A DNA stretch of 64,000 bases from Spirogloea muscicola (taxonomy: Eukaryota > Streptophyta > Zygnematophyceae > Spirogloeales > Spirogloeaceae): contig WELB01000001.1 in NCBI GenBank assembly GCA_009602725.1, positions 573,267 through 637,266 of the forward strand. The letters are read 5' to 3'. Positions 1 through 64,000 of the stretch are shown piece after piece. How positions within the stretch are numbered: the stretch's first letter is position 1; each line of letters opens with the position of its first letter. The notes below the pieces were generated by a model. It saw only the letters and a program-made list of their open reading frames with translations, was not told the origin of the DNA and did no database searches. The position numbers and the translations under genes were made by a program.

Positions 1-194
1 CCCCCCATCCCTCCTGCTATGGATGCTGCCTCACTCCTCCTCTAGCAGCTCCAGCAGGACAGGATGTCAAGGCCCCAATCGTGGCACTTCCAGCCCTCTT
101 CTCCCCCCCACCCCTCCATTCCTCCTGGCACAGCTGCTGCCTCACTCCACTAGCAGCTCCAGTAGCTGCTAGATGCTAGCTGCTACGTCATAAG

Positions 195-245
195 ATGTGC
201 TTACCTCTGTACTTGGCCATACTGGCCTTCGATTGTTTCAAATAC
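195..245 (+). repeat. Short interspersed repeat R3
   Basis: A segment reading GATGTGCTTaCCtcTGTACTTGGCCAT and ending in a GTTTCAAA motif. Related copies lie at about 55,182-55,240 (+), 13,080-13,135 (reverse) and 58,975-59,015 (reverse). It usually sits close to the other repeat types, so it may be a further internal part of the same transposon family. Family not identified. Confidence 0.5.
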
Positions 246-524
246 ACGAAATTTCCCTTTTCTATGGGCGAGCACATTCTTCTCTCTATGGGCGCGCACT
301 CTCTTCTTCTCACAGCCCTCCGCCCCTTTGAAAGAAAGTGGCTCTCCCAAAGGGGACGAGGGGATGTGAACAGCCAGCCCGATAAGATTTTGACAAGGGC
401 TAAAACTGTGTTGATTCTTGAACTGTGTTCATTCTTTTTCTTGGGCTGCTGTTCCAGCCCATATCCTCAATGGGCGAGCCCTTTCTTCTTAAAAGCGCTG
501 AAGCCCACAGGAAACCAAGTAGCT

Positions 525-690
525 ACGTCAGTAACCCTTGTTGAGCAGCCGCAGGTCGGAGAAACTGGTCTCCTGGTAGCGGTTTTCTCTGGCCAGGGCC
601 AGAAGCTGCAGCTAAGGCACAACCGGCTTGCAGATGCAGAGCGCGCGTCATGGACCGCTGCAAGCCTCTGCAGCCTGTCTCAGAGCTTGG
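525..690 (-). mobile_element. LINE 3'-coding fragment
   Basis: Read on the minus strand, this encodes the conserved C-terminal helix seen in other copies here (LQRSMxxALHLxAGxALAAASG), followed by a leucine-rich end like that of the better copies. It is a short 5'-truncated remnant of the non-LTR retrotransposon family seen best at 11.6-12.5 kb and 54.2-55.1 kb. A stem-loop tail in the opposite orientation abuts it at 445-490, so two insertions meet here. Confidence 0.6.
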
Positions 691-1559
691 GTAGGATGGC
701 AAGAGCTTTACATTCTGGGCTGGCCGTTCTTTAGCATCTTGCTTTCTGGGCCATCCGGCCCCTCCAGACCTTGTCCATTCTTTTGGGCTGGCCTCTTAGA
801 GCCACCAGTCAATCTGGAAGCGCTATTTCCTTTTCCTAAGAAAGTACAGCTCCTCCAATTAACGGCAATAACTGTGAGAGGCCAGCCCAAAAAGAAGTCA
901 AGGTTTTTGATCGACTACATACTCTCTGCACGTTTCGTTTCTTCTTTCACAGCCATCGGCCCTCGGAAAACTTCCCATCCAGAGGGGCAACGGCTGTGAA
1001 ATATAATTGAAGTGTTATTCCATACTAAGGTCAGGGCTGTGACTAGCCAGCCCATAAAAGTGGACAATTCCAAAGAACGAGAAATGAAGAAAACAATGGT
1101 GTAACGAAGGAGGAAAGAAGTAATGAAAGGAAAGATGACCTATCAAAAGGCGCGAAATTCTGGACACAAGTTGGGGCCGACAAGGGCTAGATTCTCCGCA
1201 AGTGTGTGTCACGAGTAGTGCTTAATCAAGAAGAAGGACGCTTCGAGGAGAGGTCGGTGGCTGTGAGAGGCCAGCCCAGAAAAAGGAATGAACAATCAGC
1301 TGCCGCAAGTTGGAGTAGATTGCAGCCGGAGCTCTTCTGGAAAGCGCGGCCAGATTGACTGGTGGCTGGGAAAGGCCAGCCCAAAGGTATGGACAAGGTC
1401 TGAAGGAGCCGGAGTGCGAAGGACGAGGACTAAGACATCTTCTGGAGCAGAGAGAAAATCTTCTTCCAGTAGATGGCGATGGCTGTGATTGGCCAGCCCT
1501 GAACAAAGTATAGACCCGTCAAAGGGGCCAGAGAAGCGTCAAAGCACACAGCGACTCAG

Positions 1560-2000
1560 AGGCCACTGGATGCTCAAGATCCCCTGCAGGTCAGAGAAGT
1601 AGTTTCAGGGTAGCGAATTCCTGTCTATAGCCAGAGGCGGCTGTTGCCAAAAGTTCGACGGCACGCAGATCAACACGTGTGTCATTGACTGCGGCAATAC
1701 TGACAAGCGCATGCGCCCGTGCGAGAGAGCCTGCCGTGTACAAATCGGCCTGCTCCCTTCGGTAGTGTGGGGACAGCGCTGCGCTAGCTGGTGCAGGCGC
1801 TCGACCCACCGAGCGCCGAACGCCTCGTGGACGTCGATGGCAAGGGGGAAGAAGTCGTCCTCCGCGAATGGTCAGCAGATTTTGCCTCCTTGCCTCGAGC
1901 GGCGCTGGCGCTGGCGCTGGCCACTGCGTGCCCTGCCTTGGAGGCAGATTCAGTGGGGTTGGCCCGATCGAACGCATCAGTCGGCACAAGAACGTGTCAG
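1560..2000 (-). mobile_element. LINE C-terminal (endonuclease-like) remnant
   Basis: Minus-strand translation gives a region aligning with the copy at 11.86-12.1 kb: an FDRANP...SASKAGHA segment, then a (F/V)PLA(I/V)DVHxAxG segment, then a final helix-rich stretch. The match needs a frame change in the middle, so this copy is degraded. In LINEs of CRE/R2/Dualen type the restriction-like endonuclease lies after the reverse transcriptase. Assignment to that domain is inference from the G-x-AA...K...FVPLA-x-(E/D) layout. Confidence 0.55.
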
Positions 2001-2194
2001 TCGTCTGAAGAAGGATACAACTTTGGCAACGCGCTGTACGCACTGTTCTCTTTCCTTGTCCATTCTTTTGGGCTGGCCTCTCACAGCCACCAGTCAATTT
2101 GGCCGCGCTTTCTCTCTTTCCAAAAGGGGGCCGAGAAAAAGGAAAACATCCGCTTCCGAAGGTGTCGAGGGGCTGTGAAGATGCGGAGAGAAGG

Positions 2195-2320
2195 CACGCG
2201 GGGCGCATGAATTGACAGGGAGGCCAATGCAAGCCAACACATTGTTCAGGCAGAGAGAAGGCGCGCGGTGCGCATGAAATCAAAGCGAGGCCAATTCAAG
2301 CCAATACATTGTTCAGACAT
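2195..2320 (+). repeat. Interspersed repeat R2, two tandem copies
   Basis: Two adjacent copies of a roughly 60-bp unit: GAGAAGGCgCGCGGtGCGCATGAA, then AGGCCAATTCAAGCCAA and ACATTGTTCAG. Other copies occur near 2670-2736, 21,620-21,690, 21,905-21,955 (reverse), 28,866-28,915 (reverse), 32,125-32,185, 55,300-55,355 (reverse) and 55,505-55,560. The CCAAT-like core and GC-rich head are conserved. No coding capacity is seen. Confidence 0.6.
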
Positions 2321-2578
2321 AAACTAGCGCAAAGATAAAGGCAGAGGAGGAGAGGAGAACAGAAGCAGCTCGAACGGGGCGAAGGCTGGCAAAGAGACGG
2401 AAGCAAAAGCAAGCCGACGAAAGAATGAACAAGGCCCAAAAGAGTTGGGAGAGAGCGTGAGACACTTCCGGTCGGAGCCGGCCTGCCCGGCGGGGGCGGG
2501 CAGACGCGTGAAAGGAGGTGGGGGGCTAGGGGCCGACCAACGTCGCTCCCGCCCCTAGCGAGGAGCGACGCCGCACCG

Positions 2579-2609
<31 letters not shown>

Positions 2610-2669
2610 AGCCGCGGCGGCGCTGTCGGAGAGCGCGTCCCGTACGCGGGGGGCGGGCGAAATGGCGGG

Positions 2670-2736
2670 AGAGAAGGCGCGCGGTGCGCATGAAGCGCAA
2701 AGGGTGGCCAATTCAAGCCAACACACTGTTCAGGCA
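2670..2736 (+). repeat. Interspersed repeat R2
   Basis: Further copy of the GCGCGCGGTGCGCATGAA...GGCCAATTCAAGCCAACACA unit, directly downstream of a CGG/CCG-rich tract at 2578-2625. Confidence 0.55.
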
Positions 2737-2848
2737 AAACGAAGTGCGCTCTCCCAAGCTCACTTCTCCCCTCCACACGTTCTGACATCGCGTTTTCAGA
2801 CCCCTCCGTCATTGTGGCCCCTTCGACCCTTTGTCAGTTCTTTCCGGG

Positions 2849-2970
2849 CTGGCATTTCACAGCCCTTGCCCCCATTGGGAGAGCCACTTCTTTCCTAATC
2901 TCTCTCCCGAGAAAGTGTGGCACTTTCAAAAGAGGCAAGGGCTGTGAACAGCCAGCCCAGAAAGAATGAA
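2849..2970. repeat. Pair of opposed stem-loop tails
   Basis: A plus-orientation tail (GGGCTGGCATTTCACAGCCC then TTGCCCCCATTGGGAGAGCCACTTC) at about 2852-2895 is followed by the same motif reversed (GGGCTGTGAACAGCCAGCCC) at about 2942-2962. The two copies could pair with each other as well as fold individually. Confidence 0.6.
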
Positions 2971-3225
2971 TGAGGTGCAAGGGCCGAGAGGCGCCAGAAC
3001 CACACAGCGATGCAAGCGACTACAGCGATGGGAGCCTAGTAACCCCCGGCAAAAGCCAGTGCAAAGAAGTGGGGCTACATGGAGCGAGTGGGGACGGGCG
3101 CGTGGGCGGCGGGGCCCCCGTCTACAGAGGCGCGGGCCCGCCATCTGGGGCGCGCCCCGGGGGCCCCCGCTCCGCCAGACGGCGCGGCGCCACGGCCGGG
3201 CCCGCCGGGCGGCCCACAGCCCCCT

Positions 3226-3227
<2 letters not shown>

Positions 3228-3259
<32 letters not shown>

Positions 3260-3366
3260 CGCCCCCTCGCGCCTGCCGCGAGCGGCGGCGCTGCGCAGGC
3301 TGCGCCNGCCTCCGTCCTCGCGCCCCCTCGCGCCTGCCGCGAGCGGCGGCGCTGCGCAGGCTGCGC
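3228..3366. repeat. Poly-T tract plus duplicated 46-bp GC-rich block around a single N
   Basis: About 32 T residues are followed by a GC-rich block (CGCCCCCTCGCGCCTGCCGC...) that appears twice, at about 3260-3306 and 3320-3366, on either side of one N at 3307. The pattern resembles two contig ends whose overlap was not merged. It lies 110 bp upstream of the RAY1-like start codon, so the promoter sequence here may not be trustworthy. Confidence 0.6.
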
Positions 3367-3476
3367 CCGCGCACTCTCCGCTTCCGTCTGCAACCCCTCG
3401 GCGGCGGCGGCGGCGGCGGCGGCGGAGGGGACGAGGCAGGCTCTGCGGCGGCGGTGCTCTCTGTGTGCCGCCTGCC

Positions 3477-6400
3477 ATGGCCGCCAACGCGGACGCCGTG
3501 TCGACGAACTTCGGCGACAGCCCCAACCTCATCCTGCGCAGCACCTCGCGCTCCGAGAAGTCGTCCAGCCCCATCAGCCCCACGCCCTTCTCAGGTGCGA
3601 TGAAGCAACCATTGGCACCTTCGATCTGACCCCTGGAGACTGGTCTCACCGATGTGGTCTGCACGTCTGCTACCATCAGAAGGTTTCCGAAGGCCGACGG
3701 GGGCCCTGGTGTGTACACCCCATCTGCAGTGGTTCCGATCATTGCAAGCCAGACATGGAGGGCCCCCTAAAATCTTTCATGGCCTGGAAGCTCAGCTACA
3801 TTCCCTCTGCCGTGCTGTAAGCTTGCCGTCCGCTTACAGCTTGCCATGTTTCCGTTCTTGCGCAGGGAATGGAGAGCACCACCAGGGCCAGCAAGGAGGG
3901 TGGTGGGGCCGGGGAACCCGCGGCCAGTCCCTGCTGCGTAGCACTAGTGCCCCGGCCGGAGGGCCGCTGGACATCAGCATGGCGCAGCGCAAGGGCCTCT
4001 TCCTAGCCTTCAAGCAGGGCCTCGGCAGATCGCCGCTCATGGCTGCCTTTGTGTTCCTGCTGGGTTTCTTGACGGCCATGTGGTCGTCGTCGGTCTTCCT
4101 CCACAACATCGACCCGCACAAGGTGTCTGCCAAGTGCGTGGACCAGGGCGGACAGGAAGTCGTTCGCCGCCTGCTATTGAGCACCAAGCTCGGTGGCTCC
4201 AATAACCTGCCGCAACTCACCCAGCTTGGCACTGGTACGAGTGCAATTAAGTTGGTCTTCTAGATCCTGGTTAAGAACATCTGAGAATGTGGAAGGTTGC
4301 TCGCTACAGGCAGTCTCATCCAGTCCAAGAAGTGGTATGCTGATAGTCAGTCTGCATCGCTTTGCTTCTTTGAAGCAGCAGCGGCTCTAGTGCAGGTGCA
4401 GGAGCTCAGGGCTGACGAGCTGCATAGTATGTTGATGACTGCTGCACTGCCAAACTTAATGACCTAGCTGAAGTTGCCCCATTTGGCCGTGCAGATGGCT
4501 CAGTGGCGCTACCCCTTGAAAGGCCCCTCTCATTGACAATCTTCTGTGCTCCGAAAGGCTACACTGGAGAGAAAGACGACGGCCAGAGACGAGCCCTGTT
4601 GTCTTGGCTTCGGCTGCAGCCCACGCCCAAAATTGTCATCTTGGGAGACGATCCAAGCTTCTTTGAGCTGGAAAGTGAGTGGTTACTTGACTGCACCAGC
4701 ACAGTTATAGTACACATGTAGACACCACACCATACTTTCAGTTGTCCACCTCGTGAAAGTACTGCTCCTAAGTTGTGGTCTTGTCTTTATGGTCTTCACG
4801 CCAAGGCGTCTGGGCATTGGCGATTCCTGACTGTTACGTACAAAGTAAGAGAATGATCCTTACAATGTTTGCAACTGTATGCTGTGGCTTCTTGCTTTGC
4901 AGAGGAATTCCCTGGCCATTTAATAGTCGAGAAAAATATAGACTCCAACTTTCTGGGTGTACCCCAGTTCCACAGGTTGCCTTCCATCGACTCTGCTTTG
5001 GACTTATCATCTGCATGTGCTTCATACAGGGCTGTAGAGAAGCATTGAGTATTGTACTTATCATCTGCATGTGCTTCATCCAGGGCTGTAGAGAAGCTTC
5101 AAGTATTTATGATTGGAGGACTTGCAGATACTAGACCAGAATATTGACCTATTATTGCTCAGGCTTACCAAGTGCGATTCTTGTGTGCCGTGTCTCAGTA
5201 TGATGGCCCGTGCCCAGGCAGCAGATACTGATCTCTCCATGATAATCAATGGGGATATTATCCTGCTCAACGATCTGCTGCCAGCAGTGCAGAAGGTTGC
5301 TGCATATTTCAAGGACTTTGTGGTAACTGCGGCGCGCTGGGATGTCAAAGAGGATTTTCCCTTCAGGTGAGGCCAGCGTAGCCAATCCTCTCCTCTGGCG
5401 GCAGGTTTGGAAATTGTGCACGTCGGTGGAGTGCTGTGTGCCTATTCTGTTTCTATGTAATAGTATCCTTAGCTCGGTCAAGGGTTCTCTGTCTGAGAAT
5501 GCAATTTGTACTTATGCCTGCATCTATGTGGTGGTGCCACAAGTTGCATGTACTGTTTCTGGTATTTGTTAGCTGCTGAAGGCATGCCACTTTACTACCC
5601 TGCCATGTGAGAGCTAATGTATGTGACTATCTTGCCTTGCTCTTGTCTGCTGCAGCTTCGAAGGTCTGCCAGATTCTATTCAGCCACCCAGGGGACTCTG
5701 GAGCACAAAGGTTCCGCAGAAAGAAATTGATGAGGAGGTCATCTATAACTACACGCGCGCCAATGGAAGTCTACACACATATGGAGGAGTGGACTTCTGG
5801 TTGTGGAACAACTCACCTGCACCACTTTACTCTGTGAGACCACCATCCTTCATCATCCATTTACTATTAGCTGCTCACTTGACATTGTGAGGTTACTACA
5901 TCATCAATCACTTTGGTCTAAGCTCTGTAGTAGCAATGCTGTTACATGCACGAGGCCAGTGCAAACTTTTGTTTTAGTAATGGTTATGCTCACACCGAGT
6001 GTTGCTTGGCACAGGTTATCATGCCACCATTCGTGTTTGGGCGCGGGAAGTATGACAATTGGATGACTCACGAGATGATATTCTCTGGCACCCGGGAGGT
6101 TATTGATGCGAGCGATTCAGTGACCAGGTAATTTTCCAATTTCCAGTCATTAGAGTGGCTGTGACTTATCAGCAGCTCTAGATGGTCACTGGTCCTCTTG
6201 ACTTGTATATGTTGTGAGACAGTGTCTTCAATCATCACACTCTGGTGCTCGATTTGCCATGAGGATGCAGCTGATAGACCTCTACAGCGTACCTGCATTC
6301 ACTGTCATGAAATACTTACACACTTGCCTGTTGTTTGCGCTTCCAATTAGAGCAGCATCCATGTCGCGCATTCATATGCTCATGTTGCTATGGACAATGC

Positions 6401-8934
6401 AACATCTGCCAAGGTTGGCGTCAATTTCTGGAGTGAGAAGAAAAAGAGCAGCTTCGAGCTCTTTGCAAATATCCATCTTGCTGAGAAGGAGGGCAGCTAC
6501 ACGAATCAGAAAGGGACAGCTGTCCACATTCCTTGGCGTATGGCTACCTGCTACGAGCCTGGTGTAGGTAGGTCCACTCCTTGCGCCTATCTTGCCCTAG
6601 GACAAGCATATCTGCGGCTAGCTGCTGTGGAGAAGACGCATCATTTTTCTTGCTCATTTTGCCTAGCTGTTGTAGAAAGCTTGAGAGACAGCTGTATTGC
6701 TCAGCTGACCTGCGGTCCTTGTTTTTGGCTGCTACGAGGTTGTTGCTGTTGAGGCAATAGCTTGTGTGCGAGCATGATCCTGATAAGGTCATACCTTGAC
6801 CCTTTTGCTCGTCTTGCGCAGATCGGAGCATGTGCCTGTTGAAGCGCATACGCCCAGCCAACTGCTCCTGCGAATATTCCCCATATGCCAACGCCACTCA
6901 ATCAGATCCCAAGTTGCTGGAGAAGAAGTGGACATGTGGCAGCATTTCTGTGGACAAGAAGTCGGCGTTCGAGATCAACCCCATCCCTGCAGAGACTGGC
7001 GCTGCAGGGTCTGGCAAAGCCCCCATCCCCGGACTTCCACACACGCTCGAGCAGCTGCTGCCAAACGTGGCAGATGAGAACAAAGTATAGCTCTTGCATT
7101 GACTTCAGTGCTGAGTAGCTGTTAATGCTTTTAGCGTACTTGGGAATCAGTGATTGTAGGTCATGCAGTATATTACCTGGTTCAGCAGCTAGATGAGATA
7201 AAAGGCATGTTCATCCAAAATCTTGGGTCTCTGAGTATGTCAGCGTTGTAGAGCAGAGCATCACTCAGCGCAGGCTTTGACAAGTGTTAGGTTACTGATA
7301 ATGCCTGGTGGTACTATCTTTGCGTTGGCTGAGTAGGTGGTCATATTGGTGGCTGTGACCAATGGCTACAATGAAATGCTCATGAATTTCAACTGCCGGC
7401 TCCGCCAGCTTGGCCTAGGCCAAAATCTGCTTGTGGCTGCCCTTGACGAGGATCTTTACAGATTTGCATTCCTGCAGGTTTGTCTCAAAGGCCACCTGCC
7501 TGTCATTTTACTTCGCTGCAGGTGTTCATTGAGGGATGTCCTCCCTCAGGGTTAAGAGCAGAGGGTACTAGGTGATATTATGCCTTTTACATGCCTGGTT
7601 ATACTGCATATGTATCTGATGTAACTGATACTGCCTTTTACAGGCCTTTATTACACTGTTTACGTACTATTGCACACTCACGCATCTATGCATACTGACG
7701 GCGGTAAAAGCTTGGAAATGTTGCAGGGATTGGCAGTGTACTATGAGCAGGTTTCGGCTGGCCTCAAGGACATCAATGAGAAAGATTGTGGATTTGGCAG
7801 CCAGTGCTTCCGCCAATTCACCAAGTTGAAGTCAAGAGCTGTGCTACATGTCTTGAAGGAGGGCTACAATGTCCTGTGGACTGATGTTGACATTGTCTGG
7901 TTCAAGAATCCCCTGCCCCAGGTCTGTTATAGGCCTGTCAGGGTATTAATGCAACAGTTACATTGTGCTTCTCCAGTGCTGTTTTTCTACATTCACGAAG
8001 GGAGGTAGTGAGTTAGAGCTTCGGGAATATGTATCCAGTTATGAGCAGCATCTTGTTTGCAGATACTTTTGTTAATGAGCCACTGTTTTGACTCCTCTAC
8101 TGCACAGATGATGTCATTTGGACCAGGTACATTCCCAATTCAAAGTAATGAGCCTAATGCCACATTGCCTCCAAGTGGCATCCGTCGTATCAACTCTGGT
8201 CTCTACTTTGCACGATCGGACCCTCTCACCATCAAGGCCTTTGAAGCCATCACAGATCATGCATCAAAGACAAAGGTCAGCTGGCCTCCCTCAGCTCGTC
8301 TGAGCTGCATCAATCAGAGATCCAAGCAGATGTACAATTGCTGAAAGTCGGGCTTGCAGGCAATTGATGTCAGGATCTGACGTTCTTGTAAGTCTCTGCT
8401 TGCAGCTGTCAGAGCAGCCAAGTTTCTACGATGTTTTGTGTGGTGTGAAGGGCGAGCTCTTGACCAGTCCCACAGAGTGCAAGTAAGTTGATGACAGGGT
8501 TGCCTCTATTGAAGCTTGACTGATTATGTTCCGCTGAGCAAGCACTTATTATCTCTAAGTTGGCGGTTGCCGCCATCAACATTGCTCAGGGTGCTCAGTC
8601 CTAAACATCTGCCTCGCTTCTCAACTCCAGATAATGTCTCCTGCAATGTGTCAGGTGGAATGGTCTCCGGGTTATTTTCTTGGACAGGAAGATTCATCCT
8701 AACGGGGCAGTGCATAGTATTTGGGATGCTCCCAATGTGACTGAGTCCTGCCTCTCCCTGGGCTGCCTCACTCTTCACAACAATTGGATCCTGGGCAAGG
8801 ATGCCAAGATTGAGAGGTTTGTGAAGAATGGATACTGGATCTATGACCCAGCCACAAAGATGTGCAAGCACGATTGGTATGCAAGCATCAGAGGTTTCCA
8901 AAGTGGGCAAGGCGCCAAGCCTGCAGCCAAATGA
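3477..8934 (+). CDS. RAY1: RAY1-like GT77 arabinofuranosyltransferase, copy 1
   Basis: Type II Golgi-style glycosyltransferase, 844 aa. Exons: 3477-3594, 3866-4234, 4495-4674, 4903-4975, 5199-5366, 5656-5833, 6015-6127, 6356-6567, 6822-7084, 7337-7477, 7727-7921, 8108-8275, 8406-8482, 8655-8934. All introns are GT-AG and phases close. A Gly/Ser-rich cytosolic tail leads to one membrane segment (about residues 97-119). Next comes a luminal glycosyltransferase-like half (LTIFCAPKGY, INGDIILLNDL, PPFVFGRGKYDNW). The C-terminal nucleotide-diphospho-sugar transferase (GT77) domain runs from about residue 559 to the end. Its DVD motif at 658-660 (TDVDIVWF) is the expected metal/sugar-nucleotide site; RRINSGLYFARSD and LHNNWILG follow. 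Arabidopsis RAY1 has the same two-part layout and is linked to arabinosylation of wall glycans. The exact donor and acceptor in this alga are inference. A paralogue lies at 47.9-53.1 kb. Confidence 0.9.
5002..5109 (+). repeat. 54-bp tandem duplication in intron 4 of RAY1-like copy 1
   Basis: ACTTATCATCTGCATGTGCTTCAT...GGGCTGTAGAGAAG occurs at 5002-5055 and again at 5056-5109 with few differences. Each unit contains a pyrimidine-poor stretch ending in CAG. It sits inside the intron between exons 4 and 5 and is absent from the paralogue. Confidence 0.8.
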
Positions 8935-11590
8935 GGTTGGCCAGGCACCTGGACGACAGAGGAGCAGGGCCAACAATAAGATATGCTTCTGCAAGGAGGA
9001 GACACAGGTTGCTTCTGTCAAGCTCTGGCCCACCTTGGCTCGTTCCTTAGCTAAAAGTTCTAAATGGGCATACTGCCAGCCGGCAGCGATGTAGGATATT
9101 ACAAATCTGGCCGCCGTGTTGTCTCAGAGGAAGCACTTAGCCATGGCCTATGACCCCAACCCACCTCCACGTCTTGGGAAGAGTGCATGTTGCTATATGG
9201 TGAAGCTGCAGGTGATCTCTGGTGGCCAGACATCTCTGAGCTTTGCCTAGAGTGTTGAGTGTTAGCGTGTTACCAAGTGTCACCTTTCTCACTATGGATT
9301 GTGTAGTATGTCTGACCAACTGGAGGTGGACTCAGGTGACTGGTCATCTGGCCTCCCTTCAGTAGAATGACGAGCATTAGGTCGCCCGAGCACATAATCG
9401 TGGTGGCCAAGCAAGTCTATTATCTTATCTGTTGTGAGAGACAACCAGCAACCAAGGCATGTCTATGGGCTTCAGATTGTGTACGTCCTTGTCCCTCTCC
9501 ACGTCCACACACGAGCAGGATCTCTCTACACTTGTTCTCTTTCGATTGCAGTAGTATGGCAAACCAGCAATTGTGGTGAACCAGTCTGTCTAATACATCA
9601 GTATGGTGAACCAGCGAATCGTCTGGGTAATTATCTGACTCAGCTTAGTGGGCCGTGGAGCCTCCCTGTAGAAAGAAACCGGCTCTTCAAAGCGGGGCAA
9701 GGGCTCTGAACAGCCAGCCCGACAAGGATTGACAAGGTCCAAAGGGGTGCCCTGGTACACTGGGTTTCACTACCAACTCTGGGTCCGAGGCGACGGCTGC
9801 GCCGGTGCCCCCCAGCCATGGCTGCCACTCCGTGAGGGCGGAGCCCCAGCTGTCTGTGTGACTGTGTTGCTGATCTCTTGGTGAGGTCGGAATCTGTGTG
9901 AGATCGGAGCCCCGGCTGTCTGTGTCAGTTTGACTGGTCTCTGTGTGAGATCGAATCCTGTGTGCCGCTATGAGGGAATCTCTGTCTGAACCGCCGTGAA
10001 CGACAGGAGCAACATCAGGAGCAGCCGGAGCACAAGACTCGTCCTCAGCAGCCTATGAAAATTCAAGCTCAATGATGTAGCACTCGTAATATGGCCACTG
10101 CATGATGCTTGGAGTGAAAGAGTAACCGCAGCATGACTCTTAAATGTTTCAGTTTCCTTGTTTTTGAAGTTCATATATAGTTTGTGCTCAAGCTCCTCAC
10201 ACTGGTCGACTGGCACCTCCAAGAACAGCTTATCAGTCTCTCACTATGAGTAAATCAAGTCCAGGTCATGCTTAGGGCAGCATGGAAGAAGCTATACTTG
10301 CATCTGGAGTTGTGATTGTTGCAGGGTGAAAAAAGGCTCTATGTGGCTTTCCAGTCAAACTGGCCTCTTGAAGAGGTACAGATATCTAACAACATTGCAG
10401 TATCTTGAAGGTCACCGCGCTTAAGTGACATTCGACCTGCCGTCTTATCCTCAAATGTACGCAGAGGAGCACAGTCTAGCCAACAGTACTTTGTTGAGAA
10501 GGAAGGGAACCTAGGTCTTCGTTTTTCTTCATTCGCTCCGTGATCGAAGGGAGCACGGTAGCTGTACTGTTAAGAACGACAATCGGCAACAATCTCGAAA
10601 ATTCGTCGTCATAGCTCTCAAACGGAGAGGAGCATAGAGTTCCAATCAAACAGTAATGGAGGTGATTAAAAGAAGACTTCAGTCTTTCCTTAATCTATTT
10701 CGTTTGCCGTTTAGGCATGCAGAGTAGCAAGGGCGGGTGGCTCAGCAAGGATGATTTGGCGAAGCAATGAGACGGGTTCAACATATCGAAGAGCATCAAA
10801 GGCCAAAAGGGGTTCGAGATTGGGAAGAAAGTCACCACTATCAAAGGGGCTCTTTCAGAAGGCGCGAGGGCTGTAAAAGCCAGCCCCAAAGGAATAGACA
10901 AAACACGAAGGTGCCGAACAGAGCTGAAACACACGACCAAGCTAAGTACCAGAAAGGCTGGTCACTTAACTAGGAAGGAGTCACTCCGCCCCATTTTCAT
11001 CCCGGGCTTCCTAGGTAGCCCTTCTTAGCCTTCCGGGCTAAGTATTACTAGATGGAGTAATGATCACCAGCAATGTCCCTAAGACAACCTACCATTACCG
11101 CTTATGGGTCTTCTACCACTTATTGTCTTCCACCATGGTCAACTGTTCAGGGGCTAACGTTTTTTCAATGTCAACGTCTACATCTAACAGTGGTCTCCAC
11201 AACATATTCCTTGTGTTTCTGATTCAGCGCTGATACCTAGTTGTCAAGCGCTAAGACCTCAGGCTGCGTAATTTCTGCTTGAAGAAGCAAAATAATGATG
11301 TTGTGTCCGCATGGTGTCCGAGTGGTGAGATTCTAGCCTCTCCAGGCTACTCTCAAGCCATCTATGCGGATGGACAAGCAACCACGTATTGTGGTCACAT
11401 CCTCTGCGGCTGTCCTCATTGACCGGCAACTTCTGCCCAGCTTTCCTTGTCCGTGATTACCGGGCACACATACCACTGCCTCTCCCGGGTGCCCAGGTCT
11501 GGCAGAGAGGAATCAGCTCAGCGAGTAGCTGAGAGTTTTGAGACACGGAAGAAGCATCAAAAAATGGACACGGTTGGGACCGAAAGCACC
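8935..11590. other. Intergenic stretch without a supported gene
   Basis: This holds the 3' flank of the first RAY1-like gene, then mixed sequence with two isolated reverse-orientation stem-loop tails (about 9697-9735 and 10,860-10,900). No exon chain, conserved domain or RNA gene can be recognised. Short frames near 9,970-10,220 and 10,695-10,970 show no family resemblance. Confidence 0.6.
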
Positions 11591-12475
11591 AGGAAACGGA
11601 GGCTCACCCGAAGGAGGGCGGGCCCCCAGGCCCGATGGCCCCGCACTTTACCACCTTCTGCGTCAGAGCTCTGGCTCTGGCTCCCCAAGTTAGCTTGTCC
11701 AAATTGCATGTATTCAATTGTGAATAGCAATGAGAGAAGCAGCAGGGGTACTACGGTTTTCCTCTAGCCAATCCTCCGGGGGGCCGACAGACTCCACACG
11801 CGCCGCGTCGACCTGGTGGCGTCCAGGCCTGGAGGCGCGCGCGCATCATCGCTGATGTGGTCATCACTGATGTCATCGACCGCTCCAACCCGGGGCTCTC
11901 TGCCTCGCGGGCTGGCCACGCTGCGGCGAAGAAGAAGGCCGCTCGCAGCAAGGCGGCCAGACACGCCGACCACCCGGCTGGTGACGAGTTCGTACCCCTG
12001 GCCGTGGACGTGCACAAGGCTCTCGGGTCCCAGTGGCTCGACCTGCTGGCCAGGCTTGCGCGGCGCGCTGTGTCCCGCAGGCGAGGTGAGCCGGCTGACT
12101 TCAACGCCGCTGGCTCGTGGGCCCAAGTCTATCGCATGCGTTTGTCAATCTCCCTTCAGCGGTCCATGGCCCACGCCTTGCATCTGCGTGCTGGCCGTGC
12201 TCTCGCTGCGGCCTCCGGCTTTCATCGGGGGGACAGTTTTCCGTACGTCGGATTTTGGGCTCCTCACTCGTAATTACTGAGTGGTCCATCCTCCCCCCGT
12301 GCTGACATAGCATCTTCAGGCCCCTTCGTAGCTGCTTAGCGCTTTAGGCCCCTCCGTCATTTGGCCCCTTCGAACCTTCGTCAACTCTTTTCGGGCTGGC
12401 CTTTCAAGAAGAAAGCAGCTACAAACCACACCTTTCCCAGCCCTTGCCCCCATTGGGAGAGCCACTTCTCCAGCC
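11590..12475 (+). mobile_element. LINE 3' part with endonuclease-like C terminus and 3' tail
   Basis: This is one of the two longest copies of the window's LINE family. A zinc-knuckle-like segment (LxLPKLACPxC) near 11,675-11,715 is followed by an endonuclease-like region. That region has ADVVITDVIDRSNP, SRAGHAAAKKKAARSKAARHAD and FVPLAVDVHKALG at about 11,855-12,030, and a final helix LQRSMAHALHLRAGRALAAASG at 12,155-12,220. Next comes an untranslated tail with repeated GGCCCCT(T/C)CG and TTAGCGCTTTAGGCCCC motifs, and a disrupted stem-loop near 12,393-12,460. Reading frame is broken and the reverse transcriptase is absent, so this is a dead 5'-truncated copy. The endonuclease label is inference. 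Confidence 0.7.
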
Positions 12476-12539
12476 ATGCGATCACCCTGCTTCGTCAGCC
12501 CTAGGGCTTCGTGTACTGCAGCCTCCACAGTCTGCTCTC

Positions 12540-13560
12540 TCTCTTGAACAGTGTACTGGCTCGGCTTGGTGTCCCTTTCTCAGGCGCGCCTTTTACCTTC
12601 CGTTGCCCCATTAGTTGCACTAGTTTTTGGGCTGAACAAAGTATTCTTAGTGGCTTCGATTGGTCATCCTTTCAGTTTAATCGCACCGCACGCCTTCTCT
12701 CCTGTGTCAGGTGAAGACCCAGCAAATTGGTAGTGGAATAAGAGCTGGAGCAACGGAGGGGCGTCTCGACGGGGAAGGCAGGGGGTCGCGGCGTCAGATC
12801 CCTGGCATGAATTGACAAGGGTTCGGAGGGGCCGACAAGCGTTCAGCTACAGAAGAACAGCTACAGAGGGGCCTGAAGATGTCATGTCAGCACAGGGGGA
12901 GGAAATGAGAGTGCGAGAGAGCCCGACCAAATTGGAGGAGGCGACGGGCTTCAGTTCGATGGGTCGTGCTCCGTACGGGAGTCGGAGATATGGGTGCACG
13001 GCCGCAAATTTGGGGTGCTCGGCTGCCGACTCGGGAATTCTAAGCTCTTATTCGCTGTATTGTCTTGAATAGAAGAGATTTTCGTTTATTTGAAACAAAC
13101 AAAGGCCGAATGGCCAAGTACAAAGGCAATTGGGGACCCGGCGGCCGATGCGGGAGCCGCCAGATCTCGCTCAGCCCCGCCACCGCCACCGCGGCGCCAC
13201 GATATCTCCAGTATGAACGCAGCCCCGCGCGGCGGCCGGGAAGCCCCGGAGGGCACCGGCCCGCAGGGCCCCGCATGAGCGCCGGTGGCCTGTTCACACT
13301 AGCGGCTCCGAGACTCTGGTGTGAACGCGCGCCGTACATGCCGGCGCAGGGGATCCGTTGCTCCCGAGATCTTTGCGAGATACCTGCCGACAGGAGCGCC
13401 AGATTTTTGGGGCTCCCGGGGGTACGTGGCGCGCACCCGGACCCGGGCCCGGGGGCCCGTGAACTGGGGGCGCGCAGTGGGCGGCCCCCCCGTGGCACGT
13501 CCCCCGCCAACATGATTCGGGGCACTGTCAAATTCCAGTGGGGCCGGCCCTTTCAAGACC
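12540..13560. other. GC-rich intergenic region with repeat remnants
   Basis: A reverse R2 copy lies near 12,655-12,710 and a reverse R3 copy near 13,080-13,135. Very GC-rich sequence (for example GGACCCGGGCCCGGGGGCCC near 13,438) leads into the 5' region of the next gene. No coding exon is supported. Confidence 0.5.
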
Positions 13561-14048
13561 GTCGGACGAACAAACGGCTCCCCTGACGTTCGCTTCACAG
13601 CTTCCGTGGGCTGGCTCCCCACGGCCCTCGACACCTTCAGACAAATTGCTTTCACTCTGGAATTCGCTAAGCCCCACTTCCCCTAGCCGCCTTCCGAGGC
13701 CTCCGGCGGCTGCCGTGAGAGAGCTGCGCGCCTTGCCTCCGGCCGCCGCTGCCGCTCTGCCGCCGCTCCCGCCCGGCTCCTGGCACGCCTTCCCATCTTA
13801 CGCCCGCCGGCGAACGGCGGCGGCGGTGACGAAGACAACGAGAATCATTCACTACCCACCTTTCACAGTCCTCGCTGCGGGGCCCCGAGGCCGATGGGCA
13901 GCCTCCCGGCAGCGCCCAGCTGAGCAGTCCTCGCGGCTGCGTGGCTCCTGCCATGAGCTTCCCGGAGCCGCTCCTGCCACAGCCTCGCCTGCCCGCAGCG
14001 GCCTCGTAGACCCAGCTCCGCCGCCAGACCGCCCAAGCCAGCCGAGAC

Positions 14049-15408
14049 ATGCCTCACACGGCCGACAGCGCCCGCTCCTGCGACTCCGGGCTCATTGACG
14101 GCCTCGACGACCTCGACTCCATCGCTGAGCCCCTCACGCTGCACCACTTGCAGACGCTCCAGCCGGAGCTCCTCGAGCCTGCCACTGTGTACCCCACATA
14201 CCCCCTGCGCCTCAGGGGCTTAGGTGGCTCCAGGGTGTCCAGGACCTCTTCCGCCAACAGCAAGCCTGATGGCAAGCCTGCGAAGAAGAGGGCCAAGCAT
14301 GGTCGCGACGTCGGTCCGCGGCAGTCGACAAACAGCTGCCAACGAGACCCGGCTCTCTTGGGGACAGCTTCCATTGCAGCTGCTCATGCACTACTTCCAT
14401 TCGTGAGCACCGGTCCATCTTGAACAGCTGGCCCCACTGTGCCCGGCCATCCCCATGTTTTTCGCTGAAATCTGTACATTTATTGCTAACAACTTGACTG
14501 GAGAGCTGTCTCTGTCCTGATTACTGTCTCCATCAGACTGCTGCTGCAAACGGCATTCCCGGCACTGCATTCTGTGACATGTATAGAACAATTGCTAGGT
14601 GTGGGCCCTGCCGCGTTGCCCAGTGATCCTTTGGACAATTTAAAGGCATCTCTACAGACAGCTCAAGCCAAGTGTGCATGCCACCTTGCTGCAGATGATG
14701 GAGCAAGAAAGGCGTGACCAGTGGGGTGCCAGGACAGCGGTCGGCGAGGACCTTCTGCATAAGATGCAGCGCTCTGGTGAGGAGCAGCAAATGTCCTCTG
14801 TGCAGAAAGTAACCGATTGGCTCAGGGAGGCGGAGGACCCCCGTCCCTGCGATGCTTGGGCTGAGGAGTTTCGCAAACCAGAGGTAGGTTCTCATCTGAA
14901 AGGCTGCACATGACTGCAGGCACTTTCTGTACATTGTTACATGTCTTCCTATCTCATGAAGTGCATCAGAGCAAGCCATGCACTCTATGCCTACATGTCC
15001 ATAGACAATCCTCTATCGTCCTTGTGCAATACTGGAGTCCGGCTCCTGAGTTCAGCCCACTGTTTTGTCAAACAGCAGCTCGACGCAACTTCAAGTGCAG
15101 AGGTTGACGCGACGGAGGCGACCGATTCCAGCCCATCTGGGAGCAACTCTAGCCCGCCGCAGGCCTCTCTGGTGCACAGTGGCAGCGACCACTCTTCAGG
15201 CTCCTTCTTTCAAAGATTGGTCAGGCTAAATCCTTTCCACCTCCTTAGGCAAGGCGGAAAGCAAGGTGCTGGCCTCTGGCAGTCATTCTCTGGCAGAGAC
15301 GATTCAGCATCTCCGACACACTTTGCCTTGGCCCAGTTTTGGGTGTTACTGGGAGCGTGGATGAGAGTGCCTGACTGGCCAGCTGCTCGAATGCTGCCTG
15401 TAAATTAG
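14049..15408 (+). CDS. Unidentified spliced protein gene
   Basis: The first ATG in a clean GC-rich frame is at 14049 (MPHTADSARSCDSG...). It opens an acidic leucine-bearing N terminus (LIDGLDDLDSIAEPLTLHHL) followed by a basic Ser/Lys stretch. Good exons downstream: one near 14,660-14,884 (MMEQERRDQWGAR, ending WAEEFRKPE before GTAGGT), then 15,072 to the stop at 15,406-15,408 (QLDATSSAEVDAT...). The latter is serine-rich, then has hydrophobic FFQRLVRLNPFHLL and FWVLLGAWM segments. The middle exons (14,380-14,600) are uncertain; one candidate is a small LLMHYFHS exon bounded by TTGCAG and GTGAGC. A short upstream frame starting near 13,952 ends before this ATG. I do not recognise the family. 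AATAAA at about 15,753 could be a poly(A) signal. Confidence 0.5.
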
Positions 15409-16667
15409 TGAGTTGCAGTGCCACCGACAATGTATGTAAGTAATAAGGTAGAGGCCATCCTCAAAGAGGATGCCCCAGGGCCATCTTGGCCTAGTCTCCT
15501 CCATGACCCTTTTGTGTCGATATGGTAATAGCACGCACTTTTGGCAAATGTGTTGTCTTCCCTCACCTTTCAATGTCGTGGGGAATGTTCAAACTTCGCA
15601 ATGCCTGTAAACTCTCCAACTTTTGCATCATTTGTTTCCATAAGATGTGCTGTTATTGTACCAGCTTTGTCTCATATTACTACTGCATAAGCTTAGCGGA
15701 GACCTAATTTTTCTTGAACTGGTCAGAGATAGTGAATGTATGAGCAGTTGGGAATAAATGCATCACTGCCACATGAGCTCTAAGCTTGTGACAACATTTT
15801 TAACCTTATCAGCAGTACTGTGGGGTCAAAAATTGCATTTACTGCACAGTACAACTCTTCTGTGACGGGTACTAATGTGGCTGACAACATCCTCAAGCCC
15901 ATGCATCCTTGAGTCTCCATGCATTGAAGTATATTTCAATAGTCCTCAACAAATAGTTCTCAAGTAATGTAGTGATACACAATGTACTTACAGAGGTCGC
16001 TTGCATATGCTTAGCTTATTAAGGTCATGGCTAGTCAATCTCTGTTTTAAGGTCATGTTCTGCTTATTGTGCCCCATCTGCTGCAAGCATTGATTATCTG
16101 TGCAGGCCATTTGCTAAATATTTGTGCAGGCCATGTGGTAGCCTGTGCAATGAAGTGCTTCAGGTGTTTAGATTTATGAAGTACGATGGTGTGATGGTCA
16201 AGAGTATTCTAGAGTACGCTACAGATCCCATGATAACCAAACCTTCGTCCATTGGTGATTAGGACTTCATATCCGAAAACAGCAACCCATGAGAAAGCTG
16301 CAGCCCACGACAGCTAGCAATGTCTTTTTGAGGTTGGCAAGTACCCAAGCCATTGCTCACCCTTGACCACTCATACTGCCATGACCTTAGCTCATTTCTC
16401 AAGCGCCTGCTTATCTAATTGAATTGAGCAAGCTGCGATCAAGTGCTAGCATCCACCTTCTCTGTGACATCCAACTGTTCCGCACCTTTACTTTTCCCCT
16501 GCATGACATCATCCAAAATGCAACTGATGTACAGCTTCAATACTGCTTGCCATAGTACTTGATGCAATGCACGAGAACTCAGTCAACTAGAAAAGTCAGT
16601 CAAATATAAGCACTCTGATGCGTTGATGCTCATATGTTCATATCCAAACTCACTTCAGATTGTAAGC
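15409..16667. other. Convergent intergenic region
   Basis: This lies between the 3' ends of two convergent genes. It is AT-richer than the flanking exons, and no open frame, repeat family or RNA gene could be supported. Confidence 0.6.
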
Positions 16668-18349
16668 TCAGAACACAATATGTACCTCTTCAGATTGCTC
16701 TGGCTCTTCCAAAAGCTTGATGTAAGCCTTTGAGTCGCTTGCAGTAACTCCTAGAGTCAGAGGATCAAATGTAATGTCGTTGCGACAGACAATCTACACA
16801 ATGCCACACGGGAGTCAGGCATTGTGCAGGGCATTTAGGCATCCTGGTTAGCAAACAGCAACCTTCGCAGCGTTTTACGATTATGATACGACTTCTGTTA
16901 TATATGTTGCTAGCAGGGATGTAACATGGAATGCTGAATCTGCACCGTAAAACGATGTCTGATCATGCCCTTGAGCAGACTTATCTCGCCAGCAAACGTG
17001 CTGACGGCCACAAGCACGAGTTTTTGGTTCATGACATCTTTCAACAGATTCATGCCCTGACCGGCTCCCATTTCAACGCCCTGATGGTCACAATGTCACA
17101 ATGACACCACAAGAAAGAGTAGGAGGCGTCACAAGATAGCCTCCTGAATGCACGGCTTGCTTTTGCTCCGCGACATGCCTATAGGAGTGTCTCACACAAG
17201 CAGAATTGGCTTCAAGTGAATGCTGCAAGCTCTGCACCTGTCGTACTCTGTAGGCATGATCAAATTACACAGACCGACACCATGCTTGACAAGCAAGGCC
17301 CCTTCAGTGCAACCCGTCTGTACATGATGGCCAAGCATATGCGCAAGCAAGGCATGCAAATATTTTAGATAGGAGGAGCTTCTAACATCGCATCCCAGGC
17401 AGAACAAAAGAGACCTTCAGCTCTGCAGGGAGCTCAAGGGTAGTCTTTTCCCAAGCTTGCAAAGTCCCTTTGTCTAGATAGCACTCTCCCACCTGCATGC
17501 ATGAGATTGTTGTTCCCATGGATTTATTCCAGCAGCAGCAGCAAGGCTATGCATAACAGAGCCTCCTGATGGTGGGAAAAGGCATGATTGCCAGCTGCAC
17601 ATGCCCATCCATCTCTGACTTATGATAGCCTGGCCCATCTCACAAGGTTGTTGACCGAGGGCTTCACCTTCTGGTCATTGTAGAAGATGTCAATGGTGCT
17701 CGAAGGGTAGTTGACTGGGGCAACATTGGGATTTTCTGTGTAGACTGCAATTGGTGCGCGAAACCTCCATGTCATTGCCCAGAGCATTGCACACTCCTCG
17801 GTCAGAGTTATATCAGTTGATTTTAATTCTTGCTATCAAGCACATCTCTCAAGACAATCAGGCAAAGTACAACCAAAGCAAAGCACACGCACGGGCAGCT
17901 TAGCTTTCCACCTGCATCTTTGAAGACAGGGTCGGTAGCAAGCAGAGCACATTTTGAGCCATTGAAGCATGTCACCTATGCAGACGACATGTAGATCGAT
18001 CGAAACAACAGGGACAATTCCAACAGTCGTAGGCCGTACGCCAAAGCCTTTCACCTGGATCTCGGTCGTCTGTGCGACAAGTACTGATGTAAGCAGCCGC
18101 AAGCACAGGGAAGCACAAGGACAGACACAAAGCTTAGAAGGCATTTCAGTTGCTTCTCACTATAGAAGTCGTCACGACGTGAGTGACCGGGCTATTTGGA
18201 TCAATTAGAGCCGTAAGGGCACTGGCACAGGCAGAGAGAGCAGGCTGAGTGTTGCCAACCTTCATGATGGGGTCCTTGGGGCGAAGCTTGTAGCTGACAA
18301 CAACGAGAAGCCCGACCGCAGCGCCGCCGGCAGCCAGCGTGAGCGCCAT
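16668..18349 (-). CDS. LEA-2 (LEA14-like) domain protein
   Basis: Six-exon gene of 207 aa. Exons in transcript order: 18349-18260, 18069-17976, 17744-17644, 17492-17415, 17080-16946, 16793-16668; phases close. A hydrophobic N-terminal segment (GGAAVGLLVVVSYKL) suggests a signal anchor. It is followed by a LEA-2 beta-sandwich: VKGFGVRPTTVGIVPVVSID, then ENPNVAPVNYPSSTIDIFY, GECYLDKGTLQAWEKT and a final CRNDITFDP. The N-P-N-x-A/P and 'Y-x-S-S' pattern, with a Gly-(x)-L-(x)-A-W turn, is characteristic of plant LEA-2 proteins. That family is linked to membrane/wall and stress functions; the role here is inference. A single N lies 55 bases upstream of the start. Confidence 0.82.
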
Positions 18350-20299
18350 GCCGGCCGGGCCACGAGCGAGCCCCGGCGCCGCCGACGCGCCGCTCGCGGC
18401 AGCNGGCGCGGCGGCAGCTGCAGTGGGACCCGGCGGGGGGAGGGCGCGGCAGGGCGGACGGCGGAGCTGGGCTGGGCTAGCAGCATGGGCCCCTTGCCAC
18501 TATGCCTGACACCTCGCTCCTCCGTCCCAGGAGCGAGCAGGTGCGCTCCTCACGTACAAGCAACGGCGGGTCCTCTCTCCGTGGACCACCCACTGCACGC
18601 GGTATGGCCAGCACACCCGGCGTCGTACTTCTGCTGCCAGATGGCTACCGTTAGCTGCTGACTCGGGCTTCCCACCACTTCCTGTGTTTGCCTTCTCGTG
18701 GGGCCCATGCCTTGAAAACAATCGTGGCCTTTTTGGATGGACTGTGTATTGACTCGCTGGGCCTTCCGTTCATGCCATGCGCACCACGCGCCTTCTCTCG
18801 TCCCACTTCTTACACACCATCTCAAATCTGCACTGGCCAGTCACCCATTGGGCTTTGAGTGGCACCCGACGACTGGAGGCTTCCATCTAGGCTGGCCAAC
18901 CTTCGCCTGCTGAGACGGACTCCCAAGCCCGATATTGTCTAGGCTGCTCCCTTACAAGTAGGCACCGGCCTCTCAACTGACGCCTATTTATGTTTACGTC
19001 TACGCAGTTTTACTGAGCTGGCCATTCACAGCAACCGCCCCTGAAGAGCCAGTCTCCAGGCAGCTCCATAACATCAGTCAGTCCTGGCTGAAGTAACAGA
19101 CTGCCATGCATGCTGGCTAGGTTGTAGACTAGGCTTGTGACACTCTTATCAACCTGGAGTCTCCACCAGTCACCTCCACTGTTTTCTGCGTTCTCCTGCA
19201 AGATCCAGCTGCAATGACGGACCAGCACAGGGCACAGAGTGCTGCCAGGACCTTCTCGTACTGACCACCAACTTTTTGGCGCCTCCATCAGGAGCACTTT
19301 ACCATCCCGTCCTTTGTTGGCTCTTGTCACACCTCACTCCAAGAGCAGATTGCATTCAGGTGTTGGTCATCCAAGTCCTCCACTCAATGTCCAAGGTGAA
19401 ACCAAGGTGTCCACCACCTTGGCTTCATGCCACAAAGTTGAAGCACAACCTGCCCCCAACTCCAACACAACTATTCGGCTGCCACTTTCCTGGAGTACAC
19501 CCTTCCAGTGATAGGTACCTTCAAAGCATCAACCACACGGCCTAACATAGCTTTTCCTTAACAATAGATCCAGTACAGGGCTGTTTCCCTCTTGACTTTA
19601 GATCTTAGCACCCAAAGTCTGTGTACGATAAATTAGATCAGTATTCGGACTTTCCTTGGGGTTGGTCAAGCTTTGGGCCACCGTAGCCCATTGAGTGCTC
19701 TACCTTCTGATCAAATATTTCATATGCTCTGCCTCATTGATTCTCGCGGATAAGCTTTTAAGTCCAGATTTGGTTGGCCTTCCACCCCTAGCCACAAGTC
19801 ATCCCCATAGTTTGCCTGTCTCCCTATAGGAGACCCATGGATCACAGAGTTTTCTTCCGCCTACGGCTTGAGATTCGAAGAATGCGCCTAAGTACACATC
19901 GAATGTGCTGCCATCGGAATGCCACTGATGAAAGTGGACAAAGATCTCTATCCCTACACCCTGAACCATGTCTCTCAAGTGATTAATAATTTGCTCCATC
20001 AGATGCTCCAACTTCTTTGGCATGCTCGCAACATGGGCTTGACCAGGCAAATTGCACAATGATCTTGCAGCTGGCATGTTTGAATGAGGTATTGCTGGAC
20101 TGCAGGCTGACTGATGCACACCTGAATCTGTGGGCTTCAAGTTGCTCAATGCCAGCACGCAGGCCAGCATAGCTGGTCAAAAGTCCAACAAATCTGCTCT
20201 CACAAATTGATCACACTCTTGTCTTCCTGAAAAGGCTACACTTGCTTCAAGAGCACTCCAGAGAGGGTACTTAAAGGGCAAACGGAGCAGACCTGCAAC
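18350..20299. other. Intergenic region with a degraded coding-like stretch
   Basis: 18,508-18,535 contains a 9-bp perfect inverted repeat CTCGCTCCT/AGGAGCGAG. A reverse R2-like piece lies near 18,760-18,800 and a diverged stem-loop tail near 19,015-19,050. From about 20,170 down to 19,010 the minus strand shows broken stretches of protein-like sequence (for example KKLEHLMEQIINHLRDMV and LGAFFESQAVGGRKLCDPW). No domain could be named. It may be a decayed transposon or a dead gene. Confidence 0.4.
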
Positions 20300-21400
20300 T
20301 TAGTCCTCTGCCTGCAGACCGGAGAGGACAATGCTCCCCACGAAAAGGGTAGCCCCAAGGGCTCCAGACAGGGCAGCCAGTGTGTACTGGGCAACTAGTA
20401 GCAGCGAGGTTTCATCAGAGATGAGGATGGGGAAAGCAATGGCGCCTACAAGGAAGGGAAGAGAAAGCGAAGCAAGCGCTGCAGGCGACGAGGTTGCAAA
20501 GTTTTCTGCACAGGAACAGTAGCAAGTGCACTGTGGTAAGCTATGCTGCACAACACAAAAGTGCACTCATGATGCAATGACACAGTCATTGTCAAGAGCA
20601 TGAGACTGATAGAGGGCCCTTCTCCAATCAGCCTCAAATTTCATGGAATCAGAAGGATCGAACTCAGACCTGCGAGGCCCAGTAAACCGAGCGACTCGGC
20701 CTTTGAAAGGAGGCCTGCCTTCTCAATTCCTGACAAAGAGAGTCCAACGCTCTCAGCCTTTGAAAGAAGGCCAGCCTTCTCCACAGAGCTGAGAATCTTC
20801 TTCTTTTCGAGGGTTTTGGCAATGTTCACGGGCGCCGCCTGTCCACCCTCAGAGAAGTATCCAGCCCCGTACCATTTCTTGCTCCAGACATCATCCAGCT
20901 TGATACCCTGAGTAGGCCAGATCAGAGACGGAGTGGTGACTGAGCCTTGCTACAGCCAGTACTGTCTGTCATCAGAGCTTCAGCCGCTGGGCTGCACATG
21001 TACGGCGATCTGCTGGAGCGCCTCCTACACATGCTCGCCCGGTGCCAACAAGCCACAGCACCGCTCGTTGAAGCCTTGACAGCCTCTCACGCGCTGAGAT
21101 GATGACACGACGTTGGACGAGAGTACCTTGTACATCCTGCTCGACAGATCGAAGCCTGCGACCTTGGCTGGTCAAGACAGCGCACTGCTCGGGCTTCAGG
21201 CAATGGGTGCAGTAAGGTAGCAGGGGTACCTTCTTCTTGGGCGCCATCGCGACCACCCTGGCAGATCTGGCAGAGAGTGCCGGCCCGGACCTGGCGGGCT
21301 GCAAACGCAAGCCGCTGACGGCCTGGGACTCGCCGAAGCTCAGGGCCGCAAGGGGCCCTGCCACGGCCTGGCATTGCGAGACAACGGCGCCTGACGCCAT
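20300..21400 (-). CDS. RIQ: RIQ-like (DUF1118) thylakoid protein
   Basis: 195 aa in three exons: 21400-21230, 20907-20670, 20478-20300; all phases agree. The first exon is an Ala/Ser/Arg-rich plastid transit peptide ending near VVAMAPKKK. The middle exon carries the family hallmark, a repeated helix (VEKAGLLSKAES then IEKAGLLSKAESLGLLGLA). The last exon supplies two hydrophobic segments (PFLVGAIAFPILI, and LAALSGALGATLFVGSIVLSG). Land-plant RIQ1/RIQ2 proteins (DUF1118) lie in thylakoids and affect grana stacking and non-photochemical quenching. Whether this is RIQ1- or RIQ2-like cannot be told. An in-frame ATG at 21472 would lengthen the N terminus; the internal one gives a more typical transit peptide. 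Confidence 0.85.
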
Positions 21401-21619
21401 CGCGCGCTGCCGCAGGATAGCGGTAGTAGCTGCCGCTGTGGAAAGGCAGGCGGAGTCGCGGCAGGGTGGCACCCGGGGCCGCCGAGCTGCCGGCGGCGCG
21501 GCGTCGGCGGCGGCGGCGGCCTCGGCGGCCTTGGCGACGCCCGTGGACTTGGCGGGGGCAAGGGTGTGACAACCGGGCCAGCTAAAAGCGTTGTCAATTG
21601 CTGGCTTCGGGCGGAGTGC

Positions 21620-21690
21620 GGGAAAGTGAGAAGGCGCGCGCGCAATGGGCTTGAAATGAAGGGGGTGGCCAATTTAAGCCAATAACACTC
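21620..21690 (+). repeat. Interspersed repeat R2
   Basis: GAGAAGGCGCGCGCGCAATGGGCTTGAA...GGTGGCCAATTTAAGCCAATAACACT. It lies between two divergently transcribed genes. An opposite copy (TTCAATTGGCCACCCTTTCATTTCATGCGCACC) lies at 21,915-21,950, so the pair forms a roughly 330-bp inverted arrangement. Confidence 0.55.
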
Positions 21691-22317
21691 CCAGCCGTGG
21701 GGGGGGGAGGGGGGCCCGCTGGGCGCTCCCCCGCGTATCGCGCCAGATAAGGACCCCCGGCGGCCCCAGCCGCAGGATGCCGGGCGCGGGCCGCCGTCCG
21801 ATGCCGGCGGCCGATCGGGGGCAAGCGGCGCGCCGTCAGGGCGCGACGGTGACGGCGGGGCCGCCACCCGTTCCCACTGCTTGGCACTCGCTTCTGCCTG
21901 CAACGGTTGTTGGCTTCAATTGGCCACCCTTTCATTTCATGCGCACCGTTGGAGGGGCTCGGCTCCCCCCCCGCGGCACGGCACGCCGCCGTCCCGGCGC
22001 CACCACTGAGCCGGCCGCTTGCTCCGACGTCGGATAGTGGGGGCTTGGCTGCCGCTTCGCGCCCCTCGCCCGCCCGCCTCCTACCCCGTTACTTCACTCG
22101 CCCCGAGCGCCGCGCAGACCCCCGCCCCCCAGAGAAACACCCACACATTCCTCCACTTTCCCCCCCCACCCCAGCGGATCCGTCGCGCCCTCGATGCTGC
22201 GCCCGCACTGCGCTTGACCGCTGGGGGCCGCTTCAGCCCGCCCGCGCGCCTTCGCCCGCGGCGCCCGTGTGGGCGCCACCAGGAAGGGCTTGGGAGCCGC
22301 CCCGCCGCGGCGTCGCC

Positions 22318-24039
22318 ATGGAGTCGGATCAGGGGAAGCTCTTCATCGGCGGCATCTCGTGGGAGACCACCGAGGAGAAGCTGCGCGAGCACTTTCAGGC
22401 CTACGGCGAGGTCGTGGACACGGTCATCATGAAGGACCGCGCCACTGGCCGTGCGCGCGGCTTTGGCTTTGTCGTTTTCAGCGACCCCGAGGTCGCCGAC
22501 CGCGTCGTCCTTGAGAAGCACACCATTGACGGTCGGCAGGTGGGTCATCGGCCCCGGCCGCCGCCCTGTGGGTCGTGACATTGCCAGTGGTGGCTGTTCT
22601 GCTGCTTCTCGCTCTGACTACTTTCAAGTCCCCATCACTACACATTGTATGCCTCCAATTCCTCTTTGACTGCGACCTAGTTTCAAATGCGTGCCTTCCG
22701 GTCTCCGTTATCGCCCATGCAACACGCACATGGGGTGTCTTATTGAGCGGTCTGCATATACTTCTGCTCTCTGCCTGTGCAGGTCGAGGCTAAGAAGGCT
22801 GTTCCGCGAGACGAGCAGAGTAGCATGGCCAGGGGCTCTGGAGGGCCCAACAGCGGAGGTGGTATTGGTGGCGGCGGCGGCGGTGGGCCTGGTGGCGGGG
22901 GCATTGCCGGCGGAGGCGGCGCTCAGGGCGTCAGGACGAAGAAGATCTTTGTGGGCGGGCTGGCATCGTCGGTCACGGAGGACGACTTCCGGAAATACTT
23001 TGAGCAGTTTGGGAACATCACAGACGTAGTCGTGATGTACGACCACAACACGCAGCGCCCCCGGGGCTTTGGCTTCATCACGTATGATTCAGAAGATGCC
23101 GTAGATGCCGTCCTGCAGAAGAACTTTCACGAGTTGAATGAGAAGATGGTGGAGGTCAAGCGGGCAGTGCCCAAGGAGCTCTCGCAGCCGGGAGGCAGCA
23201 CTGGCCGAGGGAGTGCTTACGGAGGCAGAGGAGGTGGCTACGTGGGCAGCTATGGCTATGGGGCTGGAGCGGGGGGCAGCCCGGGCAGCTATGGTGGACG
23301 AGGTGACAGATATGGCCAGGCGCAGCTGTTGCGGGGAGGCTATGGATATGGGAGCAGTTACGGCGGAGGCGCTTATGGCGATACTGCACTGTATGGAACT
23401 GCTAATGGTGGCTATGGGGCCGACGCTTATGGTGCCGGAGGCTATGGGTCCCTTGGATATGGGGCGACGGCGGCTGGCAGCTATGGAGGGGGGTATGGCA
23501 GCCCTGCCGCATACGGCGCCTCGGCGGGCGGAAGGACTTCCTACGGCGGAGGCTACAGCAGCGGCGCTGCATCTGCATATGGATCCAGTCCAGGCAGCGG
23601 CAGCGGCTATGGAGCGACGAGCGCTTACGTGGCAGACGGGTCAGGAGCTGCAACTGGAGGAAGCGGGGGTTATGTACCAAGCGCATACGGCTACGGCACA
23701 GGTGTCGACGGCTATGGCAGCGGTGCTTATGGTGCTTTGAGAGGAGGCGCCTATGGCAGCAGTGCTGCCACGTACGGCACTACTGCTGGTGGTGGGGGAG
23801 CTAGTGGTAGCTATGGTGGGTATGCTGACATGTATGGCACCTCTGCGTATGACCAGACCGCTTGGGGTAGGACTGCCGCAGGGACAGGAGTTGGGGTAGG
23901 AGGCTATGCAGCGGCGACTGACAACAGCATAAATGGCTCCGCAGCCTATTCAGCAACGTACGGCGTCGCAGGCAGGCAGACTCAACGTGGCCAGGATGCC
24001 AGATTTCGGCCATACCCCACCACTGATCGGGCAACTTAG
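22318..24039 (+). CDS. Two-RRM hnRNP with Gly/Tyr/Ala-rich tail (RNP1-like)
   Basis: 492 aa in two exons, 22318-22539 and 22783-24039. RRM1 begins at once (KLFIGGISWETTEEKLREHF, with RNP1 octamer RGFGFVVF). It is followed by the VEAKKAVPRDEQ linker typical of plant RNP1/musashi-like hnRNPs, then a glycine run. RRM2 (KIFVGGL..., RGFGFITY) covers about residues 127-203. The intron interrupts the end of RRM1. The C-terminal 280 residues are low complexity, built of repeated SYGGxYG/AYG units with regularly spaced tyrosines. Such tails drive assembly into RNA granules in related proteins. Nuclear/cytoplasmic mRNA binding is expected from the family; targets are unknown. Confidence 0.92.
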
Positions 24040-24397
24040 GATGTCAGAGGTCTCTGTCACCTATTGAGCGTAGAAAACCTTGGGCCTGTACAGCCTGCTG
24101 TGCGCAGAGATAGCGGGTCCGCATATTGCAGGCCGTCAGTAACATCAGCCTGTGCTTACTCAGCTTAGTGTGTTGACCTTCATTGATGTGTCCTCCTCAC
24201 GTCGTAATGCAGAGAAGGCTAGAGTAGCTTTGGATCCCTCAAATTTTCCAGCGCTTGTGATCCAGTTGCTTTTGATCTCAGCTTGAAGGCAGGTCTTGTA
24301 AGAGAGTGTCAGCTCAACACATAGGATCCATCTTGAATAAGTATTCGAGCTTCTTTGACTGTAGCCCCATCCTATGCCAGCTTTTGTGAGGCTGCGT

Positions 24398-25080
24398 TTA
24401 AGGTTGAGGAAGGTGCTTCAGATTGTCATGAGGCCTTCCTACACCAGAGCCGCTCCTGCCTCGTCTTTCCTCTGCAGATTGGATAAGTAAGAAGAAAAGC
24501 CACTGCTGAATACTGGCTGCAAGGAGAAGGCTGAGGCACCAGAAGCACCAACAGTGACTTAGCCTGCCACGGCATCTGGTCCATTGTGCACTAGGTTGTT
24601 TGCGATGAACAAGCCTCTGGCTGATCTCAGCCGTGTGGCCAGCAGTTACGCAATTCTTACAATCTTCAAAAGGTACTGTCTGCAACAGAGGCTGCCGCGG
24701 GCTCGCCAGACACCACAGTTGTACTCATAGTAACCCATTGTAGCTGCTCACTCGGCAGTGACAGCATCCTCTTGCTGGCGCCATACTGGCTCTTCACTGG
24801 TCTGTGCACACTATTCGAGCTGGCCGCTTGCTCACAGCAATTGGCCAAAAAGCTCTTGATTTGTGCGGCAAGTTTGGAGCTGTAGCAGAATAGAACGACA
24901 GTCAAACTCTGACTGAAACAGCAATTGTGTGGCGTAGCTGCCCACGCTGCAGCCGGTGCACAGGTGACGGCAGGGGGGCCAAGCAAACGGCGGGGTGAAC
25001 GGCGATGCGGCCTCAAAGCCACCCCGGCCAAGCTGCACCTCTTCCACGTCCCATAAGCTCCCCAATTTAGTACCAGCACC
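24398..25080 (-). CDS. Possible small minus-strand gene of unknown function
   Basis: A well-formed candidate exon runs from about 24,880 down to 24,680 on the minus strand. It follows a CTGCTACAG acceptor, encodes KLAAQIKSFLANCCEQA... and KRMLSLPSEQLQWVTM, and ends before GTACCT. A GC-rich stretch at 25,080-24,960 and another frame at 24,640-24,540 could be flanking exons, but phases could not be fixed. If real it is head-to-head with the DUF493 gene. No family recognised. Confidence 0.3.
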
Positions 25081-25122
25081 CGCTTTCTCTTGCCCCCGAG
25101 TGCGGCGCGCGCCGGGCGCGCC

Positions 25123-26575
25123 ATGGAGGCCGCGGTGCCGCTGGCGCTGGGATCCGCCTCCGCGCTCTCCGCCGCGCTGCGCGCCGCCNCTCCGGCTCCT
25201 CCGGCTACGCGACGAGCTGCCGGCGGGGTGCCTCCGCTGCGGCGCCGCTGCGAGTCCACCTCGCGCGCGCGACGACTGGCAGCCATGGCGGCGAGCAGCC
25301 AGCAGGGGGGCTCGCCGGGGGGTCTCCACCGCAGGAGGCGGTCCTCAGGGCGATCTCCGGTGAGCTCATTTGCTGAAGCTGAGCATCAATCACCTCCTCG
25401 GGATCAATTCGTATCGGTAAACTCGTCCTGTAATCTGTGCACCTCAGCTCCTCATGGCCTGTGCCAATGCGGAGTCCCGCACCTTGGACTCCGAGGACCA
25501 GGATATACCCTCCAGGTCCTTACAGTGGCCACGCTCTGCAGAGATTTCGAAGACTTCAGGACGATATGCGAAGACCACAAACCTAGTCATTGGCGGTGTT
25601 GAGACGCCTGCTGCTGACTGGAAGCAGCTTGATGAGAAGGTCAATTCTACCATTGGTCCGCAGATTAAAGTATCGTAGCAGACAAGTCAAGGGTTTCTAC
25701 AGACAGTATCTGGACGCAGATTAAAGCAGCTGTGCATTTGAGCTGCACAGCTGCTTTTAATCTGCAAGTTGCTGAGCTCAACTTGCACTGACATGTTCTG
25801 TTTGTACTTGCCCCTGACATTTGTGAAAGCTCCAGGCTCATTCCTCCGCCTCAGCCATCCACGTCAAGTTGCTGTTGTCTTATGTAGGAGGCCCCCCTGC
25901 CTTGCTGATTGAACAGGTTAATCAGTACCCTATGGTTCGGGGTTTCACTGCCATTGGCGAGGGAGGCGATGACTTTGTGGCGTCCATGGTCGTGGCTGTG
26001 GAGACTGTACTCCAAACCCCAGTTGGAGTAATATAGTAGTCCTCAATAGCTCAAGTTCTGTGTGATTGTTTCGTGTTTGGATTTAGATGCTGTCTGTAAC
26101 GCACGTATGTCTGTCAGGTACTGCGGTTGTCTTTGGTTGTCATATGGACATATAGACCAAGCTGCGCATGCTCTGCTTTACAGGGGAAAGTGAGACAAAG
26201 GGAATCAGCTCAAGGACGGTACATCTCTGTGAAGATTGGTCCAATGCGTGTAGAGTCCAGTGAGCAGGTGAGCTCTCACGTGTGAACGCTTTATTGTAGT
26301 CAATAAGAACACAGGACAACAGACTATCATGATAGCAAATCAAGCTGGCGGTTACAGGCATGCAAATTGTTTCAGCTGCCAGCTACTAGCACAAGCCTGC
26401 AACAATGAACGTCTAGGTTGAGGGGAGCAGACCCGTTGCAAATTGAAACATCTTATGGGAGGTCAGACAACTGGCTTCTCAATCTGCTTCTGAACAGATG
26501 CTTGGCTGACTTGTGCAGGTCCAAGCAGTATATCGAGCAATGAGAAGTGACCGGCGTATGAGGTATTTTCTTTAG
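25123..26575 (+). CDS. Plastid-type DUF493 (YbeD-like) protein
   Basis: 226 aa in five exons: 25123-25359, 25448-25639, 25917-26027, 26184-26267, 26519-26575; all phase 0. The first exon is an Arg/Ala/Ser-rich transit-like leader containing one undetermined base (N at 25189). The conserved DUF493 core follows: DEKVNQYPMVRGFTAIGEGG, DDFVASMVVAVETVL, GRYISVKIGPMRVESSEQ and the terminal MRSDRRMRYFL. Bacterial YbeD has a small ACT-like ferredoxin fold. Plant members carry this C-terminal signature and a plastid leader, but their biochemical role is not established. The stop directly after YFL matches the family. Confidence 0.85.
25716..25765. repeat. Foldback inverted repeat in DUF493 intron
   Basis: Arms GCAGATTAAAGCAGCTGTGCA and TGCACAGCTGC...TTAATCTGC face each other across a 6-8 base loop. 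They differ by one extra T, giving a stem of about 21 bp inside the second intron. A partial third copy of the arm (CGCAGATTAAAG) lies at 25,661-25,672. Confidence 0.8.
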
Positions 26576-27137
26576 GAGTCCATAAACATTCTTGCTTGAA
26601 TAGGCAAGTGCACCGTGAGCTTTTGGCTTCACGTGCTAATTCTTTTAGCCACCCTTGCCATTGTCTGTGTACGTTGCCAATTGGCTCTGCTAGGTTAAAC
26701 ACCTCTGCAGACCATCTCAACTCTATGGCGTCCCCAGTGGACCCCGAACACAAGAATGGCTTGCAGACTGCAGTTGTAACATATCCACAGTGATTCACAG
26801 ATTGTCGTGCAGTGATTGAACCTGGCGGCTCACTTTGATGCCATGTAAGGAGAAGTAAGTCAAAGAAACTGTCAAGCAAACACGAGTGCACCACAAATGA
26901 ACTCTGTGTGTATAACTTGTGAATGCAAAGGTTTGAAGAATGTTAGAGCTGGAAAGAGGGCATGCACTCTTCAACCCAGTGAGCTTACATTGGGCTGAGG
27001 AAGATGTTTACGGGAGACCCTTCTCAGCTTGACAGATCCAGAAAACACAGCCTCAATGGCATCTGACACTGAGGGCCTGCCAGCACCACTATGGTTTGCA
27101 CGGATGCAGCTGCAGTGCTGCTAGTTGCAGGACTCTG
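26576..27137. other. Convergent intergenic region
   Basis: 3' flanks of the DUF493 (+) and DUF2062 (-) genes. No feature seen. Confidence 0.6.
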
Positions 27138-28611
27138 TCAAAAGGCAGTTATGTGGGATCTGTCATCTTCAAGAGCTTGCGTATGAAGATTAGGAGCAGA
27201 GAATTTCCGGCTCATCTGCCGCATGGCGGGCAGGCACATTATGTACAGGCCCCAGCACATGAAGGGGGCGACAATTGCCCACCCCAGTACCTGCGCAGAT
27301 ATTTATCATGAGCTGTGCATGAGATGCTTCGCCCCTAAGTTTGACCACCTTTAATTGCCTCACAGGAGGCGTTACTACATGCACGTCGCAATCATCTGAA
27401 TAATCCGCAGAGGAAGTGCAGAATAACTTGATGCCAGCAGGTGGCGCACAATCTCTTCAAGGACAACCTTCTGCAGATGTATACTTTGCTGGTTGGCAAC
27501 TCCACATGAACATGATCAAGGATCACAGAAGCCCTGACAAGACCCAATCTACTGACAAGCTCCTTGCTACCCGTACCATATGCAGACACAAGGCTGCAGT
27601 CATACCGCGTGAAAGAGTGCTTGCATGATGCTTCCACTGGCTTTACCAGTCAATGCCTTCCAAAGCGCATCTGGTGTCAATGAAAGGGATGGCGACCCTA
27701 CAATTGTCTCTCCTAGTCGCATATATGGAACAATCAAGCTGCAAAGCAAAAAACATTGTCAGCGTTATAAGGACTTGCACTCCACGAGCGTCACTACCTT
27801 GCCAAGAAGCTCCAGGTGATTCTAGATTGTTACCTCAGTTCCACAGGTGTTGCGACAACGTTGGCTATCATCATAATAGGCACATTGCACCGGGATCGCA
27901 TCAAGAGGGCAACACAGGCTGTTAGTGCAGCTGTGAGACCTGCAAGACACCGTTCACTACTACTGCATTGATCACTCGGACAAAGAAGCATCACAGACGA
28001 TCCAGAAAGCAACAAAAATGTGAGGAAAGCTTCTGATTGTAGTACGAGAACCACCAAGGGAGGAGATGACCACGACAAGCAACATCACGAGAATGAGTAC
28101 AGCGCCAGTGGCAGCATTGGGTTGGGTGCATACCGCAGATTGGGAAGACACCAAGGGTGAAACCAAGAGCCACAGACAGCGATAGCGTCTTAGGATCGCC
28201 TCCCCTAAGGTTTTTTTCCCACAACAGCGGTCTGTGTAAGTCAGCCACATTTAGGAGCTACTAGCCACCTCTGCATCATCTACGGAGCATAAGGACAAGA
28301 TGGGCACAGCTGATCCAAGTCTTAATGAAGACGTTGCTAGAAATCCTGCCTCACTCAGCTTGTAGTTGTGTGTGCTGGTGCTGCGCATTCAGGACAATGC
28401 ATGCTCGTGCAGAAGCAACAAAACTGGCGGGTGCAGAGGTGGCTCGGTCGGCGTGCAGGGCAGAGTGGCGCGGGGCCCACCTGCGCAGGATGGCGAGGGC
28501 GGGGTCCACGATACGCTGGCGCGCCCACCGGACAATCCACAGCCGCCGCCAGCCTGCCAGGAAGGCTGGCACATGGTGGCCGGGGTCAGCCAGGAACGGC
28601 ACGCCGGACAT
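27138..28611 (-). CDS. DUF2062 membrane protein
   Basis: 197 aa. Exons in transcript order: 28611-28481, 28204-28134, 27939-27834, 27738-27606, 27290-27138; phases close. The core shows the DUF2062 pattern: an R-R-G-x-x-P start (RRGGDPKTLSLSVALG), FTLGVFPICG, then IANVVATPVEL and PYMRLGE. A last hydrophobic exon follows (VLGWAIVAPFMCWGLYIMCL). Several membrane segments are predicted by eye. The domain occurs in bacteria and in plant proteins of unknown function. The start chosen is the first ATG giving a sensible N terminus. The frame stays open upstream across a single N at 28664, so the true start could lie further out. Confidence 0.8.
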
Positions 28612-29847
28612 GGCCCCCCCGCCTGGCGTCTGGCGGCGCCGCCGGCCCAGCCGAGCCGCCGGCNCTGGCTGCGGGGCGCCGCCGCGGGCCTCGGCGCGGG
28701 GCCGTGGGCGGAGCATGCCTGGGCCCGCGCCCCGGCCGCCTGCTTTCGGCTCGCGACGACGGGGTTTTGACGGTGGGAGCAGCTTACAAAGTGTGCCACT
28801 GGGCCCGTCACTCGGGGTGGCCGGCCCGACGTCGCGGTGGCAACGGTGTACTATGGAAGACTCGAATTTGGCCTCTTTGATTTTCATGCGCACCGGCGCC
28901 TTTCTTCTATGGAAGTATGCGCGCCCAAAAGCGGGCCAGGGCTGTGCATCAAGAGTTGCATGGGGTTATCACACCTGGTACATGGGCCGGGGAGAAGAAG
29001 GCGAGCGGTGCGCATCGAATAGGAGGGAGGCAAAAAAGCAAGCTAGTACACTGGCCAGATCTGTCAAGTACGAAGGCAAGCAAGGCAAAGAAAGGAAACG
29101 TGTGCTGGAGGGGAAAAGAAAGAAAGGGGGGTTGTGGCGCAGCGCTCGCTGGTGAGGTGAGGTGAGGTGAGGTGAGGTGTGGTGCTGTATTCTGGACTAG
29201 CCCACAGCACAACCTCCCAGTCTCTACGATCAGTCCTTGCCTTATTCTTCTATGGCGCTTTCTCATGTATGCCTCACTTCCCCTGTATTGGCCACTCACA
29301 GCCAGCCCCAATGTGGGAGGCCACCACCACATTGCTGAGCAAGCCTGTGCAGGCCACGATGCTCTAGAGCCATCACCAACCTATTCTCTGTCTCAACCTC
29401 TTCCGTACCTTTCCAGTGCGACTTGTGTTTGGCATGTGACTAGACCTCACAGCAGCTCTTCAAGATGAACATCTAATGTCCTTCCTGCAGCCTTCAATCG
29501 TGGCACCTCGTCTGCCAATTGTGTCGGGCCACTCTGTGGTTGCCTCCAGACCCATTCGCTCCTTGTTTCAGACCCACCTTCTACTTCATTACTGGCGCCT
29601 TACTGGCGCCTCGACATTAGCATCGCTTTGCACTGCTCTTACTATAATCCACCTTGACCGACCAAAGACGGGCCCACTGCCCACCTTCAAGGAACAGGCT
29701 GGCGGCTCAATGGCGTGAAGGCAGCTGACTCTCTGAATGGAGCAGCTTGCCAGACTCGGTGAAAGAAGAGGCCCTTTGCGGGCAACTGACATAAGAAGAC
29801 TTGAGCCAGGCGACTGTCACCCAGCCCGACGCTCTGCACACATGGCA
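28612..29847. other. Intergenic region with repeats
   Basis: GC-rich 5' flank with N at 28664, a reverse R2 copy at about 28,866-28,915, and a forward R2-like copy at about 29,000-29,055. A (GGTGA)6 array lies at 29,151-29,179. No gene is supported. Confidence 0.55.
29151..29179 (+). repeat. (GGTGA)n pentanucleotide microsatellite
   Basis: Six tandem GGTGA units, the last imperfect (GGTGT). Confidence 0.9.
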
Positions 29848-31970
29848 TCAAAAGTCGGGCTTCCGGATGCCCCCAGTGGGAAATACAGGGGCTGGTCGCG
29901 GAGGTGTCCTTGTAGCACCTGCATTTACCACGGCAGCAAGGTGGCCGTTGGTGGCAGCTCGTGGGTAGCTCTCTGTGGCCACAAGGGCGGGCTGCTTTCG
30001 CAGCTGTGATGTGGGGCTGAGGACCGCCGCCGGCTGGCTCCACGCGCCGCTGCCACCCTGCTGCGTGAACACGTCGGCAGCCATGTCGGTGAGGTTCTGA
30101 ATAGGCCGCATCGTCTCAACCACGTCGCTCATCATTGGACGCGACTTAGGGTCGCGGCTCAAGCAGTGGTGCGCAAGTATGAACGCCTTCTGAGCACCCC
30201 TCACGGAGAACAGGCCTTCCAAGCGTGGGTCGATGAGTCGAAACAGCTTCCTTTTCTCTGAAAAGAATGGCTTCGCCCACTCCACCAGGTTTGTCTCGCC
30301 TGGCGGCCGATTCTTGTCCATTGACCGGCGCCCTGTCAGCATCTCCAGCAGAACAACACCAAAGCTGTACACATCGCTCTTGGACGTCAAGTGCCCTGCA
30401 GCAGTGTGCCATGTGCCACATCCTTACTCTCAGCAGATGGCAGCCAGCACACATACTGAAGAAGCAAAACGGTCAACGACGTGCTCAGGAGATGCAAAGC
30501 TCCTGGGAGAAGGATGCACAAAATGAATGTATACCTGTCATTACATACTCAGGCGCTGCGTAGCCATAAGTGCCCATGACGCGCGTGGAAACATGCGTCT
30601 TATCTCCCTCTGGCCCGTCCTTGGCTAGCCCAAAATCAGAGAGCTTGGAGGCCCAGTGCTGTGATAGAATGGACCAGGGCAAGCCGTCATTCTCTGCCAC
30701 AGCTTGCCTCTTCTTGCAAAACCGTGTGCCGAGCGAGCCAAATTTGAGTCATCTTAGTCGGAGCGGTTATACTCCGTGCCTTGGGGACAGTGTGCAGGCG
30801 CACCTCATCCAGGAGGATGTTGGACGTTTTGAAGTCCCGGTAGATCACCTGGCTCTCTGCTTCCTCGTGCAGGTACGCCAACCCCTTGGCAGCACCCAAC
30901 GCAATCTTCATGCGCGCCGACCAGGGCACTGGCGGCAGGTTTTCTGCGCACCGGCACATGCGAGGTGAATGTTGTCATTGTCAAGCCTCTGGCCATTATC
31001 AGCAATGCCAAATCTGTCTCACTCATCCTACCTGTGCAGCATCTGAGCAATCAAGACCACAGACGCACATGCACCGCCTTTCTGTTGCTTCAAACAACCT
31101 GGTACTTTCGATACTGATAGCCAGGCATACAGACAGGAGGCTATATCAAGTCCTCCAAACAGGACGAGGACAAATGAAGGTGAGGTGGAAGTGAGCTGCA
31201 CACCTCCAAACAAATGCGCCTCCAGGCTGCCGCGTGCCATGAACTCGTACACCAGCAGCCGCTGGTCGTCCTCTGCGCAGTACCCGATGAGGGTGACAAG
31301 GTGGGGGTGCTTCAGCGACCCCAGGATGTTGACCTCCGCCTGCCCTCGCACATGCGCAATGAACCACTTAGTGAAAGGTTCTCTTGACAAGACTCGGGCA
31401 GCTGAGACTTCAGGGCTGGGAAGTGACCTGGCCACACACACACACATTCCCTTGCATGCATCCCCCAGATGCCAACTAGACCAGCCGGACGTCAACGTCC
31501 TGCTCTTGGTCTCCGACACCAAGGCAATCGATGAGGAATTGGGTGCACAAGGCATGAGCTTCACTGCTGAGTGCTCATGGCGAATGCTCTCACCAGCCAC
31601 TCGGCGTGGCCCTGCACGCCCTCGGGGTCGAGCTGCTTGACGGCGACGAGCTTGCCCGAGGAGAGCCCCCGGCCCGAGGCGTCGGCGCCGTCGATCCACG
31701 CCTTGTAGACGACGCCGAAGCCGCCCTCGCCGATGCGGCAGGCCTTGTCGAAATTGCGCGTGGCGGCGCGCAGCTCGGCGAAGCTGAAGACGCGCAGGCT
31801 GAGGTTGGTGCGCACCCAGTCGGAGTCGGCGGAGTTGAGGCGCCCGCCGGAGCCCGACCCGCCCAGGCCACCGCCGCCGGCGGTGCCACCATTGCCGGGC
31901 CGGCCGTCAGGGGAGCGGCGGTGGAACGACGCGCCGGACGCGCTGCTGCTGGCGCGCGAGAGGCGGCGGC
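29848..31970 (-). CDS. RLCK-VII / PBS1-like protein kinase, 5' end missing
   Basis: Cytoplasmic Ser/Thr kinase. Exons in transcript order: about 31970-31594, 31339-31204, 30943-30804, 30658-30535, 30395-29848. Kinase landmarks in order: [13 protein letters not shown] glycine loop, KLVAVKQLD lysine, [33 protein letters not shown], catalytic loop [15 protein letters not shown] (YRD, typical of RLCK-VII), [23 protein letters not shown] and the [20 protein letters not shown] region. A roughly 90-residue basic/Gln tail follows. Kinases of this group relay signals from receptor kinases. The first exon runs upstream into one N at 31971, then straight into LINE-tail sequence. The original start, and any N-terminal acylation motif, is therefore missing from this assembly. 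Confidence 0.88.
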
Positions 31971-32019
31971 NAGTGCTTCGTAGCTGCTTCGTTTCGTCGT
32001 AGCGCTTGTTGTTCTTCGT

Positions 32020-32190
32020 ACTTCCCCTGGCCCTTTCTCGTCCTTTGTTCATTCTTTTCTGGGCTGGCTTTTTCCAGCCCCTATCCTCAATGGGCGAGCC
32101 CTTCTATAAAGTAAGAGAATGAGAGAAAGGCGCGCGGGGCGCAGGAAATGAAAAGGGAGGCCAATTCAAGCCAATACACACTTCAAGCAT
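32020..32190 (+). repeat. Stem-loop tail followed by R2 repeat
   Basis: A LINE-type 3' tail with stem GGGCTGG/CCAGCCC (32,060-32,079) and CCTATCCTCAATGGGCGAGCCC, then an R2 unit (AAGGCGCGCGGGGCGCAGGAAATGAA...GGCCAATTCAAGCCAATACAC). The same tail variant occurs at 47,368-47,414. Confidence 0.6.
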
Positions 32191-32544
32191 GCCTGAGCTT
32201 GGATTCAGCCGTCTCCGATGGGGGCCAGGGGAAGCGCTAGGAGGGAAAGGAAAGGCCGCCAGTCAGGCGACGAAAGTGGGAGCCGGAGACTGCTGCGCGC
32301 CATCGGGCGCAGGCGGAGGGCAAACAGCCGCTGACAGGCTGCTGTCGGTGGCGGCAGTGGCAAGCGGCGGCGGCGGCGGCGGCGGCGACGGCGGCGGCGG
32401 TGGCGGCGGCGTGGGGGTGGGAGTCGCCGGGGGCAGCGTCCACAGCACTCACACGACGCGGCTGTCCGGACTACAACGACGCTGTACGGCCAGCTGGGTG
32501 CCTACAGACGGTTGTTCGGAGCCACAGGCTCAGGCAAGCAGAAG

Positions 32545-32860
32545 AAGAAGAAGAAGTGGTACTCCCAATGGGGGCAAGGGCTGCGAAAAGCCAGCCCAAA
32601 AGAATTGACAAAGGTTCGAAGGGGCCTAAGAGCGTTGAGCAGCTACAAAGGGGCCTGCAGATGCGTTGGGAAAAACAGGGGGAGGATGGATCACTCAGTA
32701 ATTACGAGTGAGGAGCCTCAGATCCGACAGACTAGCTGCCGGGAAGCTATCACCCTGACGAAAGCCAGAGGCCGCAGCAAGAGCACGGCCAGCACGCAGA
32801 TGCAGAGCGTGGGCCATGGACCGCTGGAGGGACACTGGCAAACAGGGCACTCTTGGTGAC
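32545..32860 (-). mobile_element. LINE 3' end with complete tail
   Basis: On the minus strand: C-terminal helix LQRSMAHALHLRAGRALAAASG, terminal SDLRLLTRNY and stop near 32,695. About 110 nt of untranslated sequence with GGCCCCTT motifs follows, then a stem-loop (GGGCTGGCTTTTCGCAGCCC) at about 32,578-32,597. The end is CCATTGGGAGTACCACTTC running into a TTC-rich microsatellite. It is truncated at its 5' side and defines the order coding end, spacer, hairpin, 3' end. Confidence 0.7.
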
Positions 32861-34223
32861 CCCGTATCACCTCTAGGAAGTCGGATGAGCTGAGGGGACG
32901 GCCTTCCGAGGGGGGGCCAAGCAATGCAATGCAAAGCAAATGAAGCAAAGGGGTTAATGGCAGCGAGCCGCCGGTGGGGCGACGAGCCGTCGCTGGCACT
33001 CAAGCGCGGCCGCCAAGTTCGTCCCGGCCTCGGCTGGCGGCGGCCAAAGCGGAGGCCGAAAGAAAGGCCGCTGGTGAGAAGAGAGATCGAAGGCGTGCAC
33101 CGTGCGCGTGAAGTGAGTAGGAGGCTAAGCCGAGCCCAGTGAGCCCAGTGAGCCCAGTGAAGTCCAGGCCAAAAATCAATGCAGTGGCTGACTGACGCTA
33201 CCATGACTGAGGCTACACAAAGCAAGGGAGGGGGAAAATGTGTGTCCGCTTGAAGACGAAGCGACGAGCTGAGCGAGGTGAGGGGCCAAGGTGCCTGCAT
33301 GCTATCCTGGAGTGGGAGCCGTCAGCTGCGGCGCTAAATCTCAAATCCTACACCTAAACAAGCTGCTTCATTTTCTACGATGCTTGTTGATGAACAAAGT
33401 GGTCGTGGTGGCGGTCATCAAAGTAATGAACGCTCTTCCAATGTAAGGCAATGGATGCGATAAGCCAGCCCAAAGGAATGTACAAGGGCAGAAGCACTGC
33501 GCGTCCGTGGAAGTGCCGAGCTACTGGAACCTGCTGCCCCGCCCACTGCAACCGGGGCACTCAGTCGCTGCTCACCTGGGGCTCTGCGTGGACTTTGTCT
33601 AATACTCTGAGCTTGCCTTTCACCAGCCACTGCCTCCTTCTGGAAGAGCTTCTCCCTGATTTTCGTTCTGTTACATACGCATCGTTCTGTTACATAAGCA
33701 CCTCATTTGATTCTTAGTTCTTCTTACGAATAGTCCTGGCTTGCTTTGGCCTCCCTCTCCTTTCATGTACACCGCGGGCCTTCTTCCTCCACAAGTGGCC
33801 ATTGGCCATGACTTGCCGCCTCCGGGCTGCCCTCTTCCCTGCTCGCCTGCTTGGGCTGCATTGGGTCTCCTGACCACCTCCGTGCCTCCCACTCCAGCGG
33901 GTCTCGAAACTGGTGCATGCTCCCACTTTGGTAAGACAGAGCTTTCCGACTGCTGCTTCTCGCCCTTCTCGCAGCTGCACCCTTTGATTGCTTTCAATGA
34001 GTTCTTTGTACTACTCTCTCCACCAAGTCTTCTGAACTCACCACTGCGCGGGACTGCAAGTTGTCATTAGCATCACTGTGGACCAAGGGCTCACCTCTGC
34101 CAGCAAGGCGTTTGACTACTTCGTTGCTGTTGCTGGGCTCACCAGATCTGGCGTACAATCAAGCATTGGCCAGTATCTGGTGGCAGGCACGAAATTATTG
34201 AGCTGAGGCAGGCTCTAGCCCAT
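32861..34223. other. Intergenic region
   Basis: Contains a (GAGCCCAGT)3 array at 33,132-33,158, a degenerate R2 at about 33,085-33,130, and a reverse stem-loop remnant at about 33,445-33,480. No exon was recognised. Confidence 0.5.
33132..33158 (+). repeat. 9-bp tandem repeat (GAGCCCAGT)3
   Basis: Three exact 9-bp units in intergenic DNA. Confidence 0.9.
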
Positions 34224-36007
34224 TCACAGAGGGCCACATTGATCTGCTGAAGCGAGCTCAGCTGCTGTGCTGGAGCTGCAAATGGCAAGCACCTCTTCCC
34301 CGCAATCAAAGCCTGTATCATGGTGCATCTCGCTCAGCTCAGAAGGAGGCTGGAGGACCTTGCTTGGGTACTTCACCGACACGAGGCAGAGGCCGTGTGC
34401 AGGAGCTGATGGTGTCTGCAATGCCAGCTGGACCCGGTCTCGCGACTGCAGCAGCTCCATTACAGTGCGGGTACACGCTCTGCCCCGTCCAACATCGACG
34501 AGCAGGCCAACCTGGGGAGCAGCGACAGTGGTAGTCCAAAGATTCTCAGAGCAAGCACTTGACAATAGAAACATCTCCTGCAAGGCTCCATCAGCTCTTG
34601 CAGCAGACTGGGGCACGGTGCCACACCAGCTCATCCAGAATGCTATGCACCATGTGAGACCAAATTCTATCGGCTACTTTTGCTGGAAAGACGCACCATG
34701 TTGCGGACTTGCTTATAAAGGAAGCCCGAACCCGAGATCTCAACACGCAGGCTTCCACCTCCCTGGACGGCACATTGCAGAGTCGTCACTTAGTCGACCA
34801 GCGAAGAGCATGCTGACAAACAGCAACAGTACGGTGGCGTAACAGAGACAATTATGAAGTAGCCCGTGTGGTATGCAGAGGGCTTGCGCAGCTACTTATT
34901 GGCAATGGCACTGGCTGCTGACTGGCACAAGACTTACCTCGTCCACAATGTCGAGCTGAGTGACGTGGCGGACTGGCCGGCGTCTCTTGTTTGTTGACTG
35001 ATTCGCAAATGTTGAGAAGTCGTGCTCACCAACAAATATACGAGCAGCAAGTCGCATTGACTCCAAGTCTAGCGCTTCAGTCACGTGCATGGAATAGAGG
35101 CGCCTGGCATGCACACAAGGCCGAGCAGGACATTGAGCACCATGTGTAAAAGAATGACACTCAGCTGCTTGCTCAGGAGCTATGCTATTGTTCTTAAGGT
35201 GCAGACTTACAGGACGTCCATTCTACTTTGGCCTAATACATCATGAGCTACTGCAGACGCCCACCTGCAGGGATCCATGACCGGCGCACAGAGGATGGAG
35301 TAGTGGTAAGTCTTGGCCAGGGCATGCAGACGGGCGTGAAAGTCGGGTGCGGCGGGTGCGACCTCCAGTGCACGGATGGCCTTGGGGAGCAGTGCGTTGA
35401 GGGACTTCAGAGCCCCAGGGCAAGTCAGCTGCTTGGACGTGACGAAGCTCACGACCTGAGAAGGTGCAGCGTAGGCCTTCAGCCACGGCTCGTTGGCTGA
35501 CTGTGTGTGTATATAGAGGGGTACGGGCTGCAAGCGAGCTGCGACCAGATAGTGGAAACCCCAAAGTACCTGACCTCTCGCGTGCACGCCCGCGTCGGTG
35601 CGCCCGGCCGCTGCAACGCGGAGGTCGTCACGCGACTGCCCCGTGAGCGTCACCAGCACGGCCTCCACATGGTGCTGCACGGTCACCGGCCGCCGCTGCA
35701 GCTGCCAGCCTGCCAGCACGACCGCCACCGAGAAGGCGTCACGACGGCGACCAAGACCGAACCTCGAGACCAAGTTGGGACTCGTCTGACGAGCCTTATC
35801 AGACTGTCGCTCGCCGCCCACGGCAACATGTTCCACAACCGGCGGCGTTGTCAGCCAGTGTGGCACCGGGGGTGGCGCACCGGCGAAGTCCGTGCCGTCG
35901 TAGGCCAGCGTCAGACGGTACTTGAAGGCCGGCGGACTCGCCGCCGCCGCCTTTGCCATCGCCGCTGCCCCGTCGTCCCCCGCAGTACCGAGTGTAGCCT
36001 CGGGCAT
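34224..36007 (-). CDS. TruA-family tRNA pseudouridine synthase
   Basis: 325 aa in six exons: 36007-35881, 35709-35570, 35455-35265, 35103-34938, 34762-34697, 34511-34224; all phases close. It isomerises uridine to pseudouridine in tRNA (positions 38-40 in bacterial Tru A; plant members vary). Conserved motifs: YRLTLAYDGTDFAGWQLQ, the catalytic-aspartate motif GRTDAGVHARGQVVSF, ALPKAI...FHAR...KTYHYSI-type core, GEHDFSTFANQ, ISGSGFLYKQVRNMVG and the C-terminal GLCLVSVKY. The start at 36007 is the nearest ATG. A 21-bp tandem repeat lies just upstream and the frame stays open beyond it, so the N terminus is uncertain. Transcribed divergently from the TPM gene. Confidence 0.9.
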
Positions 36008-36286
36008 GTAGCTGCCTTCGCCATCGCTTCTGCTGCCTTCGCCATCGCTTCTGCTGCTGCACTGGCGCGCCGCGGCAGCCGATGATCGCCGTGACGGAGT
36101 CCCATTGCCGCGATGAATGGCGCGGCGGAGCTGGGCCGGCGAGGCGCTTCCCGGCCCGACGCAGTGGCGCTGCCGGCTGCGCTCTGTATCCAGGCGCGGC
36201 TGGCGGGACGGCAGCGGGCCCGCGAGGAGCGCAGCCGCCGCTGCGGCCGCCACGGCGGCGGGCNCTGTGCTGGCCCCGACGCGGCC
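36008..36286. promoter_or_regulatory. Bidirectional promoter region TruA / TPM
   Basis: About 280 bp of GC-rich DNA separates the two start codons on opposite strands, leaving room for only one shared control region. It contains a 21-bp tandem repeat and one N (36264). No TATA box is evident. Confidence 0.5.
36013..36054. repeat. 21-bp tandem repeat in divergent promoter / 5' leader
   Basis: Two exact units of TGCCTTCGCCATCGCTTCTGC immediately upstream of the TruA-like start. In the TruA direction each unit reads as codons for a Ser-Asp-Gly-Glu-Gly-like heptapeptide if translated. Confidence 0.85.
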
Positions 36287-37870
36287 ATGGCGGCCGTGGC
36301 CGCGCCCTCAGCGGGCCTCGGCCTGCCGCGCCGCGGCCTCGAGGCGGCGGTCGCGGCGCGGCATCCTCTGGCGGCAGTGGCGGCGGCGGCGGGAGGAGCT
36401 GCCCGTGGTGGCCTTCGTGTGCCATGGTCGCCATCGGCACTGAGCTGCTGCTCGTCTTGGCGCCCGCTGAGCGAGTCCCCGAGCGGCATTGACAACAACG
36501 GGACATTGGAGCCGTCGGCTTCTCCTCGTAAGCGGTGGGCGCAGGTCGTCGCCTCCAGCTCCAGCGCCGGCAATCAGGACAGCCATGGCCATCAGGACGG
36601 CAGTCGCTGGTTGGCCGGCACCTTGGGCCCGCCCGCCGTGGCGCTGGGCCTCGCCGTGGCCCTCTGCCTCGGGGCCCCAGCGAGGCCGAGCCTCTGGGCT
36701 GGCGCCGCGACGCTGCCGCCGCCGGGTGGGGAGCCGGTGTCGCCCATCATCGATGCAGCGCACGTCTTCTCCGACGCCAAGCTGGCCGAGCTGGCGGCAC
36801 AGGTACGACCGCTGTGCCCTCTCAAGCGATGCTTCGAAACGCCGGCAAATCATGGAGTCGTGTAGAAAAGTGGCTTCTGGTGGCGGCCGACGCTTGGCGG
36901 ACGGGCGCTTAAGCGCATCTGTGAGGCTGCCGCCTCGATGTACTCAATGTGCATGCATGCGAGCTGCAGGGTATCATCTGTCTCGCGCCGTCGTTAGTGG
37001 GACCGCTGCCCTCCTGCCTTACTGCCGTCGCAGCTCTCCGCGGTCTCAGCTGGACGCCTTTGAGCGGCAGTCCGGATGGGAGATCCGCGTGCTCACCCGT
37101 GCCAGCGCTCGTACGGCTCCCTCGGGCGACGTAGTCCGGGCACGCTGGCGGCCTGGCGAGCGCACGGTTGTTGTCATTGAGGACGTGACTGCGCCCAACG
37201 TTCTCAACTTCAACACGGGTGGCGCCGTGCGTGCCAAGCTCCCGCGGCAATTCTTTGTTGAGCTGCAGAATCGCTATGGCAACCAGGCACGTACCACTAC
37301 CTGCCGCTTGTCGCTACTATCGTTGGCCTGACTCATGTTCACAGAAAATGATCTATTTGTTAGACTACAAAGTAAGCAGGATGAATATCAGAGATGCTGC
37401 ATCCCGCATTCAGCCCTTGGCTTGCTCATGCGGTGCAGTTCTACGTGCGGGAGGAGGGCGAAACGCAGCCGGTCATCAGGGTCAGCGAGGCGCTGCAAGA
37501 GTGCCTCAGCAAAGACGAAGGTTGTCAGAATGTGCCGGGCGTGACTGAAGATCTCTACTTCCTCACACTTGCTACGTCCATTGCTGGCGGCGCCGTCTTT
37601 GGGTTCGCCGCCAGGGTGCCGCCTTCTGGCCGGGTCAACTCCTCCCTCCAATGGGTTCTCGTCTTTGCACCTCTTTGGGGCATCCTCTTCCTGTCCCTCG
37701 GCATCCTCCCTATAATCTCCAGAACTTCGAATCTTGAGCCTGTGCTCAAGAATACTGCCGCCTTTCTCGGGGCCGCGGCGGCTCTCTATTTGACTCCAAT
37801 ATTTGGCCAGCCACCCGGCTTCTCGCAAGGGCTGACAAGGTCTGACACTGAAGACCGACCTGAAAAATAA
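36287..37870 (+). CDS. Plastid TPM-domain membrane protein (TLP18.3/Psb32 superfamily)
   Basis: 394 aa in three exons: 36287-36802, 37050-37286, 37439-37870. An Ala/Arg/Ser-rich transit peptide is followed by a hydrophobic segment (VALGLAVALCLGAP) fitting thylakoid targeting. Then comes a TPM domain: PIIDAAHVFSDAKLAELAAQ, LDAFERQSGWEIRVLTR, VVIEDVTAPNVLNFNTGGAV, FFVELQNRYGNQ. After FYVREEGE come three membrane segments (TLATSIAGGAVFGFAARV; WVLVFAPLWGILFLSLGIL; NTAAFLGAAAALYL). TPM proteins of this group act in photosystem II repair/assembly in related organisms; the exact role here is inference. The second intron appears to use a GC donor (CAG|GCACGT). Confidence 0.85.
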
Positions 37871-38496
37871 GGCTGACAACTGTCTGCTGACATGCACTGT
37901 TGAGTCACATGCTGTCTGGCACTGCTATGCTTAAAGTGAATGTCGTGCATCTTGTAAATTATCAAATTTGACACCACCGCATGACCAGGTCGTCAGTGGC
38001 ACTTGTCATTATACTGTGCCCTTTCACCCTCTCAGAAATGAGCAGTTTCATGCTGGTAAATGGTGCGAATATGCTAGTAGCCACTATGCAATATCTGGCA
38101 GTCAAGACTTGCAAGGTGCCCTTTCACTCCTGCATGAAAATGCAACCAGGTAGTCATCCACTCAGCTGGATAGCACAAAGGGCAGTTTACTTCATGTGCT
38201 GTGATCTTGTGACAGCTGCAGAGTTTTGATGCCTCAGATTTCCTCTCTGCATATACAGCTACATGGGTGCAGATTCAGCAGCATGATGCAATCCTGCAAA
38301 GTACAATGTTTGTATGTGCATGTGGATCAAGCAGAGAGTGCCAACTGAGCAGTGCAGGTGACATTTTGAAGCCATCAATGGTAGCACATAAAGGGCTTCT
38401 AAGAAGGGAAGAATGTGGACGCAATGGCAAACATCTCTAGTGTCCAGGTTCGAAGTGGGTACAAAAATGATGAGCTCGGTCAAGCCTGCAACCACC
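37871..38496. other. Convergent intergenic region
   Basis: Between the stops of the TPM gene (+) and glutamine synthetase (-). AT-richer; nothing recognised. Confidence 0.6.
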
Positions 38497-41400
38497 CTAC
38501 GACTTGAGGGTGGTCTCGATGAGCTTGCGCGCCACAACATAAGGATCCACATTGGCTGCAGGTCTGCGGTCCTCCAAATAGCCCTTGCCTTCAATGGCAC
38601 AGGGGCGAGGGATGCGGATGGATGCACCTCTATCAGCCACACCAGACCTGTCAATCATAATAAGCCTCAGTCAATATTTGGCTTGCAGCTGGAAGCACAG
38701 GAACATCAATCTGCAACTTGACTAACTGGCAGTATGATGTAGACATGGGACTTGGCTGACTGCAACAGCAGCTCCTTTTGTGATAGGTAAGGAGGTCACT
38801 GAGACTGCTGCCCATCACTTATTGGATGCATTGGACTGCTTCTGAATTCATGAGCCAGGAGTCCCTTGACCTTGGTAGGAAAACCCGACAGATCTGTCTA
38901 CATCAAGGCCTGTCACTCTAGGTGTCATTGTGATCAGCACTTTGCCTGCCTCAGTCGTTCAGCAAGCCAAGCTTCTCAACATTGTGCAACCTAAGAAGCA
39001 TAACATACTGGGTGTTGCTTGGGACCACGTGACGAGGTTTAGCAGAGTCTAAGAGATGCTAATCTCCTAAAGCTGCAGACGCTGATAGACTGGCTGACAG
39101 CAAATGAGCCCCTTGGATCACTTTAGCAACACCTAGACGCTTGGTAACAGAGCAAGTTAATTTTGTAAGTCCTGTGCTTTCGGGAGGTTAGGTCAACACA
39201 CTAGAGTCTAATGTCCTGGTATTTGCAATTAGCTTGTCATCCTGGTTGCAGTCTGATAGTGGAGTAAGCAATAGTGCAATGGTATGAGGCTTCTCGAGAC
39301 CTCACTTGAACGTGTTGATGTTGGCTGTCTCATGCTTGCCTGTCAACCGGCGCTCATTACCAATGCCGTAGACAGCAATGTGCTCAGCATGCTTCTTGGA
39401 GAGCTTCTCGATGGCAGCTTCAATGGCCTGCAGCACAGAGGACTTGCAAGGTCTTCGGCCTTAGTTTGTAGGCCCTTGCACATTTAATAGTTCTGAGCAA
39501 GTGACAGAAGCATTGTGAGGTCCTCAAATGAAGGCAACTATGACTTAACCTGTTTTGTCCTTTGACAGCGTCCTTTTGCAATGAGGTGGATGACAGGGTT
39601 TGCCTGTGAAGAAGTCTGCACAATTCTTTCAGTTCAAATTCGTCATACGGACCTTCATTCCACCATCGTTGCGCATGGACTTAGTAGAATAGTTGGTGTG
39701 TGCACCGGTACCATTCCAGTCACCCTCCATGGGCTTCGGCTCGAAAGTGCTTGTGATGCCGAAGTCCTCACCCAACCTGCAAGGATAACTCCATCAATCT
39801 TCACCATTTGCCATGTCAAGTCGAAAGCAGCAATTGCGCATCTGGCTTTCGAGCACTTGATCCACCGGGCTCACAATGCAGATGAGAGAAACAACTCAAT
39901 GACCAATCTTCTATGATTGTGGATCCAGGCTTCTCTCGGATGGCCTCATAGTCTCAGCTCAGTCAATGTGTGAGGTTGTCAATCTTGTACCAGTGATAGG
40001 TGGAAAGGCCACCTACCTATGCAAGAGCCATCGGGCGATCATTACATGATCACCGACCTCAAGAGGACCAGCAGGACCAATCTGAAACTCCCATTGACCA
40101 GGCATGACCTCAGCATTGACACCACTAATCTTGAGTCCTGCCTGCGAAAAGATTTTCACAAATGGTACAATATTAGTACGGTCCGGCCAACAAAAGTGTG
40201 CCTGCATCACTATCCTACCCCATGCTTTACACCACACTTACAAGGTCTTCTAATAGAATTGTCTGACCAAGCCTGCCTGCAGTATTCTCTGCTTGAAGGC
40301 GGTCTGGATGGAAATAGGTTGTGCTTATCACACCATATGCAGCTCATGAATCTAACACCTGCTAAAGCCTCCTGCAAGCCGCTCATATCAAGGTATACCT
40401 TGATGCAGGCATCCATGTGTGCTTCAACAAGTTGACGCCCATAGACAGACTCCAGGCCCACTCCGCAGTAAAATGGTCCCTGGCAATTTGCTCATATGCT
40501 CAGTAGGCAGCTTGACTGTAGAGAGCATTGAATAAGTAGACTGCCGTGTTTTTAGCCCTCATGAGGGATAAGTACAGTACCTATACTGCTGTCAATCTGT
40601 TCAATGCAAAGATATCAGATGCTCCAAGAGCTGAGCAACTGAGACGTCAGCTCAGCTCAACAACGCCCGTGCAGTGACACTGGACACGCATTTGACTTCG
40701 GATTGCCTATGCAGGTAAAGGAACCTGTCCAGCTGACCTGGGGAGCAGGGTATCCAGCCTCAGGCCAGCCAAATGGCCTGCCGTTCTTGCCAAACATGGT
40801 GTACTCCTGTTCAAAGCCGAAGAGCGTCTCTTCCGCCAGCACATCCGGACTAAGGATCTCCTGCATCTTCCGGCGGGTGTTCGTAGTGTGGGGCTGCAGC
40901 GAGAGGACAAGGCGTGCTAAAATGTTTAACACACTTGTGACATGATGATCAGATTCCATGCCCTAGTGAAGGTGAGCTCTTGTAACCCTCCTCTCACATT
41001 GAAGCACCAGTTTGAGGGGGGCACTACTCATCAAGCTGGTGCAAAACCCTGACTGATTGGTATAATTGCTTGCTCGGTTACTGCTTTACCAACAGTGATG
41101 TGGCAAAGTACAAGCTTTTCATGGCAAAATGCTGCGCAAGTGTTGGATGTCAGGCACTGAGGATGAGCCTCTGCGGCTGCACCACTTACCACACCAGTCG
41201 CCGTCAGGACTTCGCAAAGGACAAGGACATTGTTGTCGCCGCGGATGGGGTCAGGACAAGAGAAGACAGGGTTCAGGATGCAGTCAGAGTCGCCTCCCTC
41301 AGCCTGCCCAGTGCTGCCAAGAGAATGACGGAGCAAGCCCACCACACGTCACAAGTGTTGATCTGATTGGCAGCTTCGACCTCCCATATCAGATGTTTTG

Positions 41401-42430
41401 TATTCAGCACGACTTTGCCCTCCTCAAGTATCCTCAGCCACCAGTTGACCGGCACTCAGCCTTCTTCAGGAACAATCATGCCAGCAAGCAAGCCTCCAAA
41501 GCAATCCGTTACTGGCTAGCTGCGCTGGCCTGAATAAGCAGCAGCTGACTATCAAACAGGTAAAAAGAGAATGCTCTATACACAAAGAAGGCAATCTAAG
41601 TGGTCTAGGGGTAACACAGCACAGCCATTCAGAATGTGGCCTCCACTGACCTGGACCCGTCAAAAGACCACTGGGGGAAGTCGATAGAGCCTGCTGGCAC
41701 AGGCTTGGGGATGACCTTGGTCTTCGAGCGCATCTCATTGAAGCGGATGCCCTTCTGCCCCTCGAGGCCATCCATCCAGATGTACTCAGCTCTCTGAGCT
41801 AGAGCACGAACCTGGAGAAGTGTACTGCTGCCCTGCATCGTGGTGTACGTTCATGGATAAGCAAGGCTGGTATTGCCCATCCGCTTGCATGCTCCAGCGA
41901 AACCTCACCCCCGAGCATTCGAACGTCTAGAACGTCTCAACCTTCACAGTCACCCTGTGCATCTGCGCAGCACTGGCCCAGAATACCCTGCTGCTCATGC
42001 AACATGCAGATACCACAATGCCCTCCACATTGTGCTGCACCATGCTGTGAGGCCTGTCAGTGCCGATCACTGCTTTCCGATGCTCACATGACGGCTCCTC
42101 GTCCGAAGGCTGGCAAACGCAACACTCCGCAGCTCGTTGCTGGCAATGTAGCTGGTCACTCTCCCACCAGCAAACTGCGGGAGATGGAGGGCCCAGCGCG
42201 ATCAGTCCGGTGATCGGGCTCGCTCGACGACAATGTGACATGAGCTCATCAGTTCCGCTGATTCATCACGCTCCCGCAGGGCCAGATGCTGTGCCGCGCT
42301 GCCGCGCTAGCATAGCTGCCGGCGTGGCCAGCTTCGGCGACGGCAGCCTCGTCGTCCTTGCCTGGCTGGAGAGGGTGGGGACCGAGGAGCGCGCGGGCGA
42401 TCCGGCGGCCCTGGCAATGGCGGCGGCGGC
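38497..42430 (-). CDS. Glutamine synthetase (GSII), probably plastid-targeted
   Basis: ATP-dependent formation of glutamine from glutamate and ammonium. Exons in transcript order: about 42430-42362, 42174-42088, 41811-41651, 41313-41190, 40893-40738, 40479-40399, 40141-40017, 39776-39653, 39427-39306, 38647-38497; phases close from the second exon on. Signature regions: [86 protein letters not shown] and ASIRIPRP, i.e. the ATP, glutamate and ammonium site residues. The two 5' exons ([14 protein letters not shown], then [17 protein letters not shown]) look like a plastid transit peptide. The first would need a GC donor (CAG|GCAAGG), and no ATG is seen in frame, so the start is unresolved. Confidence 0.9.
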
Positions 42431-42457
42431 GGCGGCGGGGGCGACGGCGGCGGCGAG

Positions 42458-42823
42458 ATGGAGCTGAACACGCAGACGAAGCTGGGGATGAGCCTGGACG
42501 AGCTGGCGGCCAGCGGGCGGCGCCTGCCCAGCACCATAGGAGCGCGGCGGCTGGGGCGCCGGCCCTCGCCCTACGGCGGCGGCGGCGGCGGCGGCGGCGG
42601 AAGGTGGGGGACACTGCACCAGCGCAGCGGCCGCGCGGCGGAGACGGTGCTTGCGGTGCGGCGGGTGATGGCTCCGGGGACGCCGGGAGCATGGTCGCCG
42701 GCGGTGCAGGAGGCCCCAGACTATCGTGTTGATGCGCCTGCGGTTGACCTCTGGCGAAGGTGTCGGCGCTCGAGCCGCGGGCGGCAGAGACGCCGCGGCG
42801 CCGCGGCGGCGTCGTGGCTTTGA
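42458..42823 (+). CDS. Possible short gene start with UAP56-binding-like motif
   Basis: An ATG at 42458 opens a plus-strand frame with natural-looking codon use: MELNTQTKLGMSLDELAAS, then RR, a Gly run and a basic Ser/Arg tail. The LGMSLDELA stretch resembles the UAP56-binding motif (LDMSLDDII) at the N terminus of ALY/UIF mRNA-export adaptors. There is no RRM downstream, and a single N at 42915 marks a possible join, so this may be a lone first exon. It lies only about 30-100 bp from the presumed 5' end of glutamine synthetase on the other strand. Could also be chance in a GC-rich promoter. Confidence 0.3.
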   Translation: MELNTQTKLGMSLDELAASGRRLPSTIGARRLGRRPSPYGGGGGGGGGRWGTLHQRSGRAAETVLAVRRVMAPGTPGAWSPAVQEAPDYRVDAPAVDLWRRCRRSSRGRQRRRGAAAASWL

Positions 42824-43117
42824 GGGCGAGCGCACTGCGGGCGGCGCCATGAGATGAGCAGGCAGGCAGGGGCTTGCACGGGGAGTGCAGGAGGCGGGAG
42901 GCGGATTATGGGGANGCCCCGTCGTGTGAGTGCCACGACGCCGCCGCCGCCGCCGCCGCCGCCGCCCCCGCCGCCTGCGCGCTTCCGGCGGCCGCCCTGG
43001 CGCTTCTCGAGCCATGCCTGGTGAGTGGCGAGAACGACCACTGAGCGGCCGGTTACTGGCGGGAATCCCTCCAGCATACCTCTCGTCAGGCTCGGCTGCC
43101 GCGCGGCACTGGCGGCC

Positions 43118-45277
43118 ATGGCGGTCTCCGAGGCGGGCGCCGCCGCTGACGGCGGCTGCCGTCACCGGCGCTGCGCCACAGAGGCCGGCGGCTTGGGGTT
43201 CCTGTCGGAGGACGGGGAGCTGCTGGACCTGACGGGGCACCAGCTCAAGTCCCTGGGCCCCGTCGCGCTGCCGGCCACGCTCACGGAGCTCGACCTCACC
43301 GCCAACCGCCTCGCTGACCTCGACCCCCGCCTGGCCCAGCTGCCGCGCCTCCGCCGGCTCTTCCTCCGCCAGAACCTGCTTGTCGATGACGCGGTGCGCC
43401 AGCTGGCTGGGTGCGCCTCGCTTGCGTTGCTCGAGGTTGGTGGTCTCGACTGATGGCACGTCAGGAGGCATAAATAGTGATTCTATTGGTGGCGTCATGA
43501 TTTTCGATTGGGGTGAGCAGTCTGAGTATGTCCATAATGGGGGGCTGCTGTCTTTCACGTGACTACCTGAGCTGCATATTGGTGCTTCGGATAGCAGCTT
43601 GTGCTGACGCTAGAAGGCGACTCTACGAGCTATCCATTACTTACTGACATGCTGGATAAATAACATGCAGTTCCACACCCTTACAGTGGCACAGTGAAGA
43701 ATTTGCTAATTGCTTCCAGGCAACGCATGTGGCTTGTACCTGCGCAGGAGCTCGTGCTGAGGGACAACCAGCTGGAACAGTGGCCACCGCTTGGAACCTT
43801 CTCACAGCTGAGACGACTCGACGTATCGTTCAATAAGCTATCCTCACTTGCTGGATTGGCTGATGGGCCTACCTGCCTGGAGGAGCTCTATGCCTCCAAC
43901 AATGCTATCTCTAAGATGGAAAAGCTGGATCACTTGTCTTCGTTGAAGCTGCTCGAGCTTGGCTCCAACAAGATTAGGGTCGGCCCTCTGAAATACCTCG
44001 TTCCAGAATTTAGCAGCTGTTGCAGCTGTTACTTGCAGCTGGCTTTGTAGTCCAATTGCAAAGCTCTGGCATGCGTTTGTCACATGCTTTGCTCTTGCCA
44101 GGACTTTGGGCAGGTATTTGCACGTGCCCTGGGATAGCGTGAAGGTAGAGTTTTCACCAACTGACTTGTAGATCATGCTTGCGCAGGTCATGGAAGGGTT
44201 ACAAAACCTGCTTGGCCTCACTGAGCTTTGGTTGGGCCGCAACAAAATACGAGGGGTCAACATGTTCTCACTCTCTGGGTTGAGGAAAGTCAGCATCCAG
44301 AGCAATCGCTTGACTTCCATGCTTGGTTTCGAGGTGTGAGATACTCTGCAGCCGATCATGTCTTATTCTTGTGTTGGCCTGACTGTTATGTGTGCTTGTA
44401 GGTTCTGTCTATCTGTTCATGAGTGCAGGGCATCTATTATTGACATACAATACAGAGCAGATATATACAAGTGTGTCCTGCACATTTCCAAAGAGATACT
44501 TGTCAATGATTTGTTAAGAAATGCAACAGGAGTGCAGGTTGCTGGAGGAACTCTATCTGAGCCACAATGGTATTAGCAAGATGGAGGGTCTTTCTACTTT
44601 ATCCAATTTGAAAATTCTTGACGTTTCAGCAAACCGGATATCAAAAATAGAAAGTCTGCAGGGTCTAACAAGGTGTCCACTGAACCCAACTCTGGGCGAT
44701 AGATGCTGTGTTGTTGTGTTTAAGGTCTCTGAAGCTGCAGATCAAGCAGACATAATTTGTATGCATGCCTCCGTTATGAAAGTGGAGGGTGTAGCGTGCA
44801 AGTTATGTCAGATCAGGCTGGCGAGTGACTACCTGGATCTGTTGGCATTCATTGCATGTTTTCACAGTGGTTCTGATACATTCAACTGCAGCATTCTGAT
44901 TTTTGTTGCTTGTCCACTGCTCAAAAGGTTGGAAGACCTATGGTGTAACGATAATGTCATCCAGTCTTTGGATGATATGGACCTAGTGAGCTTGAGCTCA
45001 CATTTGACAACAATCTATCTTGAGCGCAACCCCTGTGTAAGGGCCTCTGCAACTGCTGGCTATGACTACCATATATACCATCACCTCTATGGTGGTTAGG
45101 TAGCGAGTATATGCTCTTTGTATGGCTGTCTCTTGTCTGGACAGTGCTTGCTAACGCAGGTCTTTGTAACCATTTGCTGTGCAGGCTGGAGACCCGCGAT
45201 ATGTATCATGGTTGCAAGCAACCTTACCACACTTGATGCAAATTGATGCTAATGTTGTACAACACTCAGGAGTATGA
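43118..45277 (+). CDS. SDS22: Sds22-like LRR regulatory subunit of protein phosphatase 1
   Basis: 346 aa in six exons: 43118-43435, 43748-43978, 44187-44333, 44530-44672, 44928-45036, 45185-45277; phases close. It is made of about 11-12 leucine-rich repeats of the 22-residue SDS22 type (for example LTELDLTANRLADLD, LEELYASNNAISKMEKLDHL, LKLLELGSNKIR, LTELWLGRNKIRGV, LEELYLSHNGISKMEGLSTL). A capping LRR-C motif ends it (LTTIYLERNPC, then RYVSWLQATLPHLMQIDA). Length and the IDA ending match Sds22/PPP1R7, which binds and steers PP1 catalytic subunits in the nucleus and cytoplasm. The start follows a GCC-rich leader and fits a strong context (GGCCATGG). Confidence 0.88.
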
Positions 45278-46743
45278 GCTCTATTACATTGTACAGATCT
45301 GGACTGGCCTCAGCAACCCTGATTGAAGTGAATTCGTTGCTTGTTTCTGGATATTTCAATATCATGCCCACTCCATTGTCTCCAAAGGTATTGCTGCTTG
45401 GCAGTGACATTGACCAGCTTAAGTGCAGTAATCCTTCTGCTTCTGTTACAGTAGCTACGGCTTATCAGGAAGAGGTTGTGCTGTTGCTCCACAATAGCAA
45501 GGTCTGATTATTTCAGCACTTAGCCAGAGCCTGCAGTAAGCGGCATTGCTTATTCTATTCTCAGGTCTTTGCAGCAACATTTTTCTCAAGTCACTTTGCC
45601 CCTCCATGCAGGTTGCCTACATTGTCAGTGAGGCCGCTGGCCCCTGGGGAGATGAAAACAATAGCAAGGAGCCACTGGTCACAGCACTCGTTTTTTCCAC
45701 GGTCTTCATCCCTTAAATTCTGATCCCTTGACAATGTACTTGGTGGCAGACTCTTGGCCATTGGTCAGCAACGGCATGAAAGGGCTTAGTGAAGAGCAAG
45801 TGGGTTGTTCAATCGGACTACAAGAGGAGTACAGAGAAGGCGCGCGGTACAAGAGTGGACAGATAATCATATGGGCAGGTATGCAATAGATGCCGCTTCA
45901 ACATTATTCAAGAATGCAGTACAAGGAACTTGTGGAGTCAGTCAAGCAAAGGAGACTTTCAAGAAACAGTACCATTGATATCCGTGCATGAGCATGTTGG
46001 CCTTGTCAGCCAGTCGCCCTCCAACTTACTAAGGACACTCATCTTAGTTTGTACCATAAGATTGAGTATACCAAATAGCTGACATTTTTTTCACTGCTAT
46101 AGACAGGGTGTGGTGGTTGGCTGATTAATGGTCTGGTACACCACAACCCACGGGGCTGTCTGTTACACTATCGCTCTCAAACAATCTGGACTTTGACATC
46201 AATCTATGAACATCAAGCGTTACTTTTTCCAATTGTCTGCCTGTTGTTGTTGCCACAGCTGCCAACATGCTCAAAGTGGGTGTGCCCTTTTGCGTAAAAG
46301 CAAGAGGGCACTTGAAATGGAAATAATATTATTGTTGAGATAGTAAATGAAAATGGAGACTTCATGTAGAGACGGCCCATGCCCACAGTGGTGGGCACTT
46401 GTGCGAAGAAGTGGAAGGTGTGTGCCAGGCCCGGCACAGATGCACAAGGTGGACTGCCAACAGGGCAGCTAGGTGACCGCAGGATGGCCACCAGCCTCCC
46501 AGAGGTTGGCGTAGCTGCGTGGTTGCGCTTTCCGGTCTCGTCAGACCTTGGTCGGTGTCTTCTGGGCTGGACGTGCACAGCCATGGCCGGCTGTGAGAAG
46601 ACTTTCCCAGAGCTCAGCGAAGTGGCTGCGGAGCAGCTCGGGAGGCGTGGAATTTGCGAATCGGGGCCGCGGTTGGACGGTGTTGTATGTGGCCGGGGAA
46701 ACGCTGGAGCAAGTAGACTGAAGGGAGCCTCAAGGCCAGGGTA
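45278..46743. other. Intergenic region
   Basis: 3' flank of the Sds22-like gene and sequence without recognisable exons. An isolated R2-like head (GAGAAGGCGCGCGGTAC) lies near 45,835-45,855. Confidence 0.55.
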
Positions 46744-46961
46744 CAGTCAAACCTTGTTATAGGCACCTCTCGATATAGGCACATTAGGGCAAAACCTTGA
46801 TAGTGGCACCATTTTGCGGGAAGCACTTTTTTCCCCCGGCAAATGTGACTCGATACAGGAACGTGCCTGTATGTACAGGCACAGTTTTCGGGGCATATTC
46901 CCCCACTAGAAGTGCCTATATGAAAACAAATCAACATATTTCTCATATTCTCTACAGGAGG

Positions 46962-47046
46962 TTTAGGGTTTAGAGTGTGGGGTTTAGGGTTGAGGTCTAG
47001 GGTTAGGGTCTAGTTTTTAAACCCTAACCCTAAACCTAAACCCAAA
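46962..47046. repeat. Inverted telomere-like repeats (TTTAGGG / CCCTAAA)
   Basis: Degenerate GGTTTAGGG units run left to right (46,962-47,012), a TTTTT spacer follows, then AAACCCTAACCCTAAACC units (47,018-47,046). The G-rich strand faces the C-rich strand as at an end-to-end joint or a hairpin. The array sits at the centre of the MITE. Confidence 0.85.
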
Positions 47047-47186
47047 AAGCCATTTTCAATATAATTTAATATATTGCTGATTGTCACGGTAGAAGCACAT
47101 TTGGGGGCAATAGTGCCTCTACAACGAACAAGCACACCTCGATATAGTCACATATTTTCGCCAAACCGGCCGACGTGCCTATAACA

Positions 47187-47414
47187 CCTTCGTGCCGGCA
47201 GAGCCCTCGCTGCTGCCTCTGGCTCTGGCCAGGGGACCCACTTCCAGGAGCCCAGCATCTCTGATCTGCGGCTGCTTAGCAGGGGTTACTGAGTGTCTCG
47301 TAGCAGCTTTGTTTCTGTTACTTAGCGCTTACCCTGGCCCCCTTCTCGTACTCTGTTCATTCTTTTTCGGGCTGGTTATTCCAGCCCCTATTCTCAATGG
47401 GCGAGCACTTTCTT
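47187..47414 (+). mobile_element. 5'-truncated LINE insertion with 8-bp target-site duplication
   Basis: 228 bp flanked by the direct repeat CTATAACA (47179-47186 and 47415-47422). Content: the end of the LINE reading frame (AGRALAAASG... to SDLRLLSRGY and stop near 47,283), the untranslated tail, stem-loop GGGCTGGTTATTCCAGCCCC at 47,369-47,388, and CTCAATGGGCGAGCACTTTCTT as the last bases. There is no poly(A). It gives a clean 3' boundary for the family. Confidence 0.85.
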
Positions 47415-47933
47415 CTATAACAAGGTTTGACTGTACCGCTTTCTGATCTCTTCTACTTTCTGATGGTCGCCTGGCCTGTGGACCCCCGGCCTGGCCTGGC
47501 ACCCACACTGGTGGCCAGACTGAACCTCGTTTACGGCCACTGTTTGCCTCCCACCCACTCACGCCGCCGCCGCCGCACGTCGCCAGGCGCGGCGCGGCGC
47601 CTGCCGGCTGAGAGAGCAGGAGCAACCGCCCGCCGAAGGAGGCCGGGCGCCGACGCCGAGGCCAAGGGCGGGGCGGTGGCTGCAGAGGGGCCGCCGAGGG
47701 CGGCGGTGGGGCAGCCGTCGGTCGGGGCCGCCGCCGCCGCCTGTTCACTGAGTCGCCGGACCCTTGCAGCGGCGGCGACGGACCTGAACCGCCGCGTCAT
47801 GTCTCGCGGTGCCGTGGCGGCATTGGCGCAATGGCGGACCGTTGATTGAGGGAGGGCAAGCCAGGCATTGGGACAGCGGGGCAGGAGCGCACGAGAACAC
47901 TGGCATTGCGGCCCCCCGGCCACGCCACAAGCC

Positions 47934-50900
47934 ATGGGCGTGTCCAAGCCCAAGCGGCTCGCTGGTGCGGCTGCGCCGCTCTGGCTCCGGAGGCTCCTCA
48001 GCCTGGGCTCCGCCAAGGGCTCCCGGCTCCTTAGCACCTCCACCTTCAAGGTGCTGCAGAGAATACAGGTGGCCACCCCTCGCCCCTCTGGCTCCACTCT
48101 CGCGCCACTCGCCGGCGCGCACCTCCACTCCTGCTTCCATCTATGCTTACAGAAGCTGGTCGCTTTGGAATTGCAAGACAGCCTTACTTCCCATCTGGCT
48201 CCCCCTAGCCAGCATTTCCTGGCCACCGTGTCCTTGGCCGTGTCTTCTCCTTTAGCTGGCGTTTGGCAAATGTACTGCCTTGCCCCTAGCCGACGTCAAG
48301 TTTCGCACCTCTCTGAATTTTACTAGCTTAAATTGCAGACGGCTAGGAGGTTTGGAGTGTGTTGTCAAATCTGCTGTTGGCAGGAGGCCCCACCATAGAA
48401 GGAAGGGCACAAGGATACAGCTGATGACGACGTCCCCATTGCCTTGTTCCTGTACGCCAGCGTTCCCCTGGGCTGTCGTTCCTTTTTGGCTTCATGTTTG
48501 CCATCTGGTGGGCAGCCTTCTTCCTGCACATCCTGCAGCTCTCCAGCACGCCCAACCACCCCGGCGGTCACAATCTGCTCTCAAGTAGTGGGGTATTGTT
48601 CCCCGAACCTGCTGCCACCATGTGTGTACCTGCTTTCATACTCTGTCAGCTGCAAGCGTTTGCCAGCACTCAGGCAAGGCTCTGTATGCAGCACTGGGGA
48701 CTCTGATTGCCCCCTGGATGCACATGCCAGTACGACCTGACCTATACCCGGCTCTGTCATCGACAGGTCACTCCCAGCCTCACCATATTCTCTGCACCCA
48801 AACCATATTCTGGACCCTCAGACCCGCAGAAGACTGCCCTGCTGTCTTGGCTAAGACTTCCCCTTCGTCCTCGGATAGTCTTACTAGGAAATGACTCGTC
48901 CTTCTGGGAATTAGCCGGTATTCAGCGCCTCATAACTCTTGTGCCCGAATAATGTCTTTGACAGTAGATGCAAAGCCACGTATGGAACCTAGTGACTTGT
49001 CCAGACTTGGAAGCACAGCTTGTCCTAAGTGACTTCTTGCTTGTCTAGACCGAATGGCTTAAGACGTCTCTGTTTACCAGAGCTCCACGAAGTAACACAC
49101 ATGCAGGTGTAGGACTGTGCTAGAAACTGTTGAGTATGAGATCATTGTCGACGGAAGGCTTTTCGATGCCTATGCCTTGTTGCAGCTGAATTTTCTGGAA
49201 GGATCACTGTGGAGCCTGATATAGACTACAATTTTTACAATGTACCACTCTTTCACAGGTTTTAAATCCTGAACGAGAAAATATATTGTGCACTTGCTTA
49301 CCAGTCACATGTGGAAGATGCTCCAGTCTGAAACACTACTTTGTTCTAGCAGTCTTTTGGAAGCACAAAATAGAAACGGAGTGCTCGGTTTTCCAGGCCT
49401 TACAATGATATCCTGGTTGTCTGCAGTATGGTCGCAAGGGCAAGAGCAGCAGAAACGGATCTCTCCTTGCTCATCAATGGGGACATTATCCTTCTGAGCG
49501 ACCTTGTGACAGTTATACACAGGGTTTCTGCGAAGTTCAAAGACTTTGTTGTCACGGCTGCCAGATGGGACATTCCTAGCCTGCCCAGCCTGCAATTCAC
49601 GTGAGACCTTTTTGCACTAGGTTGATGGCACGTGCAGTAGCTTGCATAACAATGTAGTGCTTCAGCCTGTGCTCCACTGCTCAGTGCCTGACTGCAGAAT
49701 TGTCGATCTAATATATCTTTTCCTCCCGGCACTAATCCCCAGTGCTCTTGTGCAGGTTGGAGCAGCCTGGAGATCCAACAGCAGATGCAACTCTCCACAA
49801 TCATGCGCGTCTTCATGGAAGCCTTCATACCTATGGGGGCGTGGATCTGTGGCTGTGGAACAATAGTCCAGTTTCTCTTTTCTCCAGTTGCGACAGTCAT
49901 TCATCAGCCTTTTGATTGCTTGCTTTGAGGTCATATCTGGCAACTTGAGCAATGAGCAAAGCCAGTGCTTGTAACAAATAATAAACTGTCTATATGGGCC
50001 TTCAGGCAGCTGATGGGTTGTATGCTAAATGTCATCCAAGTGCTCGTGCACACTCTTCAATGCAGCTCCAATGCCACCATTCTCATTTGGAAGAGGCAAG
50101 TATGACAACTGGATGACGCATGAGATGGTTGCATCTGGATTGCGCCAAGTGGTGGACGCAAGTGATGCAATGACCAGGTCAGCAGTTGCTACAGAGTGAC
50201 TTTAGAGAGCACTTAGAATATGCTCAACAATTGCCACTTTGGGCTCCAAGTGTCAGCGAGCTCTCAGCAAGCTCGCACTTACAGGGCTGCCTCATCAAGC
50301 TCACTGAGAAATTTTCCTCGTGCAGTGTACATGTAGCACATGCGTACAAGCACGTCGTTGCCCAGGAAGTGCCAGTTGGCAGAGCGGGGGCAAATTTCTG
50401 GAGCTCCCGCAAGCAGAACAGCTGGGAGCTATACGCCAACATCCATATGGCTCAGTCAGCAGGCTCATATGCAAACCAGCTTGGCACGGCGTTGCATTGT
50501 CCATGGCGTCTTGCCCGGTGCTCTGAGCCCTCTTGTGAGCATCACGGAGGTCACAAGATGCCCTCATGGATGCCCACTATGTCCCTGGTCAATATTTTAA
50601 GTGTTTCCTGACCAATTTCTACCTGCATCAGCTTGATGGTCCAGCAAAGCAGGATCTCAGCCAATTGAGTAGCAAAGATGCAGCTGGGGTTCCGCCTACT
50701 GGTGCTCTTACTGTATTGAGTACACCCTCTCTGTTGTTGTTAGACTCACACGCCATTTGTCCTTGTGGTAGTATCCAACATGTGCGTGCTGGAGCGAGAG
50801 CGGCCTGGCAACTGCAGTTGTGAATACTCCGCCTATGAAAGGCACACGCAGTCGGATCCTCAGCTTGACGGCAGCGCATGGCGCTGCGGGACTGTCTCGA

Positions 50901-53135
50901 TTGACCGGCACACTTCCTTCAAGATAAATGCGTTTCCGAGAAGGAAGGATAACTCTACCATTGGTCAGCCTCTTACACCTGATTGCCATGACAGGACATG
51001 TCATTCTTGGAATGCTCTACTGTCTCAGTGTCGTGGATGATCTGCGCTCAGGCCTGAGACTTTGTTGTCACAGGCCTCCCCCATACGCTGGAGCAGCTTT
51101 TACCTCAGGTCGCCGGGGAAGATAAGGTTGGCAAGCAAATTGCAGTAGTTGGCTATTAGCAATTGGCACTTGATTAAGAGCACCTACACTGCTTCTCCTC
51201 CTTGAAAATCAGCAATGCCACTTTAGTGCACGGGTTCTGTCAATGTCTGCAAACTGCCTCCTTTATACTCCCTACACAATTTGTGTGTCTCTTTGACACA
51301 AAGCTCCCAGGCACATTGTCTAGTATTGTCAAATGTATTAGCTAGTGAAGGTTGCAGAAGGGCCCCTTGCTTCTGTTTTTTCTCTCATCAGGAACTTGAT
51401 GATTGCTGCATGCAGGTTGTGATCTTGGTGGCTGTGACATACACTTACGCGGATATGTTGATGAGCTTTGTTTGCCGATTGCGCAAGCTTGGCCTGGCTG
51501 GCAAGTTGTTGGTGGCGGCCTTGGATGAGGAGCTCTACGCTTTTGCTTTCCTTCAGGTATTTGGAGAAGGTCCCATTGAAAGGGAGCTGTGATAAGCTTC
51601 ACTCCTGACAATTGGCAGTTCCTAATGGAAGGAGTCTTGATAATTCCTCTTACTAACTGTGAATAGAGGAAGCCAACTGAAGAGTAGACGTTCGTCCTCA
51701 CAGGGCCTCGCGGTGTACTACGAGCAAGCTGCAGCGCTGCTCTCAGGGATGGAGGGTGCGTCTGGGGGTTGTGCATTTGGGAGTAATTGCTTCAGGCAGT
51801 ACACGAAGCTGAAGTCAAGAGCTGTGCTGAGGGTGCTGAAGTCGAGGCACTCAGTCGTGTGGTCGGATGTCGACATCATCTGGTTCCGAGACCCACTTCC
51901 GGGAGTGAGCACGCACCCTCCCAAGTGACACTGCCTTCTTGCGCCTTGCCTCTGACAAGCACATGAGGATGCACTTTCTTCTTCCACTTATGCAGCTCCT
52001 TGTAAGCTGATCCTTTGCTCTTGTTTTCTGACAGCTGAAGGCCTATGGTCCAAACACTCTACCTATCCAGAGCAATGAGCCAGACGCACAGAAGCCTGCC
52101 AATGGAATGCGAAGGATAAACTCCGGTCTTTACTTTGCAAGAGCTGAGCCTGCCACGATAACTGCGTTCGAAGCCATTGTTGCACATGCTTCCATGACCA
52201 CTGTGAGCTTGGCTATCTAAGCACCTCAAGCTCATTGCCTAAGCTTGTCCACATTGACGACAGGTGCCAGAGATGCACCGTGTGGTTGCTTGATTTGACT
52301 AGTGGATGAGGTTGGGCTGCTCAACAGAAGGTCAACCATGCATGACTTGCTAATTACGTCACGATCAAGTTTCAGCAATATTTTTCATGTCATGTGACCA
52401 GCTATCAGAGCAGCCTAGCTTTTATGATGTGCTCTGTGGAGAGGAAGAGGAGAACGTAGTCGGCACAGACCAATGCCACTATACTAATGGGCTGCGAGTC
52501 GTTTTTCTTGATCGGAAGGAGGTCTGTTCTGAAACCACCTGTCACATCCTTGTCTGTTGCTGCCAGCTTATGCCAGTCATGTATCTCTCCCGATGTCCAC
52601 TGATGCATAGGCTAGTAGGCAGATGTTGTTCTTCACGTACACCGGGCAAGTTGCCTGATGTCTAATAAGGTCCTCAATCCATACAAATTGAGTAGGGATA
52701 TGTAGATCCAGGTACTACAGCCAGAATAAGTAGATGCAGTCCACTCTTTCCTATCTGCACACACCACGACTAATGAGAGTCTAGTTTACACTTGCAGCAT
52801 CCAAATGGCAACGTGCATGGCCTGTGGAAGGAACAGAATGTGACGGAAGCTTGTGACAGGATTGGCTGTGTGACTCTGCACAACAATTGGATTACAGGTA
52901 TACAAGGCACCTCTTACGTCACATGTCAGATGCTTGATCTGCTTAAGATGAGCTCTCTCCTCGCATTCACTGTGAAGTTGCCGCAGTCAGCATTGTCTGT
53001 GTGACGTCAGGCCACCCTTCGTGTGCAGGCAAAGATGCAAAGATGCAGCGCATGGTCAGGAACGGTTTCTGGCACTACGACAATAAACTACGGATGTGCC
53101 GCCATAACTGGCACAGTCGTATTTCTTCATTATGA
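47934..53135 (+). CDS. RAY1: RAY1-like GT77 arabinofuranosyltransferase, copy 2
   Basis: 732 aa. Exons: 47934-48068, 48461-48592, 48767-48917, 49186-49258, 49427-49600, 49756-49886, 50066-50177, 50326-50534, 50772-50963, 51074-51126, 51416-51556, 51704-51904, 52035-52202, 52402-52521, 52798-52897, 53029-53135; phases close. A basic N terminus leads to one membrane anchor (about residues 49-70, LSFLFGFMFAIWWAAFFLHIL). The N-terminal half follows (LTIFSAPKPYSG, INGDIILLSDL, PPFSFGRGKYDNW), then the GT77 domain with DVD at residues 556-558 (SDVDIIWF), MRRINSGLYFARAE and LHNNWITG. It parallels copy 1 in most intron positions and has some extra introns. The N-terminal leader and several spacers are shorter. 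Expected Golgi lumen enzyme; substrate specificity inferred only. Confidence 0.88.
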
Positions 53136-54230
53136 CTTATACCAGTATTGTATAAAACCTCAATAATCTACCATCTACGCCTGGCTTGTCCAAGAGTAGG
53201 CCATTTAAGGCAACTCAGCTGCTTGGTCATGGTACTTCTTGACCTCCCATGTGGTGGTAGCATACCCCCTGTACTTTGTTAAAGCCCAGATTGTCCAAGA
53301 ACAAATGCTGCTCCTCGGAGAGCTGCATCGATCACACAAGCTCTTGGATGTAGTACTGCATTATCATGCCTTTCCAGTATCTGACGGAAGAAGGAAAGCA
53401 CCAGACATATATTCTTCCTGTTAACGCCCACAGCATGCCATCCTGGATATGACAAGCGCTCTTGAGAGATCAGAGTGTGTGAACTGTGGCGGCCATAAGG
53501 AGTGCACCGCTTCAACGCCTCGCAGGGCCAAGCACGGGTTACTTACAATGTTGAATCGGCTCTACTGGCCACCTAGATAATGCCTCGTCACTTAATTCAT
53601 GTGACTGGTAAGCAAAATCAACCAATTTGTGGAAGCACAATCGTCAAGACTTCGGAAGAATGGCTTGCACGCGACCCATTCAAGCAAGACTACCGTTTGA
53701 GCAAATATTGACTTATATGACAGATTGCACATCAAGGGCTTGATATAGATAGTTTCCTTGTGTAAGGGAAGAAGTTGGAAGACAACAGCAACATAAACTG
53801 CGCTAGCACAATAATTAATTAATTATGACTGGGGCTCAGATTAAGACGACTGTACTCAAGAGGCTGCCTACCAAGTATTAACAGCCCTGCACCACGACGT
53901 TTTTGTGGCAGTGATGAAGTAACTACATCACCTAATGCAGGGGTCTTGGAGCACGTAACGGTAACGAAGCTCAAGCATTTAGAGAATCACATCACACAAC
54001 GTCAAGCAGAGAATGGCAGCAAAAGTAGGGTCACAAGCAGGTGTAAATCATATTGCACGCCACACATCTGACAACTCGTCTGAAGTCATGCTTGAATTCA
54101 TGCTTGAATACATGCGTATCACAGAGATACCAACTTGCTTTGCATAATCGTCAAAGCACATGTCGAGCCACTGAGTAGTCGGAAGTGAGGGTCTCTAGCG
54201 TCTGGCCTATCCACGTCCAAGCCCTCTTGG
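53136..54230. other. Intergenic region with possible minus-strand exon remnant
   Basis: 3' flank of the second RAY1-like gene. On the minus strand around 53,390-53,200 there are short protein-like stretches (YWKGMIMQYYIQELV, SEEQHLFLDNLGFN, YATTTWEVKKYHDQAAELP) in different frames without splice sites of normal spacing. They may be a diverged small gene or sequence errors. A TAATTAATTAATTA tract lies at 53,813-53,826. Confidence 0.35.
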
Positions 54231-54239
54231 CACGGCCCG

Positions 54240-55150
54240 AATGTGCAATCCGCGCCCGCTAGTGCAGCAGCGGCGGCGGCGTATGCAGCGGCGGCAGCAT
54301 ACCTTAACCCGTCATCAGCGTGCTGGATGCTCCCGAAGCCACACCACCGGCTTCCGTGGCGTGCTCCGGCTCCCCAAGTTGGCCTGTCCGACTTGTATGT
54401 GCTACCTCGGTGGGTACAAATGGACCGCGCTTCCCAATGGACCCTTTCCAGCCCTGCGTTCGCCCTGGTTTCTGATTCCCCTCTTAAGCTCCTATAAATG
54501 TTGATTCTGACTTCTTCATTCTTCATTCGCGGGCCTGTTAAAGCCTAAGCCCCCTTCATCCACAACCTCCTCCGCGATGCCCTGGCGGGCTTGATGCGCG
54601 ACGCCGGCTACCGTGCGGTCGTGGAAGTCAATGATATCATGCCTATCACCACGGACGCCCAGGGACGTCATCATCGCCGCACACTTGACATTGTGGGCGT
54701 GCAACCTGGTGGAGGACCCCGGGCCTTGGTCGATGTCGCTAATACGGAAGCGTAAAAAGGTCCAGCATCGACACGCATCGCTGGCCACGCAGTGCAGAAC
54801 AAAGAAAGCTGCAGCACTACTCCGATTACCCCCAATGCGATCAGCTCCTGCCAGCGGCAGTCGACATCTTTGGCTGTCTGGGTCCTCGTTTCCACACTCT
54901 CCATCAGAATATTGCCAATTTAGGCTACACACGACGTGCAGATGTGTTTCCGGCTGAGATGGGCTTGCCAGCTGCATATCTGTCGTTCTTGCGACGACGA
55001 GTTTCGGCCTGTTTGCAGCGTGCTCAGGCTAATGCTTTGCACCAGAAAGCTGGGCGAGCTCTAGTGGGTGGCAGAAGTGCTTCGTATCTGACATCTAGTA
55101 TTCAGGCATCGATTAGCGACCATTAATGTTTTGACCCGTGGTTACTGAGC
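54240..55150 (+). mobile_element. LINE 3' part with endonuclease-like C terminus
   Basis: Best C-terminal copy of the family. It has LRLPKLACPTCMC near 54,363-54,405 (zinc-knuckle-like). Near 54,565-54,750 it reads LLRDALAGLMRDAGYRAVVE, RRTLDIVGVQPGGGPRALVD and VDVANT. After a broken stretch, FPAEMGLPAAYLSFLRRRVS and CLQRAQANALHQKAGRAL follow at 54,945-55,070. The D...(V)DV spacing resembles the PD-(D/E)XK core of restriction-like endonucleases in R2/CRE/Dualen-type LINEs; this is inference. Frame breaks show it is inactive, and the reverse transcriptase is absent. Confidence 0.65.
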
Positions 55151-55181
55151 CGGTTAATCTGCTGTAGGTTATGTAAGTCTT

Positions 55182-55560
55182 TAGATGTGCTTGCCCATGT
55201 ACTTGGCCATTTGGCCTTCATTTGTTTCAAACGAAATCTTGCCATCGAGAGCTCCAATCTCAGTCTCGTATATTTTTCCTTGTGCGGGAAGGAGGTGCAT
55301 TGGCTCGGATTGGCCTCCCTATTTCCATGTCCATGCCCGCCGTTCTCTCCTCAAGCGCACCTTCTAGCTTTTATTATTGCCAGGTCACTCGCTCAGGTCT
55401 GCCGTGTATGGAAGGACGAGCGGCTTACCAAGCCCAAGCGCACAGTGAAGCAAGAAAGGGGGAATCAGGGAAGGCATAGACTGGGGAGGTAAATCGTAAG
55501 AGGGAAGGTACGCGGTACGCATGGAATGGAGGGGAGGCCGATAAGCCAATTCACTAATGC
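55182..55560. repeat. R3 and paired R2 repeats
   Basis: R3 at 55,182-55,240, a reverse R2 copy at about 55,300-55,355 and a forward R2 copy at about 55,505-55,560. The two R2 copies form an inverted pair separated by about 150 bp. Confidence 0.5.
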
Positions 55561-55739
55561 TACAGAGCCTGAAGCTTAAAATTTATGAAGGGGTCCAAGG
55601 GGGTTAGTTGACGAACTCAAAGTGCCCTTCGGCCTCCCAATGTTAAACAAGAAACAGCTCCTCCAAAGGAGGCGAGGGCTGTAATCAGAAGACAAGGCAG
55701 CTCACAGAAGATGAACAGGCTCCTCATAAGAGGAAAGAG

Positions 55740-55800
55740 CTTGCCCATGGAGGATAGGGGCTGGAACAGCCAGCCCAAAAAAGAATGAGCAGAGTACAAG
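55740..55800 (-). repeat. Stem-loop LINE tail, reverse orientation
   Basis: GGGGCTGGAACAGCCAGCCC followed by AAAAAAGAATGAGCAGAGTAC. It is the reverse of the GGGCTGG/CCAGCCC variant, preceded by the reversed CCATGGAGGATAGG tail end. Confidence 0.6.
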
Positions 55801-56111
55801 AAGCCCAAGACGAAGGGGGCCAGGCGAAGCACTGAGGCGAAGCACTAAGAAAGGGGCTTCAGGTCCTCCTCATAAGGGGCTTCAGGTCGCCTCTTTCGTA
55901 GTGTTCCCACGGCGGTCGGGGACGGGGTCGAGGTCGAGGTCATGCTGAGGTGTCGCGCGCTGAGTGGAAAAGACCCGTTTCACTGGAGGTCGCGCGCCGG
56001 TCATCCACCCCTCCACGCCAGCGCACGTGAAGCAATGACGCGGCCCACCGTTTGCCACTCTGGCCCCCGTTTGACACCGTGGCTCGCCGTTTGCGGGGGG
56101 GAGCGCGCGGA

Positions 56112-56141
56112 TTTCGTGCCGGGGTAGAACCCGGCACGAAA
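56112..56141. repeat. 12-bp perfect inverted repeat
   Basis: TTTCGTGCCGGG, a 6-base spacer, then CCCGGCACGAAA. A stable hairpin in GC-rich intergenic DNA; not obviously part of the other repeat families. Confidence 0.85.
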
Positions 56142-56485
56142 CGCTCCTTTTTCGGAGGATGGCGGCGGAGCCAATCGAGGGCTGCCACGCACACGCGCGC
56201 CCCCGCGCCAAAATGTGTCGATTCGAAGTTCGATGAGGAGGGAGGAGGGAGGGAGGAGGGGCTCCTCGCCCGCCCCCCCTCTCTGCGCACACTTCTCTCT
56301 GCGCTCCCCCCGCCTGTGCGCTCCCCCGCCTGGCATCCCCCGCCTGGCCACCCTCCCCGGGCCGAGCTCCCCCGCGCAGCAAGAGGCGGGGAAGCCATGG
56401 CGATGTGCCTGCCTTGGTGCTCGGGTGCAGGCGGGGACGACGACCTGGTCAGCTCGGGGTCATCTCCTCAACCCTCGGCACGCCC

Positions 56486-56835
56486 GCAAAGCTTGCAAAG
56501 TGTCGACACAATGCGTGCAATAGTACCTGGGAGACTGGCAGCGCTCTTTGCGTGAGTTCAGGAATCGACGGTGCAACTGAAGGCCGGTCCAGCCGCCTGC
56601 AAAATCCATCCAGCCACAAGTTGGCTCAGCAACGGACGGGCGGGCATGACTTGGCACGCTCGCAAAGCTTGCACACTGTCGACACAACGCGTGCAAACAT
56701 ACCTGGGAGAGCGGCAGTGCTCTTTGCTTGAGTTCAGGAATCGGCGGTGCAAGTGAATGCCGGTCCAGCCGCCTGCAAAGTCCCTGCAGGCACAGGATGA
56801 GTCAGCAACTCATGGCGGGCTTGTTTGGCGGCGTG
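56486..56835 (+). repeat. 176-bp tandem duplication
   Basis: Two direct copies with a 176-bp period, starting GCAAAGCTTGCA at 56486 and 56662. Shared landmarks are TGTCGACACAA, TACCTGGGAGA, TTGAGTTCAGGAATCG and GCCGGTCCAGCCGCCTGCAAA. The copies differ at roughly a tenth of positions by eye. Confidence 0.85.
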
Positions 56836-56839
56836 CCCG

Positions 56840-57403
56840 CTATGCCCTCGGCGTACGCGGTGCAGCGCTTGTGGCAGCCACCCGCAGTTGCTGATTGCAA
56901 CCCCCATGCGAGCGCCAGCGTTGACGCACTGCCGCTGTTGTTCTCCCCGCAGCGCGAGCTTGCAGGTTGGAGGTTGCGTCGAAGAAGGCAGGTCGCAAGT
57001 GTCTGCGGAATCTCTGCAGCCGGCAGTGCTCGTGCAGCACGCTCGCAGTGGCCTTGCGCTTGCGCGTCCGCGTGCCACCGCCGGCGGCGGCGCCAGAGCG
57101 GGCGCGCCCGCCCTGCCCGGGCCGCCTGCGCTCGGTAAGCCAGTCGCAAGCAGTGGGAGAGGGAGCAGTTGCCTTGCTTCTCTTCTCGTCCACCACCGCG
57201 GCGCGCACCTGCTCCCGCCTTGCGGCAGGCGGAGCGCCGAGCTGGCGCTCCGCTGTTGCACGTTTCCGCCGAATCTCCGCACGTGCTGCTGGTGTGGCGA
57301 CTGGGCGCCCGGCGACCTCCGCCACGTAGTGGTCATCCGTGATGTTCCGACCTCGACCTCGACCTTTTCGTGAAAGGGGGTGTTTGCATCTCACGCCTCG
57401 CAC
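56840..57403 (-). CDS. Open frame of unknown function, Arg/Ala-rich
   Basis: An uninterrupted minus-strand frame from ATG at 57403 encodes 187 residues. They include GRNITDDHYVAEVAGRPVAT, AARAEIRRKRATAERQ, EQVRAAVVDEKRSKATAPSP and a basic RTRKRKATA stretch. The Glu/Lys/Arg/Ala spacing suggests a real helical protein rather than chance. GC-rich DNA favours long antisense frames, however, and the plus strand is also open. No family recognised; it could be a transposon gene fragment next to the tandem duplication. Confidence 0.3.
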   Translation of the reverse strand: MRGVRCKHPLSRKGRGRGRNITDDHYVAEVAGRPVATPAARAEIRRKRATAERQLGAPPAARREQVRAAVVDEKRSKATAPSPTACDWLTERRRPGQGGRARSGAAAGGGTRTRKRKATASVLHEHCRLQRFRRHLRPAFFDATSNLQARAAGRTTAAVRQRWRSHGGCNQQLRVAATSAAPRTPRA

Positions 57404-57724
57404 GCGGCCCTACGCGGCCTATAATTGAATGACGATCACCAACGGTCACTCGCCGACAACCTGACAACAACCCATTACAGTATACCACTGACAACTCACC
57501 TTATCGCGTCGGTCTCCCACCACCGTCCTACCGACGGACCGAAGTCAACGCCCGTCGCGGCCTCAATGCCACTAACGGTATTTTACCAACGAACTAGCGT
57601 TTGCGGTCTAGCTTCAACGCAGCGTCAAAGACCCACAATCTGCTGCAGATAAGGGTCGTGTCCGCAGCGGTGGCCGTCCAGCACCTCGCGCCTTGACTCC
57701 GGGGTGCCCCATTCTCGATTCGTT

Positions 57725-58625
57725 CTTCTGTGGGCTGGCTTTGCCCAGCCATCGCCCCCTTTGTAAGAGCTGCTTATACTCTGCTCAAGCAAGATGACAA
57801 GGACAGTCTTCTCTCAAAGTAGGGCGATGTGTGAGAGAGAACGAGAGATATAGAGACGAACTCGAGTGCCAGCTTGGTGAGGTGCCTAGTCTCCAGGCAC
57901 CTTGCGTTTCTTGCGAGACCTGACAGTAATATGAATCCAGCCTGTGGGGTGACTAGTCTCCAGGCATCTGTCAAGCCTTGCCTAAGCATTGTTAGTCCAA
58001 CTATGCGTGTAGTATGACAGAATATGACTTTCCATCTCGCTGCGGTCGTCTAGGCGTTCGCCTACGTTCGTGGGCAGCCGCGCCTTGGTTGCTGCCTCTG
58101 ATTTCTGGGCGTGGCGGCAGATTTCCGGCTGCTAGCTGCTCCTTTGTGCGGTTCTTGACTACGGGTCATTGGGCACCCATCTGCTGTAGCAAAATTGCAT
58201 AGCTGCGTGCTTTGCGCGTTCTGGCTTCTTTGGACCTTGTCCTCTGTAGCTAGGCAGGCCTTTCACTGCCAATCCTTCCTTTTAGTAGCTTATTTCCTCT
58301 TTCACAGCCTTCGCCGCCTTTGGAAGAGCTTCTCTTTGTGTTAGGCTTGTGGGCTTCTATTTGAATTCTGAGCTGATGGTGAAACGAGATGGCTTGTAGG
58401 GCTTTTTTTGAGCCTGCTGATGGTAGAATTGGCTCGCGCACCGATGCCATGGTAGCACGAGCAAATTGGGCTCAGCGCTGACCTGCATTTTGGGGATGGA
58501 GGTAATGTGCTCGCGAGTCCGTTCACACCAAGATTAGCTCATGACATGCACTGATCGGCCCCATTAAGCTTGTCCTTTGCTTCTGTGCTGGCCTCTCAAA
58601 GCCAATGCCCGCCTTGGAAGAGCTT
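57725..58625. repeat. Intergenic stretch with two LINE-type tails
   Basis: Plus-orientation tails at about 57,735-57,775 (GTGGGCTGGCTTTGCCCAGCC) and 58,590-58,625 (GTGCTGGCCTCTCAAAGCC ... CTTGGAAGAGCTTCC). The latter is a diverged stem. No gene seen between them. Confidence 0.5.
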
Positions 58626-59049
58626 CCAACCTTCACAACCAATAAGAAAAAGCAGCTCTTTCGAAGGATGCAACACTCACGCTTGTCACAAGGGCAGCCA
58701 CATTAGCAAAACCTTGTCCGATAGACAGGAATGAGCTGCTTCAATGACGGAATGCAGCAAGGCAGCACGATTTGCACCCTCGATTGCAGCGGTCCCTGGA
58801 GCTTCAAGGGCGCCGTGAAGGAAGCCGCAACGACAAGGAGGGGGGCGGCAGCCACGGCGGCAGAGTGCTACTTTCTTAACAGGCAGGCGCAGATGCTTGT
58901 GCAGGGTGCGCTGGAAGAAGCAAGAAGCAAGAAGTGAGCTCTTCCAAAGGAATGGAGGTGTGTGTGAGTGATGGTGGGCCTGAGTGGCCAGGTACAAGGC
59001 AAGCACATTGACAGGTGTACATCACCTGCTGCTAAGCTCGGTGACCACG

Positions 59050-59620
59050 AGCACATAGAGGTCGCCAAACTCTTCCGAAGGGGGCGAGGGCTGTGAAAAG
59101 CCAGCCCGGTAAGAATTGACAAAGTCCGAGGGGGCCAAAAAGCGCTGAATCACATGACTAAGCAAGTCCATGTAGAATAAGCACTCAGTAACCACGAGTT
59201 AGCAGCCTTTAAATCGGACAGACTACCCGCCGGGAAGCGGCAGACGAAGCAAGGTAAGGCAAGGCGGCGGCGCGGGGAAATGGCTCGATCATAGAAAAAG
59301 AGGGGGCTAGCAAAGCCAGCCCCACAAAAGAATGGACAATAGCCACAAAGGCCACAAAGGCCACACAACGGTGCCGGGAAAAGAAAACGACACCAGGACA
59401 TGTAACGGTGCAGATGGCTGCGCAGTAGCCACGAGTGAGCAACAGCAAATCAGAATGGTTCGAAGCAGGAAAAGCAGCACTCCGCCCAGACCCTGAGGCA
59501 GCAGCCATAGGAAGCGCTAAGAAACCAAAGCACACAAAGAAAGAAAGCAGCTACAAATTACTCAGTAACCCCTGCTAAGCAGCCGCAAACCAGAGAGGCT
59601 AGGGTCCTGGAAGTGGCCAT
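59050..59620 (-). mobile_element. Three consecutive LINE 3' ends in the same orientation
   Basis: On the minus strand three terminal reading-frame ends follow one another: SLSGLRLLSRGY near 59,610-59,570; SDLLLLTRGY near 59,455-59,425; and a third beginning SLSDLKAA near 59,225-59,190. Two hairpins are complete (GGGGCTGGCTTTGCTAGCCCC near 59,305-59,326 and GGGCTGGCTTTTCACAGCCC near 59,088-59,107). This is best explained by repeated insertion at or near earlier tails. Confidence 0.65.
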
Positions 59621-59807
59621 AGCGCGGCCGCCGCGCGTGTGGACCGCGTGAGCCAAAGAGCCCGATATCTCATGGGTTAAGGGGAGTTCGAGGCGGTCCG
59701 ATGGGGGATCGGGGAGCCGTGATTGGGGGGGGGGTGGGGCGGGGTGTCGGCGGGGGCGTGGGCAAGCGATCGACGGCGCGAGGGCAAGCGCGCTCCACGT
59801 CGGAGCG

Positions 59808-60236
59808 NNNNNNNNNNNNNNNNNNNNNNNNNNNNNNNNNNNNNNNNNNNNNNNNNNNNNNNNNNNNNNNNNNNNNNNNNNNNNNNNNNNNNNNNNNNNN
59901 NNNNNNNNNNNNNNNNNNNNNNNNNNNNNNNNNNNNNNNNNNNNNNNNNNNNNNNNNNNNNNNNNNNNNNNNNNNNNNNNNNNNNNNNNNNNNNNNNNNN
60001 NNNNNNNNNNNNNNNNNNNNNNNNNNNNNNNNNNNNNNNNNNNNNNNNNNNNNNNNNNNNNNNNNNNNNNNNNNNNNNNNNNNNNNNNNNNNNNNNNNNN
60101 NNNNNNNNNNNNNNNNNNNNNNNNNNNNNNNNNNNNNNNNNNNNNNNNNNNNNNNNNNNNNNNNNNNNNNNNNNNNNNNNNNNNNNNNNNNNNNNNNNNN
60201 NNNNNNNNNNNNNNNNNNNNNNNNNNNNNNNNNNNN
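59808..60236. other. Assembly gap (429 N)
   Basis: A run of N, preceded by G-rich and followed by C-rich homopolymer-like sequence (60,237-60,270). Confidence 0.99.
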
Positions 60237-60239
60237 CCC

Positions 60240-60547
60240 CCCCCCCCCCCCACCCCCCCCCCCCCCCCCCGCGCTCGCCCGCCCGCCCCGCCGCTTGCTT
60301 CGAACCCCCGACCTGCTGCTTGCCGCCCCGCCGGCTCGCAGCTCTGCACTCGCGGCCAAGGAGCGCCTGCCGCTCGCGCCAGCTCCCGCGCCCCCGCAGG
60401 CGGCTGGGGCTCCATGGCGGGCCGGGCTCGGAGCTCGCTCGTCGAGGACCGGCAGCAGCCGCTTCAGCTCCGCCGCGACGGCCCGCTCGTGACCTAGCTC
60501 CCGCCGCATCCGCGTCCCTACGAGGGCCAGCTCGTGTCTCGGCTCCA
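60240..60547 (-). CDS. Possible first exon running into the gap
   Basis: On the minus strand an ATG at about 60,547 opens MEPRHELALVGTRMRRELGH then ERAVAAELKRLLPVLDERAP, before becoming Ala/Gly-rich and entering the N run. Codon use looks protein-like. No family can be named and nothing beyond the gap supports it. It would be divergent from the SBP-box gene. Confidence 0.25.
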
Positions 60548-61247
60548 TAGAATGCTCACGTTTCCCGGGCGGCCCCGGCAGCAGCCTGCATTGCTCTGGC
60601 CTGCAGCCCCGACCGGATTCTGCTGGGACCATCTTGCGCTGGAATGAGAGGAGAAAGCTCGAACCTGGGCCACCGTCGGCTCCGTAGCCAAAGCACCTAC
60701 TTCACAGGAGAGGTGTTGCCCCATCACTCTTGTGCAAATGTAGAGCTCACCTTGTTCAAAAGTTGTTCGAAAGTAGAGACCGTGAGCATACAGCTCACAA
60801 GACCACCTTACTGTAAAGTGCTGCAGCAAAGAGCTCTGTAAGTATGAAGCACAACTGACCCAGCATCTTCCCCACTTCCTTCCGCCAGCAGCACCTGACT
60901 TGCAGTCGCTGCCCCGGACAGTCAATGCTCGTGCTTTGGCTTTCTGCCCTTTTCAAGTTGGGAAGGTCTGCCTGCCACTGAAGCATGTCACAAGGCTAGC
61001 AACGACTATTGTTGTGCACCCTCAGAGCAGGAAGTACGCATGCCTCCATCTTCTTCCATCTGGGCCCAGCTAGAAGACCAACAAGCTCATTGACTTGGAG
61101 TGGCCTCCTGGAGCTTCCTGTTCATATACAGCAAAAATGAGCTGACATTGATCAAGATTAGCTATGCCTCGTCAATGATTCTCCCTGTCTGCTGCTCCAG
61201 CAGGCAAGCAGGTCCATTGCATCCTGGCCCGCAGCAGCAGGACGGAC

Positions 61248-63604
61248 ATGGACAGACAGGAGGGGCAAGGAAGCGACAGTGGGCGCATCGACCGTGGCAA
61301 GGCACCAGCAGAACAATGGGGGCAGCAGCCTCTCCAGCTCGGACTGCAGACTCTTGCTAGCGATCCTTACACTAAGACGCCCCTCGCACGCCCAAGAGAG
61401 CAGAGCATCGGCATGAGCCATGAGCTCACGCTGACTCCCAGTACAGGTCAGACTTGGCAAAGGGTAGAGCAAGCGACTGGCTTAGGAGAAGCGAGTGGTC
61501 CGTCCTCCAGAGCCGAGGACAGGAGGATTGAGGTCAGTCTTCCAGGGCGTAACCTCCCACTCATGTCAATGGACGCGTCCATTCCTTCACTGCAAGAACG
61601 TTTTTGCTTAACAAGTGAGAGAAACCTGTAGCCTTCTTCCACTTCAAGCATAGACCAGAGGTGACGTGAGGCAATGTTGGTCATTTCCCAGCAGCAGATG
61701 CAGGGGCTCGCTGAGGCTGGCGATGCAACACTGGCCGCTGGAGACTGGGGACTAGGTAGGCGCAGCAGGAACCCTGGGAACGGACCTCAGTGCCAGATCA
61801 TTGACTGCTCATCAAATCTGGCGGAGGCTAAGGAGTACTACAAGCGACACAAAGTTTGCGAACACCACTCTAAGGCTGCAGGTGTCCTTCATGAGGGCGA
61901 AAACCAGCGCTACTGCCAGCAGTGCAGCAGGTGCCTGCTTGATTTGATCCATGCTACCAAAAATTAGAAAGAGCTGACAAAAGCGTAGCCCGGCTGAATG
62001 CACGCCATATGTGCATGCAGCTGGTAGCTTGGCTGAAACAGTCCGATCAGGTGTTGTAATTATGCGAAAGATTCCACAGCTGTTTCTTGAGCACATTGAT
62101 CTTGTAAGGTGGTGGGACTGGCAGACCATGGGCGAGATACTTCGGACTTGTGCAAGAGCATACTGCATATTGACCAAAGGTGCCATGACCTTGCTGCAGG
62201 TTCCACCCGCTGCAAGAGTTTGACTACGAGAAGCGAAGCTGCAGGAGAAGATTGCTCGGCCATAACAAGCGCAGGAGAAAAAGTGGACGAGAGGTCGCCT
62301 CTGGCTCCCAAAGCTCCCCAGGTTGATCACATCGACACTCATGCATGCATCTTCATGCGACCACTTTCAAGACTCTCTTTCAAGACTCTGTTCGCTGTTG
62401 AGTCAACCTATCTGGCTTTGTCTTTTCACAAGTGCTTGTCACTGTTAAGAAGGAATGCCTATCTAGGACATGCATCAGCATCTCGACTTGCCATCGTGTT
62501 GTCTTGGAAGGGAAAAGATGATCGTGTCCTGAGCATGCTCCTCGTTTCAGGCTTTGTTTCTGACTTAATATGCCATCCACTCCCTAGCTCCTGACAAGCA
62601 TCCCTGTCTATACTGTTTAATCAAAGCTTTCCTGAGTATTTTTGTTGCTGGGTGAGACAGAGAAGGCCGTGTTGCTAAAACAGCTGTCTCAAGGCTGGGA
62701 AGGCTTGACTAGATCAGGCCAGGGTTTTGACAAATCAGGAGTGAGGGAAGAGCCAGCTGCAGCTCAGAGTGGGCTGTTTCAAGCGCCAGCACGAGCAAGG
62801 AGTCCAGTGGGGAGCAAGCAAGGACCACAACAACTTGCCAGGACCTCATCCTTACCTCAGTTTGCCATTCCTAGAAGCAAGGGTTCGGAAGCAGGCTTTG
62901 GCGGGCACTCTGGTGTTGCTGGTTCCCTTGCACCTACTGTACCGCCTAGCGGCAAGTCAAGCTCCGATCTCTCACGCCAGCGCCCCAGTGACCAAGTCAC
63001 ATCCACGTTTCCTACCTCCAGCCAGAATGAAGAGGGAGCATCTGATCACAGTGAGAGGACCCCAAATATTTTTGACACTGGGCTGAGAATGCTTCAAGGA
63101 CTCAGTGCAGCCCATGTAGGTAAAGTGCATGCAGACGAGGACCTTATCGCAGCAGTCCTGCAACAGCGAAGGCATCCCGTCCCTGGAAGTTTGACTGACA
63201 GCCAACTTAGCCTCGCCCTCTCTGGCCAGCAGCCTCTAGCTCAGCACCACCAAGATGCTGGACAACAGCAAACGAGAAGGGGAGAGGATGAAGCACTTCT
63301 ACAGATGCAAAACTTGAGAGAACAGGGCAGGTCTGGTGGGCAGGTGGAGAGAAATCTCTTGCTCAGCCTCAGCAACTGGCAGGGGGGTGTACCTGGCGCC
63401 CAATCTCTATCGACACACCAAGAGAACATTGTGGATGTACGTGATAGGATGGAACAGGGAAGGCCCACGGAGCACCACGTAGGAACACAACCCACCCTGG
63501 CGGCGCCTCATTTTCCACATCTGCAACAGGAGGTGACAGGCCGTGTGTCCATGAAACTATTCAATCGAAATCCTGCTGACTTGCCCACAAACCTAAGGGA
63601 GCAG
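61248..63604 (+). CDS. SPL: SBP-box transcription factor (SPL), partial at both ends
   Basis: Plant-specific DNA-binding regulator recognising GTAC-core sites. Supported exons: about 61248-61532 (possibly not first), 61692-61930, 62200-62321, 62661-63604; the last donor is CAG|GTGATC, so the gene continues past the window. The SBP domain is split by an intron at its usual place, between CQQCSR and FHPLQEFD. All zinc ligands are visible: CQIIDC...HKVCEHH for the first finger, [10 protein letters not shown]...C for the second. The bipartite nuclear signal [17 protein letters not shown] overlaps the second finger. Exon 4 is Ser/Gln-rich and ends [20 protein letters not shown], a motif of the long SPL1/SPL12-type proteins. 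The 5' start is uncertain. Confidence 0.88.
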
Positions 63605-64000
63605 GTGATCTCCGAGATTTGCCCTTTCCACCTAGATTGACATCCCATGGTCATCAAATTGCATGCATGACTGGCTTAGCTTGCACTTAAGTGGCTTACA
63701 ATGCGCCCCTTGCCATTCAATGCCCCCTTGCCATGCCCTTGCAATCCTCTCTTATGAAGCCTGACGATGATCCGCTGATGATAGCAACCAAATGTTATGA
63801 CGCCATTGCTGGTCTTAAAGTGCAAGAAGGAGAAAAACGAGGATGCTGACAAACGCCGGGCATAGGATGGTGCAGCTTAGGTGGTCATGCTACCGGGGGT
63901 ACGTTGTTAATGCAGATAACAAGGGTTTAGGGTTTAGATCACCAGAAAAACATAGCTTGATGACCTTGAAGTGGCAGCTCCTTGATCATGATCCTTCTTT
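63605..64000 (+). other. Presumed intron of the SBP-box gene to window end
   Basis: It follows a GTGATC donor and contains no recognisable exon before the window ends. A GGGTTTAGGGTTTAG word at about 63,924-63,938 is a short telomere-like motif. Confidence 0.5.

Follow-up and report, generated by a model that had tools for sequence, protein, structure and literature searches.

A conserved, hairpin-bearing 3' tail in an abundant, dispersed R2-like LINE superfamily of Spirogloea muscicola

The window analyzed here is the whole stretch of 64,000 nucleotides at positions 573,267 to 637,266 of the forward strand of Spirogloea muscicola contig WELB01000001.1 (assembly GCA_009602725.1). It contains reading frames with protein-kinase and RRM domains, several LINE fragments and many copies of a short LINE tail. 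A region at 19508-19897 on the minus strand matches large-subunit rRNA of bacterial type (65.1 bits) and may be an insert derived from an organelle; a run of N occupies 59808-60236. The hairpin reported at the 3' end of a LINE near 32.6 kb is located at 32578-32597, on the minus strand of the window. The LINE-related features are as follows.

32548..32841 (ends approximate), minus strand: 5'-truncated LINE copy of subfamily A, with the end of its ORF (stop 32695-32697), 3' UTR and tail; defined by matches to 12 copies elsewhere, with 96-98% identity to most of them and 93% to one.
32554..32620, minus strand: conserved 3' tail of the 32.6-kb copy, with hairpin 32578-32597; covariance model 70.8 bits, fold z -1.05.
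32541..32556, minus strand: TTC run that terminates the 32.6-kb copy, read from the sequence; homology between copies stops in or near this run.
47224..47411, plus strand: LINE copy of subfamily B, with its last 22 codons, 3' UTR and tail; tblastn 100% to residues 1329-1350 of the L031 ORF, model 75.5 bits.
47348..47408, plus strand: predicted two-helix fold, with P1 arms at about 47348-47361 and 47396-47408 around hairpin P2 at 47369-47387; RNA folding, -23.3 kcal/mol, z -5.28, 0 of 200 shuffles.
59278..59508, minus strand: LINE copy, with its last 28 codons (59425-59508) and tail (59278-59348); coding match and covariance model.
59067..59130, minus strand: second, separate tail downstream of the 59.3-kb copy; coding search and covariance model.
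11734..12270, plus strand: putative fragment of the LINE C-terminal (restriction-endonuclease-like) coding region; translation compared with the alignment by eye.
12369..12467, plus strand: A-type tail with a 25-nt insert in the hairpin loop, flanked by the duplication CCTTTC; by eye, model 60.6 bits.
32037..32104, plus strand: solo B-type tail; model 80.8 bits, coding match absent within 400 nt.
417..484, plus strand: solo tail; coding search and covariance model.
336..404, minus strand: tail back to back with the tail at 417..484; orientation survey and covariance model.
2822..2889, plus strand: solo tail; coding search and covariance model.
2915..2981, minus strand: solo tail; coding search and covariance model.
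2048..2113, plus strand: solo tail, D-like; coding search and covariance model.
9677..9743, minus strand: solo tail; coding search and covariance model.
10844..10909, minus strand: solo tail; coding search and covariance model.
55734..55800, minus strand: solo tail; coding search and covariance model.
57708..57775, plus strand: solo tail; coding search and covariance model.
33429..33493, minus strand: solo tail; coding search and covariance model.

The tail is about 67-75 nt long and consists of a GGGCTGG/CCAGCCC hairpin of 5-8 bp, about 20 further nucleotides and then CTTTCTTC. The motif GGGCTG-N3..14-CAGCCC occurred 11 times in the window against 0.25 expected, a number reached in 0 of 100 shuffles; one of these matches (23261-23282) falls inside a glycine-rich RRM reading frame and is not a family member. 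A covariance model was built from 89 tails, many of them among the sequences later scanned. It gave 25 tail matches in the window at E<0.01 (27 at E≤0.1), in agreement with the more than 20 scattered copies announced by the sequence-only reading. In the window and eight 10-kb stretches together, 44 copies were found at E<0.01, the 19 outside the window coming from three of the eight stretches. The nine places where free-standing copies had been listed (near 450, 2070, 2860, 2950, 9710, 10870, 32070, 55760 and 57740) all fit the model; because all nine sat in its training alignment, this shows consistency and is no independent test. In the 153 Mb of genome scanned (471 contigs), the exact core ATTCTTTT-N0..2-GGGCTGG-N3..8-CAGCCC had 8,073 matches and the backwards pattern had 0. 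A 141-nt query from the LINE 3' end gave at least 42 matches at 92-100% identity, with the best 40 of 2,243 candidates scored. An Rfam scan at gathering thresholds found no family at the tail.

The position of the tail within the element was then defined from the reading frame and from the copy ends. At 32.6 kb the frame ends in SDLRLLTRNY and a stop, 97 nt upstream of the hairpin. In the 30 copies whose stop could be identified, the hairpin lay 67-98 nt beyond the stop in 26 and 150-232 nt beyond it in 4. The order proposed beforehand (frame end, spacer, hairpin, short end) is thus present, and the 80-130 nt given for the spacer was roughly right. The 59-kb copy has both of its tails (59278-59348 and 59067-59130) 3' of the frame end. 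When the window copy was compared with 12 others, homology ended 26-33 nt past the hairpin in 11 of them and 48 nt past it in 1, with a TTC run common to both sequences of this last pair at the point where homology stopped. Random 3' boundaries relative to the hairpin, an outcome named beforehand as refuting, were therefore not observed. The thirteen A-subfamily copies (12 fetched and that of the window) share nearly one 3' point and differ in their 5' starts. Information content anchored on the right arm of the hairpin (99 of 107 tails usable) remained high for about 28-30 nt before falling in subfamily A (19 tails), subfamily B (32 tails) and subfamily C (16 distinct tails out of 17); it was weak throughout in the 31 other tails. 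Tails end in CTTTCTTC, followed by short TTC/CTT repeats. These observations support the view that the LINE family terminates in a conserved tail whose 3' end is nearly constant.

Sequence identity between subfamilies was 66% over the last 51 codons, 50% over the UTR from stop to tail (49% when shuffled) and 75% over the tail (60% when shuffled). The tail was more similar than the UTR in 341 of 342 between-subfamily pairs, which were taken from 406 pairs of 29 LINE-linked copies and are not independent. These 29 copies were gathered by tail similarity, which favors tail conservation; a count starting from the protein lessens this bias and does not remove it. In that count, 44 of the 59 LINE C-terminal ends were followed by a tail within 300 nt: 7 of the 8 ends located in the window and in arbitrary stretches, and 37 of the 51 in targeted loci. 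For random places the figure was 7.3%, and 15 coding ends had no tail nearby. The family thus shows the stringent-type feature of a 3'-terminal stem-loop conserved above a diverged UTR. An argument of this type has also been used for plant L1 elements, whose 3' ends are conserved (PMC3747384). Altogether, the description of the hairpin as the conserved 3' terminus of an abundant, dispersed LINE superfamily largely holds.

Three fetched copies contain an open frame of 1,350-1,357 amino acids from stop to stop. Pfam analysis of one 1350-aa frame identified the reverse transcriptase RVT_1 (8.4e-16, 59 bits); C2H2 fingers were below the cut-off (E 0.1-0.4) and aligned weakly with those of R2. No APE endonuclease family was present among the matches of this frame at E≤1, and the combination of APE and RLE that characterizes Dualen/RandI was not found. 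When a four-sequence profile was compared with PDB structures, the only matches at E<0.001 were R2 proteins, with E values of 2e-8 to 5e-8 and the RT as the region matched. In the C-terminal region, all four sequences share a CxC...HxxxC motif, with a spacing that departs from the CX2-3CX7-8HX4C knuckle rule (PMC5678591), as well as conserved D-x14-D and K residues. The endonuclease region had no Pfam match and no R2 match in profile searches. A protein search with the C-terminal part returned 22,729 candidates, of which 124 were scored. An apparent match of the C-terminal protein to Hax3 was put down to a probable compositional artefact, and the AlphaFold prediction for the window's own C-terminal fragment (pLDDT 46.6) was too poor for use. 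We read CxC...HxxxC and D-x14-D with its lysines, at the level of motifs, as a putative R2-type knuckle and restriction-like endonuclease, an architecture described for R2-type LINEs (PMC5678591). The single ORF of about 1,350 amino acids would then comprise probable N-terminal C2H2 zinc fingers, RT, a zinc-knuckle-like motif and a restriction-endonuclease-like end.

As in LINEs generally, the element has an RT gene, variable 5' and common 3' ends, and no direct repeats bounding the frame in the three long copies, two of which carry an inverted 947-bp 5' end. The fixed 28S rDNA site of R2 proper was not found for 13 copies, which have different flanks; the flanks of the L011 and L015 copies lie in related repeat sequence. 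Other RTs of this genome, e.g. G000 C33:908349-908831, reach 140 bits with RVT_1 against 59 bits for the R2-like LINE, and other RT families with long frames therefore exist in the genome. Locus L015 also has an open frame on the plus strand (4484-5008) containing LLLDNAPSH..., which we take to resemble a DDE-type DNA transposase.

The sequence-only reading had rested its structural argument on covariation in the hairpin, both sides of the seventh pair being said to change together. This was assayed on 89 of the 107 collected tails, 71 of them distinct. In the 71 distinct tails, pair 7 was G-C in 36, unpaired in 34 and gapped in 1, and both sides never changed together: G-C simply alternates with a broken pair, and seventh-pair covariation was abandoned. 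Covariation over the whole stem showed no excess either, its score being reached by 63 of 500 shuffles and the number of paired cells by 259 of 500. The lack of stem covariation, the other outcome named beforehand as refuting, thus holds for the hairpin. The other six hairpin pairs hardly or seldom vary and therefore hold little covariation information.

RNA folding revealed an outer helix that had been overlooked. In several B and C tails the hairpin is predicted to be enclosed by pairing between an upstream box, UUGUYCAUU, and a downstream box, AAUGGGCGA. Eight tails were folded. Four of them displayed the outer helix in its standard register: 47345 and L031, which are near-identical (z -5.28 and -5.04), 55728 (z -2.85) and L020 (z -2.79). 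In the B tail 32038 the same downstream box paired with another upstream stretch (z -3.33), and the L011 tail formed an imperfect outer helix (z -1.64). Two tails of subfamily A, to which the hairpin at 32578-32597 belongs, folded otherwise (z -1.05 and -1.42).

Statistical support for the outer helix was assessed on the 71 distinct tails, with cells counted on an alignment made from sequence only. Paired cells amounted to 71.0% against 68.4% (sd 0.8) after shuffling (0 of 500), and the covariation score was 0.172 against 0.148, a value reached by 7 of 500 shuffles. Slid registers scored below the outer-helix register on both measures; the helix was drawn from the fold of one aligned sequence, and these controls therefore lean towards it. 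Pairs changed on both sides showed no excess (329 of 500 shuffles reached the count), and the register slid by +1 had 12 doubly changed cells against 11 in the outer-helix register. Further pair types gave a weak signal (50 of 500). Duplex energies of true versus swapped partners gave no signal on 45 cluster representatives (3160 of 5000) or on all 100 tails (1320 of 5000). A test limited to the boxes gave 0 of 5000 on 100 tails and again on the 66 tails with well recognized boxes. For 33 distinct box pairs the figure was 47 of 5000, and for the 45 cluster representatives, which include decayed copies, it was 3011 of 5000; the larger sets hold many related copies. Structural support thus comes from the predicted outer helix and not from hairpin covariation, with two further tests mixed. 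The outer helix, for which support is modest, is likely to form in the B and C subfamilies and remains unproven in subfamily A.

These mixed results leave some weight to another explanation, in which it is the DNA or RNA sequence of the tail that is conserved, such as a signal for 3'-end processing or a site for a protein; the protein would then read the sequence, and the hairpin would be incidental. This explanation draws on stem bases that hardly vary without covarying, and on flanking boxes whose sequence is conserved as well; A-type folds that are little better than shuffles and two outer-helix tests that show nothing on cluster representatives point the same way. However, the outer helix in its register pairs better than slid registers and shuffles, and two B-type folds have z values of about -5. 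We therefore consider a role of the sequence alone to be unlikely, though not negligible.

Tails were frequently found inside or next to one another. Of the 29 nested or near-adjacent pairs listed for 286 kb, 13 start at model positions 35-39, which is the hairpin loop; 3 of these 13 matches are weak (E 0.68 to 2.1), and the beginning of the conserved right arm partly determines the start position. Genome-wide, 147 joins were detected at the loop (a tail end, then the right arm of another hairpin within 8-18 nt), 99 at the T-run before the hairpin and 51 at the upstream box, the reversed pattern giving 0 in each case; the search words differ in length and frequency, and a few of the listed matches look like chance. 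By eye, L019 3140-3390 contains a new B copy between both halves of an old C tail, with the duplication CTTTGCCAGCC, and L011 9260-9470 contains a nested tail with the duplication CTTTC. Other target duplications seen by eye were CCTTTC and TATCC, AATGAT, and CCTCCGAG with five extra bases; several young copies had no clear target duplication.

The loop starts, the split tail in L019 and the 147 loop joins without a reversed counterpart could suggest a structure-directed self-nesting, in which the LINE specifically targets the loop in the hairpins of older copies of itself. However, joins also occur at the T-run and the upstream box, and nesting therefore takes place at several pyrimidine runs; moreover, the start position is partly fixed by the right arm, and some of the loop matches are weak. 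Loop-specific targeting was demoted after these controls and appears improbable. A preference for the loop is not established; new copies that land within tails seem to target pyrimidine runs in general, which is consistent with primer pairing to the CUUUCUUC end of the RNA.

Two further candidate structures were also discarded. Outward-facing tail pairs were considered as a two-headed insertion product, and neighbors within 1 kb were outward in 12 cases, inward in 18 and in the same orientation in 50 (131 matches). A TIR-like element was suggested by L029 (G000:C338) and L031 (G000:C20), whose LINE copies are 99.98% identical over 5,451 bp, with different flanks, and begin at the 5' end with an inverted 947-bp copy of the element's own 3' end. 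The whole junction was limited to these two loci among the best 40 of 339 candidates, and it was therefore read as a two-copy chimera rather than a family structure. The left and right flanks of the L029 element form an inverted repeat, with 86.8% identity over 212 bp, about 40 of which are tail, and one arm of this repeat contains an extra tail insertion.

LINE coding sequence was present within 400 nt upstream of 49 of the 107 tails and was not detected for the other 58. Among the regions upstream of these 58 solo tails, 17 had no match to another tail and 33 had best matches of 41-154 nt with differing extents. The remaining 8 pair up: L013_8695/L013_6700 over 500 nt, the two copies of the L029/L031 chimera, L030_5105/L019_3423 over about 250 nt and L017_5393/L014_5660 over about 180 nt. 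Upstream of the 58, tRNA-like genes and A plus B boxes were absent and no 5' module recurred in many of the tails, so the suggestion that short copies might carry a SINE module of their own found no support. Despite the 58 tails lacking nearby coding sequence, a separate SINE family that borrowed its tail from the LINE is thus highly improbable, given these upstream regions and a tail-only insert of about 60 nt that lies inside another tail with the duplication TATCC. Solo tails are best read as extreme 5' truncations within the UTR, and not as SINEs.

On balance, we consider it probable that an R2-like LINE superfamily, both abundant and dispersed, has its 3'-terminal recognition tail in this sequence, and that the solo tails are truncated copies. 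The LINE protein would bind the folded tail of its own RNA and nick the target in a pyrimidine run; the resulting purine 3' end (such as ...AAAG) would pair with the CUUUCUUC end, where target-primed reverse transcription would start. Such a priming role had been put forward together with the hairpin. It is still the best reading, by analogy with R2Bm and ZfL2; the covariation offered as evidence for it was wrong. More tentatively, the tail may be a compact RNA tag at the terminus, about 70 nt long and made of two helices, which is kept across subfamilies that are only 60-70% identical in protein and would be the natural counterpart of the 43-nt minimal R2 tag; its pyrimidine loop and runs in genomic copies would serve new copies as landing sites.

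In R2Bm, a small two-stem core of the 3' UTR is recognized, and in vitro a version of 43 nt is sufficient for priming (PMC10499050). The present family resembles R2Bm and R2Tg in its single ORF with probable N-terminal C2H2 fingers, RT and knuckle-like motif, and in its RT profile match. Unlike R2, its copies are dispersed over the genome, its short tail lies at the terminus and carries a TTC run, and the endonuclease region had no profile match. UnaL2 and ZfL2, LINEs of the L2 clade, have an APE-type endonuclease. ZfL2 ORF2 proteins bind their cognate 3' stem-loop (PMC4176376), and UnaL2 ends in TGTAA repeats (PMC3747384). In contrast to these, the hairpin of the Spirogloea tail can sit inside an outer helix and the terminal repeat is TTC.

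A monocot L1 lineage has its last 45-50 nt, with a hairpin, conserved above a diverged element (PMC3747384). The plant and green-alga L1 elements (Ohshima) belong to the L1 clade and have poly(A) ends and SINE partners, with compensatory stem changes reported in the account cited. The present family differs from them in its R2-like RT and TTC end; no SINE was found, and compensatory changes in the hairpin showed no excess. RLE LINEs and R2 relatives that lack one fixed site include the HERO clade and cockroach R2-like elements (PMC4640811, PMC7650587), and the likeness to these is one of behavior, namely non-site-specific insertion. Nested LINE insertions are also described for Zepp in a green alga, with one cluster per chromosome (PMC3446292), whereas the copies of the present family are dispersed, and nesting accounts for only a part of the pattern. 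Among the titles and abstract openings of the open-access literature retrieved for green-algal RLE LINEs, Zygnematophyceae LINEs and stem-loop-tailed RLE LINEs, there was no account of this LINE family.

With copies that number in the thousands and fall into several subfamilies, with open frames and with a short tail predicted to fold into two helices, this system makes it directly testable which RNA feature is recognized by an R2-type reverse transcriptase, and how this feature evolves when the element is not tied to an rDNA site. It would thereby connect the work on the R2 core tag with the literature on stringent-tail LINEs.
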